A stretch of 63,879 nucleotides of DNA. Origin: Halorussus litoreus (GTDB taxonomy: Archaea; Halobacteriota; Halobacteria; Halobacteriales; Haladaptataceae). The DNA lies in NCBI RefSeq assembly GCF_003382685.1, contig NZ_KZ859510.1, forward strand, positions 47,699 through 111,577. Reading direction: 5' to 3'. The translations under genes and the position numbers were made by a program. The notes below the pieces were generated by a model. The model was not told the origin of the DNA. It saw only the letters and a list, made by a program, of their open reading frames with translations, and ran no database searches. Positions 1 through 63,879 of the stretch are shown here, in pieces (position 1 is the stretch's first letter; each line of letters starts with the position of its first letter).

Positions 1-708
1 CAGCGCGCGGCCGGTGCGGGCCCCCCCCCGGGGGGCCCCCCTCCGTCCTCGCCCCGCCCCCCCCCCCGACCTGCTCTCGCTTTCGGGTGGACTGTCCGCG
101 CTCTCGCTTCGAATCGTAGCGGGCGTTCCGCGGAGCCACCGCTCCTGCTCGGCTTCCGTGGACAGCAGGACCGGCATTCGGTGGTGGACTGGCTCGACGA
201 CCGCGTTCGGTTCCGTGGTCACGACGGTGAAGGTCGCGCCGGCGTTCGAGCGCCCGCTCGCGTCGCCCGTGCTCGGCCGTCGGTCGCTCGCGCCCGGCCG
301 TCGGTCGCTCGCGCCCGGCGCTGGCTCCCACAGGCCGGCGAGCGCGAACGGTTCGCGGTCCTCGCGCTCGAAACGGTAGGGCTGCTTGCCCGTGGGCGTC
401 TGCTTCCAGTCGTAGAACCCGTCCGCGAGCACGAGACACCGCCGCTCGGCGAACGCCTCGCGAAAGCTCGGCTTCTCGGCCAGCGTCTCGGCGCGAGCGT
501 TGACGTGGCCCGACCCGGGATCGTCGGCCCACTGGGGGACCAGTCCCCACGTCGGGTACCGGATGGCGTCGCGGTCGTCGTTCCGTACGACGGGATGGGA
601 CTGGCTCGGCGCGACGTTGTACCGCGGTTCGAGCGGCCGGGTTGGCTCGGCGTCGAACCGCTCGGTCACGACGCCGGGATCGGCGAACAGGGAGAGTCTC
701 CCGCACAT
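1..708 (-). CDS. SOS response-associated peptidase (SRAP/YedK/HMCES family), runs off the left edge
   Basis: SRAP proteins form a covalent cross-link to abasic sites in single-stranded DNA through Cys2, which is exposed after Met removal. The start is MCGRLSLF, the required N-terminus, and YNVAPSQ, NARAET, GFYDW and HHRMP follow in family order. The acidic residue of the usual GFYEW motif is Asp here. The start codon lies 1 nt after the stop of the site-2 protease, so the two are probably co-transcribed. A 21-bp tandem duplication adds a GASDRRP repeat. No stop appears before the window edge, and the last 25 codons lie in homopolymeric C/G runs that do not look like the family's C-terminus; a sequencing error or frameshift there is possible. 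Confidence 0.85.
   Translation of the reverse strand, partial: MCGRLSLFADPGVVTERFDAEPTRPLEPRYNVAPSQSHPVVRNDDRDAIRYPTWGLVPQWADDPGSGHVNARAETLAEKPSFREAFAERRCLVLADGFYDWKQTPTGKQPYRFEREDREPFALAGLWEPAPGASDRRPGASDRRPSTGDASGRSNAGATFTVVTTEPNAVVEPVHHRMPVLLSTEAEQERWLRGTPATIRSESADSPPESESRSGGGAGRGRRGAPRGGARTGRAL
274..315. repeat. Tandem 21-bp duplication inside the SRAP gene
   Basis: Two adjacent identical 21-bp units occupy 274-294 and 295-315. They keep the reading frame and repeat seven residues (GASDRRP type) in a variable loop between the catalytic segments. Confidence 0.9.
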
Positions 709-709
709 G

Positions 710-1897
710 CTATCGCGACGCCCGTTCCCGTTCGCGCACCGGTTCCTCGTTCGGAGTGAAGCGTTCGCTCCGGCCGCTCTTCTGGATGATGTCGAACGCG
801 GTCATCAGGTCGGTCCGCGAGAGCAGCCCCGTCAGCGCCCCGTCGGCGTCGACGACCAGCAGGCGACCGATGCCGTGCTCCTGGATCTTCTCGAACGCGG
901 TCATCGCCTCGTCGGAGGCTGGGATGGTCTTCAGGTCGGTGCTCATCACGTCCCGGACCGTGTAGGCGTCGCGTTCGACTTCGGACACCTGCCGGGCGTC
1001 GTCGAGGGTGACCATCCCCACGAGTTCGCCGTTCTCCACGACCGGAAAGCCCGTGTGGCGCTCGCGGAACATCGCCTCCATCAGGTCCGCGACCGACTCG
1101 TCGGGCGAGACGGTGTCGAGCTCGTCGCTCTCGGTCATCACGTCGCGGACGCGCACGTCGCTGAACGCGGCGTTCATCACGGTCTGCTGGGCTTCGCTGG
1201 TCGCGCCGATGTAGATGAAGAAGGCGATGCCGATGAGGACGATGCCGCCGTTGAACAGCCCGAACAGGCCGAGCAGGACCGCGAACACCTTGCCGACCTC
1301 CGCGGCGGTGCTGGTGGCGCTGGCGAACGACCGGTTCCGGGCGAGCAGCGCCCGGAGCACCCGCCCGCCGTCCATCGGGAAGCCGGGCAAGAGGTTGAAC
1401 GCGGCCAGCGCGAGGTTCATCAGCGCGAGGTAGCCGAAGACGAACCGGACCGTCGGGAGCCCGGCCGGAATCGCGACGAACGCGAGCGCCGAGACGACCC
1501 CGAGTGCGATACTGACCGCCGGACCGGCGAGCGCGATGAAGAACTCCTGTCGCCAGTCCTCGGGCTGGTCGGTGAGCCGGGCGATGCCGCCGAACAGCCA
1601 GAGCGTGATGGAGTCGATGGGGAAGCCGTAGCGCATGGCAACCAGCGAGTGGCCGAGTTCGTGGAGCACGACCCCGACGAACAGCCCGACAGCGGCGACC
1701 GCGCCGAGCACCCACTGCATCTGTCCTGCGGTCAGCGCGTCCGCGTCGAGGGCCGGCGTGGCGAACGCGTTGAGGTAGTCCGCCCAGAGCTCGACCTGCG
1801 TGCCGATGAGCCACGCGAACACCGGCAGGATGAGCAGGAACGTCAGGTCGAGCTTGATCGGGATGCCGAACGCCCGCCCCACCGTGAAGCTTCGCAT
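710..1897 (-). CDS. Site-2 protease family intramembrane metalloprotease with C-terminal CBS pair
   Basis: This is a membrane zinc protease of the S2P/SpoIVFB type (395 aa). The start MRSFTVGRAFGIPIK is chosen because it matches the conserved N-terminus; an in-frame upstream extension looks non-coding. The HELGH zinc motif lies in the second membrane segment, and FNLLPGFPMDGG supplies the second metal-ligand motif near residue 200. Hydrophobic helices fill roughly the first 230 residues. Two CBS domains follow (about 245-300 and 310-370), which usually sense adenosine nucleotides. It is the first gene of a two-gene unit with SRAP. The cleaved substrate cannot be inferred. Confidence 0.95.
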   Translation of the reverse strand: MRSFTVGRAFGIPIKLDLTFLLILPVFAWLIGTQVELWADYLNAFATPALDADALTAGQMQWVLGAVAAVGLFVGVVLHELGHSLVAMRYGFPIDSITLWLFGGIARLTDQPEDWRQEFFIALAGPAVSIALGVVSALAFVAIPAGLPTVRFVFGYLALMNLALAAFNLLPGFPMDGGRVLRALLARNRSFASATSTAAEVGKVFAVLLGLFGLFNGGIVLIGIAFFIYIGATSEAQQTVMNAAFSDVRVRDVMTESDELDTVSPDESVADLMEAMFRERHTGFPVVENGELVGMVTLDDARQVSEVERDAYTVRDVMSTDLKTIPASDEAMTAFEKIQEHGIGRLLVVDADGALTGLLSRTDLMTAFDIIQKSGRSERFTPNEEPVRERERASR

Positions 1898-2032
1898 ACG
1901 TACGACTATCGGTGGCAGGGCCTTAACGGTGGTTGGTGAACGGTGGGAAGAGGGGCCCGATTTGTCCATCCCGAAGCGCAGTTAGGCGAACCCAAAGTAT
2001 TCAAGAGGCCCCCCGAGACAGACACGTACAAC

Positions 2033-3244
2033 GTGGCGGACACCGACTATTCCAGACGAACCGCGGTCACTGGACTCTCCGTCTCGCCGACGGACGCCGA
2101 ACGGCTTCGGGAGCTGGTCGCCGAGTGGAAGCGGGGCTGCCAGCTTGCGGTCAACGAGGCGTGGGACGTCTGTCACACGAGGAGCGAAGTCCAGCAGTTG
2201 ACGTACGACCGGCTCCGCGAGGAGACCGACCTCGGCAGCCAGCACGCCGTGCTGGCGACCCACCGCGCCGCCGAGGCCATCAAGCGCGCTCGGGACCGGA
2301 GCGGGACCCGGCCGGAGTTCACCAGCCCCACCGTGGCGTTCGACACCCGGACGATGACGGTGTTCGACGACCGGACGGTGAGCCTGACCACGACCGACGA
2401 GCGGATTCGCTGCGACCTGAAGCTCGCGGCCGACGGCGGCTACCAGTCGCGCTATCTCGACGACGAGGACTGGGAGCCGGCCAAGAGCGGACTCCACTAC
2501 CGCGACGGCGAGTTCGTCTTCCACCTCGGATTCCGGACGCCCCGGCCCGCCGTCGACCCGCCGACCGAGGGCGCAACTGTGCTGGGCGTCGACCTCGGCG
2601 TCGAGAACCTGGCGGTCACCAGCACGGCCCGCTTCTTCTCGGGCGGCGAACTCGGCCACCGCCGGGAGGAGTTCGAGCGCGTGCGGTCGTCACTGGGCGC
2701 GACGGGCACCCGGAGCGCGGACCGGACGCTCCGACAGGCGGGCGACCGCCTCGACAGGTTCGTCCGCCAGCGGCTCCACGAGGTGGCGAACGGAATCGTC
2801 GCCGAGGCCGAGGAGTACGACTGCGAACTGATCGCCTTCGGCGAACTCGAAGAGGCCCACGACCTGCTGCCCGGTGCCGGCGCGTTCCACGAATGGCTGT
2901 TCGAGCGACTCCTCTCGTTCGTGGAGTACCGCGCGGCCGAGCGCGACATCCCGGTCGTGGAGGTCAATCCCGAGTACACCAGCCAGCGCTGCATGGAGTG
3001 TGGGTTCACCCATCCGCAGAACCGCGACGTCGAGGCCCACCAGTTCGAGTGCCTGAAGTGCGACGCGTCGGCCCACGACGACTACAACGCCGCCAAGAAC
3101 ATCGCGTTCCGGTGCGTTCGCCGCGGCCCGCTCTCGTCCCGGGGGCTCGGGGCGTCTGCGTGCGCGCTCCAATCGGGGCTCGTGACGCCGGACGACGGCT
3201 TTACTCCCTATGCGGAACTCTCGGAACCGCCGAAGTCGGACTGA
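2033..3244 (+). CDS. tnpB: RNA-guided endonuclease TnpB (IS200/IS605 OrfB)
   Basis: This is a TnpB nuclease of about 403 aa that uses a transposon-end RNA to cut DNA. The RuvC motifs are intact: LGVDLGVENL (first Asp), IAFGELEE (Glu), and DDYNAAKNIA (last Asp). A four-Cys zinc ribbon (CMECG ... CLKCD) lies between the last two. I chose the GTG at 2033 (protein begins VADTDYSRR); an AAGTATTCAA TATA-like element lies about 35 nt upstream. There is no TnpA partner, so it is a lone IS1341-type element, probably not autonomously mobile. The 3' end is 81 nt from repeat unit a. Confidence 0.93.
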   Translation: MADTDYSRRTAVTGLSVSPTDAERLRELVAEWKRGCQLAVNEAWDVCHTRSEVQQLTYDRLREETDLGSQHAVLATHRAAEAIKRARDRSGTRPEFTSPTVAFDTRTMTVFDDRTVSLTTTDERIRCDLKLAADGGYQSRYLDDEDWEPAKSGLHYRDGEFVFHLGFRTPRPAVDPPTEGATVLGVDLGVENLAVTSTARFFSGGELGHRREEFERVRSSLGATGTRSADRTLRQAGDRLDRFVRQRLHEVANGIVAEAEEYDCELIAFGELEEAHDLLPGAGAFHEWLFERLLSFVEYRAAERDIPVVEVNPEYTSQRCMECGFTHPQNRDVEAHQFECLKCDASAHDDYNAAKNIAFRCVRRGPLSSRGLGASACALQSGLVTPDDGFTPYAELSEPPKSD

Positions 3245-3325
3245 TTATCTGTTCGGTGTCATTTCTCGGCCTCCCGTACTCTACCATGCCTCGGAATTGC
3301 AATCGGGCTTCTCGAAACCTTTCAA

Positions 3326-3433
3326 CCCGGCGCGCGCGAGGATGCTGGGGAGGCGTGAGGCCCGCGGCCGCGGGGCGGCCGCGGTGTAACGCGGTGCTGT
3401 GCGGTCACGCCTGTGCCTCGGTTGTAGCTAGCT
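3326..3433 (-). repeat. Dispersed palindromic element, unit a (short form)
   Basis: Read on the minus strand, the unit starts with GCTAGCTA, passes through an ACCGC-rich stretch and a CTCCCCAGC block, and ends at GCGCGCGCCGGG. The distal part lacks about 60 bp present in unit b. A 9-bp inverted repeat (CCGCGGCCG / CGGCCGCGG) lies at about 3361-3384. It faces unit b across 1 kb. Confidence 0.85.
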
Positions 3434-3559
3434 TGGATCGATACAACCCGTCGAAACCATCTGTTGACTACCGGAACTCGTAACGCAACTTTCTCGCCAC
3501 GCGAAGCAACGTTTCGCTCGGACGCAACCTTACTTAGTCTCCCGCGCGTACGGTCGCGC

Positions 3560-3934
3560 ATGAGCCAGCAGGCCAAACCGCTGATCCGCCGCAAGGACGA
3601 CATCGAGTACGAGGACGTGGGCGCTGCCGAGGGAATGCGCAAGGGCGTCCTCGTCTCCGAGGACCACGGCGCGCCGAACTTCGCCATCCGGCGGTTCGAA
3701 CTCGACCCCGGCGCGTCGGTGCCAGAACACACCAACGAGGTCGAACACGAGCAGTACGTCCTCTCTGGCGAGTACACGGTCGGAATCGACGACGAGGAGT
3801 ACACCGTGAGTGAGGGCGATTCGCTGCTCATCCCGGCGGGCGTCGTCCACTGGTACCGAAACGAGGGCGACGAACCGGGGTCGTTCCTCTGCGCGGTGCC
3901 GAACGGCGACGACGAGATCGAACTGGTGGAGTAG
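3560..3934 (+). CDS. Cupin domain-containing protein
   Basis: This is a single-domain cupin of 124 aa with a double-stranded beta-helix. Cupin motif 1 is seen as PEHTNEVEHEQYVLSGEY, with candidate metal ligands His, His and Glu. Motif 2 is GDSLLIPAGVVHWYRN, with the final His ligand. It is likely a cytoplasmic metal-binding enzyme or sensor; the substrate is unknown. The ATG at 3560 (MSQQAKPLIRR) is chosen because the codons upstream do not look coding. The gene sits inside the 1-kb segment bounded by repeat units a and b. Confidence 0.92.
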   Translation: MSQQAKPLIRRKDDIEYEDVGAAEGMRKGVLVSEDHGAPNFAIRRFELDPGASVPEHTNEVEHEQYVLSGEYTVGIDDEEYTVSEGDSLLIPAGVVHWYRNEGDEPGSFLCAVPNGDDEIELVE

Positions 3935-4019
3935 CGAAGCTGTGGGGAATCGCGGAGCGCTGACGAAAAAGCGCAGTTCTCGGACGAAAATAGCTACTCG
4001 GTCGACGGTCTCGGACGAA

Positions 4020-4193
4020 CTACTCGCGTTCGGGAAGCGAGACGAGGGCCGAAATGTCGGCGGAGATCCACGCGTCGGCGGCCGAGTCGTCCTGCATCAG
4101 GACCGTCGGCCGTCCGTCCGCGTCGTCGTCGATCTCAAGCGTCACTTTGTCGTCGAACCGCTCGGGTAACCGCTCGTTCTGTCTCCCCCTCAT
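4020..4193 (-). CDS. Small acidic conserved haloarchaeal protein (DUF7331-like)
   Basis: This is a protein of about 57 aa beginning MRGRQNERLPERFDDK. The segment VTLEIDDDADGRPTVLMQDD and the following ADAWISADIS match a small protein family I recall from many haloarchaea. There is no signal peptide and no membrane segment. Function is unknown. The start could lie 11 codons upstream (MVSSARV). It is convergent with the cupin gene, and both are enclosed by repeat units a and b. Confidence 0.75.
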   Translation of the reverse strand: MRGRQNERLPERFDDKVTLEIDDDADGRPTVLMQDDSAADAWISADISALVSLPERE

Positions 4194-4433
4194 GTCTGGT
4201 GAATCCACGCGGGCACTGCTTACCACGAGACGGGCTTTGTTATTTGCCGGTTGCCTGGACGGTATTGGCAGAATAACCCTCTCGGTGTTCTGTTACGCTG
4301 GCGTTAACCAACGGTATTGGCGTATTTCTCGGGCTTGTTTTCCTGTATCCCTAGCGAATTGCGGTGGTTTCTGGAGTGTCTCGGTCCTCTTACTCTGGTT
4401 TTTTCGAATTGCTGATTCTGGACGACCGAGACC
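4194..4433. other. Gene-poor, relatively AT-rich spacer before repeat unit b
   Basis: About 240 bp with locally lower GC than its surroundings. I see no convincing reading frame or RNA gene. It holds the upstream region of the small acidic gene and ends at the GCTAGCTA of unit b. Confidence 0.6.
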
Positions 4434-4623
4434 GCTAGCTACTGCTTGAGCATAGGCGTGACCGCACCGCAACCGCGACAGCACCGCACGGCACCGCGAC
4501 TGCAACCGCACGGCGACCGCGGGCCTCACGCCTCCCCAGCCTCCTCGTTCGCTCCTGCCGGTCGCTCTACTCGTCCCTCGCGCGGATGGGCGCGGCACAA
4601 GGCCGCGCCCGCACGCGCCGGGT
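4434..4623 (+). repeat. Dispersed palindromic element, unit b (long form)
   Basis: The unit starts GCTAGCTACTGC and continues with imperfect ACCGC/ACCGCA repeats, the CTCACGCCTCCCCAGCC block, and GTCCCTCGCGCG. It ends with a 9-bp hairpin (GGGCGCGGC, 5-nt loop, GCCGCGCCC) and GCACGCGCCGG. It is one of the most complete single units and lies upstream of the helicase gene. Confidence 0.9.
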
Positions 4624-4759
4624 GATTCCACCAGTCTGAGACGACGGAGGTCGTCGACTCTCGACTCCGTGAACGACCACGGCCAGTCGCGCTTGCCCCG
4701 CGCCCGCCACCATCGACCGTTCCGAACACCTCAAATACCGCGAGCTACTATCCGGGCAC

Positions 4760-6814
4760 GTGTCGAAGCAGGTCCCGCAGGTGGACGCGCTGTTCCTCCA
4801 CGAGTCGTCCGGTCACTACGTCGCGGTCGTGAATCGGGACGGCGAGCGCGTCTTCCGAGCCAAACTCGAACTCAAGGAGACGAACGCCGGACCGCGACCC
4901 GGCCGGTTCCGCGTCAAGCGCGGGTCGAGCGAGGAGCCCCGCGATCCGGACCAGTTCGTCGAGATCGCCCGCAGAGCCGACCGCATCCGCATCTCCCAGC
5001 AGACCTCCGCGGCGGGTCGCGAGGAACTCCAAGAGATGCTCGACGCCTACCAACTCGACGCCAAGGCCGTCCGGACCTGCCGGCTCTGCGCGTCGAGCGG
5101 CCGCTACTCGCCCATTACGAGCGAGACGGCCATCGATACCGGCGACGAGCACATCTGCCCCGACTGCGCGAAGGAAGAGTTAGAGCGCGAACTCTCCTTC
5201 CGCGGGGATCTCACCGGCGAGGCGCAGGACAGACTCGAAGATCTCCTGCTGGAGGTCCAGAACCTCGAACGGATCACGAACCTCCTGAAGGGGCGGCTCG
5301 ACCCCGACCTCACGAAGTTCGACGAGATCAGCGCGAACGTCGAGGACGTCGACCCCGTGCCGGTCGACACGCTTTCGCTCCATCCGGGAGTCCAGAACCT
5401 CCTCGAAGACAGATTCGACGACCTCCTGCCGGTCCAGAGCCTCGCGGTCGAGAACGGCCTGCTCGACGGCGAGGACCAGCTCGTGGTGAGCGCCACCGCG
5501 ACCGGGAAGACCCTCGTCGGCGAGATGACCGGGCTCGACCGCGTGCTGAACGGCAACGGCAAGATGCTGTTCCTCGTCCCCCTGGTCGCGCTCGCCAACC
5601 AGAAGCACGAGGACTTCGAGGAAGAGTACGGCGACCTCGTGGACGTGACCATCCGGGTCGGCGCGAGCCGGGTCCGGGACGACGGCCACGCGTTCGACCC
5701 GAACGCCGACGTGATCGTCGGCACCTACGAGGGAATCGACCACGCGCTCCGGACCGGCCGGAATCTGGGCGACATCGGGACGGTCGTCATCGACGAGGTC
5801 CACACCCTCAAGGAGCAAGAGCGAGGCCACCGCCTCGACGGCCTCATCGCGCGACTCAAACACTACGCCGAGCAGCGCCAGCAGCGCCGCGACGGCTACG
5901 ACGGCGCGCAGTGGGTGTACCTCTCCGCGACCGTGGGCAACCCCGGCTCGCTGGCGAAATCGCTCGAAGCGAACCTCGTGGAGTTCGAAGAGCGCCCCGT
6001 CCCGCTGGAGCGCCACGTCACCTTCGCCGACGGCCAGGAGAAACCCGACATCGAGAACAAGCTGGTCAGGCGCGAGTACGACTCGAAGTCCTCGCAGGGC
6101 TATCGCGGTCAGACCATCATCTTCACCAACTCCCGGCGGCGGTGTCACGAGATCTCTCGCCAGCTGGAGTACAGCTCCGCGCCGTACCACGCGGGGCTCG
6201 ACTACGGTCGTCGGAAGAAGGTCGAGCGCATGTTCGCCAATCAGGACCTCGCCGCCGTGGTGACGACCGCGGCGCTCGCGGCCGGGGTGGACTTCCCCGC
6301 TTCACAGGTCATCTTCGACACGCTCGCGATGGGCATCGAGTGGCTCTCCGTCCAGGAGTTCCACCAGATGCTCGGGCGTGCGGGGCGGCCGGACTACCAC
6401 GACCGCGGGAAGGTGTACGTGCTCGTCGAACCCGACGCGGCGTACCACAACAGCATGGAGATGACCGAGGACGAGGTGGCGTTCAAGCTGCTCAAAGGCG
6501 AGATGGAGGACGTGCAGACCCTTTACGACGAGAGCGCCGCGGTCGAGGAGACGCTGGCGAACATCACGGTCGCGGGCAGCGAGGCCAAGCGGCTCAACGA
6601 CCGGATGATCGGCGAGATTCCGACCAAGCACGCGCTCGGCAAACTGCTGGAGTACGGCTTTATCGACGGGCTCGACCCCACCGACCTCGGCCGGGTCGTC
6701 ACGACCCACTTCCTCGCACCCGACGAAGCGTTCAAGATCCTCGAAGGGATCCGGAAGGACGACCATCCGTACGAGATCGTGGCCGAACTCGAACTCCACG
6801 GCGAGGACGAGTGA
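4760..6814 (+). CDS. DEAD/DEAH-box helicase with N-terminal DUF5814-type region
   Basis: This is a superfamily 2 ATP-dependent helicase (684 aa) related to the Ski2/Hel308 group. The N-terminal 190 residues carry a four-Cys cluster (CRLCASS ... CPDCAKEE), probably zinc-binding. The helicase motifs are SATATGKT (Walker A), VVIDEVHTL (DEVH box), YLSATVGNPG (motif III) and QMLGRAGRPDYHDRG (motif VI). The start is GTG at 4760 (protein MSKQVPQVDALFLHE). It is likely involved in DNA or RNA metabolism; the in vivo substrate is unknown. Its upstream region is repeat unit b, so its promoter must lie in or just after that unit. Confidence 0.92.
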   Translation: MSKQVPQVDALFLHESSGHYVAVVNRDGERVFRAKLELKETNAGPRPGRFRVKRGSSEEPRDPDQFVEIARRADRIRISQQTSAAGREELQEMLDAYQLDAKAVRTCRLCASSGRYSPITSETAIDTGDEHICPDCAKEELERELSFRGDLTGEAQDRLEDLLLEVQNLERITNLLKGRLDPDLTKFDEISANVEDVDPVPVDTLSLHPGVQNLLEDRFDDLLPVQSLAVENGLLDGEDQLVVSATATGKTLVGEMTGLDRVLNGNGKMLFLVPLVALANQKHEDFEEEYGDLVDVTIRVGASRVRDDGHAFDPNADVIVGTYEGIDHALRTGRNLGDIGTVVIDEVHTLKEQERGHRLDGLIARLKHYAEQRQQRRDGYDGAQWVYLSATVGNPGSLAKSLEANLVEFEERPVPLERHVTFADGQEKPDIENKLVRREYDSKSSQGYRGQTIIFTNSRRRCHEISRQLEYSSAPYHAGLDYGRRKKVERMFANQDLAAVVTTAALAAGVDFPASQVIFDTLAMGIEWLSVQEFHQMLGRAGRPDYHDRGKVYVLVEPDAAYHNSMEMTEDEVAFKLLKGEMEDVQTLYDESAAVEETLANITVAGSEAKRLNDRMIGEIPTKHALGKLLEYGFIDGLDPTDLGRVVTTHFLAPDEAFKILEGIRKDDHPYEIVAELELHGEDE

Positions 6815-6860
6815 CGGTCGACTCTTATAATACCTCCAATTTGTCTGACTATCGTCTGAC

Positions 6861-6870
6861 GGGTTTTAAT
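6861..6870 (+). promoter_or_regulatory. TATA box for the HalOD1 gene
   Basis: GGGTTTTAAT is centred about 30 nt upstream of the ATG at 6897, the spacing of a leaderless haloarchaeal promoter. Confidence 0.6.
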
Positions 6871-6896
6871 ATGTGGTAGTATCAAATACCGTATTA

Positions 6897-7193
6897 ATGG
6901 CGACAGCTGACGGCGACAGGTCGCGCGACGGAAAGAGATCGGTCCACGAGATGCGTCACGACCGCGACGGTCCGGCCGCGCTCAGCGAGACGGTGATCGA
7001 TGCGGTCGCAGCCGCCGAGGGCGTCGACCCGACCGACTCCGACCTCGAACTGTATCAGGCGGTGGACCTCGAGGCGCTCGACGCGCTGTTCGACCGCCGG
7101 TCGGACGACCGCCGGTGGCGATTCGAGTTCGGCATCGACGACTACCTCGTCGTCGTCGAGGGGTCGGGGACGGTGACGGTGTACGACCGGTAG
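6897..7193 (+). CDS. HalOD1 output-domain protein
   Basis: This 98-aa protein consists mainly of a halobacterial output domain 1. Characteristic segments are SETVIDAVAAAEGVDPTD near the middle and FEFGIDDYLVVVEGSGTV at the C-terminus. Such domains are found alone or after response-regulator receivers and are thought to act in signalling; the activity is not established. The ATG at 6897 is preferred over an upstream one (6873) because of the TATA box spacing. It lies between the helicase and the transporter, transcribed in the same direction. Confidence 0.85.
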   Translation: MATADGDRSRDGKRSVHEMRHDRDGPAALSETVIDAVAAAEGVDPTDSDLELYQAVDLEALDALFDRRSDDRRWRFEFGIDDYLVVVEGSGTVTVYDR

Positions 7194-7281
7194 AGCGCTC
7201 CCACTACGTTCCGACATCAGGGCCGCCGTGGCGTTCGGCTTCCCACATCATTTTTGTCTCCGCCACGAATTGTAGCGCGAC

Positions 7282-9117
7282 GTGGTACTCGCGCTCTCGC
7301 CCGACATCGTCGTCGTCTTCCTGATCGTGCTCGTGGCGCTCGTGCTGTTCGCCACCGAGCCGGTCCCCATCGACATCACGGCGCTCGGCATCATGGTCGC
7401 GCTGATGGTCCTCGAGCCGTGGACCCGCATCTCGCCCGCGGAGGGGGTCTCCGGGTTCGCGAGCACCGCGACGGTCACCGTGCTCGCGATGTTCGTCCTG
7501 AGCTACGGCGTCCAGCGTACCGGCGCGGTCCAGATCCTCGGCCGGAAGATCGCGGCGTTCACCCGGGACGACGAGACGCGCCAGCTCGGCGCGACCGTCG
7601 GCGTGGTCGGGTCGATTTCGGGTTTTATCAACAATACCGCCGCGGTCGCCATCCTGATGCCGATGGTGACAGACCTCGCCCACGAGGGCAAGACCTCGCC
7701 GTCGAAGCTCCTCCTCCCGCTCTCGTACGCCTCGATGTTCGGCGGGACGCTCACGCTCATCGGTACGTCGACCAACATCCTCGCCAGCGACCTGTCGGCC
7801 CGATTGGCCGAGCAGAACCCCGCGGCGTTCGGCGAGCTTCACGCGTTCTCGATGTTCGAGTTCACGGCGCTGGGCATCGTGGTGTCGCTCGTGGGCGCGG
7901 CGTACCTCATGACGGTCGGGCGGTGGCTGACGCCAGCCCGCATCCCGCCCCGCGAGGACCTCACCGAGGAGTTCGGGCTGGAGGAGTACCTGACCGAGGT
8001 CGTCGTCCGGGAGGACTCCCCGCTGGTCGGCCAGACCGTCAGGGAGGTGCTCGACGACACGGAGTTCGACGTCGACGTCGTCCAACTCATCCGCGGGACG
8101 AAGTCGTTCGCCGAACCGCTCGGGCCGAAGCAGATCCAGCCCGAGGACGTGTTCGCGCTCCGGACCGACCGGGACACGCTCGTCGACCTCATCGACGCCG
8201 AGGGGCTCGAACTCCTGCCGGAGGTCGAAGTGACCGAGGAGGAGTTGGGGAGCGACGACCCCGAACGGAGCCTCGTGGAGGTGGTCGTCGCGCCGCGGTC
8301 GTCGCTGGTCGGCGAGTCGCTCGCGAGCGCGAACTTCCGGGACCGCTACGACGCGACGGTGCTGGCGCTCCGACGCGGCCCGGAGTACGTCCGCAAGCGC
8401 ATGGACCACACGGACCTGCAGGTCGGCGACACCCTGCTCGTGCAGGCCACGCCCGACAGTATCTCGCGGCTGAACGTCAACCGCGACTTCATCGTGGCCC
8501 AGGAGATAGACCGCCCCGACTACCGCGAGTCGAAGATCCCCCTCGCGGTCGGCATCGTCGCGGCGGTGGTCGGACTGGCCGCACTCGAACTGCTTCCCAT
8601 CATGGTCTCGGCGCTGGCCGGCGCACTCGTGATGGTCGTGACTGGCGTGCTCAAACCCGCGGAGGTGTACGACGCCGTGGAGTGGGACGTCATCTTCCTG
8701 CTGGCGGGCGTCATCCCGCTCGGAATCGCCCTCGAACAGACCGGCGGGGCCGACCTCGTCGCCGACCTGCTGGTGCTGTCGGGCGATCTCCTGCCCCCGC
8801 TCGCGGTACTCGGGCTGTTCTACGTCGTGACCGCGCTTCTGACCAACGTGGTCAGCAACAACGCCAGCGTCGTGCTGATGATTCCGGTCGCCGCCGAGAC
8901 CGCGGCCCAACTCGGCGCGAACGCCTTCTCGTTCGTCCTCGCGGTGACGTTCGCGGCCTCCACCGCGTTCATGACGCCCGTGGGCTACCAGACGAACCTG
9001 TTCGTCTACGGTCCCGGCGGCTACAAGTTCACGGACTACTTCCGGGTCGGCGCACCCCTCCAGCTCGTCTTCGCCATCGTGACCACGCTGGGGATCGCCT
9101 TTTTCTGGGGCGTGTGA
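7282..9117 (+). CDS. SLC13-family permease with two central TrkA-C (RCK_C) domains
   Basis: This is a membrane transporter of 611 aa in the DASS/ArsB-like ion transporter superfamily. Hydrophobic helices occupy about residues 1-215 and 410-611. Between them lie two TrkA-C-like regulatory domains with the repeated pattern SPLVGQTVREVL and SSLVGESLASANF. Signature half-repeats GFINNTAAVAILMPM and NVVSNNASVVLMIPV are clear. The substrate is probably a sodium-coupled anion such as sulfate or a dicarboxylate, but this cannot be settled. Start is GTG at 7282. Confidence 0.93.
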   Translation: MVLALSPDIVVVFLIVLVALVLFATEPVPIDITALGIMVALMVLEPWTRISPAEGVSGFASTATVTVLAMFVLSYGVQRTGAVQILGRKIAAFTRDDETRQLGATVGVVGSISGFINNTAAVAILMPMVTDLAHEGKTSPSKLLLPLSYASMFGGTLTLIGTSTNILASDLSARLAEQNPAAFGELHAFSMFEFTALGIVVSLVGAAYLMTVGRWLTPARIPPREDLTEEFGLEEYLTEVVVREDSPLVGQTVREVLDDTEFDVDVVQLIRGTKSFAEPLGPKQIQPEDVFALRTDRDTLVDLIDAEGLELLPEVEVTEEELGSDDPERSLVEVVVAPRSSLVGESLASANFRDRYDATVLALRRGPEYVRKRMDHTDLQVGDTLLVQATPDSISRLNVNRDFIVAQEIDRPDYRESKIPLAVGIVAAVVGLAALELLPIMVSALAGALVMVVTGVLKPAEVYDAVEWDVIFLLAGVIPLGIALEQTGGADLVADLLVLSGDLLPPLAVLGLFYVVTALLTNVVSNNASVVLMIPVAAETAAQLGANAFSFVLAVTFAASTAFMTPVGYQTNLFVYGPGGYKFTDYFRVGAPLQLVFAIVTTLGIAFFWGV

Positions 9118-9183
9118 GGACTCGACTCCGACCCCGGCACAAACGAAACCCTTTACAGGTCTTCCCGCGCTACAGGGACATGC

Positions 9184-9256
9184 GGGACCGTGGGGTAGCT
9201 TGGTATCCTTTCGGCCTTGGGTGCCGATAACCCCGGTTCGAATCCGGGCGGTCCCA
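9184..9256 (+). tRNA. tRNA-Pro (anticodon TGG)
   Basis: This is a complete cloverleaf. The acceptor stem is GGGACCG/CGGTCCC with discriminator A. The D arm contains AGCTTGGTA, and the anticodon stem TCGGC/GCCGA encloses loop CTTGGGT with TGG at 34-36. The T arm is CCCGG-TTCGAAT-CCGGG. There is no intron and the CCA is not encoded. Confidence 0.95.
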
Positions 9257-9547
9257 CTTCCGGCGAGAAAAACCGTGAGCGCCGCGTAGCGTGCGCGAGC
9301 ATCCGCTGCGTCAGCAGAATGGGTAACTCCGTACTCGAATCCTGCAAGTCGCACGCCCGCGTAGCGACCGAAGGGAGCGAGCAGGAACGTCTTGCTCCTG
9401 GTCGAATCCGGACGATTCGTGCCAGAGTTACGTCAGGGAATTAATACGGTGGGTTATTGAGAGAACGGCCTCATTCCGAATTATGTCTAGTACAGGAGTG
9501 AGTCTGCACGTATCGGTCGCGGTCCCGCAGATGGAATGTGAGAACGC
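9257..9547. other. Intergenic region downstream of tRNA-Pro
   Basis: About 290 bp without a supported gene. Two stretches (CTCGAATCC near 9334 and GTCGAATCCGG near 9403) resemble T-arm sequences. They could be decayed tRNA-derived attachment sites, but no integrase gene or full duplication is visible. Confidence 0.35.
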
Positions 9548-11695
9548 GTGACCGACGATCCGACCTGCGACGACTCGACCTTCGACGTCGACCGCCGGAC
9601 CGTCCTCGGCGCGCTCGCCGCGGCCGGTGGAGCGAGTCTGGCTGGCTGTTCGGCACTCGAACGCAGCAGTGACAGTCCGACGACCCCGGTGGACGAGGAC
9701 ACCGCCCGAGCGCTGGCGACGCGGTTCGCCCCGACGCTGTACTTCGACGAAAACGAGCCGTGGTTCCCGACCGACCCCCGGCCCTACACCAGCGAGCGGG
9801 ACGGCGAGACAATCGTCACCGGATTCGACGCCTTCGACGGCTACCACGAGCGGTTCGAAGACGGGAGTCCACCGAACCCGACCGCGTTCTACCACGCCGT
9901 CGAGTACGAGGAGTCGCCTCTCGCCGTGGTCCAGTTCTGGTTCTACTCGGTGTTCGACCAGTTCACGACTAACTTCCACTGGCACGACTGGGAAGTGCTG
10001 CACGTCTTCGTCGACACGGAGACCGACGAACCCCAACTGTACGTCGCCAGTTCCCACTCCCGGAAGGTTCCCAACAACGAGTTTCTGGACCCCGGCCCAG
10101 AGCGCGTCCCGCGCATCCTCACGGAACTCGGCTCCCATTCGAGCACGCTCTCGGTCAACGACGTCGCCGACCGCTTCCAGCGGATCGGCGTCGAGGACCT
10201 GCTGGCGGACATCACGAACACCGCAATCGACGGCATCGAGGACCTCGCCGACGCCGAGATCCCGCTCGCGTACGGCCTGCCGCGCGACGAGGGGTCGCGG
10301 CTCCCCTACGTCGTCCCGGAGTTCGAGGGCGAGCCGATATACGACCACGACCGCCTGCCGTCGGTCACCCGCGAGTCGCTGGTCCCCGCAGGTCTGACCG
10401 TTCGGTCCTTCGACGCGCTGTCGTCTGCGCCGACCGACCTCCCGACACGCGAGACGGGGCTCGTCTTCCGGCACAGCGAGCGCGACACCGACGCCGACGC
10501 CGACGTGGATTACGACCTCCTCCCGAGTAGCGAAATAGAAGGGATCGCCGATTTCACGGGACCACAGTTGAGCTTCGAGTTCGCCGTCCCGGACGCCGTC
10601 GAAGACGCCATGTCGGGCCACATCACGACGACGGGAGCGCCGTGGGGCCAGCCTCGCTTCGAGAACCCGGCGGCGGACATCTCCGTCCCGAACCACCGCA
10701 CGGCGCTGGCCGACCGCTACGACGCCATCGGCGAGGCGGCCCCGATAAACACCGTGGTCTCCCGCGTTACGGAGGCGGTCACGGCCGACGACGCGCCGGA
10801 GGACGAGGGGTTGACCACGACCGAGGCGTCCGTCGAGTCGGTCGCGCTGCTGGAGAGCGACCCGGAGGCGGTCCCGACGTTCACGGGTATCGCGGTCGTG
10901 CAGGACGTCCCCGCCGGCGACCATCGATTGACGGTCAACGGCGCTGGTCGAGCGCCACACAGCGAACGCGTGTCGGTGTCGGACGACGAGGCGACCACGG
11001 CCGCCGGTATCGGCGGCGAGATCCCGCTCGTCGCGCGCGACCGTGCGACGAAGTTGGAGGTAGGCGGTGAGGACGCCGAGACGGACCTCGCGGCGGTGGC
11101 TCTCGAAGACGACTTCGCCGGTCGCCTCTACGAATCACCGGTGGACGGGCGCGATACCGTCTACGTCCACGCTGGCGGAGCCTACACCACCGAGGTCCGG
11201 GACGGCGACGACGCCGTCGGAGCCTACCGAGTGAACCCCGACCCCGAGAGCGAGTCGGCGGTCCGCATCGAGCGCCCCGAGACCGGCAAAGCGTCGCTCT
11301 CGACGTTCGTGGTCGACGTCGCCGAGGAGACGCGAGCGGAGGTCGCGGCGCTCGCCGACGAGGAGGACGGTGATGGGGCGGGCGGTGACGAGGAGGGGAA
11401 CAACGACGATACCGGCCAGCAAGGCGGCGGCTCGTCGAACGCCCTCAGAGGGCTCGAACGCGCCCTCCAGGCCATCGTCGAGGCCGCACGGCGGGCCGCC
11501 GAGCGAGCGCGCGAGAACGACCGAGCCAACGCCGACAAGCAACTCGAAACGGTCGCCGAGCGCCTCCAGCGGATGGAGCGTCGGATCGACGACGCGAGCG
11601 ACGATTTGCCGGAGTCGTTCTCGAACGCGGCGCGGAACAGAATGAAGCAGGCTGACCGGCGCGCCGACCAAGCCCGAAACGCCGAGAAACTCTGA
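9548..11695 (+). CDS. Tat lipoprotein with Vps62-like domain and C-terminal coiled coil
   Basis: Predicted surface lipoprotein of 715 aa. The N-terminus has a twin-arginine stretch (DRRTVLGALAAAG) and lipobox LAGC. Residues of about 50-290 resemble the Vps62/DUF946 fold: FAPTLYFDENEPWFPTD, VVQFWFYSVFDQF, then NFHWHDWEVLHVF. The HxHDWE string also recalls the GHRHDWE motif of NPP1/NLP proteins, though overall similarity is not obvious. A beta-rich middle leads to an acidic Gly-rich linker (about 595-625) and an Arg/Glu/Ala coiled coil to the C-terminus. Start is GTG. It stands alone between tRNA-Pro and the pst operon. Function unknown. Confidence 0.8.
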   Translation: MTDDPTCDDSTFDVDRRTVLGALAAAGGASLAGCSALERSSDSPTTPVDEDTARALATRFAPTLYFDENEPWFPTDPRPYTSERDGETIVTGFDAFDGYHERFEDGSPPNPTAFYHAVEYEESPLAVVQFWFYSVFDQFTTNFHWHDWEVLHVFVDTETDEPQLYVASSHSRKVPNNEFLDPGPERVPRILTELGSHSSTLSVNDVADRFQRIGVEDLLADITNTAIDGIEDLADAEIPLAYGLPRDEGSRLPYVVPEFEGEPIYDHDRLPSVTRESLVPAGLTVRSFDALSSAPTDLPTRETGLVFRHSERDTDADADVDYDLLPSSEIEGIADFTGPQLSFEFAVPDAVEDAMSGHITTTGAPWGQPRFENPAADISVPNHRTALADRYDAIGEAAPINTVVSRVTEAVTADDAPEDEGLTTTEASVESVALLESDPEAVPTFTGIAVVQDVPAGDHRLTVNGAGRAPHSERVSVSDDEATTAAGIGGEIPLVARDRATKLEVGGEDAETDLAAVALEDDFAGRLYESPVDGRDTVYVHAGGAYTTEVRDGDDAVGAYRVNPDPESESAVRIERPETGKASLSTFVVDVAEETRAEVAALADEEDGDGAGGDEEGNNDDTGQQGGGSSNALRGLERALQAIVEAARRAAERARENDRANADKQLETVAERLQRMERRIDDASDDLPESFSNAARNRMKQADRRADQARNAEKL

Positions 11696-12058
11696 CTCGG
11701 CGACCGACGCCGTCTCTCGGTGGGGCGTGACTATCGTGATGTGAATTCGTTCCGGCCATCACGTAGTTCTTGCCCGAGCTGTGGTGTGATTCTTCGCGTA
11801 GTGTCTGCGAAAACATCTATCGAATAGCTTATGCCTATCAGGCGACGACTCCGAGATGGCGGCAGGTCCCCCATAGTGTCAGCGACCATGACCGGTACAC
11901 CTCCCCTGTGCCCTGTCGCCTCGGTTCCCTCTCCCCCTTTCTTCCCACTGCATTGCCGACCGTAGCGTACGGGCTACGGTGACGGCCCGCCGACTGACTA
12001 CTTCAGTCTGCAGCGACGGGTTTCGGGACGTAGCGCCGGATACGCTCGACGAGGTCGA
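11696..12058. other. Intergenic region between convergent genes
   Basis: About 360 bp between the lipoprotein (plus strand) and pstB (minus strand). I see no credible reading frame. No phoU gene follows pstB here. Confidence 0.5.
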
Positions 12059-12844
12059 CTACGGAGTGTCGACGATTGTCTCACCGGCGACGAACCGTTC
12101 GGTGCGCTCGTCGTCGGGGTCCTCGAAGAACGTCTCCACGCCGGTCTTCTCGACGAGTTCGCCCAGATAGAGGAAGGCCACGGTGTCGGCGATACGCTGA
12201 GACTGCTCCATACTGTGGGTCACCATCACGATGCTGTACTCCGATTTGAGCGTTTCGAGGGTGTCTTCGACCTCCTTCGCGGAGACCGGATCGAGCGCCG
12301 AGGTGACCTCGTCACAGAGTAACACGTCCGGGTCGACAGCGAGCGAGCGGGCCAAGCAGAGCCGCTGTATCTGCCCGGCCGAGAGGCCCGCACCGGGTGC
12401 GTCGAGGCGACCGTTGACCTCGTCCCAGAGGTTCGCCTTCCGAAGGCTCGTCTCCACGACGTCATCTAACTCCGCGTTCGAGTAGTCGTCGTGGAGTTTC
12501 GCCCCGTAGGCCACGTTGTCGTATATCGACATCGGCAGCGGCGTGGGCGTCTGGGGGACGTAGCCAACTTTCCGCCGGATTTCGGGGACTGGCCGATCCG
12601 TGTCGTAGAGGGGCTCGCCCTCGACGTACACGTCGCCCGCTACCTCGGCGCTCGGCTCGATGTCGTGGAGGCGGTTGAGCGACTTTAGAAGCGTGGTCTT
12701 CCCACAGCCCGATGGACCGATGATGGTCGTCAGTTCGTTCTCCGCGAACCCGACGGAGACGCCCTTCAGCGCCTCGACGGATTGGTCGGCGGTGTACGTT
12801 ACGCGCAGGTCGTCGGTTTCGATAGCGGTGTCTGTCTCGGTCAT
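12059..12844 (-). CDS. pstB: Phosphate ABC transporter ATP-binding protein PstB
   Basis: This ATPase subunit of the high-affinity phosphate importer has 261 aa. Walker A is GPSGCGKTT, the ABC signature region reads LSAGQIQRLCLARSL, and Walker B with catalytic Glu is VLLCDEVTSAL. The switch His is in MVTHSMEQ. The start (MTETDTAIETDDLRV) overlaps the pstA stop by 4 nt (ATGA), so translation is probably coupled. The signature has Ala where LSGGQ has its first Gly, a variant seen in related ABC proteins. Confidence 0.95.
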   Translation of the reverse strand: MTETDTAIETDDLRVTYTADQSVEALKGVSVGFAENELTTIIGPSGCGKTTLLKSLNRLHDIEPSAEVAGDVYVEGEPLYDTDRPVPEIRRKVGYVPQTPTPLPMSIYDNVAYGAKLHDDYSNAELDDVVETSLRKANLWDEVNGRLDAPGAGLSAGQIQRLCLARSLAVDPDVLLCDEVTSALDPVSAKEVEDTLETLKSEYSIVMVTHSMEQSQRIADTVAFLYLGELVEKTGVETFFEDPDDERTERFVAGETIVDTP

Positions 12845-13701
12845 TCGCTTTGGCCTCCTGGTGTGTACCGGGCGAAGCGCCCGGCGAGCAGTTTCGACGC
12901 ACCGATGAGCGCCAACACGGTCACGATGAGTACGAACGAGGCCGCGTAGGCGTGCGAGCGGACCTCGGCGTTGAACGAGGTCGCCTGCTGGAAGATGAGG
13001 ATCGGCAGCGTCGTTGCGGGTTCGAGCAGGCCGCCGGGCATGGCGGTGCTCCCGCCGGCGGTGAACAGGACCGTCGCGGCGTCGCCGATACCACGGGCGA
13101 AGCCCATGATGACGCCGGCGACGACGCCGGGAAGCGCCGCGCGGGTCGCGACGCGGATCGTCTCGAAGCGGGTCGCCCCGAGTCCGTAGGTGGTCTCTTT
13201 CAACTCGGTCGAGACCGAGCGCAACGCTTCGTCGGTGTAGCGAGTGATGATCGGGTACTGGAAGACGGTAATCGAGAGGATACCGGCGAGCAGACTTGCC
13301 CGAGTGCCGGCCCCGATCATGATCGTCAACACGAACACGCCGTAGACGATGGGCGGGGTCCCCCAGAGGACGTTCAAGAAGAGATTGGCGTACTCCGCGA
13401 AGCGTTCGCTGGAGTAGTCCGACTGGAGGTATGTCGCGGTCGAAATCGCGAGCACTGTCGAGATGACCGTCGCGGGCCCGACGACGAGCAGGCTCCCCAG
13501 TACCGCGTGGAGGAACCCACCTGCCCCGTCGAGCATGTACGTCGAACCGGGCGGCGTGACGACGATTGCGGGGTTCGCCAGCAGCGCGCGACCGCCGCGG
13601 ACGAGCGTCACGCCGACGACCAGGACCAGCACGGCAAGCACGATAGCCGTCGCGGCACGCACGAGTCCGTCGGCGATTCGTTGTTCGGTGTATCGATCCA
13701 T
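12841..13701 (-). CDS. pstA: Phosphate ABC transporter permease PstA
   Basis: This integral membrane subunit (286 aa) has about six helices. A binding-protein-dependent permease EAA-like loop is seen at ELKETTYGLGATRFETIRV. It begins directly after the pstC stop (no spacer) and overlaps pstB. With PstC it forms the phosphate channel driven by PstB. The start MDRYTEQRIADGL is the first Met after the pstC stop. Confidence 0.93.
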   Translation of the reverse strand: MDRYTEQRIADGLVRAATAIVLAVLVLVVGVTLVRGGRALLANPAIVVTPPGSTYMLDGAGGFLHAVLGSLLVVGPATVISTVLAISTATYLQSDYSSERFAEYANLFLNVLWGTPPIVYGVFVLTIMIGAGTRASLLAGILSITVFQYPIITRYTDEALRSVSTELKETTYGLGATRFETIRVATRAALPGVVAGVIMGFARGIGDAATVLFTAGGSTAMPGGLLEPATTLPILIFQQATSFNAEVRSHAYAASFVLIVTVLALIGASKLLAGRFARYTPGGQSE

Positions 13702-14616
13702 CTAGTACTGCCACCTCCGTTCGAGTCGCCGCCGCAACAGCATCGCGGCGAAGTTGAAGAGCCAGACGACGACGAGCAACAGCAGGCCCACGAAGATGAG
13801 CGCCGACTGGGTCAGCGGCAGCGACATCAGTTCGCCGAAGTCGTTGACGATGATCGTCGTGAGCGTCTGTCCGGGCGAGAAGACGGTCTCCGGGACGAGG
13901 GTCTGGCTCCCGATGAGCATCGCCGGGACGATGGTCGCACCGAAGACACGGCCGAAGCCGAGCAGGAGCGCCGAGAGGATACCCGGTCCCGCCGCCCGCA
14001 GGAGGACGTGTTTCGTCACTTCCCACTCCGTCGCCCCCACCGAGAGCGTCGCCTCGCGGAGTTCGAGCGGGAGCGCTTCGAGGGACTCGACGGTCAGCGA
14101 GACGATAAAGGGCGTCACGATGATGCTCATCACCAGACTAGCGGTGAGGATACCCTGTCCGGCGCTATCCACGCCGAACACCGGCGCGAGGTAATCCCCG
14201 ACGAACGGAACCACGACGATGAGTCCGACCAACCCGAAGACGACGCCCGGAATCGCCGCCAGCGCGTCGACGAACGAGGAGATGACCGTCTTCCACGGAT
14301 CGGTGGCGTACTCTGCGAGGTAGATGGCGGTGAGAATCGCTATCGGCGCACCGATGGCCATGGAGATGCCCGAGACGGCGAGCGTCCCGACGATAGCGGG
14401 CATGAATCCGAAGCTGTTCCGTGCCGGGTCCCACGTCGCGGACGTGAGCAACTCGACGAGGGAGTACTCCGTGAGGACGGGGAGGGACTTCCAGACGAGC
14501 GTCGCTCCGATGACCCCGAAAACGAGGAGGGCGAAGTAGCCCGCGGCGCGAAACCAGACGCTGCTCGCCCCTTCCACGGCCAACCGACGGCGCAGTCTGG
14601 TGCTCTCGTTGCTCAT
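13702..14616 (-). CDS. pstC: Phosphate ABC transporter permease PstC
   Basis: This integral membrane subunit (304 aa) starts MSNESTRLRRRLAVEG, 8 nt after the pstS stop. Hydrophobic helices begin at AAGYFALLVFGVIG. The cytoplasmic coupling loop reads LPLELREATLSVGATEWEV. It pairs with PstA. The order S-C-A-B is the usual pst order. Confidence 0.93.
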   Translation of the reverse strand: MSNESTRLRRRLAVEGASSVWFRAAGYFALLVFGVIGATLVWKSLPVLTEYSLVELLTSATWDPARNSFGFMPAIVGTLAVSGISMAIGAPIAILTAIYLAEYATDPWKTVISSFVDALAAIPGVVFGLVGLIVVVPFVGDYLAPVFGVDSAGQGILTASLVMSIIVTPFIVSLTVESLEALPLELREATLSVGATEWEVTKHVLLRAAGPGILSALLLGFGRVFGATIVPAMLIGSQTLVPETVFSPGQTLTTIIVNDFGELMSLPLTQSALIFVGLLLLVVVWLFNFAAMLLRRRLERRWQY

Positions 14617-14624
14617 CTGGCCCT

Positions 14625-15602
14625 TCAGGCCCCGTCTTCGAGTTTTTGGTTGGCTTCCTCGAGGCGGCTCTGGTCCAGCGGCACGTAGCCGTTGTCCCGG
14701 ACCATCGACTGGCCGTCGGTGAGGACCCACTCGACGAACGGTTTCGCGGTCGAGCCGAAGCCGTTCTTCGAGGCGAGGAACATCTCGCGGGCGGGCGGTG
14801 CCGGATACGTGCCGTCCTCGACCGCGGACAGGAACTCGTCGCGGGAGCTGTAGAAGGACTCGTTCTCGTCGAGGGCGTCGTTGTCGTTCAGGTCGAGTGG
14901 GACCGGTCGGACGTTCCCCGAGAGTTCGCCAGTCTCGAAGTCCCAGATGTAGTTGACGTTGTTGAACGCGATAGCCGTGGGTTCCTTGCCGATTGCTTGC
15001 GCGACCTGTTGGTCGCCGTCGAAGTTTCCGTCGGTCTGGTCGGCGAGTTCGCTTTGGGTGTAGTCCCCGACGAACGTCGCCCATTTCTTGTACGCCGCAG
15101 AGGCGTCTGAGCGTCCGTAAACCGTTATCTCCGCGTCGGACTCGGCGTCGACGACCTCGCCCCACGTCGTGACTTCGCGGGTGAAGATGGCTTCCAGGTC
15201 GGCCCGGGAGAGGCCCTGCTCCTGAATCGCGTCGAGAACGGGATTCTCCGGGTTGACGGTACCGACGACGGTGTCGCGAAGCATCGGGACCGCGAAGAGG
15301 CCTTGGTCACGCTCCTCTGGGGTTGGTGCGCGGCCCATCATCGCGACGTCGACCTGGTCGTTCAACACGTCGGAGACGCCGACGCCGGTGCCGCCGCCGG
15401 AGATATCGATAGAGACGTCGTTGTTCTGCCGGTACTCCTCCGCCCACACCTGCACCATGGGCAGTGGGCCGACGCCACCGGAGATGCGGATCGAGTTCTG
15501 GCTGTCACCGCTACGGAGGACGCCGGAACAGCCGGCGAGTGACGCAACTGAACCGACACCGAGAAGCTGCAACGCCTCCCGGCGAGTGGGTGTGTCGTTC
15601 AC
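14625..15602 (-). CDS. pstS: Phosphate-binding lipoprotein PstS
   Basis: This is the substrate-binding protein of the Pst system (325 aa). The N-terminus MNDTPTRREALQLLG carries a Tat-type twin Arg, followed by lipobox LAGC, so it is exported folded and membrane-anchored. Family segments include ISGGGTGVGVSDVLNDQVD and VYGRSDASAAYKKWA, the anion-binding loops. Start is GTG at 15602, supported by a TATA element about 28 nt upstream. It is the first gene of pstSCAB and is probably induced by phosphate starvation, as in other haloarchaea. Confidence 0.94.
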   Translation of the reverse strand: MNDTPTRREALQLLGVGSVASLAGCSGVLRSGDSQNSIRISGGVGPLPMVQVWAEEYRQNNDVSIDISGGGTGVGVSDVLNDQVDVAMMGRAPTPEERDQGLFAVPMLRDTVVGTVNPENPVLDAIQEQGLSRADLEAIFTREVTTWGEVVDAESDAEITVYGRSDASAAYKKWATFVGDYTQSELADQTDGNFDGDQQVAQAIGKEPTAIAFNNVNYIWDFETGELSGNVRPVPLDLNDNDALDENESFYSSRDEFLSAVEDGTYPAPPAREMFLASKNGFGSTAKPFVEWVLTDGQSMVRDNGYVPLDQSRLEEANQKLEDGA

Positions 15603-15625
15603 TTCCAGATGGAAGGAGGGACGGA

Positions 15626-15634
15626 CCTAAAACC
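15626..15634 (-). promoter_or_regulatory. TATA box for the pst operon
   Basis: On the minus strand GGTTTTAGG is centred about 28 nt upstream of the pstS GTG, consistent with a leaderless transcript. Confidence 0.55.
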
Positions 15635-15854
15635 CGAATCATGCCGTCAAAATTTTGCGGTGGTTGCCGGTGGAAACACTTATTGCCACTACATCGACTG
15701 TGGGACCGTGAAAAACGCAAGCGGTCGGGGTTCAACCGGCGGAGTGTTCCGGAACTGCCGGCTCGAAACAGAACATATTGCCGGTACGTAAGAGAAGTAT
15801 ACTTTTCATTATGGGAATCTGGTTCCACGTTGAGAACGGACGCCAACGAACTAC

Positions 15855-16055
15855 CTACTGGGAGTTAACGCGGACTGACCGCTCGATTTCCGCGTTGACG
15901 AGTAACTCGTCGATGCCGAGAATCGCGGCGGTCTCCGGCGCGATGAGACTGCCTTGCACTTCGGCGGTGGCCTGATCGACGGCCTTGCTCGTAGTTTCCC
16001 GCCGGTGTTTGGGGATTCTCCGACCACCGCTCGCGCGAACTACACTTACCTGCAA
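15855..16055 (-). CDS. Unrecognised small reading frame, possible gene remnant
   Basis: A 66-codon frame whose C-terminal half (SLIAPETAAILGIDELLVN and on) looks protein-like, with acidic/hydrophobic alternation, while its N-terminal 20 residues are Arg-rich and look non-coding. I do not recognise the family. It may be the tail of a degraded gene between pstS and the regulator. The rest of 15603-16096 holds the pst promoter and nothing else I can identify. Confidence 0.3.
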   Translation of the reverse strand: MQVSVVRASGGRRIPKHRRETTSKAVDQATAEVQGSLIAPETAAILGIDELLVNAEIERSVRVNSQ

Positions 16056-16096
16056 CTCACCTAACGAACTTGGTTCTCCACGGCGAACCCCTGTCC

Positions 16097-16618
16097 ATGG
16101 GAACTACTGACGCGGGGCGTGACGTGTACGAGTGTCAGCACTGTGGGAAGGTCACGGTCGACGACTCGGCATCCGATTCTCACGAGGAGAGCCGACCACA
16201 CCCGGAGGCGCCGCCGGCCAAGAGCCCGGAGTTGGCCGTCGTGCTTCGGGACGTGTTCGGCATCTCCGAGACGGGGATAACCATCTGCGTCCATCTCATG
16301 GAGGACGGCGAATCCACCGCTGGAGAGATCGCGGAGCACCTCGACGTGGACCGAAGCACCGTCAGCAGACAACTCAACCACCTGACCGACATTGGCCTGC
16401 TGGAGAAACGCCGGCGGCTTCTCACGGACGGCGGGCACGTCCACGTGTACTCGCCGGTCGACGTCGAAGAAGTACGCCAGCAACTGACTGCTGGTCTCTA
16501 CGCGTGGCTGGACGAGGCGCTCGAACTCGTCGAGAACGTCAACCGCGAAAAGGTGGCGGCACTGGCGCGAGCCGACCGGAGCGATCGCAACTCCGCCGGC
16601 ATCTACTGGGACGAGTAG
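16097..16618 (+). CDS. Winged-helix transcriptional regulator with N-terminal CxxC
   Basis: This 173-aa protein starts MGTTDAGRDVYECQHCG, with one CxxC pair near the N-terminus. Residues of about 65-135 form a MarR/TrmB-like winged helix: STAGEIAEHLDVDRSTVSRQ is the helix-turn-helix, followed by an Arg-rich wing (EKRRRLLTDGGH). A C-terminal helix may dimerise. The ATG at 16097 is chosen; in-frame codons upstream use a TTG. It precedes the DUF3179 locus and may regulate it. The single CxxC could be a redox or metal sensor; this is inference. Confidence 0.85.
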   Translation: MGTTDAGRDVYECQHCGKVTVDDSASDSHEESRPHPEAPPAKSPELAVVLRDVFGISETGITICVHLMEDGESTAGEIAEHLDVDRSTVSRQLNHLTDIGLLEKRRRLLTDGGHVHVYSPVDVEEVRQQLTAGLYAWLDEALELVENVNREKVAALARADRSDRNSAGIYWDE

Positions 16619-16649
16619 TACTGTCAGCTCTGCGTTCGAAATTCCGCCG

Positions 16650-16745
16650 ATGAACGTCCGCGAGGTCCTCCCGAAAGACGCCATCCCGAGCATCGACGAC
16701 CCCGTCTTCGACGCGGCGTGTTTCGGCGCGCGCCCGGCGAGCTGA
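16650..16745 (+). pseudogene. Truncated DUF3179 gene copy
   Basis: The frame starts MNVREVLPKDAIPSIDDPVF and stops after 31 codons. The segment KDAIPSIDDPVF matches KDGIPSIDEPTF of the intact DUF3179 gene 300 bp downstream. A second frame around 16739 continues as ELIVGERTR, similar to the family's next conserved strand, so the copy seems both frameshifted and truncated. Confidence 0.65.
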
Positions 16746-16827
16746 TCGTGGGAGAACGGACGCGCGACTGTGTCCTCGGCGCGCACGACCGGCGTGAACC
16801 TATGACGGTCAGTGACGTGGTACCGGT

Positions 16828-17919
16828 ATGGCTCGCACTTCGAGACGAGCACTCCTACTTGGGGCGGGCGGATCGGTAGCGGCCACGTACGGGATGAACG
16901 GGGTCCTCACCGGGGACGCAGCTTCGCAGGACCGACGCCAAGACGACCAGAAAGTACCGCTCGCCGACGACCGACTGCTGGTCGAGTACTCGTTCGAACG
17001 ACTCCGAGACGAAGTGCTGTCGGGCGGGCCACCGAAAGACGGCATCCCGAGCATCGACGAACCGACGTTCACCGGCGTCGCGGACGCCGACCAGCGGCTC
17101 GACCCCGGCGACGTGGTGTTCGGGGTCGCGAAGGGCGAGGACGTCAAGGCGTACCCGCAGTACGTGCTGGTCCACCACGAGATCGTGAACGACGCGCTCG
17201 ACGGGACGCCGGTGAGCGTCACGTACTGCCCGCTCACGGGGACTGCGATGGGGTTCGAGCGCGGCGAGACGACCTTCGGCGTGTCGGGGAACCTGCTGAA
17301 CAACAACCTCGTGATGTACGACCGCGCGACCGACAGCCGGTGGCCCCAGATGCTGGCGACGGCCATCGACGGAACGCACGAAGGGCGGTCGCTTCGGGAG
17401 TTTCGGCTCGTCTGGACGACGTGGGAGAACTGGAAGACGCGCCATCCCGAGACGGCGGTCCTCTCGGAGGACACCGGCTACCTCCGCGACTACGGTCGTG
17501 ACCCGTACGGCACCTACAACCCCCGCGGCGGGTACTACACCAGCAGTAATACGCTGTTCGAGCGGCTCCGGAACGACGACCGGTATCCGTCGAAGAAGAT
17601 GGTGATCGGCGTCCGGACGGGGGACGGTGCGACTGCCTTCGTGAAGGACGCCCTCCGGGAGCGAGGGGTTATCGAGGGCGAACTCGCCGGAACGCCGGTC
17701 GTCGCCGTCTACAGCCCGGCACTCGACACCGCGTACGTCTACCACAACCCGGACGGTGTTTCCGTGAGCGAGGCCGACGGGGAAGTGGTCGTGGATGGAG
17801 ACGCGTATGCGCCCGACGACCTCCCGCTCGACCGCGCGTACGCCTACGACGTGATGTGGTTCGCGTGGGCTGGTTTCTACCCGAACACTCGCGTCTACGG
17901 TGGGGAGACCGATGGCTGA
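16828..17919 (+). CDS. DUF3179 domain-containing Tat-exported protein
   Basis: This 363-aa protein has an N-terminal Tat-like signal (RTSRRALLLGAGGSVAATYG). The body is the DUF3179 domain, with PPKDGIPSIDEPTF, YPQYVLVHHEIVND, VSVTYCPLTGTAMGF and SGNLLNNNLVMYDR. The conserved Cys in TYCPLTG and the nearby His residues suggest metal or cofactor binding, but the family's activity is not known. Its last 8 nt overlap the next gene, so it is probably co-expressed with the membrane protein and perhaps the propeller protein. Confidence 0.9.
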   Translation: MARTSRRALLLGAGGSVAATYGMNGVLTGDAASQDRRQDDQKVPLADDRLLVEYSFERLRDEVLSGGPPKDGIPSIDEPTFTGVADADQRLDPGDVVFGVAKGEDVKAYPQYVLVHHEIVNDALDGTPVSVTYCPLTGTAMGFERGETTFGVSGNLLNNNLVMYDRATDSRWPQMLATAIDGTHEGRSLREFRLVWTTWENWKTRHPETAVLSEDTGYLRDYGRDPYGTYNPRGGYYTSSNTLFERLRNDDRYPSKKMVIGVRTGDGATAFVKDALRERGVIEGELAGTPVVAVYSPALDTAYVYHNPDGVSVSEADGEVVVDGDAYAPDDLPLDRAYAYDVMWFAWAGFYPNTRVYGGETDG

Positions 17920-18529
17920 CGGGACGACGATAGCCGACGAGACGGCGAACTGGCGCACGCGAGCGACTGGGGCGCTCTCCCGAACTCGCGTCGCCGTCGG
18001 AATGGTACTGCGGCGACGCGACGCGCAGGTCGTGCTGGTCGTAATCGGAGTGGGCTATCTCTTCGCGTACCTGATCGCTATCGGGCAGCTCTCGTTCCGA
18101 GGCGACGCCGTCTCCCTGCTCGTCGTGGACGACCCGCTTTCGCGGGCGTTCGAGCCGATGAGCTACGGGGAGTTCGAACCGGTGGCTCGCGTCGAACTCC
18201 CCGGGCTGACGTACCTGCTCTCGCCGGTGAACGCGGCCATCGGCGTGGGTCTCGGCGGATTGGTCGGACTAAATCTCGCGCTGACCTACCTCGCGTGGAC
18301 GCAACCGAAGGCGTGCGGAATCGCCTCGTCGTCGGCCGGCGCGGTCGCCGGACTCCCGGCGCTGCTTTCAGGGGCCGCGTGCTGTGGCCCGGTGATCTTC
18401 CTCGTCCTCGGGATACAGGCGTCTGGAGTCCTGCTGACCGCGTTCGACGCGCTGCTCCCGCTCGCCGCGATACTGCTCCTCGGGAGCGTCGTCTGGGTCG
18501 GACAGAAGGTGGATCCGGCCGCGTACTGA
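17912..18529 (+). CDS. Multi-pass membrane protein with conserved CC pair
   Basis: This 205-aa protein begins MADGTTIADETANW, overlapping the DUF3179 gene. About four or five membrane segments are seen, for example VLVVIGVGYLFAYLIAIG and LPLAAILLLGSVVWVG. A SGAACCGPVIF motif inside a helix resembles the vicinal-Cys helix of MerT-type and related metal or thiol-relay membrane proteins. Overlap with a DUF3179 protein suggests a joint role at the membrane. Function unknown. Confidence 0.8.
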   Translation: MADGTTIADETANWRTRATGALSRTRVAVGMVLRRRDAQVVLVVIGVGYLFAYLIAIGQLSFRGDAVSLLVVDDPLSRAFEPMSYGEFEPVARVELPGLTYLLSPVNAAIGVGLGGLVGLNLALTYLAWTQPKACGIASSSAGAVAGLPALLSGAACCGPVIFLVLGIQASGVLLTAFDALLPLAAILLLGSVVWVGQKVDPAAY

Positions 18530-18644
18530 GTCCGATTAGCATTCCGGTCCGTTCCGCGTCGAGGGTAGCTCGCCGACCGTTGGGACGACGACTCTCGGAG
18601 GCAGTACGCTGATAGGAGTGTCCCCCGTTCGAACACGGACAGTC

Positions 18645-19931
18645 ATGACCGACGACTCCGAGAGCGGCCCGCTGTATCCGAACCGGGGAGCGCAATCGGG
18701 AACGCGGAACGTCTCGCGCCGCCGACTGCTGTCGGGGTCGGTGGCTGCCGGCGCGACCGCGACCGCCGGCTGTACCGGCACCTCCTCCGAGTCGGTGCAG
18801 ACAGGGGCGGAGACGGATAGCGAGACCGTCTTCGTGTTCAACACCGGCGACAAGACGGTCAGCGTCGTCGACGCCGAAGTCGACGAGGTCGTCGCGACGC
18901 CGCACCTCGGCGTGACGGCGTCGTTCCCGTCGAACCAGTTCGCACCGGGGCTGACCGACGCCCCGGACGACCCGCTCTGGCTCAACGTCGACCGCGGAGT
19001 GCGGGCGGTAGCGGTCGGATCGCTCTCGGAGGCGGCGGCGATAGAGACCGGCTCGGGCGCGAACTGGCTGGAGGTGACGCCGGACGGCGACCACCTCGTG
19101 GTGAGCGCACGCGAACCGGCCCACGCCCAGTACCGCCTCGACGCCGACCCGGAGTCCGACTCGTTCGGGGAGGTTACCGCGGAGATCGACCGGACTGACG
19201 AAGGCGGGCGGGGCGACAGGGACGGCCCCGGTCCCTGCGACGTCACCATTCATCCCGGCGGCGAGTACGCCTACGTGCCGGACATCTTCGGCGACACGCT
19301 GTCGGTCGTCGACGTCGAGGCGTTCGAACTCGAAACGCAGATTCAGGTTCCGACAGTCGGGGATGCGGACGCCGCCCGGCCGTGGATGGCGACGGCAGGC
19401 TGGGACGGGGACGTGATGCTCGTCGAGAACGACGAGGGCGCGACCGGCACCGAGAGCATCTGGGACGTCAGCGACCCGGCAGCGCCCACGGAGACGGTCC
19501 GGTTGACGAGCGAGGACGGACTCGGCGAGCGGCCGCTCACGAGCGAGATCGGCCCCGACTCGGAGACGGGGTACGTGTTCACGCCCGGAACGAACGACGT
19601 CACGGTGATCGACCTCGCCGACGGTTCGGTGGCCGAGCGCATCGACCTCGGCGGCAAAGCCTTCGTCGGGACGTGGGGACCGAACCGCGAGCGACTCTAC
19701 GTCCCCGTGCAGACGAACGACGAGGTGAAAGTCATCGACCACGCGAGCCGCGAACTCGCCGCGACGATTCCGGTCGGTGCGAACCCCTACGGCGCGACGG
19801 CGGCGACCGTCCGCCCCGAGGAGGACGCCGCCGCGAACGCGTTGGGAACGTTGGCGACGCTCGGCGTCGAACTCTCCGAAGCGGGAACGACCTACTGTAT
19901 CGGAAACTGTGCGTGCGGTCACCAGTTGTAG
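18645..19931 (+). CDS. YVTN-type beta-propeller lipoprotein
   Basis: This 428-aa protein has an N-terminal Tat region (NVSRRRLLSGSVAAGATAT) with lipobox TAGC. Repeats of the type NTGDKTVSVVDAEVDEVVAT, GDTLSVVDVEAFELETQI and GTNDVTVIDLADGSVAER indicate a surface beta-propeller. The C-terminus carries a compact Cys motif, CIGNCACGH, that could bind metal or form disulfides. It follows the membrane protein by about 115 nt. Function unknown; possibly part of the DUF3179 locus. Confidence 0.82.
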   Translation: MTDDSESGPLYPNRGAQSGTRNVSRRRLLSGSVAAGATATAGCTGTSSESVQTGAETDSETVFVFNTGDKTVSVVDAEVDEVVATPHLGVTASFPSNQFAPGLTDAPDDPLWLNVDRGVRAVAVGSLSEAAAIETGSGANWLEVTPDGDHLVVSAREPAHAQYRLDADPESDSFGEVTAEIDRTDEGGRGDRDGPGPCDVTIHPGGEYAYVPDIFGDTLSVVDVEAFELETQIQVPTVGDADAARPWMATAGWDGDVMLVENDEGATGTESIWDVSDPAAPTETVRLTSEDGLGERPLTSEIGPDSETGYVFTPGTNDVTVIDLADGSVAERIDLGGKAFVGTWGPNRERLYVPVQTNDEVKVIDHASRELAATIPVGANPYGATAATVRPEEDAAANALGTLATLGVELSEAGTTYCIGNCACGHQL

Positions 19932-20302
19932 CGACGCCTGTCGTAGATGGGGGCTTCGCTTTGCATCCTCTCCGTTATCAATCGCCAGTTCCGGGACGTA
20001 GCCGCTCCCACAATCCGTATTTCGAAAGAGTCGCGGGACTCGATTAGAACCAAAATGGTACAATTATTCTTGTCTACATGGCTGCGGCGGCGGTGAGTGA
20101 TGCCGGTCGGACCACCCACCGTCCTGCTTCGGAACGCGATGTAACAGAGTCGGTCACTTGTCGCTCGTCGTCGCCATTCGCAAGCGTCGCCGTCCTCCAG
20201 TCGTCACGTCTGCGCCGACGCTCCAACTCCCCCGCACCGACAGCTCCACTTCCGGTCCGCATCACGAAACTTCTTATCGGATGAGGAACTAAGAGTGGGT
20301 GA
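19932..20302. other. Intergenic region upstream of mcm
   Basis: About 370 bp with no convincing gene. An AT-richer patch (AAAATGGTACAATTATTC around 20052-20069) could be a promoter remnant. CTTCTTATCGG about 25-35 nt before the mcm ATG is a weak TATA candidate. Confidence 0.5.
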
Positions 20303-23300
20303 ATGGCTCGCGCGGAAAATACGGAACTCATCGACACCTTCGAGCAGTTCTACCGGCGGTACTACAGCGACGAGATCGGCGAACTCGCGCAGAACTACCC
20401 CGGCGAGCAGCGCTCGCTGTTCGTCGACTGGACCGACCTCTACAGGTTCGACGCCGACCTCGCCGACGACTTCATCTCCCAGCCCGAGCAGCACCGCGAG
20501 TACGCCGAGGAGGCACTGCGGCTCTACGACCTCCCGGTGGACGTGAGCCTCGGGCAGGCCCACGTGCGCGTCGAGACCCTCGACCAGCACACGGACATCC
20601 GGGCCATCCGCGCGCGACACGTCAACAATCTCGTGAGCGTGCAGGGCATCGTCCGGAAGGCGACCAACGTCCGGCCGAAGATACAGGAGGCCGCCTTCGA
20701 GTGCCAGCGCTGTGGCACCCTGACCTACATCCCCCAGAGCAGCGGCGACTTCCAGGAGCCCCACGAGTGTCAGGGCTGCGAGCGACAGGGCCCGTTCCAG
20801 ATCAACTTCGACCAGTCGGAGTTCGTCGACTCCCAGAAGCTCCGCATCCAGGAGAGCCCCGAAGGCCTCCGCGGCGGGGAGACGCCCCAGAGCATCGACG
20901 TGCACATCGAGGACGACATCACGGGCAACGTGACGCCCGGCGACCACGTCACGGTCACGGGCATCCTCCACCTCGAACAGCAGGGCAACGATCAGGAGAA
21001 GTCCGCGGTGTTCGACGTGTACATGGACGGCATGTCGGTCACCATCGAGGACGAGGAGTTCGAGGAGATGGACATCACCGACGAGGACAAGAAGGAGATC
21101 GTCGAACTCTCGAACGAGGACGACATCTACGACAAGATGGTCGCCTCGATGGCTCCGGCCATCTACGGCTACGACGAGGAGAAGCTCGCGATGATCCTCC
21201 AGTTGTTCTCCGGTGTGACGAAGCATCTCCCCGACGAGTCCCGGATTCGGGGCGACCTGCACATGCTGCTGATCGGTGACCCCGGTACGGGTAAGTGTCT
21301 CGAAGGCGATACGAAGGTCACGCTCGCGGACGGGACCGAGAAGCCCATCCGCGAAATCGTCGAAACCAACCTCGACGACCCGAAGCCGGTCGACGACGGC
21401 GTGTACCAGGAGGTCGATATTCCGCTTCCGTCGATGGACGACGACGGAACACTCGTTCAAAAGCGCGCGACGAAGGTCTGGAAGCGGGAGGCTCCGGACG
21501 AGATGTATCGGATTCAGACGGCGAGTGGGACGGAACTCGAAGTTACGCCGTCGCATCCGCTCTTCGTTCAGGCGGATGGCGCGTTCGAGGCAGTTCGGGC
21601 TGAAGGGCTTCGAGAGGGGGACTCCGTGGCTGTTCACGATGCGAATTCCGTAGCTATGACCGATGGCGGCGTCGAGGCTACGGCTGGCGTTCAGCAACCT
21701 CCAACTCAGACTCTCGGTTCGAGGGTAAGCCAATCCGAAATCACGTCCATCGAAACCGTCACTCCGGACTACGACTGGGTGTACGACCTCGAAGTCGAGG
21801 GGACGCACAACTACCTCTCGAACAACGTCGTCTCGCACAACTCCCAGATGATCTCGTACGTCCAGAACATCGCGCCGCGCTCGGTGTACACCTCCGGGAA
21901 GGGGTCGTCGAGCGCTGGCCTCACCGCAGCTGCTGTGAGAGACGACTTCGGCGACGGCCAGCAGTGGTCGCTCGAAGCCGGCGCGCTGGTGCTCGCGGAC
22001 AAGGGCATCGCGGCAGTGGACGAACTGGACAAGATGCGATGCGTGACCGGCGACACGCTGGTCCACCTCGGCGACGGACGAGTCTCGCGCATCCGGGACG
22101 TCGCGCGCGAAGCGGCCGACGCCGGCACCATCGAAGAACTCCCGAACGGCCGGACGATACGCGACGTGGGCATCAAGGCGTGGACGATGACCGACGACGA
22201 TCGACTCGTCAAGCGCCCGGTCACGGCAGTCCACGAGTACGACGCGCCGGACGAACTCACCACGGTCACGGTCGAATCCGGCGAGGAGTTGACGGCGACT
22301 CGCGACCATCCGTTCTTCGCGCTCGAGGACGGCGAGCGGGTCGAGAAGCCCGCCGCCGACCTCGCCCCCGGCGACTGGGTGTACGTCCCTCGTCGTCTCT
22401 CGCAGCCGGCGGCAGACGGGGGAACGGTCGCCTCTCGGGCTGTTCCGAGTGAGAGTACCGCGAGGATGGAGCCCGCGATGGGTGCCGTACTCGGCTATCT
22501 ATCGGGCGACGGGAACGTCTACTACGACCGCGACGAGGGCGTCTACGGAATTCGGTTCATCAACAAAGAAGAACAGCTACTGACCGACTTCGAGCGAGCG
22601 TGTCGCGACGCTTTCGACGCCACGACCGTACGCCCTCCGAGCGAACAGCGCGACGACGGCGTCGAGACCGTTCGACTGTCGGGCCGGGAGTACGCCGACG
22701 CGGTCCTCGACGCCGGAATGAACCTCGAAACGTACGACGACAAGGCGTTCCCCGAGGGCGTCACAGATGCGTCGGCCGCCACGAAGGCGGCATTCGTCCG
22801 AGCGCTGGCCGACAGCGAAGGCAGCGTCGACGTCGCCACCGGCAACGTCAAGATACATTCGTCGAGCTACGAACTGCTGCTGGGCGTCAAGAGCCTACTG
22901 CTGGAGTTCGACGTGTCGACCCAGATCCAGACGAAAGAACGCGATAGCAGACGCGACGTTCACGTGCTCGCCATCACGGCGGCGGATTCGCTCGACGCGT
23001 TCGACCGTCACGTCGGGTTCACGCTCGACAGGAAACAGTCGGCGCTCGAAGCGGTCTGCGAGGCGTCGTCCGGCGACAGGACGATACTCGACGTAATTCC
23101 CGAATGCGGTGGCCTGCTCGCGGATATCCGGGAGTCGCTTCGGCTTCATCAGTCCGAATGCGGCATCGGCGACGTGACGTACTGCAACTTCGAGAACGGC
23201 GACGCCAACGTGTCGCTCCGTCTCGCTCGGAACATCCTCGCAGCGTTCGAGGATCGCAAGGCGGACGCCGAGACCACGATGGAAACGCTGGCCGGCGAAT

Positions 23301-24868
23301 GCAACTGGACGACGCTCGACGCGGTGAAAGACCGGTATCACGTCTCGCAGGCAGAACTCGCCGACGGTACCACGTACACCCAACCAGCGATTTCGCGCGA
23401 GTGGGGCGAAAGCGACGAACTCCGCGAGCTGGTCATCGAGCGTCTCCACGAAGTCGTCGAGTCGGTGGCAGGGACGGATCTCGCCCAGTTCCGGTCGCTG
23501 GTCCGCGGAGACGTGAAGTGGCGGCGCATCGACGCTGTCGAGACGACGGCGGCCGAAGCGTCCGGCGACAGGACCCGGCTGCTCCGGGGGAAACTCGCGG
23601 ACGTACTCGGTTGTTCGCCCGAGGACGCCGTCGAGATGGGACGACACCTACTGGCAGTCGACCCGTCCACGGGTTCGTGGGACGCGCTCGGTGCGGAAAT
23701 CGACCGCCACGGCGTCTCGTTCACCGACCTCGCTCGCGATCTCGACGTCGCACAGTCGACAGTTTCGCGGTGGTTCAACGGCGAGGTCGAGACGGATCGG
23801 TTCCCCGAGGTCGAGTCGGTCGCGCTCGACCGCATCCGGGTAGTCCGGGACGAGGTGGAGCGATTGGTCGACGCTATCGAGGCGAGCAGGAAACCCAAGG
23901 TCTACGACTTGACGGTCGAGGGAACGCACAACTTCGTCGCGAGCGGGATGGTGGTCCACAACTCCGAGGACCGGTCGGCGATGCACGAGGCGCTCGAACA
24001 GCAGAAGATCTCCATCTCGAAGGCCGGGATCAACGCCACGCTCAAGTCCCGGTGTTCGCTCCTCGGGGCGGCCAACCCCAAGTACGGTCGGTTCGACCAG
24101 TACGAGCCCATCGGTGAGCAGATCGACCTCGAACCCGCGCTCGTCTCGCGGTTCGACCTCATCTTCACGGTCACCGACAAGCCCAACGAGGAGGAGGACC
24201 GCCGGCTGGCCGAACACATCCTGCAGACGAACTACGCGGGTCAGCTGAACACCCAGCGCACGGAGATGAGCGCGCCCAACATCACGCAGGAGGAGGTCGA
24301 CAGCCAGACCGATCAGGTCGCGCCCGCCATCGACCCCGACCTGTTGCGCAAGTACATCGCGTACTCGAAGCGCAACTGCTTCCCGACGATGACCGAGGAC
24401 GCCAAGGAAGTCATCGAGGACTTCTACGTCGACCTCCGGACGAAGGGGGCCGACGAGGACGCGCCCGTCCCCGTAACCGCTCGGAAGCTGGAGGCCCTCG
24501 TTCGTCTCGCGGAGGCCAGCGCCCGCGTGCGTCTCTCGGACAGCGTGGAGGTCGAGGACGCCGAGCGCTCCGTGCGAATCACCCGGTCGTGTCTGCAAGA
24601 CATCGGCGTCGACCCCGAGACGGGCCAGTTCGACGCCGACGTGGTCGAGACGGGCACCTCGAAGACCCAGCGCGACCGCATCAAGAACCTCAAGCAGCTC
24701 ATCTCCGAGATCGAGGAGGACTACGACGAAGGTGCGCCCGTCGACGAGGTGATGTCCCGCGCCGACGAGATCGGCATGGAGCAGTCGAAGGCCGAACACG
24801 AGATAGACAAGCTCAAACAGAAGGGCGAGGTGTACGAGCCCTCGACCGACCACCTGCGGACGACCTGA
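20303..24868 (+). CDS. mcm: Replicative helicase MCM containing two inteins
   Basis: This is the archaeal hexameric DNA helicase that unwinds DNA ahead of the fork. The precursor is 1521 aa; removing the inteins leaves about 698 aa, normal for haloarchaeal MCM. The N-terminal domain has a zinc site starting at Cys134 (CQRCGT ... CQGC). Walker A reads GDPGTGK and is split after Lys by intein 1. Walker B DELDKMR is split after Arg by intein 2. SRFDLIF near 1280 marks the arginine-finger region, and a C-terminal winged helix ends the protein. Five conserved haloarchaeal genes follow on the same strand. Activity requires both inteins to splice. Confidence 0.97.
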   Translation: MARAENTELIDTFEQFYRRYYSDEIGELAQNYPGEQRSLFVDWTDLYRFDADLADDFISQPEQHREYAEEALRLYDLPVDVSLGQAHVRVETLDQHTDIRAIRARHVNNLVSVQGIVRKATNVRPKIQEAAFECQRCGTLTYIPQSSGDFQEPHECQGCERQGPFQINFDQSEFVDSQKLRIQESPEGLRGGETPQSIDVHIEDDITGNVTPGDHVTVTGILHLEQQGNDQEKSAVFDVYMDGMSVTIEDEEFEEMDITDEDKKEIVELSNEDDIYDKMVASMAPAIYGYDEEKLAMILQLFSGVTKHLPDESRIRGDLHMLLIGDPGTGKCLEGDTKVTLADGTEKPIREIVETNLDDPKPVDDGVYQEVDIPLPSMDDDGTLVQKRATKVWKREAPDEMYRIQTASGTELEVTPSHPLFVQADGAFEAVRAEGLREGDSVAVHDANSVAMTDGGVEATAGVQQPPTQTLGSRVSQSEITSIETVTPDYDWVYDLEVEGTHNYLSNNVVSHNSQMISYVQNIAPRSVYTSGKGSSSAGLTAAAVRDDFGDGQQWSLEAGALVLADKGIAAVDELDKMRCVTGDTLVHLGDGRVSRIRDVAREAADAGTIEELPNGRTIRDVGIKAWTMTDDDRLVKRPVTAVHEYDAPDELTTVTVESGEELTATRDHPFFALEDGERVEKPAADLAPGDWVYVPRRLSQPAADGGTVASRAVPSESTARMEPAMGAVLGYLSGDGNVYYDRDEGVYGIRFINKEEQLLTDFERACRDAFDATTVRPPSEQRDDGVETVRLSGREYADAVLDAGMNLETYDDKAFPEGVTDASAATKAAFVRALADSEGSVDVATGNVKIHSSSYELLLGVKSLLLEFDVSTQIQTKERDSRRDVHVLAITAADSLDAFDRHVGFTLDRKQSALEAVCEASSGDRTILDVIPECGGLLADIRESLRLHQSECGIGDVTYCNFENGDANVSLRLARNILAAFEDRKADAETTMETLAGECNWTTLDAVKDRYHVSQAELADGTTYTQPAISREWGESDELRELVIERLHEVVESVAGTDLAQFRSLVRGDVKWRRIDAVETTAAEASGDRTRLLRGKLADVLGCSPEDAVEMGRHLLAVDPSTGSWDALGAEIDRHGVSFTDLARDLDVAQSTVSRWFNGEVETDRFPEVESVALDRIRVVRDEVERLVDAIEASRKPKVYDLTVEGTHNFVASGMVVHNSEDRSAMHEALEQQKISISKAGINATLKSRCSLLGAANPKYGRFDQYEPIGEQIDLEPALVSRFDLIFTVTDKPNEEEDRRLAEHILQTNYAGQLNTQRTEMSAPNITQEEVDSQTDQVAPAIDPDLLRKYIAYSKRNCFPTMTEDAKEVIEDFYVDLRTKGADEDAPVPVTARKLEALVRLAEASARVRLSDSVEVEDAERSVRITRSCLQDIGVDPETGQFDADVVETGTSKTQRDRIKNLKQLISEIEEDYDEGAPVDEVMSRADEIGMEQSKAEHEIDKLKQKGEVYEPSTDHLRTT
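21296..21841 (+). other. MCM intein 1 (mini-intein, 182 aa)
   Basis: This intein occupies precursor residues 332-513. It begins with Cys (CLEGDTKVTLADG, block A), has a block B GTELEVTPSHPLFV with the TxxH-type motif, and ends VVSHN followed by Ser as the +1 residue. There is no LAGLIDADG region between blocks B and F, so it is splicing-only. The insertion is directly after the Walker A Lys. Confidence 0.93.
22040..23962 (+). other. MCM intein 2 (641 aa, with LAGLIDADG homing endonuclease)
   Basis: This intein occupies precursor residues 580-1220. It begins CVTGDTLVHLGDGRV and ends GMVVHN with Ser as +1. Block B is SGEELTATRDHPFFALE. The endonuclease has two dodecapeptide motifs: LGYLSGDGN, and AFVRALADSEGSVD about 100 residues later. 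A C-terminal insert carries a helix-turn-helix-like stretch (LARDLDVAQSTVSRWFNGE), probably a DNA-recognition module. The insertion is in the Walker B region. Confidence 0.93.
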
Positions 24869-24870
24869 CG

Positions 24871-25194
24871 ATGGACCGAATCTCCGCCCTCCGGAACATC
24901 GAAGAAGCGCTCGCCGAGTTCGAGACCGGCGAGGCCGACCTCGACGCGACCGAGCGCCGCGTCGTGACCGTCCTCCGGACGTACGCCACCGAGTTCGAAG
25001 ACGAGACGCTGTCGGCCTACCGCGCGTCGGGCGACGACCGCGCGGACGGCCTCGTCGTCGTGGCCGAGTCGCGGTCGGAGGCTCGCGCTCGCGTAGCCGA
25101 CCTGCTCGACGCCGAGTCGTCGGACGCCGAATCACGGGACGCCGACCCACCGGACGCCGAATCGCTGGAGTTCGAGCTCGAACAGGTGGGCTGA
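24871..25194 (+). CDS. Conserved haloarchaeal protein downstream of mcm (DUF7854-like)
   Basis: This 107-aa acidic protein begins MDRISALRNIEEALAEFE, 2 nt after the mcm stop, so it is translationally coupled. The first 75 residues are helical with a short beta stretch (DGLVVVAESRSEARARV). The tail is a low-complexity run of imperfect DAES/DADP repeats. There is no catalytic motif. Position suggests a replication-linked role, but that is inference. Confidence 0.82.
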   Translation: MDRISALRNIEEALAEFETGEADLDATERRVVTVLRTYATEFEDETLSAYRASGDDRADGLVVVAESRSEARARVADLLDAESSDAESRDADPPDAESLEFELEQVG

Positions 25195-25305
25195 CACGTC
25201 ACTCGTGTGGGGCTTCAGATGGGAAAATAAATAAGCCCGCTTCCCATAGAACCATTCATTCAACCCGGACGCTCGCTGGAGTCTTGACGGGAACCCACGC
25301 TACCG

Positions 25306-25941
25306 ATGAAATCCGAGGGTCACGGCGGAAACGAACCGGTCCTTGACGCGGTCGAGAGAGGGTCGTCCGTCCTGCTGCTCGCGCCCTCGATCCACGCCGC
25401 GACCGACGACGCGTGTCTCGGCCTGCTCTCGGTCGACGACCCCCGCGAGCAGGACGTGCTGTGGGTCACCTACACGCGCTCGCCGGACGACTGTATCCAA
25501 GACTGGCTCGCTCACGCCGGGGAGCGACCCCGGAACCTGCAGTTCGTCAGCGTCGGCGAGACTACCCGGTCGGCCTCGGCGGCGTCGGGTGGCGGTTCGT
25601 CGACCCGCCCGGGCGACGAACTCGTGGAGACGCTGACCAGTCCGGGCGACCTGACCGGACTGGGAATCACGCTCAGCGAGATCCTCAAGGAGTGGGACGG
25701 CGACGGTAACGAGGCCGTCGCGTGCTTCGACTCGCTGACGGCGCTACTCCAGTACGCCGACCTCCAGACCGTGTACAAGTTCCTCCACGTTCTGACCGGT
25801 CGGTTCGACGCGGCTGACGTGACCGCCCACTTCCACCTCGACCCCGACGCGTGCGACCAGCAGACGGTCAGCACGCTCACCTCGCTGTTCGACACGGTGG
25901 TCGAACTGGAGGAGGACGGGTGGACCGTCCGCAGTCGATAG
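25306..25941 (+). CDS. RecA-fold-like conserved haloarchaeal protein (DUF7504-like)
   Basis: This 211-aa cytoplasmic protein has strand-helix alternation like a RecA/KaiC domain: SSVLLLAPS sits where a P-loop would be but lacks GKT, and VACFDSLTALLQYADLQ resembles the Walker B and following segment. A Ser/Gly-rich loop near residue 95 looks variable. It is therefore probably a non-ATP-binding relative. It starts the second part of the mcm-linked gene series; an AAAATAAATAAG stretch lies 70-80 nt upstream. Confidence 0.8.
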   Translation: MKSEGHGGNEPVLDAVERGSSVLLLAPSIHAATDDACLGLLSVDDPREQDVLWVTYTRSPDDCIQDWLAHAGERPRNLQFVSVGETTRSASAASGGGSSTRPGDELVETLTSPGDLTGLGITLSEILKEWDGDGNEAVACFDSLTALLQYADLQTVYKFLHVLTGRFDAADVTAHFHLDPDACDQQTVSTLTSLFDTVVELEEDGWTVRSR

Positions 25942-25945
25942 TGAA

Positions 25946-25954
25946 TTTTTAAAC
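25946..25954 (+). promoter_or_regulatory. TATA box inside the gene series
   Basis: TTTTTAAAC is centred 28 nt upstream of the GTG at 25978, just after the preceding stop codon. This suggests an internal leaderless promoter. Confidence 0.6.
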
Positions 25955-25977
25955 CCGGTGGCGCAGAAATAAACCCT

Positions 25978-26340
25978 GTGCTGCTCGTCGTGACCTACTC
26001 GCGAGCCGCCCGGCAGACGCTCCGGAACGTCTGCAACGGGCACGAGGAGACTGTCGTCCAACGCTTGGGCCGCGCGGCCCTGCTGGAAGCGACCGAACTC
26101 GGCGCGTTCCTCGCGCTCCGGCTCCGAGCGAAACACGCTGGTGACGTGCAGGTCGAGCGCACCGCACCGTTCAACGAGTTCGCGGCGGTGCCCGAGACGG
26201 TCCAGGACGCCGCTGCGGCCTACGAGGACCGCGAGCACCCGAGCACTCCGTACGCCGCGTTCGCTGCCGGGACCGACCACCCCGCGGTCGAGTCGATGCG
26301 CGACGCGGAACTGCGGGAGTCCGCCGAGTCACGAGAATGA
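25978..26340 (+). CDS. Conserved haloarchaeal protein (DUF7855-like)
   Basis: This 120-aa protein starts with GTG (protein MLLVVTYSRAARQTLRN). The first half looks like a small alpha/beta fold, with VVTYSR then RLGRAALLEATELGAFL. The rest is acidic and helical. There is no known catalytic motif. Its stop overlaps the start of the next gene by 4 nt, implying coupled translation. Function unknown. Confidence 0.8.
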   Translation: MLLVVTYSRAARQTLRNVCNGHEETVVQRLGRAALLEATELGAFLALRLRAKHAGDVQVERTAPFNEFAAVPETVQDAAAAYEDREHPSTPYAAFAAGTDHPAVESMRDAELRESAESRE

Positions 26341-27191
26341 GGGTTCGCGTGCGCGACGCCGACCGGGGTGAGGTGGTCCGTGAGGGTCGGGCCGTCGACC
26401 TCCGCGCGCTCGACGGCGATTTCGACTTGAGTCCGAGAGCTGTGGCACGAGTCGTGCGTGGCGAGTCCCCGGACCCGGGGCCGGTCCACGACCACGTCGG
26501 CGTGATTACCGCGACCGTCAGCGTCTCGCCGCGGGCCGCCCTCGCTGCCGGCGCGCGCTCGCGGGGTCACGCCGCCCCACAGGCCGAGGAACTCGCCGCG
26601 GTCCGCGAGCGCCTCGCCGAACTCGACCCGCCGGCGGTCGACCTCCGGCGAGCCCGCGAGCGCGTGGCGGACGCCAGCGACGCCGAGGCCGAGTGGCGCG
26701 AGCGCGTCGCCACGCTTCAGGGCCGCGTGCAGGCGCTCCGCGAGGTCGAGGACGATTCCGAAGACGTGGAGGCCGACTATGGAGAGACGAAGGTCGACCT
26801 GGAGAGCGCGGAGGCCGACCTCGCCGAGGCCACGCGCCGTCTCTCAGAAGTCGAGACCGAGCGCATCGCCGCCAAGCAGGCGCTGGCCCGCGCCCGCGAG
26901 CGAGCGCGCGAGCATCGCGAGACGCGACGCGAGCGACTGCGGTTGGAGGACCGCGCGGGCAACCTCCGCCGCGCCGCTCGTGATCACCTCGCCGAGCGCG
27001 TGAGCGAGGACTTCGAGGCGGCACGGGACGCGGTTCCCGAGGGCGATTTCTCGGAGGACGTGAGAACTGCGCTCGCGGTTGCCCGCGTCGCGGAGCTGGA
27101 CGCGCCCGTGGTGGTGGCCCGCGGTGCGGACCCCTTCGAGATGCCCGCGGCGGCAGTCCGATGGCTCGACGCTCCGGTACTTCGGGTTTGA
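26337..27191 (+). CDS. Coiled-coil conserved haloarchaeal protein (DUF7856-like)
   Basis: This 284-aa protein starts MRVRVRDADRGEVVREG. A short beta-rich N-terminal part is followed by a long Glu/Arg/Ala coiled coil (about 85-225), with stretches such as KQALARARERAREHRETR. The C-terminus is a small alpha/beta segment ending DAPVVVARGADPFEMP. The layout recalls SMC-like or scaffold proteins, but no ATPase motif is present. Repeat element c immediately follows. Confidence 0.8.
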   Translation: MRVRVRDADRGEVVREGRAVDLRALDGDFDLSPRAVARVVRGESPDPGPVHDHVGVITATVSVSPRAALAAGARSRGHAAPQAEELAAVRERLAELDPPAVDLRRARERVADASDAEAEWRERVATLQGRVQALREVEDDSEDVEADYGETKVDLESAEADLAEATRRLSEVETERIAAKQALARARERAREHRETRRERLRLEDRAGNLRRAARDHLAERVSEDFEAARDAVPEGDFSEDVRTALAVARVAELDAPVVVARGADPFEMPAAAVRWLDAPVLRV

Positions 27192-27215
27192 GCGACGAAC
27201 GTTTGAGTCGCGAAC

Positions 27216-27340
27216 TGGTGTGGGGTTGCGGTATGGTGTGGTGTAGTGCGGCGTGGGTGCGGTGGGATGCGGTGCGGTTGTGGCGTGGTTGCGGTGTGGT
27301 GCGGTTGCTGTGCGGTGACTCCTAGGCTCAAGCAGTAGTT
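27216..27340 (-). repeat. Dispersed palindromic element, unit c-left (diverged)
   Basis: Read on the minus strand, it begins ACTACTGCTTGAGCCTAGG and is followed by a long run of ACCGC/CACACC repeats. The CTCCCCAGC block and the distal hairpin are missing. The GCTAGC end is altered. It faces unit c-right across about 40 bp. Confidence 0.75.
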
Positions 27341-27382
27341 TGCTTCGACGTCGCGTCTAATTCTGTTGTGAAGAGATTGGCA

Positions 27383-27565
27383 GCTAGCTACTGCCGAGGC
27401 ATATGAGAACCGCAACCGCACAGCACCGCGACCGCGGGCCTCAGACCTCCCCAGCCTCCTGCGCTTCTCACTTCGTTGCGATGCTCGTCCCTCGCGCGAT
27501 TTGGCGCGCCACGGAGGGCGCGCCAGCGCGCGCCGAGGTGGATGATGAGGCCGGCGCGCGCCGGG
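27383..27565 (+). repeat. Dispersed palindromic element, unit c-right
   Basis: It starts GCTAGCTACTGCCGAGGC and then has ACCGC repeats, GGGCCTCAGACCTCCCCAGC, GTCCCTCGCGCG, and a 9-bp hairpin (TGGCGCGCC / GGCGCGCCA, loop of 6). It lies between two genes of the mcm-linked series. Confidence 0.9.
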
Positions 27566-27640
27566 GTCGAATGTGGAGTTCGCGTATACCGAGAAAGCTG
27601 AGCTCCCGAAATCGTCCCGTGTTACTCTCGATTCACACGT

Positions 27641-27650
27641 ATTTTTATCA
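27641..27650 (+). promoter_or_regulatory. TATA box downstream of repeat c
   Basis: ATTTTTATCA is centred about 29 nt before the ATG at 27675. The genes after the repeat pair therefore have their own promoter. Confidence 0.65.
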
Positions 27651-27674
27651 CCGATGGGGCGACGAAACCGGGCC

Positions 27675-28289
27675 ATGGTGAACCTCGACTGGCGCGTCGA
27701 ATCGCGCGCCGGAGTCTCGCTGGTGACGCTCGTCGTCGAGAACCCGACACCGACCCCGCGCCGCGTTCGAGTCGCCAACCGACTCGACGGCCCGATTCGG
27801 CCGCCGCGGCGTGAGGGCGTCCCAGAGGCCGGGTGGGACGACGGCGGCTTCGAGGGCGTCGTCGCGGCCGGGGCGACCCGAGCGCTCGGCTACGCCTGCC
27901 CCGCACCGCCCGCCGAGCCCCCGGCCGAACTCGTCTGGACCGAGCGCGCCGGGGAAACCGAACGTGCAGGAAAAACTGAGGATCGAGACGGTGGCCCCGT
28001 CGCTTCGGAGGCCACGCCCGAGGGCGTCGTGCGCGCGCTCGGAACTGCGCGCCCGCCCGCGGACGCCGTGCCCGCCTCGCTCCCCGAGCCACGCTCCGCG
28101 TCCGCGATCCCCGACGCCGTGGCGTCGTGGCTGACGGCGGTCGAAGAGCGCGCGGCCGACGATGATGGGGATGGCGACGAACTCACGGCCGACGATAGCG
28201 CGGCCCTCGACGCCGTCGCCCATAGAATCGAGGCGCTTCGCTCGCGAGAAAGCGAGCCTTCGCCCGCCGACTCGGGGAGGTCGCCGTGA
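27675..28289 (+). CDS. Conserved haloarchaeal protein (DUF7857-like)
   Basis: This 204-aa protein starts MVNLDWRVESRAGVSLVT. The first 95 residues look like an immunoglobulin-like or CARDB-like beta domain (LVVENPTPTPRRVRVANRL). The C-terminal half is Ala/Asp/Glu-rich and probably disordered before a short helix. The ATG is picked by TATA spacing. It overlaps the following ATPase gene by 4 nt. Function unknown. Confidence 0.8.
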   Translation: MVNLDWRVESRAGVSLVTLVVENPTPTPRRVRVANRLDGPIRPPRREGVPEAGWDDGGFEGVVAAGATRALGYACPAPPAEPPAELVWTERAGETERAGKTEDRDGGPVASEATPEGVVRALGTARPPADAVPASLPEPRSASAIPDAVASWLTAVEERAADDDGDGDELTADDSAALDAVAHRIEALRSRESEPSPADSGRSP

Positions 28290-28987
28290 TCCTCGCGGTC
28301 GCGGGCGGGAAGGGCGGCGTCGGCAAGTCGACGGTCGCGCTCAACCTCGGCGCGGAACTCGACGCCGTGGTCGTGGACGCCGACCTCGCGATGGCCGACC
28401 TCGCGGCCGGGCGTGGTCCCGACCTCCACGACGTGCTTGCCGGGCGGGCCGCGCCCCTCGAAGCCGTGCGCGAGGACGGTCCCGTCGCGCTGCTCCCGTG
28501 CGGGCGCACACTTGCGGGTGCGCGGGCGGCCGACGCGCGGCGACTCGTCGAGACTGTCGAAGCGGTCGCCGAGGCGTACGGCCGCGTGGTCGTCGACTCG
28601 CCCGCCGGGATGGCCGCAGACGCGGGGATGCCCCTGCTGGCGGCCGACGCTGCGGTGCTGGTCGCCGCACCCCGGGAGTACGCGCTGGCCGACGCCATCC
28701 GGACGCGCGAACTCGCCCGGGAACTCGACGCCGGACTGGCCGCGGTGGCACTGAATCGGACCGCGGGTGCCTGCCGAATCACGAGCGCCTCTCGGACCGA
28801 ATCGACCGATTCGGTCCGAGAGGCGCTCGGCGCACCGGTCGTGGCGATTCCCGACGACGACAGGGTCCGGCGCGCGCAGCGACAGGGTTGGCCAGTGTCG
28901 GTGCTCGCGCCCGACAGCACCCCCGCTGATCGGTTCCGTGAACTCGCGCGAGAAGTCGACGACGTCCGTCAGTTCCGCGAGTCCTGA
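28286..28987 (+). CDS. MinD/ParA-type P-loop ATPase
   Basis: This 233-aa ATPase of the SIMIBI class has the deviant Walker A KGGVGKST at residues 9-16, with the signature Lys at 9. VVVDADLAMADLAAG and VVVDSPAGM supply the other motifs. Start is GTG overlapping the previous stop. MinD/ParA proteins position or partition cargo, or regulate assembly at membranes; no membrane-targeting helix is obvious at the C-terminus. A 48-bp perfect interrupted palindrome lies inside the gene (see separate entry). Confidence 0.92.
   Translation: MILAVAGGKGGVGKSTVALNLGAELDAVVVDADLAMADLAAGRGPDLHDVLAGRAAPLEAVREDGPVALLPCGRTLAGARAADARRLVETVEAVAEAYGRVVVDSPAGMAADAGMPLLAADAAVLVAAPREYALADAIRTRELARELDAGLAAVALNRTAGACRITSASRTESTDSVREALGAPVVAIPDDDRVRRAQRQGWPVSVLAPDSTPADRFRELAREVDDVRQFRES
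28782..28829. repeat. Perfect 23-bp inverted repeat with 2-nt spacer, inside a CDS
   Basis: The left arm 28782-28804 is the exact reverse complement of 28807-28829; the spacer is AC. It encodes part of the ASRTESTDSVREAL stretch of the MinD-like protein. Such a structure can extrude a cruciform or form an mRNA hairpin. Confidence 0.97.
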
Positions 28988-29025
28988 GACGCGACCGTCA
29001 CTCTTCGGGTCCTGTGTCGCGCCCG

Positions 29026-29901
29026 TCACTCCGTCAGATCCTGATACGCCGACCGGAGCGTCACGGTCGTCACGTCCGCTACCGCGGCGATCTCCTTCTG
29101 GGTCATCTGATGGCGGGTGTCGAGCGCCGCGAGGTAGAGACACGCCGCCGCGAACCCGCCGGGGTCCCGTCCGGAGAGCAGGTTCTCCTCGTACCCGCGT
29201 TCGACCAGCCGGGCCGCCTCCTGCTCGACCTCGGTCGGGAGGCCGAGCTTGCTGGCGAACCGCGGCAGGTACTCTCGGGGGTCGACCGGCCCGGTCGGCA
29301 GCCCGAGTTCGCGGTTCATCACGTCGTAGGCGGTCTTGAGCTCGCTTCGGGTCGCGCGGGCGGCGTCCAGCACCTCGTCGAGCGTGCGCGAGACGGCTGC
29401 GGTCCGGCAGGTCGCGTACACCGCCGCCGCGGCGAACCCCTCCAATGACCGACCGCGGAGCAGGTCCTCGGACTGGGCAGACTCGAACAGGACGCACGAC
29501 CGGTCGCGCACGTTCTCCGAGAGAGTCAGCGAACCCACGAGCCGCCGGATCTCCGTGAAGGCGTACACCTGATTTCGGTTGGTCTTCGAGCCGATGCGGG
29601 CGCGCTCGTGGTGCTTGCGCATCCGGGCGACCCGCCGACGCTTGCGTCCCGTGAGCCGGAGGTCGCTGGAGTGACCGATCTCGGTCGAGAGCCCCCGGTC
29701 GTGGCGCGAACGGGTGAGCGGCGCGCCGGTGCGCTTCTTGTGGCTGTCGTCGTCGCCGAACGACCGCCACTCGGGGCCGCGGTCGATGCGGTCCTCCGAC
29801 ACCACGAGGCCGCAGTCGGCGCAGACCGTCTCGTCGCGGTCGGAGTTCAGTCGTCCGTCGCACTCGGGGCACGTCCGTGCTGTCGCGCGTGCTTTGCTCA
29901 T
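29026..29901 (-). CDS. tfb: Transcription initiation factor TFB
   Basis: This archaeal TFIIB homologue (291 aa) bridges TBP-bound promoters and RNA polymerase. The zinc ribbon uses Cys11, 14, 27 and 30 (CPEC ... CADC). The B-reader/linker segment follows (EWRSFGDDDSHKKRTGAPLT). Two cyclin repeats cover about 95-190 and 195-290. The start MSKARATARTCPEC is preferred over an upstream Met because a TATA box sits about 30 nt upstream. Haloarchaea carry several TFB paralogues; this one is convergent with the MinD-like operon. Confidence 0.95.
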   Translation of the reverse strand: MSKARATARTCPECDGRLNSDRDETVCADCGLVVSEDRIDRGPEWRSFGDDDSHKKRTGAPLTRSRHDRGLSTEIGHSSDLRLTGRKRRRVARMRKHHERARIGSKTNRNQVYAFTEIRRLVGSLTLSENVRDRSCVLFESAQSEDLLRGRSLEGFAAAAVYATCRTAAVSRTLDEVLDAARATRSELKTAYDVMNRELGLPTGPVDPREYLPRFASKLGLPTEVEQEAARLVERGYEENLLSGRDPGGFAAACLYLAALDTRHQMTQKEIAAVADVTTVTLRSAYQDLTE

Positions 29902-29927
29902 CACGGTCGAAACTTCGGCCGATATCG

Positions 29928-29936
29928 TATTTAAAG
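29928..29936 (-). promoter_or_regulatory. TATA box for tfb
   Basis: On the minus strand TTTAAATACG is centred about 30 nt upstream of the tfb ATG. Confidence 0.65.
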
Positions 29937-29979
29937 AACGGACGATAGCGGGGAAAACGCAGGAGAGCACGGCCACGAA

Positions 29980-29998
29980 CCTACCGGTAACCGGTAGG
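29980..29998. promoter_or_regulatory. Operator-like 9-bp inverted repeat between divergent genes
   Basis: CCTACCGGT and ACCGGTAGG are perfect inverted copies separated by one A. The site lies in the 190-bp region between the divergent tfb and DUF7858-like genes, upstream of both TATA boxes. This is the arrangement of a shared regulator-binding site. Confidence 0.5.
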
Positions 29999-30061
29999 CT
30001 CCTCGCGGACCGCGTAGCGATTCCTCCGCAGGCAGATTATCAATCACGATAAGTTAGGGCG

Positions 30062-30070
30062 AAATTTAAG
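30062..30070 (+). promoter_or_regulatory. TATA box for the DUF7858-like gene
   Basis: AAATTTAAG is centred about 28 nt before the GTG at 30095. Confidence 0.6.
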
Positions 30071-30094
30071 TCGGAGAGCGACCAACCCTCGACC

Positions 30095-30628
30095 GTGACG
30101 CTCTCGGACATCGCGGACGGGCTGGAGGTGACCACCGAGCAGTGCGACCGCGGCGTCGCGTCGGTCGACGCCACCGCGGACGGCGAGGCGGGGCTCCGGG
30201 AGCGACTCGCGGAGTTCGCCGACGACCTCCCATGCGACGCCGCCTCGGCCGCGACCGTCGTCGAGGGCCACGTCGCAGGAAGTGCCGTCGGCGAGAGCGC
30301 ACGCGCCGCGGGCGTCCCACCCGTCACGGCGGCCAAGACGCTGCACCTGCTCGGCTGCGAGGGCGTCTCGCCGCTGACGCCCGACGCCCACCGCATCGTC
30401 CGGGACTGGCTGTCGGCCGACCTCTCGCGAGCCGAGGCGACGGAACTCGCCGGCGCGACCGAGACGGAGTTCGCGCTGGCGGCGTTCGTCGAGACCCACG
30501 AGCCGATTCCGGGTGCAAGCGACGTCGTGACGGGCGCGCTCGCACCGGACGGCGACGCTGCGGTCGAGAAGCGCGACGCGCTCGCGGGCGCGACGGGCGA
30601 CGCGAGCGAACTGCTGTCGCGGCAGTAG
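30095..30628 (+). CDS. Conserved haloarchaeal protein (DUF7858-like)
   Basis: This 177-aa acidic helical protein has GTG as start (protein MTLSDIADGLEVTTEQ). Two helix-turn-helix-like stretches can be seen: SAVGESARAAGVPPVTAAKT and SRAEATELAGATETEFA. It could be a DNA-binding protein, but this is inference. It is divergent from tfb and convergent with the second MinD-like gene. The family is conserved in this neighbourhood in haloarchaea as far as I recall. Confidence 0.78.
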   Translation: MTLSDIADGLEVTTEQCDRGVASVDATADGEAGLRERLAEFADDLPCDAASAATVVEGHVAGSAVGESARAAGVPPVTAAKTLHLLGCEGVSPLTPDAHRIVRDWLSADLSRAEATELAGATETEFALAAFVETHEPIPGASDVVTGALAPDGDAAVEKRDALAGATGDASELLSRQ

Positions 30629-30667
30629 CGTGAACGACCGCGAAATCACGCTCGGACACGCCGACAA

Positions 30668-31483
30668 TCAGGACAGCGCGTCCGGCAGGAACTCCTCGCC
30701 GTCGAGATCGAGCAGTCCCGACTCCTCGAACTCCAACTCCAGTTCCGCGTCGAAGACGACCTCGGCCGTCCGAGCGACCGCCGGCGCGAATCCATCCTCG
30801 GGGTCTGCACTGGCGTCCGAACCGCCGACGCTGGCCGGCACGTCCTCGACGCTCGTCGCGTCGCTCTCCGGAATCGCGGCGTCGGCGCTCCGGAGCGGGT
30901 GGTCCTCGGAGCCCGAATCCCAGTCACCCTCGACGCGATTCGCGATCACGGCGTCCACGCTCGCGCCTACGTCAGCCACCCGTCCGCGGGTGCGAGCGAG
31001 TGCGTCCACGCCGCGCTCGCTCGCGGGTGCGACGACCGCCACGCGATCTGCCGCCGTGACCGCGGCGACGGCCTGATTCGCGGCGACCGGCGGCGCGTCC
31101 ACGAGCACGTGGTCGAAGTTCTCGCCGGCGTCGTCGAGCAGGGCCTCGAATCGCTGGGCCGCGTCGGCGGTCTTGGCGCGAGCGAGGCGCTCGAACGGTG
31201 CGTGCGCCGGGCAGAGTTCGAGCCGCCCCGGCAGGTCGGCGGTGACGGAGTGCTCGCGCAGGCCGTCGGCGAGCGAGCGGTCCGCCTCCGCGACGAGAAG
31301 GTCGGTCAGGTCCGGGTCGATCCTGTCGGGGACGTGGCGGGACAGTCCCTCGGTGGCGAAGGCGGCGTCGAGGATCGCGACCTCGCGGCCGTCGCGCGCG
31401 AGCGTCGCGCCGAGCTCCACGGCGAGTCTGGTCGTGCCCGCGCCGCCGGTCGCACCGACGAGCGCGGCAGTCGTTGCGTCCAT
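30668..31483 (-). CDS. MinD/ParA-like protein with atypical P-loop
   Basis: This 271-aa SIMIBI-class protein has GATGGAGTTRLAVELG where KGGVGKTT is expected: neither the signature Lys nor the P-loop Lys is present. VAILDAAFATEGLS and HVLVDAPPVAANQAV match the following motifs. A long acidic C-terminal part (about 190-271) is unlike MinD. It may bind nucleotide weakly or serve as a regulatory partner of the canonical ATPase at 28286. A strong TATA box precedes it. Confidence 0.88.
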   Translation of the reverse strand: MDATTAALVGATGGAGTTRLAVELGATLARDGREVAILDAAFATEGLSRHVPDRIDPDLTDLLVAEADRSLADGLREHSVTADLPGRLELCPAHAPFERLARAKTADAAQRFEALLDDAGENFDHVLVDAPPVAANQAVAAVTAADRVAVVAPASERGVDALARTRGRVADVGASVDAVIANRVEGDWDSGSEDHPLRSADAAIPESDATSVEDVPASVGGSDASADPEDGFAPAVARTAEVVFDAELELEFEESGLLDLDGEEFLPDALS

Positions 31484-31501
31484 TAATTCGATCTTACCTC
31501 T

Positions 31502-31514
31502 CTATAATATAAAA
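31502..31514 (-). promoter_or_regulatory. TATA box for the second MinD-like gene
   Basis: On the minus strand TTTTATATTATAG is centred about 25 nt upstream of the start codon, giving a leaderless transcript. Confidence 0.7.
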
Positions 31515-31554
31515 GGGTGCGCTTCGGCGGATTCGTTCCCGGCGCAGTCGTCGC

Positions 31555-31986
31555 TCAGTCTCGCTGATTGTGTATCTTCTCGGCGATCTCGTCCAGCTTC
31601 GCGTCGCTCAGGTCCGGGCGCTCGCCGACGATGGCGTGGATGGGCCGCCCGCCGTCGTCCTCGAATCGCGGGATGATGTGGCCGTGGACGTGGGGAACCT
31701 CCTGTCCGGCTGCCTCGCCGTCGTTGAACGCCACGTTCGCGCCGTCGGCGTCGACCGCGTGCTGAACCGCGGTGTTGAGTCGGTGGAGCGCGCCGAACAC
31801 GTGGGCCGCCACGTCCTCGGGCGTGTCTTCGAGCGTCTCGTGGTGCTCCTTGGGGATGACGAGCGTGTGGCCCGGCGAGAGGGGATTTGCGTCGAGGAAG
31901 GCCTTAGCGGTGTCGTCTTCGAAGACGGTCCGGCTCGGGATGTCGCCGTCGACTATCTGGCAGAAGATGCAGTCGTCGTTGCTCAT
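31555..31986 (-). CDS. HIT-family nucleotide hydrolase/transferase
   Basis: This 143-aa protein starts MSNDDCIFCQIVDGDIP. The histidine triad HVHGHIIP is at residues 99-103 (His99, 101, 103). CIFC at the N-terminus supplies part of the zinc site common in the Hint branch. It probably hydrolyses adenosine 5'-phosphoramidates or dinucleotides in the cytoplasm. It is transcribed alone. Confidence 0.94.
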   Translation of the reverse strand: MSNDDCIFCQIVDGDIPSRTVFEDDTAKAFLDANPLSPGHTLVIPKEHHETLEDTPEDVAAHVFGALHRLNTAVQHAVDADGANVAFNDGEAAGQEVPHVHGHIIPRFEDDGGRPIHAIVGERPDLSDAKLDEIAEKIHNQRD

Positions 31987-32062
31987 GGCTCTGTCGGGGT
32001 GTTTGGCGGCCCGGCGTATCAAGGTTGAGGCTACCACAGGGTCGAGGCTACGGCGGACTCGA

Positions 32063-32290
32063 CTATCGCTCGCGCTCCGTGCGGTCCTCGGCATTCTCCA
32101 GCGTCTCGGTGTCGAGCAGTCGCTCCACCTTTCGCTCGAACTGCTCGTCGGTGAGGTCCCCACGCGCATATCGACTCCTGAGCGTCTCCAGCGCATCGCG
32201 ATGGTCCGATTCGACCGGTTCGTCGGTCGCTGCGGATCGCACGGCCGTCCTGTTTCGTCTCGCATCCCGTCTCGATTCGTCCCGTTCCAT
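32063..32290 (-). CDS. SHOCT-domain small protein
   Basis: This 75-aa protein has a basic N-terminus (MERDESRRDARRNRTAVR) and a C-terminal SHOCT motif, LRSRYARGDLTDEQFERKVE. SHOCT domains mediate oligomerisation or anchoring of other proteins. No membrane segment is present, unlike many longer SHOCT proteins. It is divergent from ileS. Confidence 0.82.
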   Translation of the reverse strand: MERDESRRDARRNRTAVRSAATDEPVESDHRDALETLRSRYARGDLTDEQFERKVERLLDTETLENAEDRTERER

Positions 32291-32342
32291 CTCGTCTCGC
32301 GCTCCCGCTACCGATTACAGCCCCGACTGCACAACCGAACCC

Positions 32343-32350
32343 AATTTAAC
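32343..32350 (+). promoter_or_regulatory. TATA box for ileS
   Basis: AATTTAAC is centred about 26 nt upstream of the ileS ATG at 32373. Confidence 0.55.
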
Positions 32351-32372
32351 TCCGTAGAGGTACAGAAGAGAT

Positions 32373-35300
32373 ATGAGCAGGTTCGGTGAGGTCGACGAGC
32401 AGTACGACCCCGATACCGTCGAGGACCGGGTGTTCTCGTACTGGGACGAGGTCGACGCCTACGAGAAGACGGTGGAGCACCGCGAGGGCGAGGAGAGGTT
32501 CTTCTTCGTGGACGGGCCGCCGTACACCTCCGGCGCGGCCCACATGGGCACGACGTGGAACAAGACGCTGAAGGACGCCTACATCCGGTACCACCGAATG
32601 CTGGGCTACGACGTGACCGACCGGCCGGGCTACGACATGCACGGTCTGCCCATCGAGACGCGGGTCGAGGAGAAGTTGGGCTTCGAGAACAAGAAGGACA
32701 TCGAGGAGTTCGGCGAGGAGAACTTCATCGCCGAGTGCAAGTCGTACGCCGAGGAGCAACTGGAGGGCCTGCAGTCGGACTTCCAGTCGTTCGGCGTCTG
32801 GATGGACTGGGAGAACCCGTACAAGACGGTCGACCCCGAGTACATGGAGGGCGCGTGGTGGGGGTTCAAGCAGGCCCACGAGCGCGGCCTCGTCGAGCAA
32901 GGCCAGCGCTCCATCTCGCAGTGCCCGCGCTGCGAGACCGCCATCGCGAACAACGAGGTCGAGTACGAGGACGTCGAGGACCCCTCGATCTACGTGAAGT
33001 TCCCGCTGCGCGACCGCGAGGGCTCGCTGGTCATCTGGACCACGACCCCGTGGACCATCCCCGCCAACACCTTCGTCGCGGTCGACGGCGAGGTGACCTA
33101 CCAGCAGGTCCGCGCCGAAAAAGACGGCGAAGAGGAAGTCCTGTATCTTGCGAAGGCCTGCGTCGAGGACGTTCTGAGCGAAGGCCGCTACGACGACTAC
33201 GAGGTCGACGCCGAGTTCACCGGCGAGGAGATGGTCGGCTGGACGTACGACCATCCCCTGCGCGAGGAGGTGCCCGACCACCCCGACGGCGAGGACGCCC
33301 TGCAGGTGTACACCACCGACTACGTGGAGGTCGACCGCACGGGGCTCGTCCACTCCGCGCCCGGTCACGGTGAGGAGGACTTCGAGCGCGGCCGCGAACT
33401 CGGCCTCGACATCTTCTGCCCGGTCGACGGCGACGGCGTGTACGACGACAGCGCCGGCGAGTACGCCGGCCAGTTCGTCAAGGACGCCGACGACGAGATC
33501 ATCGCCGACCTCGAGGAGAAGGGGCTGATGCTCCACGCCGGGACCACCACGCACAGCTACGGCCACTGCTGGCGGTGTGACACCGGCATCATCCAGATCG
33601 TCACCGACCAGTGGTTCATCACCATCACGGACATCAAAGACGAACTGCTCGACAACATCGAGGACAGCGAGTGGCACCCCCAGTGGGCGCGGGACAACCG
33701 CTTCCGGGACTTCGTGGAGGACGCGCCCGACTGGAACGTCTCCCGGCAGCGCTACTGGGGCATCCCCATCCCCATCTGGCTGCCCGAAGACTGGGACGGC
33801 AGTATGGAGACTGCCATCGTCGTCGGCGACCGCGAGGAACTCGCCGAGCGCGTCGATCAGGACGTCGACCCGGACGAGGTCGACCTCCACAAGGGGACGG
33901 TCGACGATCTCACCATCACGGTGGACTCCACCGAGGCGGAGGACGCCGCCGAGGACGGCACGACCTACACCCGCGTCGGCGACGTGTTCGACGTGTGGCT
34001 CGACTCCTCGGTCGCGTCGTGGGGCACCCTCGACTACCCGAGCGAGCAGGAGAACTTCGACGAGCTCTGGCCCGCCGACCTCATCATGGAGGCCCACGAC
34101 CAGACCCGGGGCTGGTTCTGGTCCCAGCTCGGCATGGGGACCGCCGCGCTCGGCGAGATCCCCTACGACGAGGTGCTGATGCACGGCTACGCCAACATGC
34201 CCGACGGCCGCGGCATGTCCAAGTCCAAGGGCATCCTCGTCGACCCCCACGAGGTCATCGAGGAGTACGGCACCGACCCGATGCGGCTGTTCCTGCTGTC
34301 GGCGAACCCGCAGGGCGAGGACATGCGCTTCTCGTGGGACGGGACCGAGGCGATGCAGCGCGACCTCAACATCCTCTGGAACGTCGTCCGATTCCCGCTG
34401 CCGTACATGCGACTCGACGAGTTCGACCCCGAGGAAACCACGCTGGAGGACGTGGACGACGACCTCGAACTCGTCGACGAGTGGGTGCTCTCGCGGCTCC
34501 AGACCGTCGAGGACGAGATGACCGCCCACTGGGACGACTTCCGGCAAGACAAAGCGCTGGACGTGCTGCTCGACTTCGTGGTCGAGGACGTCTCGCGGTT
34601 CTACATTCAGGTGGTTCGCGAGCGCATGTGGGACGAGGCCGACAGCGCGAGCAAGCGGGCGGCGTACGCGACCTTCCACGAACTCCTCTCGGAGCTCGTC
34701 GCGCTGTTCGCGCCGTACGCGCCGTTCGTCGCCGAGGAACTCTACGGCAAGCTCACGGGCGAGACGGGCTACGACTCCGTCCACATGCTCGAGTGGCCCG
34801 AGCCAGACGAGTACTGGCGCGACGCCCGGCTCGAGACCGACGTGACGCTCCTGCGGGCCGTCGAGGAGGCCGGGTCGAACGCCCGCCAGCAGGCCGAGCG
34901 CAAGCTCCGCTGGCCCGTCCAGCGCGTGGTCGTCACGGCCGCCGACGAGCGAGTCGTCGAGGCGGTCGAGCGCCACGGCGACCTGCTGGCCGACCGGTTG
35001 AACGCCCGCGAGATCCAGCTCGTCGACCCCGGCGAGGACTGGGGCGAACTCCACTACAGCGCGACCGCGGACATGAGCGTGCTCGGGCCGGCGTTCGGCG
35101 ACGACGCCGGGCGCGTCATGCAGGCGCTCAACGACGCCGAGGTCGCCGAGCCCACCCTCGCCGCGCTGGAGAGCGCGGTCGAGGACGCGACTGGCCTCGA
35201 CGCGGGCCTCACCGACGAGATGGTCGAGGTCGTCCGAGAGACGCCCGAGGGCGTCACCGGCGTCGGGTTCGACACCGATGGCGACCGGCGCGGCGTCGTC

Positions 35301-35600
35301 TACGTCGACACCCAGCTCAGCGAGGACATCGAGAGCGAGGGGTACGCCCGCGAGGTCGTCCGCCGCGTCCAGGAGATGCGCAAGGAGATGGGTCTGGACA
35401 TCGAGGAGCGCGTGCGCCTCGACCTCGACATCGCCGACGACCGCGTCGCGGACCTCGTGGCCGAGCGCATGGACCTCGTCCGCGAGGAGGTCCGCGCCGA
35501 CGAGGTGGGTGCGGTCGAGGACGGTCACCGGAAGACGTGGGAGGTCGAGGGCGTCGAGATGGAGATCGCGGTCGCCCCGCTGGCAGAAGCCGAGGCCTGA
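32373..35600 (+). CDS. ileS: Isoleucyl-tRNA synthetase
   Basis: This class I aminoacyl-tRNA synthetase charges tRNA-Ile with isoleucine (1075 aa, normal for archaea). The HIGH-type motif is AAHMG near residue 55, in PPYTSGAAHMGTTWNKT. The KMSKS-type motif is GMSKSKG near 613. An editing domain (CP1) with TTTPWTIPANTF lies near 225. The C-terminal anticodon-binding region contains RKLRWPVQRV. The start is MSRFGEVDEQYDPD. It stands as a single gene. Confidence 0.97.
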   Translation: MSRFGEVDEQYDPDTVEDRVFSYWDEVDAYEKTVEHREGEERFFFVDGPPYTSGAAHMGTTWNKTLKDAYIRYHRMLGYDVTDRPGYDMHGLPIETRVEEKLGFENKKDIEEFGEENFIAECKSYAEEQLEGLQSDFQSFGVWMDWENPYKTVDPEYMEGAWWGFKQAHERGLVEQGQRSISQCPRCETAIANNEVEYEDVEDPSIYVKFPLRDREGSLVIWTTTPWTIPANTFVAVDGEVTYQQVRAEKDGEEEVLYLAKACVEDVLSEGRYDDYEVDAEFTGEEMVGWTYDHPLREEVPDHPDGEDALQVYTTDYVEVDRTGLVHSAPGHGEEDFERGRELGLDIFCPVDGDGVYDDSAGEYAGQFVKDADDEIIADLEEKGLMLHAGTTTHSYGHCWRCDTGIIQIVTDQWFITITDIKDELLDNIEDSEWHPQWARDNRFRDFVEDAPDWNVSRQRYWGIPIPIWLPEDWDGSMETAIVVGDREELAERVDQDVDPDEVDLHKGTVDDLTITVDSTEAEDAAEDGTTYTRVGDVFDVWLDSSVASWGTLDYPSEQENFDELWPADLIMEAHDQTRGWFWSQLGMGTAALGEIPYDEVLMHGYANMPDGRGMSKSKGILVDPHEVIEEYGTDPMRLFLLSANPQGEDMRFSWDGTEAMQRDLNILWNVVRFPLPYMRLDEFDPEETTLEDVDDDLELVDEWVLSRLQTVEDEMTAHWDDFRQDKALDVLLDFVVEDVSRFYIQVVRERMWDEADSASKRAAYATFHELLSELVALFAPYAPFVAEELYGKLTGETGYDSVHMLEWPEPDEYWRDARLETDVTLLRAVEEAGSNARQQAERKLRWPVQRVVVTAADERVVEAVERHGDLLADRLNAREIQLVDPGEDWGELHYSATADMSVLGPAFGDDAGRVMQALNDAEVAEPTLAALESAVEDATGLDAGLTDEMVEVVRETPEGVTGVGFDTDGDRRGVVYVDTQLSEDIESEGYAREVVRRVQEMRKEMGLDIEERVRLDLDIADDRVADLVAERMDLVREEVRADEVGAVEDGHRKTWEVEGVEMEIAVAPLAEAEA

Positions 35601-35651
35601 GACGGCTGCCATCCACGTTTTCGCAGTCCCGTGTAGTCACAATCAATTCTC

Positions 35652-36596
35652 TCACTGCGTCCCGCGAACCCCGAGCGCGTCGGCGAGATCGCCAGCCACG
35701 TCCCTGATGGCCTCGCGAGCCCGGTCGACATCGCGGAACGTCATGAAGCCGTGGACCATGTCCTCGTAGTTCTCGTAGCGCGTGGGAACCTCGTCGCGGA
35801 CGAGCTGTTCGGCGTAGGCCCTGCCGCCGTCGCGCAGCGGGTCGAACCCGGCGGTGACGACGGTTGCGGGGGCAACGCCAGACACGTCACCGGCGTTCGT
35901 CGGGTCGGCGTAGGGGTTGCGCTCGTGGACCTCGCTCTCGTAGTAGCAGTCCCGGAACCACTCCAGATCGGCCTCGTCGAGGACGATGCCAGCGTTCTCT
36001 TCGACGGACTGTTGGCCCTCCTCGACCCCGATACCCGGGTAGAGGAGCGCCTGATACTCGATCTCGGGACCGTCGCGCTCGGTGGCCATGAGCGCGGCGA
36101 CCGCGGCGAGCGCCCCGCCGGCGGAGTCGCCCGCGACCGCGATCTTGCCGTCGCCGTTCACCGCGTCGGGGTTCGCGGCCACCCACTCGACGGCGGCGTA
36201 GGCGTCCTCGACCGCCGCGGGAAACGGATGCTCGGGTGCGAGCCGGTAGTCCACCGAGAGGACGGCACAGTCGCTTGCGCGCGTGAGATGCCGGCAGAGC
36301 CACTCGTGGGTGGCGATGCTCCCGAGGACGTACCCGCCGCCGTGGAAGAAGACGACCGTGGGGAACGGCCCGTCCGCGTCCGGGAGGTAGAGCCGGGCGT
36401 CGAGGTCACCGGCGGGGCCGGGAATCGTCCGGTCGACGGTCGCCCCGACGGCCGGAACGTTGCGGTTCTGAATCCACACCGTCGCGCGGCTGAGGAGACG
36501 GAGTAGCTTGAGGCCGCGGCGGCTGTGGGGCATCGGTATCCGTTGTTGACGTTCGACCGCTTGCTCGGCCTGCGGGTCGATCTCGTCGGCACGCAT
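35652..36596 (-). CDS. Alpha/beta hydrolase (HSL/type IV carboxylesterase family)
   Basis: This 314-aa esterase has the oxyanion-hole motif VVFFHGGGYVLGS, nucleophile elbow VAGDSAGGALAAV, DPLRDGGRAYAEQL with the acidic triad residue, and a C-terminal VHGFMTF with the catalytic His. It probably hydrolyses short acyl esters in the cytoplasm. There is no signal peptide. It is convergent with ileS. Confidence 0.94.
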   Translation of the reverse strand: MRADEIDPQAEQAVERQQRIPMPHSRRGLKLLRLLSRATVWIQNRNVPAVGATVDRTIPGPAGDLDARLYLPDADGPFPTVVFFHGGGYVLGSIATHEWLCRHLTRASDCAVLSVDYRLAPEHPFPAAVEDAYAAVEWVAANPDAVNGDGKIAVAGDSAGGALAAVAALMATERDGPEIEYQALLYPGIGVEEGQQSVEENAGIVLDEADLEWFRDCYYESEVHERNPYADPTNAGDVSGVAPATVVTAGFDPLRDGGRAYAEQLVRDEVPTRYENYEDMVHGFMTFRDVDRAREAIRDVAGDLADALGVRGTQ

Positions 36597-36739
36597 ACCT
36601 GACGGTTGTTCGAGCCGAGACTAAGACTCTCCGGTCCGAGTACCTCTCTGTTGGCGGCTACGACAGCAGAACTACACTCCTCGAACGAGTACCGGTCGGG
36701 GTAGCAAGGGACGAACGGGGGAGTCCGAAAGAGTCGAAC

Positions 36740-37597
36740 CTACAACCTCTCGGCGAGCACCGGCGCGACCGACACCTCGCTCACCGGCCGCTCGATGGTG
36801 TCGGTCCCGTAGATCGCCCCGACGCCAGCTCGCGAGAGCTTCGAGAACGCGTCGGCGGCGAGCATCGGGTGGACGCAGGTCACGAACACCCTGCTCGCGC
36901 CTCGCTCCTGCAGGATCTCGACCGCGCCGGACATCGTCGACCCCGTGGCGATGATGTCGTCGGTGACCACCACGTCCCGGCCCGCCACGTCGGCGTCGCT
37001 GGGAGAGAGTTCGACCTCCGAGCCCGACAGCCGCTCCTTCTCGAAGTAGTCGACCTCGCCCGTGCCGTACGAGTCTCGGACCGCCTGCGCGATGTCGAGC
37101 GCGCCGTCGTCCGGCGAGAGAAAGAGGGGGTCGGCGAGGGCCGCTGGGAGGGGTTCGGCGAGTCGGCCCGCGGCCCCGACGGGTTCGGCGGGCACCTCGA
37201 AGAAGTCACACACCGCGTTCTCGTGGGGGTCGACGGTCAGCACGCGGTCGGTCCCCGGGGAGATCGCCCGGGCCATCGCTCGCGCCGAGACGGGATGGCC
37301 CGCCTCGAACGCCTCGTCCTGTCGGGCGTAGCCCATGTACGGAAGGACGGTGACGACCTCGCGAGCACCCCACTCGCGGGCGGCGTCCTGCAACTGGAGC
37401 AGTTCCACGAGGGCGTCGCTGGAGGCAGTCGAGGCGACGACCACGGCCCGGCCGCCGTTGAGGTCCGCCACCTCGGGCGCGCTCGCGAGCAGTTCGCCGT
37501 CGGGGAAGCGCTCGTACTCGACGCCCGCGAGCGGTACACCGAGTTCTGCGGCCAGTTCCGCCGCGAGCACCTGCGAGGCGGAGCCGCTGAGGATCAT
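36740..37597 (-). CDS. prs: Ribose-phosphate pyrophosphokinase (PRPP synthetase)
   Basis: This enzyme makes PRPP from ribose 5-phosphate and ATP for nucleotide, histidine and tryptophan synthesis. It has 285 aa, the archaeal short form. The ATP-binding flexible-loop segment YARQDEAFEAGHPVSAR and the PRPP loop VVVTDDIIATGSTM are intact. I chose MILSGSASQVLAAEL as the start; an upstream Met (37636) would add a Pro-rich extension with no family match. The propeller gene lies immediately upstream in the same orientation. Confidence 0.94.
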   Translation of the reverse strand: MILSGSASQVLAAELAAELGVPLAGVEYERFPDGELLASAPEVADLNGGRAVVVASTASSDALVELLQLQDAAREWGAREVVTVLPYMGYARQDEAFEAGHPVSARAMARAISPGTDRVLTVDPHENAVCDFFEVPAEPVGAAGRLAEPLPAALADPLFLSPDDGALDIAQAVRDSYGTGEVDYFEKERLSGSEVELSPSDADVAGRDVVVTDDIIATGSTMSGAVEILQERGASRVFVTCVHPMLAADAFSKLSRAGVGAIYGTDTIERPVSEVSVAPVLAERL

Positions 37598-37663
37598 ATC
37601 CGAGGGGTGGACGCCGGGGGGTAAATCGGTTTTCACTTCAGCCGCCGCAGTCGCGGTCCCCGG

Positions 37664-38542
37664 TCAGGGCGCGGCGACCCCCCGGACCCCGCGCAATCCG
37701 AGGATCTGGTAGTTCCAGCCGTCGCCGACCGATAGCAGGAACGTGCCGTCCTCGGTGACCGCGTATGCGCCCGTCGGATCGGTTTCGCCGTGATCGAGCG
37801 CGATGACCTCGCCGTCCACCGGCAACTCTACCTCGTGCCATTCGACCCCGTCTGCACCTCGGTCCTCGCGTGCGAGCAAGCGGCCGTCCGCGCGTGCGGC
37901 GTGCGCCCACTCGGGAATCCCAGCCACTCCTTCCGTCGACTCCTCCACGGATCCCCCCGCCGACCGCTCTCCGGCGCTGACCGCCCGGAACTCACCCTCG
38001 AGTTCGTCCAGCCAGCCGTTGCCGAGCCGGTACAGCCCGTCCGCGGTCGCGGCCCGCGGCGCGCCGCGGGCCGCGACCGCGCGGGCGTCGTCGAGGCCGA
38101 CGTGTCGGAGGCTCGTACCGGTGACTCGATAGACGCCCGATTCCGCGGCGAGGAAGTCGCCGTCGATGGCTCGCACGTCGTCCAGTTCGCCGAGAGTGGT
38201 CCAGTCGTGACTGTCGCCGCACTCGATTCGGCCGTCCTCGTGGGCCACGAGCAGGTCCCCGTCCGAGAAGCCGACCGCGACCGCCGGGCCGACTCCGAGC
38301 GCTTCGAACTCGGTGTCGTCCTCCCCGGCGGTGCCGACCAGCACGTCCTCGTCGGTCGCGACCGCGACGCGGCCGTCGCTCCCGGCTGCGTCGCGGGCCG
38401 AGCACTCGCGAGCGAGGCCGAATTCGCCCACGAGGTCGTCGGAGGTGTCCACGCGGGCCACGCCGAACTCGCCGACCACGTAGACGGGCCTCGGCCCCTC
38501 GCTGGCGTCGTACACCCGCTTCTCGTCGATGCTGATGCCCAT
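37664..38542 (-). CDS. HVO_0234-family beta-propeller protein
   Basis: This 292-aa protein starts MGISIDEKRVYDASEG. Repeated short strands of the type GVYRVTGTSLRHVG, DGLYRLGNGWLDEL and GTFLLSVGDGWNYQI suggest a propeller. The family is named after a Haloferax volcanii protein. There is no signal peptide, so it is probably cytoplasmic; function unknown. It precedes prs by about 65 nt and may share a transcript. A 40-bp perfect palindrome lies in the gene. Confidence 0.88.
   Translation of the reverse strand: MGISIDEKRVYDASEGPRPVYVVGEFGVARVDTSDDLVGEFGLARECSARDAAGSDGRVAVATDEDVLVGTAGEDDTEFEALGVGPAVAVGFSDGDLLVAHEDGRIECGDSHDWTTLGELDDVRAIDGDFLAAESGVYRVTGTSLRHVGLDDARAVAARGAPRAATADGLYRLGNGWLDELEGEFRAVSAGERSAGGSVEESTEGVAGIPEWAHAARADGRLLAREDRGADGVEWHEVELPVDGEVIALDHGETDPTGAYAVTEDGTFLLSVGDGWNYQILGLRGVRGVAAP
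38042..38081. repeat. Perfect 40-bp palindrome inside a CDS
   Basis: Positions 38042-38061 are the exact reverse complement of 38062-38081, with no spacer and GGCGCGCC at the centre. It encodes part of the DARAVAARGAPRAATADG stretch of the propeller protein. Confidence 0.97.
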
Positions 38543-38631
38543 ACTCGGAGTGGCGGCGGCGAGGCGTGAAAGCTTTCGGATTTGCGGCGTAATTTCGGAG
38601 AGGGAGCTACCGTCTCTGTGATTCGCGAGAA

Positions 38632-38790
38632 GCTAGCTATTGCTTGAGCCTCTGAGAACCGCACCGCACGGCACCGCGACCGCACCGCACGACACCACCT
38701 GGTACCGCGACCGCCCCGCACGACACCGCAACCGCACCGCGCCCCGTACCTCCCCGCCGCGCTCGCGCAGTATTGCGCGAGCGCGGCGCA
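38632..38790 (+). repeat. Dispersed palindromic element, unit d (solo)
   Basis: It starts GCTAGCTATTGCTTGAGCC, continues with ACCGC-type repeats, and ends in a 15-bp perfect hairpin (arms 38755-38769 and 38774-38788, loop GTAT). No facing partner is present. It lies between the divergent propeller and glmM genes. Confidence 0.87.
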
Positions 38791-38980
38791 TCCTGTGGTC
38801 TGATGAGTTCGACGCGTTCCCGGGGGAATGGTTCACGGGCGCGGGACGGAATGTCGGCGAAACCTCGGTACGACAGCCCTCCGGCCTGGTCGCGGCGACC
38901 AGTAACTTTTACACTATTTCCGCATCTGAAAATAAGTCAGAAATCCGACCGGAGGAACGCTGCTCGTGGTCGCGCTCCGG

Positions 38981-38990
38981 AATAACTTTT
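38981..38990 (+). promoter_or_regulatory. TATA box for glmM
   Basis: AATAACTTTT is centred about 29 nt upstream of the glmM ATG. Confidence 0.55.
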
Positions 38991-39014
38991 GCCCGTGGGT
39001 CCTGACCCTCGCAC

Positions 39015-40379
39015 ATGAAAGTGTTCGGGTCCAGCGGCACTCGGGGGGTCGCCAACGAGGCGCTGACTCCCGAGTTCGTACTGAAGGTAGCCAAGGCGGC
39101 GGGGACGGTATGGCGGACCGAGCGCGTGGCGGTCGCTCGCGACACCCGCGCGACCGGGCGGATGCTCGCCGACGCGGCGGCCAGCGGGCTCGCCAGCGTC
39201 GGCGCGGACGTCGACCGCCTCGGCGTCGTCCCCACGCCCGGCCTGCAGGCGTACGCCGAGCGTGAGGGCGTCCCCGCGGTGATGATCACCGCCTCGCACA
39301 ACCCGCCGCAGTACAACGGCGTCAAACTGGTCGGCGCGGACGGCGTGGAACTCGCCGTCGAGGAGTTAGAGCGCATCGAGCAGAAGTTCCTCGCCGAGAC
39401 GTTCGAGACGGCGGCGTGGAGCGCGACCGGCGAGAGCAGAGCCGTCGAGGGCGTCCGCCGGGCGTACGTCGACGCGCTGCTTGAGGCGGTCGACCGCGAG
39501 ACCATCGCCGACGCCGACCTCACCGTGGCGCTGGACCCGGGCCACGGCGCGGGCTCGCTCACCAGCCCGGAGTTCTTCCGGAAGCTCGGCTGTCGCGTCG
39601 TCACCGCCAACAGCCAGCCTGACGGCCACTTCCCCGGCCGCGACCCCGAACCCGTCCCCGAGAACCTCGGCGACCTCGGCCGACTCGTCGAGGCCACCGA
39701 CGCGGACGTGGGCGTCGCTCACGACGGCGACGCCGACCGCGCCATCTTCTACGACGAGAACGGCGAGTACGTCGAGGGCGACGCCACCCTCGCGGCGCTC
39801 GCGGCCGCGGAACTCGACCCCGGCGACTCGGTCGTCTCGGCGGTCAACGTCTCCCAGCGCCTCGTCGACGTGGCCGACGATCAGGAGGCGTACCTCGAAC
39901 TCACGCCCATCGGCTCGACCAACCTCATCACTCGCATTCGGGAGCTCCGCGACGCGGGCACCTCTGTCCCGGTCGCCGGCGAGGGCAACGGCGGCATCTT
40001 CTTCCCGAACTACCGGCTGGCTCGCGACGGGGCGTTCACCGCCGCACGATTCCTCGAACTGCTCGCCGACCGCCCGGCCAGCGAGGTCGTCGCGCCGTAC
40101 GACGGCTACCACAACGTCCGGGTCAACATCGCCTACGACACCGACGCCGAGCGCGACGCCATCCTCGGCGCGGCCGAGCGCGAGGCCGAGCGGAGCGAGG
40201 CCGACACCACGACGCTGGACGGCTACCGCATCGACTACGGCGACGCGTGGGTGCTGGCCCGCCCGAGTGGGACGGAGCCGATGGTCCGCATCTACGCCGA
40301 GGCCCGAGATACGGCTCGGGCCGAGGAGCTAGCGACCGAACTGGAGGGGAAGCTCCGGGCCGCGAAGGACGAGGTCTGA
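39015..40379 (+). CDS. glmM: Phosphoglucosamine/phosphohexomutase
   Basis: This alpha-D-phosphohexomutase (454 aa) interconverts hexosamine or hexose 1- and 6-phosphates for nucleotide-sugar synthesis. The phosphoserine loop is ITASHNPPQYNG with catalytic Ser94. The metal loop is HDGDADRAIF, the sugar-binding loop GEGNGGIFFPN, and the phosphate-binding loop RPSGTEPMVRIYAEA. The start is MKVFGSSGTRG. Whether GlcN, Glc or Man is preferred cannot be told from sequence; glmM is the usual haloarchaeal assignment. Confidence 0.92.
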   Translation: MKVFGSSGTRGVANEALTPEFVLKVAKAAGTVWRTERVAVARDTRATGRMLADAAASGLASVGADVDRLGVVPTPGLQAYAEREGVPAVMITASHNPPQYNGVKLVGADGVELAVEELERIEQKFLAETFETAAWSATGESRAVEGVRRAYVDALLEAVDRETIADADLTVALDPGHGAGSLTSPEFFRKLGCRVVTANSQPDGHFPGRDPEPVPENLGDLGRLVEATDADVGVAHDGDADRAIFYDENGEYVEGDATLAALAAAELDPGDSVVSAVNVSQRLVDVADDQEAYLELTPIGSTNLITRIRELRDAGTSVPVAGEGNGGIFFPNYRLARDGAFTAARFLELLADRPASEVVAPYDGYHNVRVNIAYDTDAERDAILGAAEREAERSEADTTTLDGYRIDYGDAWVLARPSGTEPMVRIYAEARDTARAEELATELEGKLRAAKDEV

Positions 40380-41003
40380 TTATACGCCGCTGACACGGGT
40401 ATCGACTACAACCAGCTCTCGAAGTATCTCGACCGGCTCTCCCGGCTTCGGTTGGTCGAACAGCGCGTGCCGATAACCGAACGGAAAGAGCGGAGCAAAC
40501 GGAGCCAGTATCGCATCCGTGACCCGTTCTTCCGATTCTGGTTCCACTTCGTCTACGGTACCGGCGATCGGTACGACGAACTCGGCGACGACGCCTTCGA
40601 GACGCTGATCGAACCGGAGCTGGCGGACTTCGTGAGCAGGCCGTTCGAGGAGCTGTGTCAGTCCGCCCTCCGAACGCTCTACCCGGAGTACACCGTCACG
40701 GACACCGGCCAGTGGTGGTACGAGGATCACGATATCGACGTGGTCGGACTGACGACGGGAGATACGCTGATCGCCGGCGAGTGCAAGTTCCAGCAGTCAC
40801 CGCTCGGATACGACGCGCTCTCGAAGCTCCAGCGTCACGTCGACGAACTGCGATGGACGCCCGACGACGGCTCGGACAGGGTCGAGCAGTACGCGCTGTT
40901 CTCCCGTCGCGGGTTCAAACGGTCGGTCGAGGAGGCCGCCGAGGAGCGCGACGACCTCCGACTGTTCACGGTCGAAGACGTCGTCGAGGCGCTGAACGCC
41001 TGA
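40380..41003 (+). pseudogene. 5'-truncated archaeal ATPase (only winged helix plus DUF234 remains)
   Basis: Translated from 40379 or so, the frame reads GIDYNQLSKYLDRLSRLRLV, the winged-helix region of archaeal AAA ATPases, followed by RIRDPFFRFWFHFVYG and the complete DUF234 domain (DIDVVGLTTGDTLIAGECK, a nuclease-like core). The N-terminal P-loop ATPase domain of about 250 aa is absent: glmM ends directly where the homology begins. A TTG/GTG start near 40452 could still express a 183-aa DUF234 protein. Probably a remnant. Confidence 0.8.
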
Positions 41004-41050
41004 TCCCCGTCGTTTCTACCGGAGTCAACGTATCTACCGGACTCAACGAA

Positions 41051-42211
41051 TCACCGCTCCGGGTACTCGTCCAGCGCGGCCTCCAACCGCTCCTTCCCCT
41101 CGCGCAACTCCGTCAGTTCGTCCTCGACCGCGCCGCTCGCCACCTTCTCGCGCTCGGCCTCGGAGAGTTCGGTCTTCGCCTCCGCGGCGGTCCGCAGCCG
41201 CTCGAACCGGGCTTCGTCGCGGACGACCGACTGGACCTCCCGCAGGGTCGCGACCACGTCCTCGTCGGCGAACCGCGAGACGACCGACACGAGTTCGTCG
41301 ACGCGCCAGCGCAGGTCGGCGGCCGACTTCGGCGGCCAGTCGAGTTGGAGCGGACTGGCGTCGAGGCGTTCGAGGTACGTCTGGTTGGTCGCCACCGCGC
41401 GCTTGAGCGCGGTCGCGTCGTCGACGTAGTGGTCGAGCTTCGAGTTCGAGTAGCCGGCGTACTTCAGCAGGTCCGGGATGGTCTCGGTCCCGGCTTCGCT
41501 CGACTCGACGTACTCCTTGAGGTTGTCGGGCGGTTCGCGGTACTCGACAAGCGAGTAGTCACGGGTCGCGGCCACGAAGTCGAGCACCTCGCGAGCGCTG
41601 GCCTCGGACCTGAACTCGGCGAACGCATCGCTCACGGCCTCGTCGTAGCGCTGGAGGGGTTCGCGTATCTCCTCGACCGGGGCGTCGAGGTCGGCGTCGC
41701 CGAGTTCCAGCAGGCGCTCGCGGTCGGCGACCTCATCGGTCAGGTCGCCGATGGCCGACCGGATCTCGCGGCGGACCTGCCGGTAGTTTTCCCGGGCTTC
41801 GCGGCGCTCGTCGAGCAGCCCCGCCACCTCGCTCGCGGGCGCGAGGCCGTCGCGAGCGCGCTCGAAGTCGCCCTCGTTCAGTCGGTTCTTGTCGACGTGC
41901 TCCTTGGCGGCCTCGAAGGCCTCCCGCTCGGCCAGGTCGTCGGCCAAATTCTCGACCAGCGAGGTGAAGTTCGACTTGAACTCCATGAAGTTCTTGAAGT
42001 TCTCGCGGCCGGTGCCGGTGGCCTTGCCCTCGTAGCGGTCGAGCAGGTTGGTCGCGCGGTCGTGGGCGTCGGCGACCTGCTCGACGGTCTCCTCGCCGTA
42101 GTCGGCGATGCGCTCGTCGACTGCGTGGTACTCGTCGTCGGCCGCTTCGAGCGCGTCCAGCAGGTCGTCGGTCCGAGAGGTGGTCGTCGGGGGGTGGTTC
42201 GTAGAACTCAT
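41051..42211 (-). CDS. Coiled-coil haloarchaeal protein (DUF7118-like)
   Basis: This 386-aa cytoplasmic protein starts [16 protein letters not shown]. It is almost entirely helical and highly acidic, with long coiled-coil stretches such as EREAFEAAKEHVDKNRLNEG. There are no catalytic motifs. Its ATG overlaps the hisI stop by 1 nt (TGATG), so it is translated from the hisI message. Function unknown. Confidence 0.85.
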   Translation of the reverse strand: MSSTNHPPTTTSRTDDLLDALEAADDEYHAVDERIADYGEETVEQVADAHDRATNLLDRYEGKATGTGRENFKNFMEFKSNFTSLVENLADDLAEREAFEAAKEHVDKNRLNEGDFERARDGLAPASEVAGLLDERREARENYRQVRREIRSAIGDLTDEVADRERLLELGDADLDAPVEEIREPLQRYDEAVSDAFAEFRSEASAREVLDFVAATRDYSLVEYREPPDNLKEYVESSEAGTETIPDLLKYAGYSNSKLDHYVDDATALKRAVATNQTYLERLDASPLQLDWPPKSAADLRWRVDELVSVVSRFADEDVVATLREVQSVVRDEARFERLRTAAEAKTELSEAEREKVASGAVEDELTELREGKERLEAALDEYPER

Positions 42212-42615
42212 CACTCGTACACGTCGTCGGGGTCGAACAGTTTCTCGCCTGCCGTCTCGCCGTCGAGCGTCCGGTGGAAGCAACTCTCGTGGCCGGTGTG
42301 ACACGCGCCGCCCTCCTGGTCGACCAGATAGAGGAGGGCGTCGCCGTCGCAGTCGACCCGCACGTCGCTGACGCGCTGGACGTGCCCGCTACTCGCGCCC
42401 TTCTGCCAGAGCTCGTCGCGGCTCCGCGAGTAGTAGTGGGCGAGCCCGGTCTCTCGGGTCTTTGCGACCGCCTCCGGACTGGCGTACGCGAGCATCAGCA
42501 CCGCCCCGTCGTCGGCGCTCTGGGCGACCGCTGGAATCAGTCCCGTCTCGCCGAAGTCGAGGTCGACATCGAACTCGGCGCTCTCGCCCCCTTCGGGGCG
42601 TGCGGCGTCGCTCAT
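42211..42615 (-). CDS. hisI: Phosphoribosyl-AMP cyclohydrolase
   Basis: This is a histidine biosynthesis enzyme that opens the purine ring of phosphoribosyl-AMP. It has 134 aa. The conserved segments are [41 protein letters not shown], and [13 protein letters not shown] with the zinc Cys residues. I chose the start [10 protein letters not shown]; an earlier in-frame Met adds a stretch without family similarity. It is separated from hisB and hisA by 7 kb. Confidence 0.95.
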
Positions 42616-42811
42616 GCCGTGGGGTTCGGCCTTCCCGGCGATATGCTTTGTGTGTCGGGAGTGGGGTATCGCGGAGGGAAATCGTCCCGCTTCGAGCATA
42701 GCAGTCCCAACTCGGCCGGCGGTTGCGGGCGGTCGCGCGTGTAGAACTATTCAATGGACTCGTCTACGCGGATTCGAGGGTACATGTAGTTCGGCGTCGT
42801 CCCGGTGAGCC

Positions 42812-44089
42812 ATGACACGGTGGCGGCTCGTCGTCGGGGTGGTGGTGCTCGCACTGTTCGTCGTCGCGGTACCGGTCGCGCCGGTGCTCGCGCAGGACGG
42901 CGGAGATTCGGGCGGGGCGGACGACGCCGGTGGGGAGGCGGGCGAGGAGAGCGAAGGCGGCATCGAAGGAGCGATTCAGTCGGTCGTCGAAGGGCAGGGG
43001 CTCCTCGGCGCGGTACTCGTGTTGTTGGCCGGCGCGCTCCTGCTGACCGCCTGCGTCGAGAAGCTCATCAGCTACCTGACTCGCGCAGCGCTCGGGCTGA
43101 AGACGTCGCTGTTCGCGCTCGCCATCCTCTTCACCGGGTTCGAGTTCGACGACACGATTCTGGCGCTCGTCCTCTCGGCGGGCGACCTCGAAGGGGCCGC
43201 GCTCGGGACGGCGCTCGGCACCGGCCTCGCCATCGTCGGCGTCACGCTCGCGCTCGCGGCCGTGGTCCGCCCGTTCCCGGTGGACCTGCCGGCCGACTAC
43301 GTCGCGCTGTTCGCGCTCGCCCCGCTGGTGCTCGTCCCGTTCGTCCTCCTCGGGACGCTGACGTTCGTCCACGGCCTCGCGCTGCTGGGCTTTTTCGTCC
43401 TGACGTTCGGCTACATTCTGGTCCGGGAACAACGCCGGGACGTGCCCGTGTTCCGGAACACCGACCTCGGCGAACAACTCCGCTCGGACGGCGGGTCGGC
43501 GACGGTCGAGAGCGCCGCCGGGCCGGCAACGGTCGAGGGCGACGGCGGCTTCACCGGAGACGCTGCGTCCGCCTCGGTGGCAGACATCCCGGAGGACCGC
43601 CTCGTTCGCGGTCGCCCCGCAGCGGGGTGGCTCTGGCTCGGGCTGGCCGTCCTCGCGCTGGTGGGCATCGTCGCCGCGTCGATGCTGCTGGAGGCCGGTT
43701 CGGAGGTCGTTATCGAGGGGTTCGGCATCGAGGGGACCGTCTTCGGCGCGACCGTCCTGACGCTGATCCTCACGTTCGAGGACGTGATGCTCACGCTCGA
43801 ACCGGTCCGCCGGGGCGTGCCCGAGATCGGCGTCGGCAACGTCATCGGGAGCGTGCTGTTCTCGGTGACGGGCAACGTCGGCGTCATCATGCTGCTGAGC
43901 GACCTCGCCATCTCCGCGTCGGTGCTGACGTTCCACCTCCCGGCGGTGATCGTCGTGACCGCGCTCGCGGCGTCCTTCTTCTACGAGGGCCGCGTGAAGC
44001 GGTGGCACGGCGTCCTGCTGGGCGGCCTCTACGTCGCCTACTGGGCCATCGCGCTGGTCGTCTTCGGCGGGGTCCCGCTCGGCGGTTGA
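42812..44089 (+). CDS. Sodium/calcium (CaCA-type) exchanger family protein
   Basis: This 425-aa membrane protein has an N-terminal signal-like helix, then an acidic Gly-rich segment (about 28-50) and about ten helices. The alpha-repeat regions are FTGFEFDDTILALVLSAGD with GTALGTGLAIVG, and FEDVMLTLEPVRRGVPEIG with GNVIGSVLFSVTGNVGVI. A cytoplasmic loop (about 205-265) is acidic and variable. It probably exchanges sodium for calcium or another cation; the family match is moderate. Confidence 0.82.
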   Translation: MTRWRLVVGVVVLALFVVAVPVAPVLAQDGGDSGGADDAGGEAGEESEGGIEGAIQSVVEGQGLLGAVLVLLAGALLLTACVEKLISYLTRAALGLKTSLFALAILFTGFEFDDTILALVLSAGDLEGAALGTALGTGLAIVGVTLALAAVVRPFPVDLPADYVALFALAPLVLVPFVLLGTLTFVHGLALLGFFVLTFGYILVREQRRDVPVFRNTDLGEQLRSDGGSATVESAAGPATVEGDGGFTGDAASASVADIPEDRLVRGRPAAGWLWLGLAVLALVGIVAASMLLEAGSEVVIEGFGIEGTVFGATVLTLILTFEDVMLTLEPVRRGVPEIGVGNVIGSVLFSVTGNVGVIMLLSDLAISASVLTFHLPAVIVVTALAASFFYEGRVKRWHGVLLGGLYVAYWAIALVVFGGVPLGG

Positions 44090-44105
44090 GTGCCGGTGAG
44101 AGCGC

Positions 44106-45557
44106 TTACTGGTCAGGCCAGCGCTCGATGTACACCGTCTCGTCGGTGTAGAATCGGACCACGTCGTCGGCCTGCGCGTGGAGGTCGCCGAAGAACGACG
44201 CCTTCCGGCCGCCGAAGTGGAAGAAGGCCATCGGTGCGGCGGTGCCCGCGTTGACCGCCAAATTCCCGGCCTCGGCGTCGTGTCGGAACGTGCGCGCCTC
44301 CGCGCCGCTCCCTGTGAAGAGGCTCGCGGCGTTGCCGAACTCGCTTCGGTTGAGGCGGGCGATCGCGTCGTCGAACGAGTCGTAGGAGTCGAGCGCGACG
44401 ATCGGCCCGAACACCTCCTCGCGCGAGATGGCCATCTCCTCGCCGACGTCACCGAAGATGGTCGGCCCCAGGAAGTTCCCGTCCGGATAGCCCTCGACGG
44501 TCACGTCGCGGCCGTCTCGGAGCAGGTCGGCTCCGCCCTCCATCGCGTCCTCGACGAACGCTCGAACGCGCTGTTCGTGCTCGGGAGTGATGAGCGCGCC
44601 CATGTCGACGTCGTCGAGGCCGTATCCGACGGTCATCTCGTCGGCGAGTTCGACCAGACGCTGGCTGAACTCGTCGTACACCGACTCGTGGACGAGCACC
44701 ACGTCGTTGGCGAGACAGCGCTCACCGGCGCAGGCGCACGCCGAGGAGAGCGTCTTCTCGGCCGCGAAGTCCACGTCGGCGCTGTCCGAGACGAGGACGT
44801 GGTTCTTCGCGCCGCCCTGGGCCTGCACGCGCTTGCCGGCCGCCGCGGCGGTCTCGTAGACGTGTTTCGCCACGGGCGTCGACCCCACGAAGGAGACGCC
44901 GGCGACGCCCTCGTGGGTGATGAGTTCGTTCACCGCGTCCGCGCCTCCGTGGACGAGGTTGACGACCCCGTCGGGGAAGCCGGCCTCGTCGAGCAGTTCG
45001 AACATCCGCTCGGCGACGAGGGGGTCCCGTTCGGAGGGTTTCAGTACGAACGAGTTGCCCGTCGCGACCGCGTACGGGAGGAACCACAGGGGGATCATCC
45101 CCGGGAAGTTGAACGGGGTGACCGCGACGAAGGTCCCCAACGGCGTCCGGACCCCCGTCTCGTCGATGTTCGGGGCGGCGTTCGACACGTGGCCGCCCTG
45201 CATCATCGTCGGAATTCCGCACGCCACCTCGACGTTCTCGATCCCTCGCCGGAGTTCGCCCATGGCCTCCCCTTTCGTCTTCCCGTGTTCGCTCACGAGG
45301 GTCTCGGCGAGCTCTTCCTGGTGGTCTTCGAGCAACTGCTTGAACCGAAACAGGGGCTGGATGCGCTCTTCGACCGGCGTCTCCCGCCACTCCTCGAACG
45401 CTTCGTTTCCGACTTCGACCGCACGGTCGAGGTCGTCCGGGCTGCTGTAGGTCAGTTCCGCGAGCGGTTCCTTGGTGGCCGGGTTCACGACCGATTCACT
45501 GTCGGTACCCGTCGGTTCGGTCCACGCGCCGTCGACGTAGTTGCGGACGGTGTCCAT
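44106..45557 (-). CDS. mmsA: CoA-acylating methylmalonate-semialdehyde dehydrogenase
   Basis: This aldehyde dehydrogenase (483 aa) oxidises methylmalonate or malonate semialdehyde to propionyl- or acetyl-CoA in valine and pyrimidine breakdown. Features typical of this branch are TPFNFPGMIPLWFLPYAV, the NAD fold segment GVSFVGSTPVAKHVYE, catalytic Cys in ACACAGERCLA, and a C-terminal FHFGGRKASFFGD. It is divergent from a second aldehyde dehydrogenase across a 460-bp region. Confidence 0.93.
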   Translation of the reverse strand: MDTVRNYVDGAWTEPTGTDSESVVNPATKEPLAELTYSSPDDLDRAVEVGNEAFEEWRETPVEERIQPLFRFKQLLEDHQEELAETLVSEHGKTKGEAMGELRRGIENVEVACGIPTMMQGGHVSNAAPNIDETGVRTPLGTFVAVTPFNFPGMIPLWFLPYAVATGNSFVLKPSERDPLVAERMFELLDEAGFPDGVVNLVHGGADAVNELITHEGVAGVSFVGSTPVAKHVYETAAAAGKRVQAQGGAKNHVLVSDSADVDFAAEKTLSSACACAGERCLANDVVLVHESVYDEFSQRLVELADEMTVGYGLDDVDMGALITPEHEQRVRAFVEDAMEGGADLLRDGRDVTVEGYPDGNFLGPTIFGDVGEEMAISREEVFGPIVALDSYDSFDDAIARLNRSEFGNAASLFTGSGAEARTFRHDAEAGNLAVNAGTAAPMAFFHFGGRKASFFGDLHAQADDVVRFYTDETVYIERWPDQ

Positions 45558-46017
45558 CGTTCGGACATCGATTCGCCCCCTCTCGCCTTCAATATTTGGA
45601 ATATGTGCGGAACTAGGCTCAAAGCCATAATAATATTCTATAGAAATGAGTATAGATGGGACAAAATTCTATCTCATATCGATAGGGCGGATAGAATCCG
45701 GGAAGTAGTGTGTCTCTTCCTCCGTCTTGGAACGCTGTCCGAACCGGTCGGGAAACCGAATCCGGTTTCGTCGCCTCTCGCACGCCTGTCCGGAACTCCC
45801 GCACTGAGCCGCGAGAGATGCGCTCTCGGTACTGGAACCGAGCGTCTTCGAACTATTTCTCGGATTCTCCGCGTTCTGGAACGTAATCTAGATGGGTTAC
45901 CAATCAGGGGGACTTATGTGGCTGGCGGTCGGATTGGATCGTACTGTCTCCCAGAACTAGTGCAGTAGTCGGACCCTATCCGACAAACAATCTTTCACTC
46001 GAACGACGGCCAAACCC
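45558..46017. promoter_or_regulatory. AT-rich divergent promoter region between two aldehyde dehydrogenases
   Basis: 460 bp with no credible gene. Near mmsA it contains CAATATTTGGAATATGTG and ATAATAATATTCTATAG (45590-45645), much more AT-rich than the surroundings and suitable for TATA boxes. Imperfect mirrored elements (ATGAGTATAGAT and ATTCTATCTCAT, 45644-45681) could be regulator sites. The right half is unremarkable. Confidence 0.45.
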
Positions 46018-47379
46018 ATGGACTCGACAAACCCTGCCACTGGACGACGCATCGAGACGTACGAAAGCGCGACCGCGGACGACGTGCAGGACGCGCTCGA
46101 CCGCTCGGAATCCGCGTACGAGTCGTGGCGCGAGCGGGGACTGCGCGAGCGCGAGGCGCTGCTCGCCGACGCCGCGTCCGTCCTGCGGGAGAACGAAGAG
46201 CGGTACGCCAGCCTGATGACCGAAGAGATGGGCAAACCGATCTCGCAGGCGCGCGGCGAGGTCCAGAAGTGCGCGTGGCTCTGCGACCACTACGCCGAGT
46301 ACGCCTCGGCGTATCTCGCGGACGACCACCATCCGAGTCCGCCCGGAACGACGGTCAAGACGAGTCACGAACCCCTCGGAACGGTGTTGGCGGTGATGCC
46401 GTGGAACTACCCGTTCTGGCAGGTGTTCCGGTTCGCCGCGCCGTACCTCACCGCGGGCAACGTCGGCATCCTCAAGCACGCCTCGAACGTGCCGGGCTGT
46501 GCCGAGGCCATCGAAGCGGTCTTCCGCGAGGCGGGGTTTCCCGACGGGGTCTTCCAGACGGTGCTCGCGCCGTCGGACCTCGTCGAGGACGTACTCCGGG
46601 ACGACCGCGTGAAAGCCGCGACGCTGACCGGGAGCGGCCCCGCGGGTCGCGCCGTCGCGTCGACCGCGGGCGAGGAACTCAAGAAGACGGTGCTCGAACT
46701 CGGCGGCTCGGACCCGTTCGTCGTACTCGACGACGCCGACCTCGACGCCGCCGCGTCGGTCGGCGCGCAGGCGCGAAACCAGAACGGCGGTCAGTCCTGC
46801 ATCGCGGCCAAGCGGTTCGTGGTCCACGCCGACGTGTACGACGAGTTCCTCGACCGGTTCGTCGACGAGGTGGAGTCGCTCGTGGTCGGCGACCCGACCG
46901 ACGAGGAGACCGACGTGGGACCGCAGGCCCAACAGCATCTGGCAGACGAACTCCACGAGCAGGTGACCGAGAGCGTGGCGGCGGGCGCGACCGTCCTCAC
47001 GGGCGGCGAACCGCTCGACCGCGAGGGCGCGTTCTATCCGCCGACGATACTCACGGACGTGCCGGAGGGCTGTCCGGCCGACAGCGAGGAACTGTTCGGG
47101 CCGGTCGCCGCCGTGTTCGAGGTCGAAAGCGAGGAGGAGGCGGTCGAGAAGGCCAACGACACCCGATTCGGTCTCGGTGCGAGCGTCTGGTCGGAGGACC
47201 GAGCGCGCGGCGAGCAGGTCGCTCACCGCATCGACGCGGGCTGCACCTACGTCAACCAGCTCGTGAAATCCGACCCGAGAGTCCCCTTCGGCGGCGTCGG
47301 GGAGTCCGGATACGGTCGGGAACTCTCGGAACCCGGCATCACCGAGTTCGTCAACCGGAAGACCGTCTGGGTCGAGTGA
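46018..47379 (+). CDS. NAD(P)-dependent aldehyde dehydrogenase (succinate-semialdehyde type)
   Basis: This 453-aa enzyme has PWNYPFWQVFRFAAP, NAD-site LTGSGPAGRAVAS, catalytic Glu in VLELGGSDPF, catalytic Cys in NQNGGQSCIAAKRF, and C-terminal PFGGVGESGYGREL. The short N-terminus (STNPATGRRIETYES) and overall pattern fit the GabD/Sad-like subgroup acting on succinate semialdehyde or similar; the substrate is not proven. Confidence 0.92.
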   Translation: MDSTNPATGRRIETYESATADDVQDALDRSESAYESWRERGLREREALLADAASVLRENEERYASLMTEEMGKPISQARGEVQKCAWLCDHYAEYASAYLADDHHPSPPGTTVKTSHEPLGTVLAVMPWNYPFWQVFRFAAPYLTAGNVGILKHASNVPGCAEAIEAVFREAGFPDGVFQTVLAPSDLVEDVLRDDRVKAATLTGSGPAGRAVASTAGEELKKTVLELGGSDPFVVLDDADLDAAASVGAQARNQNGGQSCIAAKRFVVHADVYDEFLDRFVDEVESLVVGDPTDEETDVGPQAQQHLADELHEQVTESVAAGATVLTGGEPLDREGAFYPPTILTDVPEGCPADSEELFGPVAAVFEVESEEEAVEKANDTRFGLGASVWSEDRARGEQVAHRIDAGCTYVNQLVKSDPRVPFGGVGESGYGRELSEPGITEFVNRKTVWVE

Positions 47380-47438
47380 ATCCGCGGCACGTTCGTCAGT
47401 GATCGGACGCGAACGCTCCCGCGTCGGCCCGAAACGCG

Positions 47439-48077
47439 CTATCGTTCTGCACCGAACTCGACTCGGTCGCTGGTCGCGCTTCGGAGCCGATCCCGGAGCT
47501 GGTCGCCCTCGGATTTCGGCACGCGAATCTCGAAGGCGACCCGCTCTTCGTACTCGGCGTCGAACTCCACGCCGTCGTCCCCGCTCGCGCTTTCGAGAAT
47601 CCCGCGCACGGTACCCGAGTCGTCGTAGTCGACCGTCACCGAGAACTGCTCGCGCGGGCGCTCCTCGACGACTCCGGCGTCCGCGATGGCCTCCTTGACC
47701 GCTCGGGAGTACGCCCGGGCGAGGCCGCCGACGCCGAGGTTGGTGCCGCCGTAGTATCGGGTCACGACGACCACCGCGTTCTCGACGCCCTCCTGCTGGA
47801 GTACGTTGAGCGCGGGCTTGCCCGCCGACCCCGAGGGCTCGCCGTCGTCGTCGCCGTACTCCCGGAGGAGGTGGCCCGAATCGCCGCTCGACTCCCGGAC
47901 CCGGTAGGCCGGCACGTTGTGGGTCGCGTCGGCGTACTCCTCGCGGATCTCGGCGACGAACGCCTCCGCGGTTTCGCGGCCGGCGGCCGGCCGGGCGTGG
48001 CCGACGAACTCCGACCCGCGAATCTCGAAGGCGGCCCGTCCGCGTTCGGCGAGCGTGCGGTAGGTCTCCTCGTCCAT
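47439..48077 (-). CDS. YigZ/IMPACT family protein
   Basis: This 212-aa protein has the UPF0029 N-terminal domain with THNVPAYRVRESSGDSGH, DDGEPSGSAGKPALNVL and VTRYYGGTNLGVGGLARAY, all hallmark segments. The C-terminal domain is ferredoxin-like. The family is linked to translation or proteolysis control, with no agreed reaction. It is convergent with the aldehyde dehydrogenase. Confidence 0.93.
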   Translation of the reverse strand: MDEETYRTLAERGRAAFEIRGSEFVGHARPAAGRETAEAFVAEIREEYADATHNVPAYRVRESSGDSGHLLREYGDDDGEPSGSAGKPALNVLQQEGVENAVVVVTRYYGGTNLGVGGLARAYSRAVKEAIADAGVVEERPREQFSVTVDYDDSGTVRGILESASGDDGVEFDAEYEERVAFEIRVPKSEGDQLRDRLRSATSDRVEFGAER

Positions 48078-48188
48078 CGTTCGACTCGTAGGGGGTCCGG
48101 CTACTCAGGGGTTCCGTCCCGCGACGCTCGGTCTGGCTGTTTCTGGCGGAGTGGCTCTTCCGACAGCCCCGTCTCCCACGAACCTCAC

Positions 48189-48692
48189 TCACTTCAGCTC
48201 GATCTTCCGCACGAAGTCGAGGTCCGTCAGGGCGTTGAGCACGTCGCCGGGCACGTCCTCGTCGGTGACCAGATACAGCCGCGGGTCGTCGGTGAACTCC
48301 GGGTCCTCGCTGATGGTCTGGCGGATGGAGATGCCGTTCTCGGCGAGCAGGGTCGTCACCTCCGCGACGATGCCGGGCTTCTCGGCGCTGGTCACGTCGA
48401 TGGTCAGCACCGTCAGGTCGAGCACCGGCGCGAGGTCCATCAGGCTCGGGATCGAGGAGATGTTCTGGAAGATGCGCCGGAGCTGGTCGTCGGCGAGGAT
48501 GGCGTCGGTGGTCGAGTCCACGACGCGCCGGTCCACGTCGATCTCGCGAGCGATCTGGGTGTTGGGGATCTCGATGCTCCCCGAGACGACCCGGCCCTCG
48601 TCGCTGACCGAGAAGCCCCGCTCTAGAAGGAGTCGGATGACCGCCTGCTGCGAGGGGCTTCCCTCGAACTTCCGCATGATCTCGTCGAACAT
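48189..48692 (-). CDS. Winged-helix ACT-domain amino acid-binding regulator
   Basis: This 167-aa protein has an N-terminal DNA-binding-like part (SPSQQAVIRLLLERGFSV, IPNTQIAREIDVDRRVVD) and a C-terminal ACT domain (LTIDVTSAEKPGIVAEVTTL). It is probably a transcriptional regulator responding to an amino acid. The family is common in haloarchaea. Confidence 0.88.
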   Translation of the reverse strand: MFDEIMRKFEGSPSQQAVIRLLLERGFSVSDEGRVVSGSIEIPNTQIAREIDVDRRVVDSTTDAILADDQLRRIFQNISSIPSLMDLAPVLDLTVLTIDVTSAEKPGIVAEVTTLLAENGISIRQTISEDPEFTDDPRLYLVTDEDVPGDVLNALTDLDFVRKIELK

Positions 48693-48812
48693 CTATCGAC
48701 CGGTAGTGTGTGGGCCGGGTGCTTAGTGGTGTTGCTCGGAAATGGAGGTTCGCGGCCGAGTCGGACGTTCAACTCCAGTTGTCGCCCTGTCGAACGGTTG
48801 AAACGGACGCAA

Positions 48813-48821
48813 CGATTATAT
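48813..48821 (+). promoter_or_regulatory. TATA box for a small membrane protein gene
   Basis: CGATTATATC is centred about 32 nt upstream of the GTG at 48850, which supports that short gene. Confidence 0.55.
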
Positions 48822-48849
48822 CACCAATCTTTGAATAGCCCCGGTAGAC

Positions 48850-49065
48850 GTGTTCGAGTGCTCCAACATCGAATTCGGTTTTCCTGCGGTCGGGATTCTG
48901 GCCGTGCTGTGCAGTGTGCTCGGCCTGCAACTCGGCGGGGCGACCACGGAACTGCTCGACGCTCACGTCTCGGTCGCCGTCGCGCTCGCGCTGGGCGCGC
49001 TCGTCGCTACTGCCAGCGCTGCGCTCGGATTCTGGTTCGGGTCGACGCGGGACGGCGGCGAGTGA
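48850..49065 (+). CDS. Small two-helix membrane protein, function unknown
   Basis: This 71-aa protein starts with GTG (protein MFECSNIEFGFPAVG). Two hydrophobic helices: VGILAVLCSVLGLQLGG and VAVALALGALVATASAALGF, then a short charged tail. A well-placed TATA box and codon usage typical of the region support it. No recognised family. Confidence 0.6.
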   Translation: MFECSNIEFGFPAVGILAVLCSVLGLQLGGATTELLDAHVSVAVALALGALVATASAALGFWFGSTRDGGE

Positions 49066-49198
49066 CTACTCCAGTACTGCGAACCGGTCGGAAGCCGCGC
49101 CCGACTCCTGCGCCGGATCCGCGCACGAATATTGCGCTGCGCTCGCATCGTCCGCTACCTTGGAGAAGACGGCTGAGCGCGCCCGCAGGACCGTCGCT

Positions 49199-49786
49199 CT
49201 ACAACTGCCCCTTCGTGCTCGCCACGTCGCTCCGGCGCTCGTCGATCCGCGTCGCGTCGTCGAGCGCCCGCGCGACCGACTTGAACGCAGCCTCGATCTC
49301 GTGGTGGGCGTTCTCCCCGCGAACCGAGACGTGCAGGGTCAGTCCGGCGTTCATCGCCAGCGACCGGAAGAAGTGCTCGGCCATCACGCTGGTCAACTCG
49401 CCCACGCGGTCCTGCGAGAACTCGCCGTCGAACTCGAACAGCGGTCGCCCGCTCACGTCCACGACGACCTCCGCGACAGCCTCGTCCAAGGGCACCGACC
49501 GGTCGGCGAAGCGCTCGATGGCGCGCTTCTCGCCCAGCGCCTCGTCGAACGCCTCGCCGAGCGCGATGGCCACGTCCTCGACGGTGTGGTGGTCGTCGAT
49601 CTCCAGGTCGCCGTCGCAGCGCACCGTCAGGTCGAACAGGCCGTGCTTGGCGAGGCTCTCGAGCATGTGGTCGAAAAAGCCCACACCCGTCTCGACGGTG
49701 GCGTCGCCCTCGCCGTCCACGTCGAGGGTCACCTCGATGTCGGTCTCGGCGGTCTCACGGGTCACTGCGGCGGTTCGGTCGCTCAT
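49199..49786 (-). CDS. hisB: Imidazoleglycerol-phosphate dehydratase
   Basis: This is a histidine biosynthesis enzyme of 195 aa. The duplicated metal-binding motifs are present: [13 protein letters not shown] with [14 protein letters not shown], and [13 protein letters not shown] with [13 protein letters not shown]. The start [15 protein letters not shown] is chosen because upstream in-frame codons fall in repeat element e. Repeat pair e separates it from hisA, transcribed in the same direction. Confidence 0.95.
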
Positions 49787-49901
49787 ACGCGGGGATTGGC
49801 GCGGAGATACAAGGTCGTTGTCCTCTGCGCGAAAACTGATTCGTCGAATCCTCCGCTCTGTCGTCTCGTCTTTCTCTACACTGTTTCGTTTTTTAAACCA
49901 C

Positions 49902-50032
49902 GGTGCGCGCGAGGAACGCGCGAGGGACGAACGACCGAGTGAAACGAGGGAGTGAGGAGGCTGGGGAGGTACGAGGTGCGGTGGCGAGTGCGGTGCTGTG
50001 TGGTTACTCATGTGCCTCGGCAATAGCTAGCT
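49902..50032 (-). repeat. Dispersed palindromic element, unit e-left
   Basis: Read on the minus strand, it starts AGCTAGCTATTGCCGAGGCA and has ACCGC repeats, CTCGTACCTCCCCAGCCTCC, CTCCCTCGTTTCACTCGGTC, GTCCCTCGCGCG, and a short hairpin end. It faces unit e-right across 36 bp. Confidence 0.9.
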
Positions 50033-50068
50033 TCGTGACAGCATCCATTACTGTTGCACGGGTTCTGA

Positions 50069-50222
50069 GCTAGCTACTGCCTCGACCTAGGAGAGACCGC
50101 ACAGCACCGCACCGCGACCGCACCTCGTCCTCCCCAACCGCTTGCGCTTCTCGGCCTTCGGCCTGCGATGCTCAGCCCTCGCGCGATTTGGCGCGGCATG
50201 AAGCCGCGCCAGCACGCGCCGG
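50069..50222 (+). repeat. Dispersed palindromic element, unit e-right
   Basis: It starts GCTAGCTACTGCCTCGACC and has ACCGC repeats, CTCCCCAACCGCTTGCG, an internal hairpin (CTCGGCCTTCGGCCTGCGA region), CCTCGCGCG, and a 9-bp end hairpin (TGGCGCGGC, loop ATGAA, GCCGCGCCA). It lies between hisA and hisB. Confidence 0.9.
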
Positions 50223-50344
50223 AATGGATGTTCAGACTAGCGCGTCCGAGTTGAAGATCGAGGCAGCGAGCAAACGACAGTCGACTCACCGAGCGCGGTG
50301 GGTAGTCGAAAAACGTACGACCGGCTACTCACACCCTCCTGAGC

Positions 50345-51067
50345 CTACACCGACTTTGCCGCTTCGAGCGTGAACTCGCCCTCGTACAGCGCGGTCCCGA
50401 CGACCACTGCGGCGGCCCCGGCGTCGCGGAGCGCTCGCACGTCGTCGAGCGTGGCGACGCCGCCGGACGCCACCACCGGGATCTCGACGGCCTCGACGAC
50501 CTCGCGCACGCGGTCGGTCTGGACGCCGGTGAGCTGGCCCTCCACGTCCACGTCGGTAAAGAGGATCGCGCCGGCACCCAGCTCCTCGTAGCGCGCCGCG
50601 GCCGCCGCGGGGTCCAGTCCCGTCCCCTCGGTCCAGCCCGAGACGACGACCTCGCCGTCCTTCGCGTCGAGGCTCACCGTCACCGCGCCGGGGTAGTCCT
50701 CCGAAATTTCGGTCACGATCTCGGGGTTCTCGACCGCCGCAGTCCCCAGAATCACGCGGTCGACGCCGCGGTTGAGCAGGTCGGTCGCGTCCGCGACGGT
50801 CCGGATGCCCCCGCCGAGCTGGACGTCCACGTCCACGGCGTCCAGAATCCGTTCGACCGCGTCGGCGTTGGCGCGCTCGCCGTCGAACGCGCCGTCGAGG
50901 TCCACGAGGTGGAGGGTCCCCGCGGCGCGGTCGACCCACCGCTCTGCGGCCGCGACCGGGTCGCCGTACGTCTTCTCGGTGCCGCGCTCGCCTTGAACCA
51001 GTTGGACGACCTCGCCGTCCTGCATATCTACTGCAGGGACGACCTCGAACTCGGGGAAGTGGCTCAT
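50345..51067 (-). CDS. hisA: Phosphoribosylformimino-AICAR-P isomerase
   Basis: This TIM-barrel enzyme of histidine biosynthesis (240 aa) has catalytic Asp in VVPAVDMQDGEVVQL, the first phosphate loop QLGGGIRT, the second catalytic acid in ILFTDVDVEGQLTG, and the second phosphate loop ASGGVAT. The start is MSHFPEFEVVPAVD. The 558-bp space before hisB is filled mainly by repeat pair e. Confidence 0.96.
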   Translation of the reverse strand: MSHFPEFEVVPAVDMQDGEVVQLVQGERGTEKTYGDPVAAAERWVDRAAGTLHLVDLDGAFDGERANADAVERILDAVDVDVQLGGGIRTVADATDLLNRGVDRVILGTAAVENPEIVTEISEDYPGAVTVSLDAKDGEVVVSGWTEGTGLDPAAAAARYEELGAGAILFTDVDVEGQLTGVQTDRVREVVEAVEIPVVASGGVATLDDVRALRDAGAAAVVVGTALYEGEFTLEAAKSV

Positions 51068-51169
51068 GCGAGGTGGTAGGCGAAGCGGCGGTTAAAGGCT
51101 CTCCCTTCCGGCGAAACGCAAGCTGCGCCTTCCGGTCGTTTCAAGCCCCCGGCCACCAAATCCCCGGGC

Positions 51170-51859
51170 ATGACTCTGGTCGCGTTCGACTTCGACGGCA
51201 CGCTCTCGGACTCGGAGATGACGGTCCTGCTCGGCGAGCAGATGGGGGTCGCCGACGAGATGGCGAGTATCACCGAGCGGGCGATGAACGACGAGATCAG
51301 CTACGCCAAGAGCCTTCGGGACCGGGCCGCCCTGCTGGAGGGCCTGTCCGAGTCCGACGCCGAGGACGCCTTCGCCGAGGTCGAACTCCGACCGGATGCC
51401 GGGACGGTCATCCGCGAACTGAACGACGCGGGCGTGACCACCGCCATCCTGACCGGCGGGTTCGAGCGCGGCGTGGAGTCCGCGCTGGAGCGCGAGGGCG
51501 TCTCGGTCGACGTGATCGTCTCCAACCGCCTCCCGGTCGAGAACGGGCAGAGCGAGGCGGGAACCGCCTCGGAAAACGCGAGCGTGCATGGCCCGCGAGC
51601 ACTCACCGGCGAGGTCGAGGGGCCGCTCATAGAGGGGACGAAGGACGACGCGCTCGAACGGCTCGCGGGCGAGCGCGAGATCCCCATCAGCTGGACCATC
51701 GCGGTCGGCGACGGCGCGAACGACCTCCCGATGCTGGAGGTCGCGGGCCTCGCGGTCGGCTTCGCGCCCAAGCCCGCGGTCCGGCCCGCCTGTGACGTGG
51801 TGGTCGCCTCGATGGAGCGGCTCCGCGACGTGTTCGACGACGAGGGGCTGTTCGACTGA
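51170..51859 (+). CDS. serB: Phosphoserine phosphatase-like HAD hydrolase
   Basis: This HAD-superfamily phosphatase (229 aa) has motif I LVAFDFDGTLSDSE (nucleophile Asp7), motif II TAILTGGFERGV, a Lys in EGTKDDAL, and motif III WTIAVGDGANDLPML. The GDGANDLPML string is typical of SerB. It probably makes serine from phosphoserine. It is divergent from hisA. Confidence 0.9.
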   Translation: MTLVAFDFDGTLSDSEMTVLLGEQMGVADEMASITERAMNDEISYAKSLRDRAALLEGLSESDAEDAFAEVELRPDAGTVIRELNDAGVTTAILTGGFERGVESALEREGVSVDVIVSNRLPVENGQSEAGTASENASVHGPRALTGEVEGPLIEGTKDDALERLAGEREIPISWTIAVGDGANDLPMLEVAGLAVGFAPKPAVRPACDVVVASMERLRDVFDDEGLFD

Positions 51860-51873
51860 CCGTCCCGAGACGA

Positions 51874-51917
51874 CCCGGCCTTTCCGCTGACAGAACCCGG
51901 CCTTTCCGCTGACAGAA
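51874..51917. repeat. Two perfect tandem copies of a 22-bp unit
   Basis: Positions 51874-51895 and 51896-51917 are identical (CCCGGCCTTTCCGCTGACAG plus AA). They lie just after the serB stop codon. Confidence 0.95.
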
Positions 51918-52080
51918 CACTTACACGGACGTAGTAAAAAGCCGCCAACGGGGTACAGGTGGACGCGTCCACCTTTTCGGACCGGTCGCAGTCGAATAGC
52001 AGCCGATGCATCGAACGCGTCGATACCACGCCGCGTCGAATGTACCCACGCTTTTCCGCTCGGCCGTCTACCGTCCGACA

Positions 52081-53175
52081 ATGAGCCGAATCGCCATCGT
52101 CGGCGGCGGCGTCGCCGGACTCGCCACGGCGTACGCCCTCCGCGGAACCGACGCCGAGGTCACGGTGTTCGAGCGCCGCGAGTCGGTCGGCGGCCGCGCG
52201 GCCACCCGCAGTCGCGCAGAGTGCGTCTACGACACCGGCGCGAACTACGCGAAGGGGGCGAAAGACAGCGACGGGCAGGACGGGGACGAGAGCGACGGGA
52301 GGGTCACCGACGACCGCGTCAGCGAACTGCTCTCGGGCGAACTCGCGGACGGACTCGTCGATATCGAGGAGCCGGTCTGGACGTTCGACGCCGACGGGAA
52401 TCTCAGCGAGGGCCGGGACGACGACTCGCCGAAGTGGACCTATCAGGAGGGGCTGGTCGCGCTGGCCGCCCAGCTCCGGGAGGCAAGCGACGCGACGGTC
52501 CGCACCCGGACGGAAGTCGTCGGTATCGATCGCCGAGAAGCCCGGAACGGCGACCGCGAAGACGACGAGTGGCGCGTCGACGTGCGCGGCGGCGAGACGG
52601 TCGCGGACGCGCTCGTGTTCACGCCGCCCGCGCCCGTGACCGCCTACCTGCTCGACCGCTCGGCGTGGGACGCTCCACTCTGTGACGACCTCCGGGAGGC
52701 CGCCGCGGCGGTCCCGTACCGGACGCTGCTCTCGGTCGCGCTCCACTACCCCTACCGAGAAGCCCTGCCGTACTACGCGCTCGTGAACTCGGACAAGGAC
52801 CACGACATCGGCTGGATCGGCCGCGAGGAGTGCAAGCCCGGCCACGTCCCGGACGGCGAGAGCCTGCTGGTCGTCCAGCCCTCGCCAGACTGGTCCCGCG
52901 AGCACTACGACGACCCGGACGACCAGATCGCGGTGAACGCGGCCGACCGGACCGCGGAACTGTTAGGCGATCCCGACCGCTACCAGTTCGACTGGGCCGA
53001 GGTCGTTCGTTGGCGCGACGCGCTCCCGGACGCGGGCGCGGATCGTGAGGTGCTGGCCCGCGGGGCCGACGCCGACCTGTTCTTCGCCGGCGACTGGGTG
53101 GTCGGCGAGGGTCGAGTCCACGCCGCGCTCCGGAGCGGACTGGAGACCGGTGAGCGAGTCGCCGAGTGGCTTTGA
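52081..53175 (+). CDS. FAD-dependent oxidoreductase (renalase-like amine oxidase fold)
   Basis: This 364-aa flavoprotein has the Rossmann motif IAIVGGGVAGLATAYAL and ERRESVGGRAATR at the N-terminus. The C-terminal FAD segment is DLFFAGDWVVGEGRVHAAL. An acidic insertion (KDSDGQDGDESDGRV, about residues 60-75) is specific to this protein. The ATG at 52081 is chosen since the family begins at the Rossmann strand. Substrate unknown. Confidence 0.9.
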   Translation: MSRIAIVGGGVAGLATAYALRGTDAEVTVFERRESVGGRAATRSRAECVYDTGANYAKGAKDSDGQDGDESDGRVTDDRVSELLSGELADGLVDIEEPVWTFDADGNLSEGRDDDSPKWTYQEGLVALAAQLREASDATVRTRTEVVGIDRREARNGDREDDEWRVDVRGGETVADALVFTPPAPVTAYLLDRSAWDAPLCDDLREAAAAVPYRTLLSVALHYPYREALPYYALVNSDKDHDIGWIGREECKPGHVPDGESLLVVQPSPDWSREHYDDPDDQIAVNAADRTAELLGDPDRYQFDWAEVVRWRDALPDAGADREVLARGADADLFFAGDWVVGEGRVHAALRSGLETGERVAEWL

Positions 53176-53187
53176 GGGGACAGGCTG

Positions 53188-53949
53188 TCACGCTCGCCGA
53201 AGCAGGAGTATCGACGCTCCCGACACCACGGTCACCGCGACAACGTGGCCGACGATGGCGGCGACCAGCAGTGTCCGGCCCCAGACGAACGGGACCAGTC
53301 CCAACTGGACGAGTGCGAACCCGATGGTCAGCAGGTCGGTCCGGAGCAGACGCGACCGGGTCGGCGGGTCGAACTCGCTCCGATGGCGGACGGTACGGAG
53401 CAACCCGACGAGGCTCGCCCACCACCCCGTCCCGATTCGGTAACAGAGGTCCCACAGCACGAGCAGTGCGAGGTAGACCGCGGGTGCGGGCAGGTCGGGA
53501 CCGAGGAGCGCGACCAACAGCGACGGCTCGCCCGACCTCGCGGTCCGCGTGAGCAGAGCGGTCAGGAGCGCGACGAATGACAGCACGCCCAGCACCACCT
53601 CGATGCTCGACCCGAACAGGAGTCGGCGGTAGGCCGACGGAATCGACAGCCCCCGAAGCTCGGAGCCGAGCGCGTGCATCAGGTAGCTTCCGGCCGCGGC
53701 GACCCCGACCGCGGCGCTCCCGGCCGGAACCGCCGACCAGAGGTCGTACACTGTTGCGAGGACGAGCATCGCGCCCTCGAACAGCAGGAACTGGACGGTC
53801 ACCGCCGAGACCGGCGAGAGGTGCAGGCCGGGTATCGCGCCGACGATGCTCTCGTACACCCACGTCTCGCCGTACTCCGGCGTCGGTGGGTCGCCGTCGG
53901 TCGAATTACGGGTGCTCGAACCCCGGCCGTCCGAATCGTGGTCGGTCAT
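53188..53949 (-). CDS. Haloarchaeal membrane protein (DUF7530-like)
   Basis: This 253-aa protein starts MTDHDSDGRGSSTRNST, with about six membrane helices including VQFLLFEGAMLVLATVYDLW and LLVLWDLCYRIGTGWWASL. Its ATG overlaps the stop of the NmrA-like gene by 4 nt, so it is translated with it. No functional motif. Confidence 0.82.
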   Translation of the reverse strand: MTDHDSDGRGSSTRNSTDGDPPTPEYGETWVYESIVGAIPGLHLSPVSAVTVQFLLFEGAMLVLATVYDLWSAVPAGSAAVGVAAAGSYLMHALGSELRGLSIPSAYRRLLFGSSIEVVLGVLSFVALLTALLTRTARSGEPSLLVALLGPDLPAPAVYLALLVLWDLCYRIGTGWWASLVGLLRTVRHRSEFDPPTRSRLLRTDLLTIGFALVQLGLVPFVWGRTLLVAAIVGHVVAVTVVSGASILLLRRA

Positions 53950-54833
53950 TCCTCGCCCGCCAGTGCGCGCTCGACCGCGGCGTCGAACGCGGTCAACTCG
54001 ACGGGGACGAGGTCGCGGATGCGCTGGTCGTCCGCAACGACCGGGTTCTTCAACCCGCCGATGAGCGGGTGGGACACGCTCGCGGGCACGTCGGTCACCA
54101 GACTCACCCAGTAGGCCGACAGCTTGGGCGACAGGACCGGCACGGGAAGCAGAAAGAGCCGACGCCCCGTGATCTCGGCCGTCCGGCGCAGTATCTCGGC
54201 GTAGGTCAGCACCTCCGGGCCCCCGATTTCGTAGGTCTCGCCCGCAGTCTTGGGCACGTCGAGCACGCCCACGAGATACGCCACCACGTCGGAGATCGCG
54301 GTGGGCTGACAGTCGTTGTGGACCCATTGTGGAGTGACCATCACGGGGAGTTTCGACACCAGTTCGCGTATCATCTGAAAGCTCGCGCTCCCGTCGCCGA
54401 TGATGACCGCGGCCCGGAGCACGGTCAACTCGAACTCGCTCTCGGCGAGAATCGTCTCGACTTCGCGCCGCGACTGGAGGTGTTCCGAGAGGTGGTCGCC
54501 GGTCGCACCCAGGCCGCCGAGGTAGACGACCCGCTGGAGGTTCGACCCCTCGGCGGCGTCCACGAAGTTCCGGGCCGCGAGTCGGTCCCGCGCCGCGAAG
54601 TCACCGCTCGCCTGCATCGAGTGGACGAGGTAGTAGGCGGCGTCGATGCCCTCGAAACAGTCGTCTAAACTCTCCCGGTCGAGCAGGTCGCCCTCCACGA
54701 CCGAGACGCCCTCGGGCGGGTCGTACCGCTCGGAATCCCTGACGAACGCGACCACTTCGTGGCCCGCATCGAGGAGTGCCGGAACGAGACGACCGCCGAC
54801 GAATCCCGTCGCACCAGTTACCAACACGCGCAT
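53946..54833 (-). CDS. NAD(P)-binding NmrA-like/atypical SDR protein
   Basis: This 295-aa protein has VLVTGATGFVGGRLVPALL, the dinucleotide motif, and YYLVHSMQASGDF and VVYLGGLGATGDHLS in the expected places. The catalytic Tyr-Lys of classical SDRs is not obvious. Related proteins act in lipid or quinone metabolism or redox sensing. It is coupled to a membrane protein. Confidence 0.9.
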   Translation of the reverse strand: MRVLVTGATGFVGGRLVPALLDAGHEVVAFVRDSERYDPPEGVSVVEGDLLDRESLDDCFEGIDAAYYLVHSMQASGDFAARDRLAARNFVDAAEGSNLQRVVYLGGLGATGDHLSEHLQSRREVETILAESEFELTVLRAAVIIGDGSASFQMIRELVSKLPVMVTPQWVHNDCQPTAISDVVAYLVGVLDVPKTAGETYEIGGPEVLTYAEILRRTAEITGRRLFLLPVPVLSPKLSAYWVSLVTDVPASVSHPLIGGLKNPVVADDQRIRDLVPVELTAFDAAVERALAGEE

Positions 54834-55016
54834 TTGTTACGCCTTGGGTTCGGACCCTCATAACTATCGGCGGTCGGAAACGTCCCCCGTGTCCCGGTGG
54901 ACCGACCGTAACGTGCCAGTTGCCGGTGGCACTGATCGCGCGTAGCTTGCCACGGCGGCCACTGAAAAGCGACAGCGACCGGAAGATTCGTGGGCGAGCG
55001 CGCTCACTGTCGGCGC

Positions 55017-55241
55017 ATGCGCTGGATGCTGGCCCGGATTGGCCTCGCGCTCTACGTCGTCTGGCTCGCGGCGGTGGTCGTCCACGCGGCGTCGTGGCTC
55101 GGCGTCGTCCCGCGGTTCGATGCGGTGTACTGGACGGTGGTCCTCGGCGCGGCGGTGGCGACTGGCGTCGGTGCCGCCCGGCTGGCTGGCCGGTTCTACT
55201 CGTTCGTTATGGAGCAACTCGGTGGGCGCGACGGCGTCTGA
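55017..55241 (+). CDS. Small two-helix membrane protein
   Basis: This 74-aa protein starts MRWMLARIGLALYVVW. Two hydrophobic helices are separated by a short loop (RFDAVYW). An alternative GTG start lies 27 nt upstream. Function unknown. Confidence 0.65.
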   Translation: MRWMLARIGLALYVVWLAAVVVHAASWLGVVPRFDAVYWTVVLGAAVATGVGAARLAGRFYSFVMEQLGGRDGV

Positions 55242-55281
55242 TTCGCCGGACCTTTTTGTATCGGCACGCCAACCGACGCCT

Positions 55282-55563
55282 ATGTCCGAACCGAGCGTAC
55301 TGGAGTCGCTGCCCGACCGCGCACTGACCGCGTCCGACGTCGAGCGGATCGGCGACGGCGACGCGGTCGACTGGACAGAGCCGCTTCCCCTTGGCTCGAA
55401 CCCCAAGACCGGGACGGTCGGCTCGTGGGTCCTCGAAGTCGGCGGGACTGCGCACGTCCTCTTCTACGGGATGGACGGCTGGGTCGCACGCGGGTCGTTC
55501 GACGCCGAGGGGCTGGACCCGGAGGCAAAGCGCGAGCGCGCTACGGAGATACTGGACGACTGA
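55282..55563 (+). CDS. Small conserved-looking cytoplasmic protein, function unknown
   Basis: This 93-aa acidic protein starts MSEPSVLESLPDRALTAS. A beta-rich middle (GTVGSWVLEVGGTAHVLFYG) is followed by a C-terminal helix. No recognised family. It is convergent with metX. Confidence 0.7.
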   Translation: MSEPSVLESLPDRALTASDVERIGDGDAVDWTEPLPLGSNPKTGTVGSWVLEVGGTAHVLFYGMDGWVARGSFDAEGLDPEAKRERATEILDD

Positions 55564-55594
55564 CGGCGTTCTCGGACCCGAGTGGGAGGAGTCC

Positions 55595-56812
55595 TCAGTC
55601 CCCGAACAGACTCGTGTGGACCGGCGCGAACTCCCTGCTCTCGTCGGCGTCACTGACCGCCCGGCCGTCGACGCCCGCCGCGAGGAAGTCCCGGATGGGC
55701 GGGCCGACCTGCTCGGGTTCGACGAGGAAGGCGTCGTGGCCGTGGTCGCTCTCGACGACGTGGTTCGCCACGTCCGCGCCTGCAGTGTCGAACGCGGCCG
55801 CGAGACGCTCGGACTGCTCGACCGTGAAGTGCCAGTCGCCGGTGAAGCTGATCACCAGCGCTTCGCCCGAGAAGCCCGCGAGCGCGTCGGCGTCCGAGTC
55901 GTAGCCCGAGGCGAGGTCGTACTCGTCCATCGCCCGCGTGAGGTAGAGGTAGCTGTTTGCGTCGAACCGGTCGGCGAACGTCTCGGCCTGATAGTCGAGG
56001 TACGACTCGACCTCCCGGTAGGGGAAGAAGTCGCTCGCGGGGTCGTCGGGGGCGAACTCCTCGGCGGTAGCCTGTCGGCCCGCAGACCGCCGGCCGAACT
56101 TCCGGCCCATCGACTCCTTCGAGAGGTACGAGACGTGCCCGAGCTGGCGAGCGACCGCGAGGCCTTCGTCCGGGTTGGGGTGGTCCTCTCCGTAGTAGTC
56201 GCCGCCGTTCCAGTGCCGGTCGGTCGTGATGGCTCGCCGGGAGATGGCCTCGATACCGAGCATCTGCGGATCGAGCCGGGCCGCGGTGGCGACCGGAACG
56301 ATCCGGTCGACGCGCTCCGGATAGAGCTTTGCCCATTCAAGCACGTTCATCCCGCCGACGCTCCCGCCGACGACGCCGGCGAGCGGGCCGACGCCGAGGT
56401 GGTCGAGCAGTCGGGCCTGCGCGCGGGTCCAGTCGGTCACCGTCACCGGCGGGAAATCGGTGCCGTACGGCTCGCCCGTCTCGGGGTCAACGCTCGCGGG
56501 CCCGCTCGTGCCGTAGCACGACCCCGGAACGTTCGCGCAGATCACGAAATACTCGCGGGTGTCGATGGCCTTGCCCGGCCCGACCACGTCGCTCCACCAC
56601 GCCGCGGCCTGCCCGCCCGTGTCGGTCTCCTCGGAGCTGTCACTCTGTGCGGGACCGGTCACGTGCTGGCTGCCGGTCAGCGCGTGACAGACCAGCACCG
56701 CGTTGTCGCCCTCGAACTCGCCGTAGCTCTCGTAGGCGACGTCGAGGGGAATCGTCTGGCCGCACTCGAACTCGAACTCGCCGACGTGGGCGGTGTCTCG
56801 CGTCCGGTTCAT
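55595..56812 (-). CDS. metX: Homoserine O-acetyltransferase
   Basis: This alpha/beta-hydrolase-fold enzyme activates homoserine for methionine synthesis (405 aa). The nucleophile motif is [16 protein letters not shown]. The N-terminal [15 protein letters not shown] and C-terminal [11 protein letters not shown] (catalytic His) are typical. Its ATG overlaps the metY stop by 4 nt. MetX makes the O-acylhomoserine that MetY uses. Succinyl specificity cannot be excluded. Confidence 0.94.
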
Positions 56813-58155
56813 GGCTGTGTGACTGCGTCCTCGATGGCGCGTTCGACGTCCGCCAGCAGGTCCGCCGGGTCCTCGATGCCGACCGACAAGCGCACGAGGT
56901 CCGGCGAGACGCCGGCCGCGCGCTGCTCGTCGGGCGACAGCTGGGCGTGGGTCGTGCTCGCGGGGTGGATGACCAGCGTCTTCGCGTCGCCCACGTTCGC
57001 GAGGAAGCTCGCGAGGTCGACGCGCTCGCAGAAGCGCTTGCCCGCATCGAACCCCGCTTCGAGGCCGAAGGCGACCATTCCGCCGTAGCCCCCCGCCAGA
57101 TACTCGCTCGCGTTGTCGTGGGTCTCGTGGCTCTCCAGTCCGGGGTAGGCCACCCACGCGACCTCGTCGTGGTCCGCGAGGTACTCCGCCACGATTGCGG
57201 CGTTCTCGCAGTGGCGGTCCATCCGGAGCGGGAACGATTCGAGCCCCTGGAGGGTCTGCCACGCGTCGAACGGCGACTGCTGGTTGCCGAGGCTCCGCAG
57301 CGCGCGGAATCGCGCGGCGGTCGCGAGCGGCGCGTCGGGGAAGTCCCGCGAGAAGTCGGTGTCGTGGTAGGCGGGGTTCTCGCCGGCGAGTTCGGGGTAG
57401 CGCTCGGCGCGGGCCTGCCAGTCGAAGCTCCCGCCGTCGACGAGGACGCCGCCCACGGTCGTCCCGCTCCCGTGGAGCCACTTCGTGGTGGAGTTCCACA
57501 CCGCGTCAGCGCCGTGGTCGAGCGGGTTGCAGAGATACGGGGTCGCGAAGGTGTTGTCGACCACGAGGGGCGCGCCGGCCTCGTGGGCGATCTCGGCGAC
57601 GCGCTCGAAGTCGGGCGTCACCAGCGAGGGGTTGCCGATGGTCTCGACGTGGACGAACGCGGTGTCCGAATCCACTGCCTCCTCGTAGGCCTCGTAGTCG
57701 AGGGTGTCCACGAACCGGGGTTCGACGCCGCGCTTGCCCGCGGTGTGGCGCAGGTGAGCGGTGGTCCCGCCGTAGGTGTCGGTCGAGCAGACCACGTTGT
57801 CGCCCTCGCCCGCCAGCACGAGCACCAGCGAGTCGAAGGCGGCAAGCCCGCTGGCGGTGGCGACCGCGCCGGTCCCGCCTTCGAGGCTGGCGAGTCGCTC
57901 TTCGAGCGCTCGTACCGTCGGGTTCGAAATGCGCGAGTAGACGTCGCCCTCGGCGTCGAGCGCGTAGAGGTCGGCGGCGTGGTCGGCGTCGTCGAACTCG
58001 TAGGAGGTGGTCTGGTAGATGGGCGGTGCCCGCGCCCCCGTCGCGGGGTCGGCCCCGTGGCCCGCGTGGAGGCTCCGCGTGGAAAAGCGCGGCTCGTCGG
58101 AACCGGCCTCCGGGTCGGTTCCGGGCGGCCGCGGCTCGCCGGCGTTGTCGGTCAT
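56809..58155 (-). CDS. metY: O-acetylhomoserine sulfhydrylase
   Basis: This PLP-dependent Cys/Met metabolism enzyme (448 aa) has [12 protein letters not shown] at the N-terminus, [20 protein letters not shown], and the PLP Lys in [27 protein letters not shown] near the end is a family hallmark. It makes homocysteine from O-acetylhomoserine and sulfide. The start MTDNAGEPR is chosen by TATA spacing. Confidence 0.95.
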
Positions 58156-58180
58156 GTATCTCAAGCATATTTCTACACAA

Positions 58181-58190
58181 TGTTATAACT
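58181..58190 (-). promoter_or_regulatory. TATA box for metY-metX
   Basis: On the minus strand AGTTATAACA is centred about 31 nt upstream of the metY ATG. Confidence 0.6.
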
Positions 58191-58294
58191 GCCAGTTACG
58201 GCAAGGATTGCTGAGGCGTGTCTTTCTGACTCACGGTTTCGGCGGAGCGCGACGGGGACGATACCACCGCTGTCGGCGTCCCGCGACGGCCGAC

Positions 58295-58492
58295 TCAGAC
58301 GCCCTCGCCGAACAGCAGCCCCACCACCGACTTGCCCCAGAGAAAGATGAACGAGAGCGCAGCGAGGCCGAGCACGGCGTAGCCGACGCCGGTCGAACTC
58401 CAGCCGAACAGGTCGATCAGTTCGACGACGAACAGCGCCGCGAGCAGGAGGACGATGCGGTCGAGGCGGGTGAGGAGTTCAGGGTCGGTCAC
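58295..58492 (-). CDS. Small two-helix membrane protein (paralogue of the gene at 60279)
   Basis: This 65-aa protein has GTG as start (protein MTDPELLTRLDRIVLLL). The pattern LLTRLDRIVLLLAALFVVEL closely matches NLAARLDRVTYLLVAVVVLQ in the second copy. Two hydrophobic helices. Function unknown. Confidence 0.75.
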   Translation of the reverse strand: MTDPELLTRLDRIVLLLAALFVVELIDLFGWSSTGVGYAVLGLAALSFIFLWGKSVVGLLFGEGV

Positions 58493-58583
58493 GCGCGCCG
58501 GTTGGAAACGAGGTGCCTCAAACCCTGTGATTCGCTCGCGGACCACCGAAACCCATAGGAAACCCGACACCGAATCGGGAGGC

Positions 58584-58994
58584 ATGACCGAGTTCGTCGT
58601 CCCGCCGGCGCTGGAGCCCGGCGACCGCGTCGCCATCGTCGCGCCGGGGTCCAACCGGGCGACCGACTACCCGCACGTGTACGAGTTGGGACTTCAGCGC
58701 CTGCGCGAAATCCTCATCGGGATGGGCGAGCGCGGCCTGCTCGAACGCTTCGCGGGCGTGCTCGTCGGCCGCGCGAAGGCGCGCAGCCCCTTCGAGGACC
58801 TCGGCTCCGAGGCCCGCGCCGAGTACCGCGAGCGCCAGCGCGAGACCGTCGTGGAGGTCGTCGGCGAGTACAACCCCGACGCGCCGGTCGTCCTCGACGT
58901 GGACTTCGGTCACACCGCACCCGTGGTTCCGGTTCCGGTGGGCGGTCGCGTCGAAATCGACCCGGAGCGCGAGCGAATTGTACTCGGAGACTGA
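58584..58994 (+). pseudogene. LD-carboxypeptidase (S66/MccF-like) with in-frame internal deletion
   Basis: The first 47 residues (EFVVPPALEPGDRVAIVAPG and on) are the N-terminus of S66 peptidases; the last 90 (GERGLLERFAGVLVGRAKAR, PVVLDVDFGHTAPVVPVPVG) are the C-terminus. The central 200 or so residues, including the nucleophile Ser region, are missing, and the frame is kept across the junction near 58718. The product of 136 aa cannot be an active peptidase. Confidence 0.85.
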
Positions 58995-59045
58995 GCGCGC
59001 TCCACCGGCTATAAGACGGCGCGGGCCCGAGTTCCGGACGTTCAC

Positions 59046-60248
59046 GTGAGTTCAGTTCGACGCGACCGAATCCTGCTCGCGACCGTGGTGTGGGCGGTCC
59101 TGCTCGCGCAGGTGTTGCTCTACCCCGGAGTCCCCGACCTCGTCTCGGCCGTCGGCGCGACCACGACGCTCGACGCCAGCATGTGGTTCCTCGCCGCGGA
59201 GTTCGGCGCGTTCGTCGTCTTCGCCGGGGTCTGGGGCGCGGTCAGCGACGCGACCGGTCGCCGCGTCCCGCTCATCGTCGCGGGCGCGCTCGGCGGCGCG
59301 GTCGGCTACGCCGCGCTCGCACTGCTCCCCGCGGCGCTCTCGCTGTCGTTCGGCGAGGTGCTCGCACTCCGGGCGGTCCAGGGAGCGACCACCATCGGCG
59401 CGTTCTCGCTGTCGATGACGATGCTGATGGATCTGGAGGGCGGCCACGGCAAGAACATGGGCGCGGCTGGCATCGCCATCGGACTTGGAACCGCTGTGGG
59501 CGCGCCGCTCGGCGGCCAGCTCTACGGCGTCGACCCGCTGGCACCGCTCTCCCTCGCGAGCGCCCTGCTGGTCTGCGTCGCCCTCGTCGCGGCGCTGGTC
59601 GCCGACCGCGCGCCCGAGCGCGGTGGCGAACGGGGCCGCATCGCGGCCGCGCTGGCGACCGTCTCGGAGCGCTCGGTGCTCACCATCCCCTACGCGTTCG
59701 GGTTCATCGACCGGTTCACCGCGGGCTTCTTCGCGCTGGTCGGCACGGTGTACTTCCGGGAGGCGTTCGGCCTCGACGCCGCTGCGACCGGCGTGATGCT
59801 GGGCCTGTTCTTCGCGCCGTTCGCCCTGCTCCAGTACCCGTTCGGCGTGCTCTCGGATCGGGTCGGCCGGACGACTCCCATCGTGGCCGGATCGGCGCTG
59901 TACGGCCTCGCGGTGGTCGCGGTCGGCCTCGCGCCCACGGTACCGACCGCGGGCGTCGCGATGGTCGGCGTGGGCGTCATCGGCGCGCTGATGGCTCCGG
60001 CCACGATGGCGCTGGTCACCGACATCGCCTCGGACTCGGGACGGGGCACCGCGATGGCCGGGTTCAACGTGTTTGGCAGTCTGGGATTCCTCGCGGGGAT
60101 TCTCGTCGGCGGAACGGTCGCCGACCAGTTCGGCTTCCTCGCTGCGTTCCTAGTCGCAGGTGCGATGGAGACCGCCGTCGCGTTCGTCTCGATTCCGGCG
60201 TTCCTCCGGGTCGACGTGGAGCGCGAGGCGTCGGCGTTCGGCCGGTAG
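59046..60248 (+). CDS. MFS transporter
   Basis: This 400-aa protein of 12 predicted helices has the MFS motif between helices 2 and 3, GAVSDATGRRVPLIVAG, and its repeat in the second half, GVLSDRVGRTTPIVAG. Start is GTG. It probably exports drugs or metabolites; substrate unknown. It is flanked by two related small membrane protein genes on the other strand. Confidence 0.92.
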   Translation: MSSVRRDRILLATVVWAVLLAQVLLYPGVPDLVSAVGATTTLDASMWFLAAEFGAFVVFAGVWGAVSDATGRRVPLIVAGALGGAVGYAALALLPAALSLSFGEVLALRAVQGATTIGAFSLSMTMLMDLEGGHGKNMGAAGIAIGLGTAVGAPLGGQLYGVDPLAPLSLASALLVCVALVAALVADRAPERGGERGRIAAALATVSERSVLTIPYAFGFIDRFTAGFFALVGTVYFREAFGLDAAATGVMLGLFFAPFALLQYPFGVLSDRVGRTTPIVAGSALYGLAVVAVGLAPTVPTAGVAMVGVGVIGALMAPATMALVTDIASDSGRGTAMAGFNVFGSLGFLAGILVGGTVADQFGFLAAFLVAGAMETAVAFVSIPAFLRVDVEREASAFGR

Positions 60249-60278
60249 AGTCGGGGCTGATACGTCCCGTGGAGAGAC

Positions 60279-60527
60279 TCACCGGCGACTGCCGGACTGC
60301 TCTACGTCGGCGAGGGACACCAGAGTCACGAAGAGTCCGACGAGCGCTGCGATGCCAATGCCGAACAGCCCGAGTCCGAGCACGTCGATCAGCTGGAGGA
60401 CGACGACAGCGACCAGCAGGTAGGTCACGCGGTCGAGGCGGGCGGCGAGGTTGTCGGGGTTGGACGCGGTCACTATCCGCGATTCGAAGTCGCTGGTCGA
60501 AAAGTTCGGGTCGCCGGGTTCCGACAC
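60279..60527 (-). CDS. Small two-helix membrane protein (paralogue of the gene at 58295)
   Basis: This 82-aa protein starts MSEPGDPNFSTSDFESRI. Helices VTYLLVAVVVLQLIDVLGLG and FGIGIAALVGLFVTLVSL match the copy on the other side of the MFS gene. Function unknown. Confidence 0.78.
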   Translation of the reverse strand: MSEPGDPNFSTSDFESRIVTASNPDNLAARLDRVTYLLVAVVVLQLIDVLGLGLFGIGIAALVGLFVTLVSLADVEQSGSRR

Positions 60528-60548
60528 CGTTCGACGAACCGACCTGTG

Positions 60549-60558
60549 TTTTATCTAT
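60549..60558 (+). promoter_or_regulatory. TATA box for the membrane protein gene at 60580
   Basis: TTTTATCTAT is centred about 26 nt upstream of the ATG at 60580. Confidence 0.65.
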
Positions 60559-60579
60559 CACAGGGGAAAACGAACGAGA

Positions 60580-61221
60580 ATGAAGACGCTCGAAACGTGG
60601 ACGCTCTGGGTGCACGTCGCCGCTGGCGTCCTCGCGGTCGTGGCCGGAATCGGCGCGCTGGTGACTGCGAAAGGCCGACGCCGCCACCGTCAGGTCGGGA
60701 AGATATTCGTCGTGTCGATGGGTGTCGTCGTCGCCACGGTGTTCCTGCTGCTGGCGGTCGAGCCGACGAGCTTCCGGATATTCCTCGCGCTCGTGGCGGT
60801 GTTCAGCGGCTACTTCGCGTTCTCGGGCTATCGCGTGCTGTCCCGGAAGCGACCCGCGGACGACGCCGCGCCCGTCGACTGGCTGGCGGCTGTCTCGGTC
60901 GTGGTGGCCTGTCTCGGTCTCGGCGGATGGGGCGTCGCACAACTCGCAGGCGGGACGTCCTTCGGGACCGTGCTGGTCGCGTTCGGAGCCATCGGACTCG
61001 TGGTCGGGGGCGGCGACCTCCGGCAGTTCCGGGCCACCGACCGAGGAGAAGAGTGGCTGACCGCCCACCTCTCGCGGATGCTGGCAGCGTTCGTCGCCGC
61101 GGTCAGCGCCGTCTCGGCGGTCAACCTCACCGGAACGCTGGGGTTCGTGGCGTGGCTGTGGCCGACCGCAGTGGGTACGCCGCTGATAATTTACTGGGCG
61201 AGAAAGTACGACGACAGGTAG
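60580..61221 (+). CDS. DUF2306-like multi-pass membrane protein
   Basis: This 213-aa protein of about seven helices starts MKTLETWTLWVHVAAGVL. HVAAG with GRRRHRQVGKIFVVSM and SRMLAAFVAA later recall the DUF2306 family, in which conserved His residues may bind heme or quinone; this is unproven. The start is supported by the TATA box. Confidence 0.82.
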   Translation: MKTLETWTLWVHVAAGVLAVVAGIGALVTAKGRRRHRQVGKIFVVSMGVVVATVFLLLAVEPTSFRIFLALVAVFSGYFAFSGYRVLSRKRPADDAAPVDWLAAVSVVVACLGLGGWGVAQLAGGTSFGTVLVAFGAIGLVVGGGDLRQFRATDRGEEWLTAHLSRMLAAFVAAVSAVSAVNLTGTLGFVAWLWPTAVGTPLIIYWARKYDDR

Positions 61222-61230
61222 CAGGTCCTT

Positions 61231-62418
61231 CTACTGCAACTCCTCGCGCGCCGCCGCGATTCCGGCCTCCTTGTCCACGTCCTCGCCGGTCTCCTCGAAG
61301 GCCTCGCCTATCGTCCGCACCCCGCGGATGATCTGCTCGCTGGAGAGGTTGCCCATGTTGCTCACGCGGAAGATGTCGCCGCCGAGGTGGGCCTGCCCGC
61401 CCGAGATGGAGACGCCGCGAGCCTCAACCGCGTCGAAGAACGCGTCGGGGTCTTCGCGGGTGTGGACCGGGAGCGCCACCGCGGTCAGGGTGTTCGAGTA
61501 CTCGGTCGCGTCGTTGCGCTCGCCGAACAGTTCCAGCCCCATCGCGGTGAACGCCTCGCGGAAGGCGCTGGACTGGCGACGGTGGCGCTCGATGCGGTCG
61601 ACCATCCCTTCCTCGACGATGTTCTCGGCGGCGACCGCGAGTCCCCGGAACAGCGGGACCGCGCTCGTGAACGGGGTCTGATGCGAGTCGGCCTTCCGGA
61701 GGTGCCAGTCCAGGTCCTCGTAGAACGGCGCGGAGTCGCCGTCGAACTCCTCCTGTGCGGCCTCGGTGGCGTACATCGCGGCGGTGCCCGGCGGTGCCGC
61801 CAGACACTTCTGGGCGTCGGTGACCGCCACGTCGACGTTCCAGTCGTCGACCCGGAACTCGTCGCCCCCGATGGAGGTCACGCCGTCGACGACGAACGTC
61901 GCGTCGTGCTCGGCGGCGATCTCGCCGACCGCTTCGACCGGATTCAGGAGGCCCGTGCTGGTCTCGTTGTGGATCATCGTCACCACGTCGGTGTCGTCGT
62001 CCACCGTCTCGGCCACCGCGTCGAGGTCGAGCGAGTGGCCCCACGTCGCCTCCACGGGGTCGACCGAGGCGTAGCGGTCGGCGATGCGCTTGAACCGTCG
62101 GCCGAACTTGCCGTTGACGAGCGGTACGACCTTCCCGTCGTCGCCTCGACCGCTGAGCGTTCCGACCAGATTCGCCACCGCGGCCTCCATCGCCATCGTG
62201 GCCGTTCCGTTGAAGATCAGGCTGGTGCCGTCGCTGGCTGTCGATTCGCCGTCGAGCGTCGACCGGGTGAACACGTGGTCGAGCGCGTCCTGGGCTCGCT
62301 CGTACACCGCCTCGAACTCGGCCGAGCGGTGCGAGACCATCGGCTCGCTCATCGCCTGGCGAACGTCGCGGGTCACGGGAACCGGTCCAGGGTTCAGGAG
62401 GAGGAAGTCCTCGCGCAT
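61231..62418 (-). CDS. Serine-pyruvate/alanine-glyoxylate type aminotransferase
   Basis: This class V PLP aminotransferase (395 aa) starts MREDFLLLNPGPVPV. FNGTATMAMEAAVANL contacts PLP phosphate. VVDGVTSIGGDE carries the PLP-ring Asp, and the Schiff-base Lys is in VTDAQKCLAAPPG. Typical substrates are alanine or serine with glyoxylate or hydroxypyruvate; which one is used here is open. Confidence 0.92.
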   Translation of the reverse strand: MREDFLLLNPGPVPVTRDVRQAMSEPMVSHRSAEFEAVYERAQDALDHVFTRSTLDGESTASDGTSLIFNGTATMAMEAAVANLVGTLSGRGDDGKVVPLVNGKFGRRFKRIADRYASVDPVEATWGHSLDLDAVAETVDDDTDVVTMIHNETSTGLLNPVEAVGEIAAEHDATFVVDGVTSIGGDEFRVDDWNVDVAVTDAQKCLAAPPGTAAMYATEAAQEEFDGDSAPFYEDLDWHLRKADSHQTPFTSAVPLFRGLAVAAENIVEEGMVDRIERHRRQSSAFREAFTAMGLELFGERNDATEYSNTLTAVALPVHTREDPDAFFDAVEARGVSISGGQAHLGGDIFRVSNMGNLSSEQIIRGVRTIGEAFEETGEDVDKEAGIAAAREELQ

Positions 62419-62538
62419 ATTCGTACGGTGTCCGCCGCGACGCTTAAGTCGGCGGGGTCTGGCAAATGCCGCCAGTTCTGAAACTACCGCTTGCGGGCCA
62501 CAGTAGTCATGCGTGTCCTCGTCATCGGTTCGAGTGCA

Positions 62539-62775
62539 ATGGCACAATTCAGCAAGGACGACGAGGGCAAGGACGTCGTCATGGGCGACGAGAAAGTGGG
62601 GATGATCCAGGAAGTCGAGGGGAGCATGGCCCACGTAAATCCGGACGCGGGCGTCAGCGACCGGATCAGGGCGTCGCTCGACTGGGGTGACGGGAACCAG
62701 GACACCTACCCGCTGCAGGACGAGATGGTCGACACCATCACCGACGACGAAGTTCGCCTGCGAAGCCAGATGTAG
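62539..62775 (+). CDS. PRC-barrel-like small haloarchaeal protein
   Basis: This 78-aa protein starts MAQFSKDDEGKDVVMGD. The segment EKVGMIQEVEGSMAHVNPD is the PRC-barrel-like core, and DTYPLQDEMVDTITDDEVR the usual C-terminus in haloarchaea. It may bind other proteins or RNA; function unknown. Confidence 0.82.
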   Translation: MAQFSKDDEGKDVVMGDEKVGMIQEVEGSMAHVNPDAGVSDRIRASLDWGDGNQDTYPLQDEMVDTITDDEVRLRSQM

Positions 62776-62814
62776 GCGGGGCCGCGGAACCGACGGTTAG
62801 AGACGCGTAGACGC

Positions 62815-63756
62815 TTATTTTTCGGCAATCTGTTCGGCCACGGCGTCGAGGTGATCCAGTCCGACGACGGCGACGACGTCGCCCTGTGAGGAGAGCCCGG
62901 CGAGTTCCGCCGCCATGCACTCCTCGCGGGTCTCGTCCCGGAGACGGACCGGCCGCGGCGGGTCGAACGCCCGAAGGAGCGACTGCGAGCGGCGGGCCTG
63001 CTCGCACTCGTCACGGGCCTGCACGGCCGGCGGGTCCGACCGGTCGCAGTCGTGAGCCACGGGGTCGTCGACCTCCACGCGGAGCGAGGTTCGGTCGGCG
63101 ACCGCGGCGGCGGCCCGGCAGACCAGCGCGTGGCGCGTCACCGACGCGACGCCCGAGGCCACCCGCCGGAGCGTACCCAGCGACGCGCGCTCGTCCCAGC
63201 AGTTCCGGGCGAGTCGCGCGAAAAAGGCGGGCGTCGGGGCGTCGACGCCGACCACCTCGGCGTCGCACTCGTCGGCGGCCTGCGCGGCGGCGCTCATCTC
63301 GCCGCCGAACGACGGCAGGGCGTCCGAGTCGCGAGCGTAGGCCCGGTAGAGCGGTGTCGCGACCGGCGGCAGTTCGAGCGCGACGGTCGCGGGGTCGCGC
63401 TCGCGGACGAGTTCGCGGGCGCGGTACGCGCTCGCGGGGTGGTCGTGGACCACGCCGACGAGGGTCACGTCGCCGGCGTCGTTCCCGCCTGCGGCAGAAA
63501 TGGTCCGGACGAACTGGCCGTTCGTTCGGGGGTCGTCGGTGGTCTGCGAGCCGTCGCTGGCCGATGCGGAATCGGCGGGCCCGGAGCAGTCGGACGCGTC
63601 CGAGCAGTTGGACGCACCCGAGCAGTCGGACTCGCCGGACGCGTCCGGCGAGTCCGACTGCTCGGGTGCGCTCGGGGAGTCTGGGGTCGCGTCGACCGAT
63701 TCGGAGGGCGATTCGAGCGGGTCGGGCGATTCGGAGGAGTTGGAGGGCGCGGACAT
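62815..63756 (-). CDS. TraB/GumN-family protein with Ser/Asp-rich N-terminal extension
   Basis: This 313-aa protein has a family core from about residue 95: VTLVGVVHDHPASAYRAREL, VALELPPVATPLYRAY, and VVAVVGLDHLDAVAEQI at the C-terminus. The core includes conserved His and Glu residues proposed to bind metal. The first 85 residues are a low-complexity Ser/Asp/Pro segment encoded partly by a 58-bp perfect palindrome. No membrane helix is evident, unlike longer archaeal TraB proteins. Confidence 0.85.
   Translation of the reverse strand: MSAPSNSSESPDPLESPSESVDATPDSPSAPEQSDSPDASGESDCSGASNCSDASDCSGPADSASASDGSQTTDDPRTNGQFVRTISAAGGNDAGDVTLVGVVHDHPASAYRARELVRERDPATVALELPPVATPLYRAYARDSDALPSFGGEMSAAAQAADECDAEVVGVDAPTPAFFARLARNCWDERASLGTLRRVASGVASVTRHALVCRAAAAVADRTSLRVEVDDPVAHDCDRSDPPAVQARDECEQARRSQSLLRAFDPPRPVRLRDETREECMAAELAGLSSQGDVVAVVGLDHLDAVAEQIAEK
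63613..63670. repeat. Perfect 58-bp palindrome inside a CDS
   Basis: Positions 63613-63641 are the exact reverse complement of 63642-63670, with no spacer. The adjacent sequence has repeated short GCAGTCGGA/GAGCAGT motifs. It encodes the Ser/Asp-rich extension of the TraB-family protein. Confidence 0.97.
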
Positions 63757-63879
63757 CGACGTGGCAGGTGGTATCAGTGGCCCCTCTTAATCGTTCCGTA
63801 CTCGGTACGGGAGCTATTCGGACGCGTCGGCAGAGCTATTATTGGCGGTGGGCCGGTCAGAAAGCCGCCCTGAAGCGGT

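Follow-up and report, generated by a model that had tools for sequence, protein, structure and literature searches.

The window analysed here, a stretch of 63,879 nucleotides from Halorussus litoreus, forms the terminal 63.9 kb of a contig 111,577 bp long, whose end coincides with window position 63879. Near this end, a gene for a protein of 313 aa carries in its N-terminal part a perfect palindrome of 58 bp, built from two 29-bp arms with neither spacer nor mismatch (Table 1). The sequence-only reading which had drawn attention to the palindrome proved exact in coordinates, arm length and the absence of spacer and mismatches, and it had also correctly placed the palindrome within a coding gene and in a Ser/Asp-rich context. 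At 209 bp from the contig end, the palindrome is located near the end of the assembly, not at it.

Table 1 Features of the window discussed in the text (window coordinates)
Feature	Position	Strand	Remarks
58-bp perfect palindrome	63613..63670	.	centre between 63641 and 63642
Gene of 313 aa holding the 58-bp palindrome	62815..63756	-	distant TraB/PrgY/GumN-like, below family cut-off
N-terminal Ser/Asp/Glu/Pro-rich tail, ~74 aa	63535..63756	-	variable length in orthologs
Coding-upstream arm	63642..63670	-	encodes APEQSDSPD; composition matches relatives' tails; probably older arm
Coding-downstream arm	63613..63641	-	encodes SGESDCSGA; has Cys and Gly; probably inverted copy (order inferred)
Imperfect 18-bp tandem repeat, 2.7 copies	63584..63631	.	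overlaps downstream arm
Second palindrome, arms 23, loop 2	28782..28829	+	in ParA/MinD-like gene (28286-28987, +)
Third palindrome, arms 20, no loop	38042..38081	-	in-frame within 322-codon open frame
Fourth palindrome, arms 15, loop 4	38755..38788	.	CGCAG-TATT-GCG type; outside scored open frames

The 58-bp palindrome far exceeds chance expectation. When the codons of the N-terminal stretch (82 codons) were shuffled in order, the longest arm in 4000 trials was 13 bp, and synonymous resampling of the palindromic peptide under genome codon usage gave a probability of 1.0e-4 for a perfect palindrome, a value conditional on a palindrome-compatible peptide being already given. Chance and codon bias as sources of the palindrome are ruled out by these shuffles and the resampling. 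Pairing across the arms extends to both rare wobble codons, GCA at 4.9% of Ala and GGT at 9.3% of Gly.

The host gene was compared with Pfam family TraB_PrgY_gumN (PF01963), against which it scored 14.9 bits with a curated cut-off of 26.8 bits; its orthologs in the tested relatives likewise stay under the cut-off (13.4-18.1 bits). The previously suggested TraB-family label thus holds as a weak likeness, but not as family membership. Orthologs were found in 16 of 17 genomes of the genus, and all readable ones except that of G017 begin with a variable Ser/Asp/Glu/Pro-rich tail followed by a conserved DPR...YVRT segment. Because every readable ortholog but one possesses such a tail, the tail is a feature of the genus. 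At none of the ortholog loci did the tail segment contain a spacerless palindrome with arms of at least 8 bp, and the palindromic segment is therefore private to the H. litoreus genome. The description of the region as a non-conserved extension consequently applies to the palindromic segment alone, the Ser/Asp-rich tail itself being genus-wide. A match in Pseudoclavibacter (L039) was discarded as a relative since it reflects low-complexity Ser/Asp matching only.

The palindrome is centred within a GCG codon, between its first and second bases, so that wobble positions pair with wobble positions and first with second codon positions. This register sets TCN (Ser) against GAN (Asp/Glu), CCN (Pro) against GGN (Gly), CAG (Gln) against TGC (Cys) and GCN (Ala) against GCN (Ala), and the encoded peptide, SAPEQSDSPDASGESDCSGA, follows this mapping. 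An antisense open frame of 96 codons (63500-63790, +) is Ser/Asp-rich as well, which is a trivial consequence of the wobble-to-wobble register. In the tails of 13 relatives, comprising 517 residues, there are 90 Pro and 11 Gly residues and no Cys. Since Cys and Gly are foreign to this family of tails, residue composition points to the downstream arm as probably the inverted copy of an older upstream arm. The order of events is complicated by the 18-bp tandem repeat overlapping the downstream arm, as the juxtaposition of diverged repeats and perfect arms implies more than a single step. The orthologs lack the 58-bp palindrome, and their tails are too low in complexity to align well enough for reading the ancestral state or the copied arm.

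Palindromes of this kind are abundant in the genome, and three further ones lie in the window itself (Table 1). Applying a census with the same settings to all genomes (perfect arms, loop of at most 10 nt), we counted 28 palindromes with arms of 20-30 bp in 864 kb of sampled H. litoreus sequence (GC 0.658), 19 of them with arms of at least 22 bp, and in this genome the rarity ascribed to such structures beforehand does not hold; simple extrapolation gives about 120 with arms of at least 20 bp in the whole genome. Considering arms of at least 16 bp, about half of the palindromes are inside genes and a loop of 0 is the commonest class (14 of 43). Furthermore, 26 of the 34 palindromes with a score of at least 18 are free of mismatches, and with so few mismatches the events are young or kept perfect. 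One PAP2-phosphatase-like gene holds two independent palindromes (L098:10958-11003 and 11152-11194, arms 22 and 21), both in frame.

We aligned eleven gene-internal palindromes with their orthologs, a set picked from sites with the frame agreeing on both sides. The remaining sites, read singly, are mostly intergenic or at gene starts and none proved frame-broken; the frame is undecidable at three of them (L091:13809, L050:14182 and L086:4721), and two in-frame sites (L091:16276 and L057:8065) stood outside the comparison with relatives. The 58-bp palindrome and the others alike pair a source with an immediately adjacent reverse-complement copy. Against the orthologs, the alignments indicate that often one arm is conserved and the other a new reverse-complement copy, either inserted or overwriting ancestral codons; a source arm found in relatives together with a copied arm absent there was observed at three sites. 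In the ParA/MinD-like gene (28782-28829), the right arm encodes SVREALG, conserved in six relatives, and the left arm is an inserted reverse complement of these codons that adds 9 aa relative to the same six, which read NRT..-PPT..VRRALG at this site. In an acyl-ligase-like gene (L093:11346-11381), the peptide DERD(R) is the reverse complement of conserved AVALVA codons and is present in G000, G005 and G009 and missing from G001 and G015. In a mutS-type mismatch-repair gene (L059:5279-5325), the left arm corresponds to a conserved DREAA stretch and the right arm has replaced EELDAIVE-like residues; this template-switch-like event overwrote seven codons with the length unchanged. At 38042-38081, residues are replaced on both arms, again with no length change compared with six relatives. 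In another ligase-like gene (L092:11510), one variable loop carries a different, unrelated palindrome in each of three species, and the process therefore recurs where the protein permits it.

These alignments also bear on the idea of a mobile palindromic repeat that is non-autonomous (REP-, MITE- or PATE-like) and inserts into genes, for which the large number of short palindromes in a single genome would speak. Conserved gene sequence makes up one of the arms at several sites, and this arm therefore was not inserted as part of a unit. In addition, the 58-bp sequence is a single copy in the 3.84-Mb assembly, arm sequences vary from site to site, and only 18 of 1378 palindrome pairs have a 12-mer in common, which is not the pattern of dispersed copies. 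Based on the single copy and the little sequence sharing, we rejected a mobile repeat, whose probability we regard as minimal.

An origin in the assembly or the library had to be considered as well, because fragment-end snap-back or PCR template switching can introduce chimeric palindromes into a consensus, and template switching is reported as a known PCR error (PMC5218489). The draft character of the assembly (75 contigs), poly-G and poly-C runs beside scaffold gaps and the proximity of the 58-bp palindrome to the contig end would be compatible with such a fold-back. However, the frame is kept at every judged gene-internal palindrome with arms of at least 18 bp, about nine of which alter the length, whereas random joins would keep it in about one third of cases. 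The arms are perfect at the consensus level, and the same kind of palindrome occurs in relatives whose assemblies are near-complete (G005, about 4 contigs; G012, about 5 contigs). Two of the poly-G/poly-C runs (L050:14133-14227 and L091:13809-13950) start at the foot of a palindrome, as if a real hairpin had stopped sequencing. Taken together, the palindromes are probably real and not artefacts, and we consider a fold-back unlikely to account for them.

Long poly-G/poly-C runs were noticed at two further places (L051:17182-17264 and L099:11579-11730). Three of the four adjoin N10 scaffold gaps, among them the two that begin at a palindrome foot, and the runs probably represent short-read failure at hairpins. 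Three of eleven inspected contig starts open exactly with a palindrome (L053:1-29, L055:1-22 and L057:1-24, on contigs C5, C6 and C7), suggesting that more or longer ones are hidden in assembly breaks.

If the palindromes are real, they might be selected DNA elements, i.e., cruciform, protein-binding or RNA hairpin sites with a function such as 5' mRNA folding. The mRNA-sense strand of the 58-bp palindrome is indeed predicted to fold into a very stable hairpin (-72 kcal/mol, z = -8.5), and of the 18 palindromes with arms of at least 16 bp that are outside genes, 13 follow a stop codon at a distance of no more than 200 nt, where some may act as 3'-end hairpins. Against selection, the palindrome is absent from every ortholog at this site, the arm sequences are different at each site, and the gene-internal palindromes occupy variable or loop positions. 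The proposal of a cruciform kept for a reason accordingly finds neither conservation of the site nor a shared sequence, and we judge a selected element very unlikely. A hairpin centred on GCAG-NN-CTGC (arms 15-17, loop 2) recurs genus-wide, at L056:7482, L058:14133, L088:11237 and L095:8760 and in relatives at L102:18306, L111:14627, L116:617 and L116:10898; it would seem to be a class of its own, either a conserved site or a 3'-end hairpin.

We favor a mutational origin and regard it as highly probable that the 58-bp palindrome is a product of template switching rather than an element with a job, a guess already made from the sequence and now supported by the inverted-copy footprint of this palindrome class at sister sites. 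Quasipalindrome-associated template switching is established in E. coli (PMC7202029), template switching is likewise established in yeast genes (PMC8604942), and a single switch creates perfect stems, as described for the origin of RNA stems (PMC8794818). During replication, the 3' end of the growing strand would detach from the template close to or within a short stretch of self-complementarity, copy backwards for 20-30 nt along the nascent or the complementary strand and then return. The result would be a reverse-complement copy beside its source, either inserted or replacing the previous sequence; the same switching could also perfect an existing quasi-palindrome. For the 58-bp palindrome, the event would have taken place in the low-constraint Ser/Asp/Pro-rich tail, where, given the register, the inverted copy of Ser would read as Asp/Glu, that of Pro as Gly, that of Gln as Cys and that of Ala again as Ala. 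Owing to this wobble-to-wobble register, the inverted copy would still encode an acidic, disordered, in-frame peptide. Both the polymerase step and the same origin for the 58-bp palindrome itself are what we infer here.

An intrastrand hairpin of the simple type requires a loop of a few unpaired bases. That the zero-loop class is the commonest thus hints at switching to the complementary strand, or at seeds that are short and self-complementary, as opposed to an open-loop hairpin.

The palindromes share features with known systems and depart from them in scale. As in the E. coli thyA/lacZ reporters (PMC7202029), reverse-complement arms are perfected by copying one from the other, yet those are single reporter sites, whereas H. 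litoreus has dozens of sites with arms of up to 30 bp, many of them spacerless, and with whole arms inserted. Coding genes of S. cerevisiae strains similarly undergo in-frame protein change through homogenisation of inverted-repeat arms (PMC8604942), affecting at most five neighbouring residues, in contrast to H. litoreus, where the palindromes are fully perfect and the inserts range from several to tens of residues. RNA hairpin stems resemble our sites in that a single event gives a perfect stem (PMC8794818), but they concern eukaryotic RNA genes, whereas the haloarchaeal sites are mostly in protein genes and in intergenic DNA. In a catalogue of perfect inverted repeats (arms of at least 10, spacers of at most 8) from 118,019 genomes including archaea (PMC13155455), the repeats are mainly intergenic, unlike the H. 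litoreus palindromes; the searched text mentions neither haloarchaea nor template switching. The open-access literature on palindromes, quasipalindromes or template switching in archaea or haloarchaea yielded no description of the pattern seen here, an absence that counts as weak evidence.

Sampling each genome of H. litoreus and 16 sister species revealed an uneven distribution within the genus. H. litoreus, G005, G010 and G012 are palindrome-rich, with 49-144 palindromes with arms of at least 16 bp per Mb, of which 24, 5, 8 and 7, respectively, are gene-internal. The other 13 genomes, pooled to 1.19 Mb, gave ten of this size, one of them inside a gene; with arms of at least 20 bp a single palindrome was found there, compared with the 28 in 864 kb of H. 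litoreus. Hence H. litoreus and at least three other Halorussus species produce or tolerate such events far more than their sisters. As to a single origin of the palindrome-rich trait, a one-gene tree (18 rows, poorly resolved) needs three changes.

Loss of the hairpin nuclease Mre11-Rad50 could let palindromes accumulate, and a first search with an accessory-type Rad50 query indeed gave no match in H. litoreus. However, the core mre11 and rad50 genes are present and open in H. litoreus (L219:4328-5809 and 1665-4388), and the core pair also occurs in palindrome-poor G001 as well as in palindrome-rich G010 and G012. The apparent absence was discarded, because both searches behind it, that for the Pfam zinc hook and that with the first Rad50 query, detect the accessory pair of G009 and G013, the core pair appearing intact from its sequence; we regard nuclease loss as a scarcely credible cause. 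The accessory pair is a second Mre11-Rad50 pair, distinct from the core, located at L195:2168-7667 in G009 and also found in G013, with a NurA-like next gene (L195:6297-7667, assigned by eye only); a diverged accessory pair lies in G005:C3. These accessory pairs possibly belong to a defence or mobile island.

We tentatively suggest, with roughly balanced confidence, that some Halorussus (H. litoreus, G005, G010 and G012) carry a heritable trait, e.g., an altered replication or repair factor, under which template switching is frequent or its palindromes are tolerated. Hundreds of perfect 15-30 bp palindromes would then accumulate in these species, unlike in their sisters, and steadily yield new in-frame peptide segments, with a core Mre11-Rad50 that looks intact in both kinds of species.

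Until now, template switching has been known from reporter sites and scattered evolutionary traces. Per megabase, some Halorussus species contain dozens of such events, fresh and perfect, with many of them in working genes, while most of their sisters contain almost none. As a warning, real palindromes may lie behind some of the gaps and poly-G runs of haloarchaeal assemblies built from short reads. Above all, the contrast between rich and poor species offers a natural comparison for what controls this type of mutation and how new protein segments arise.
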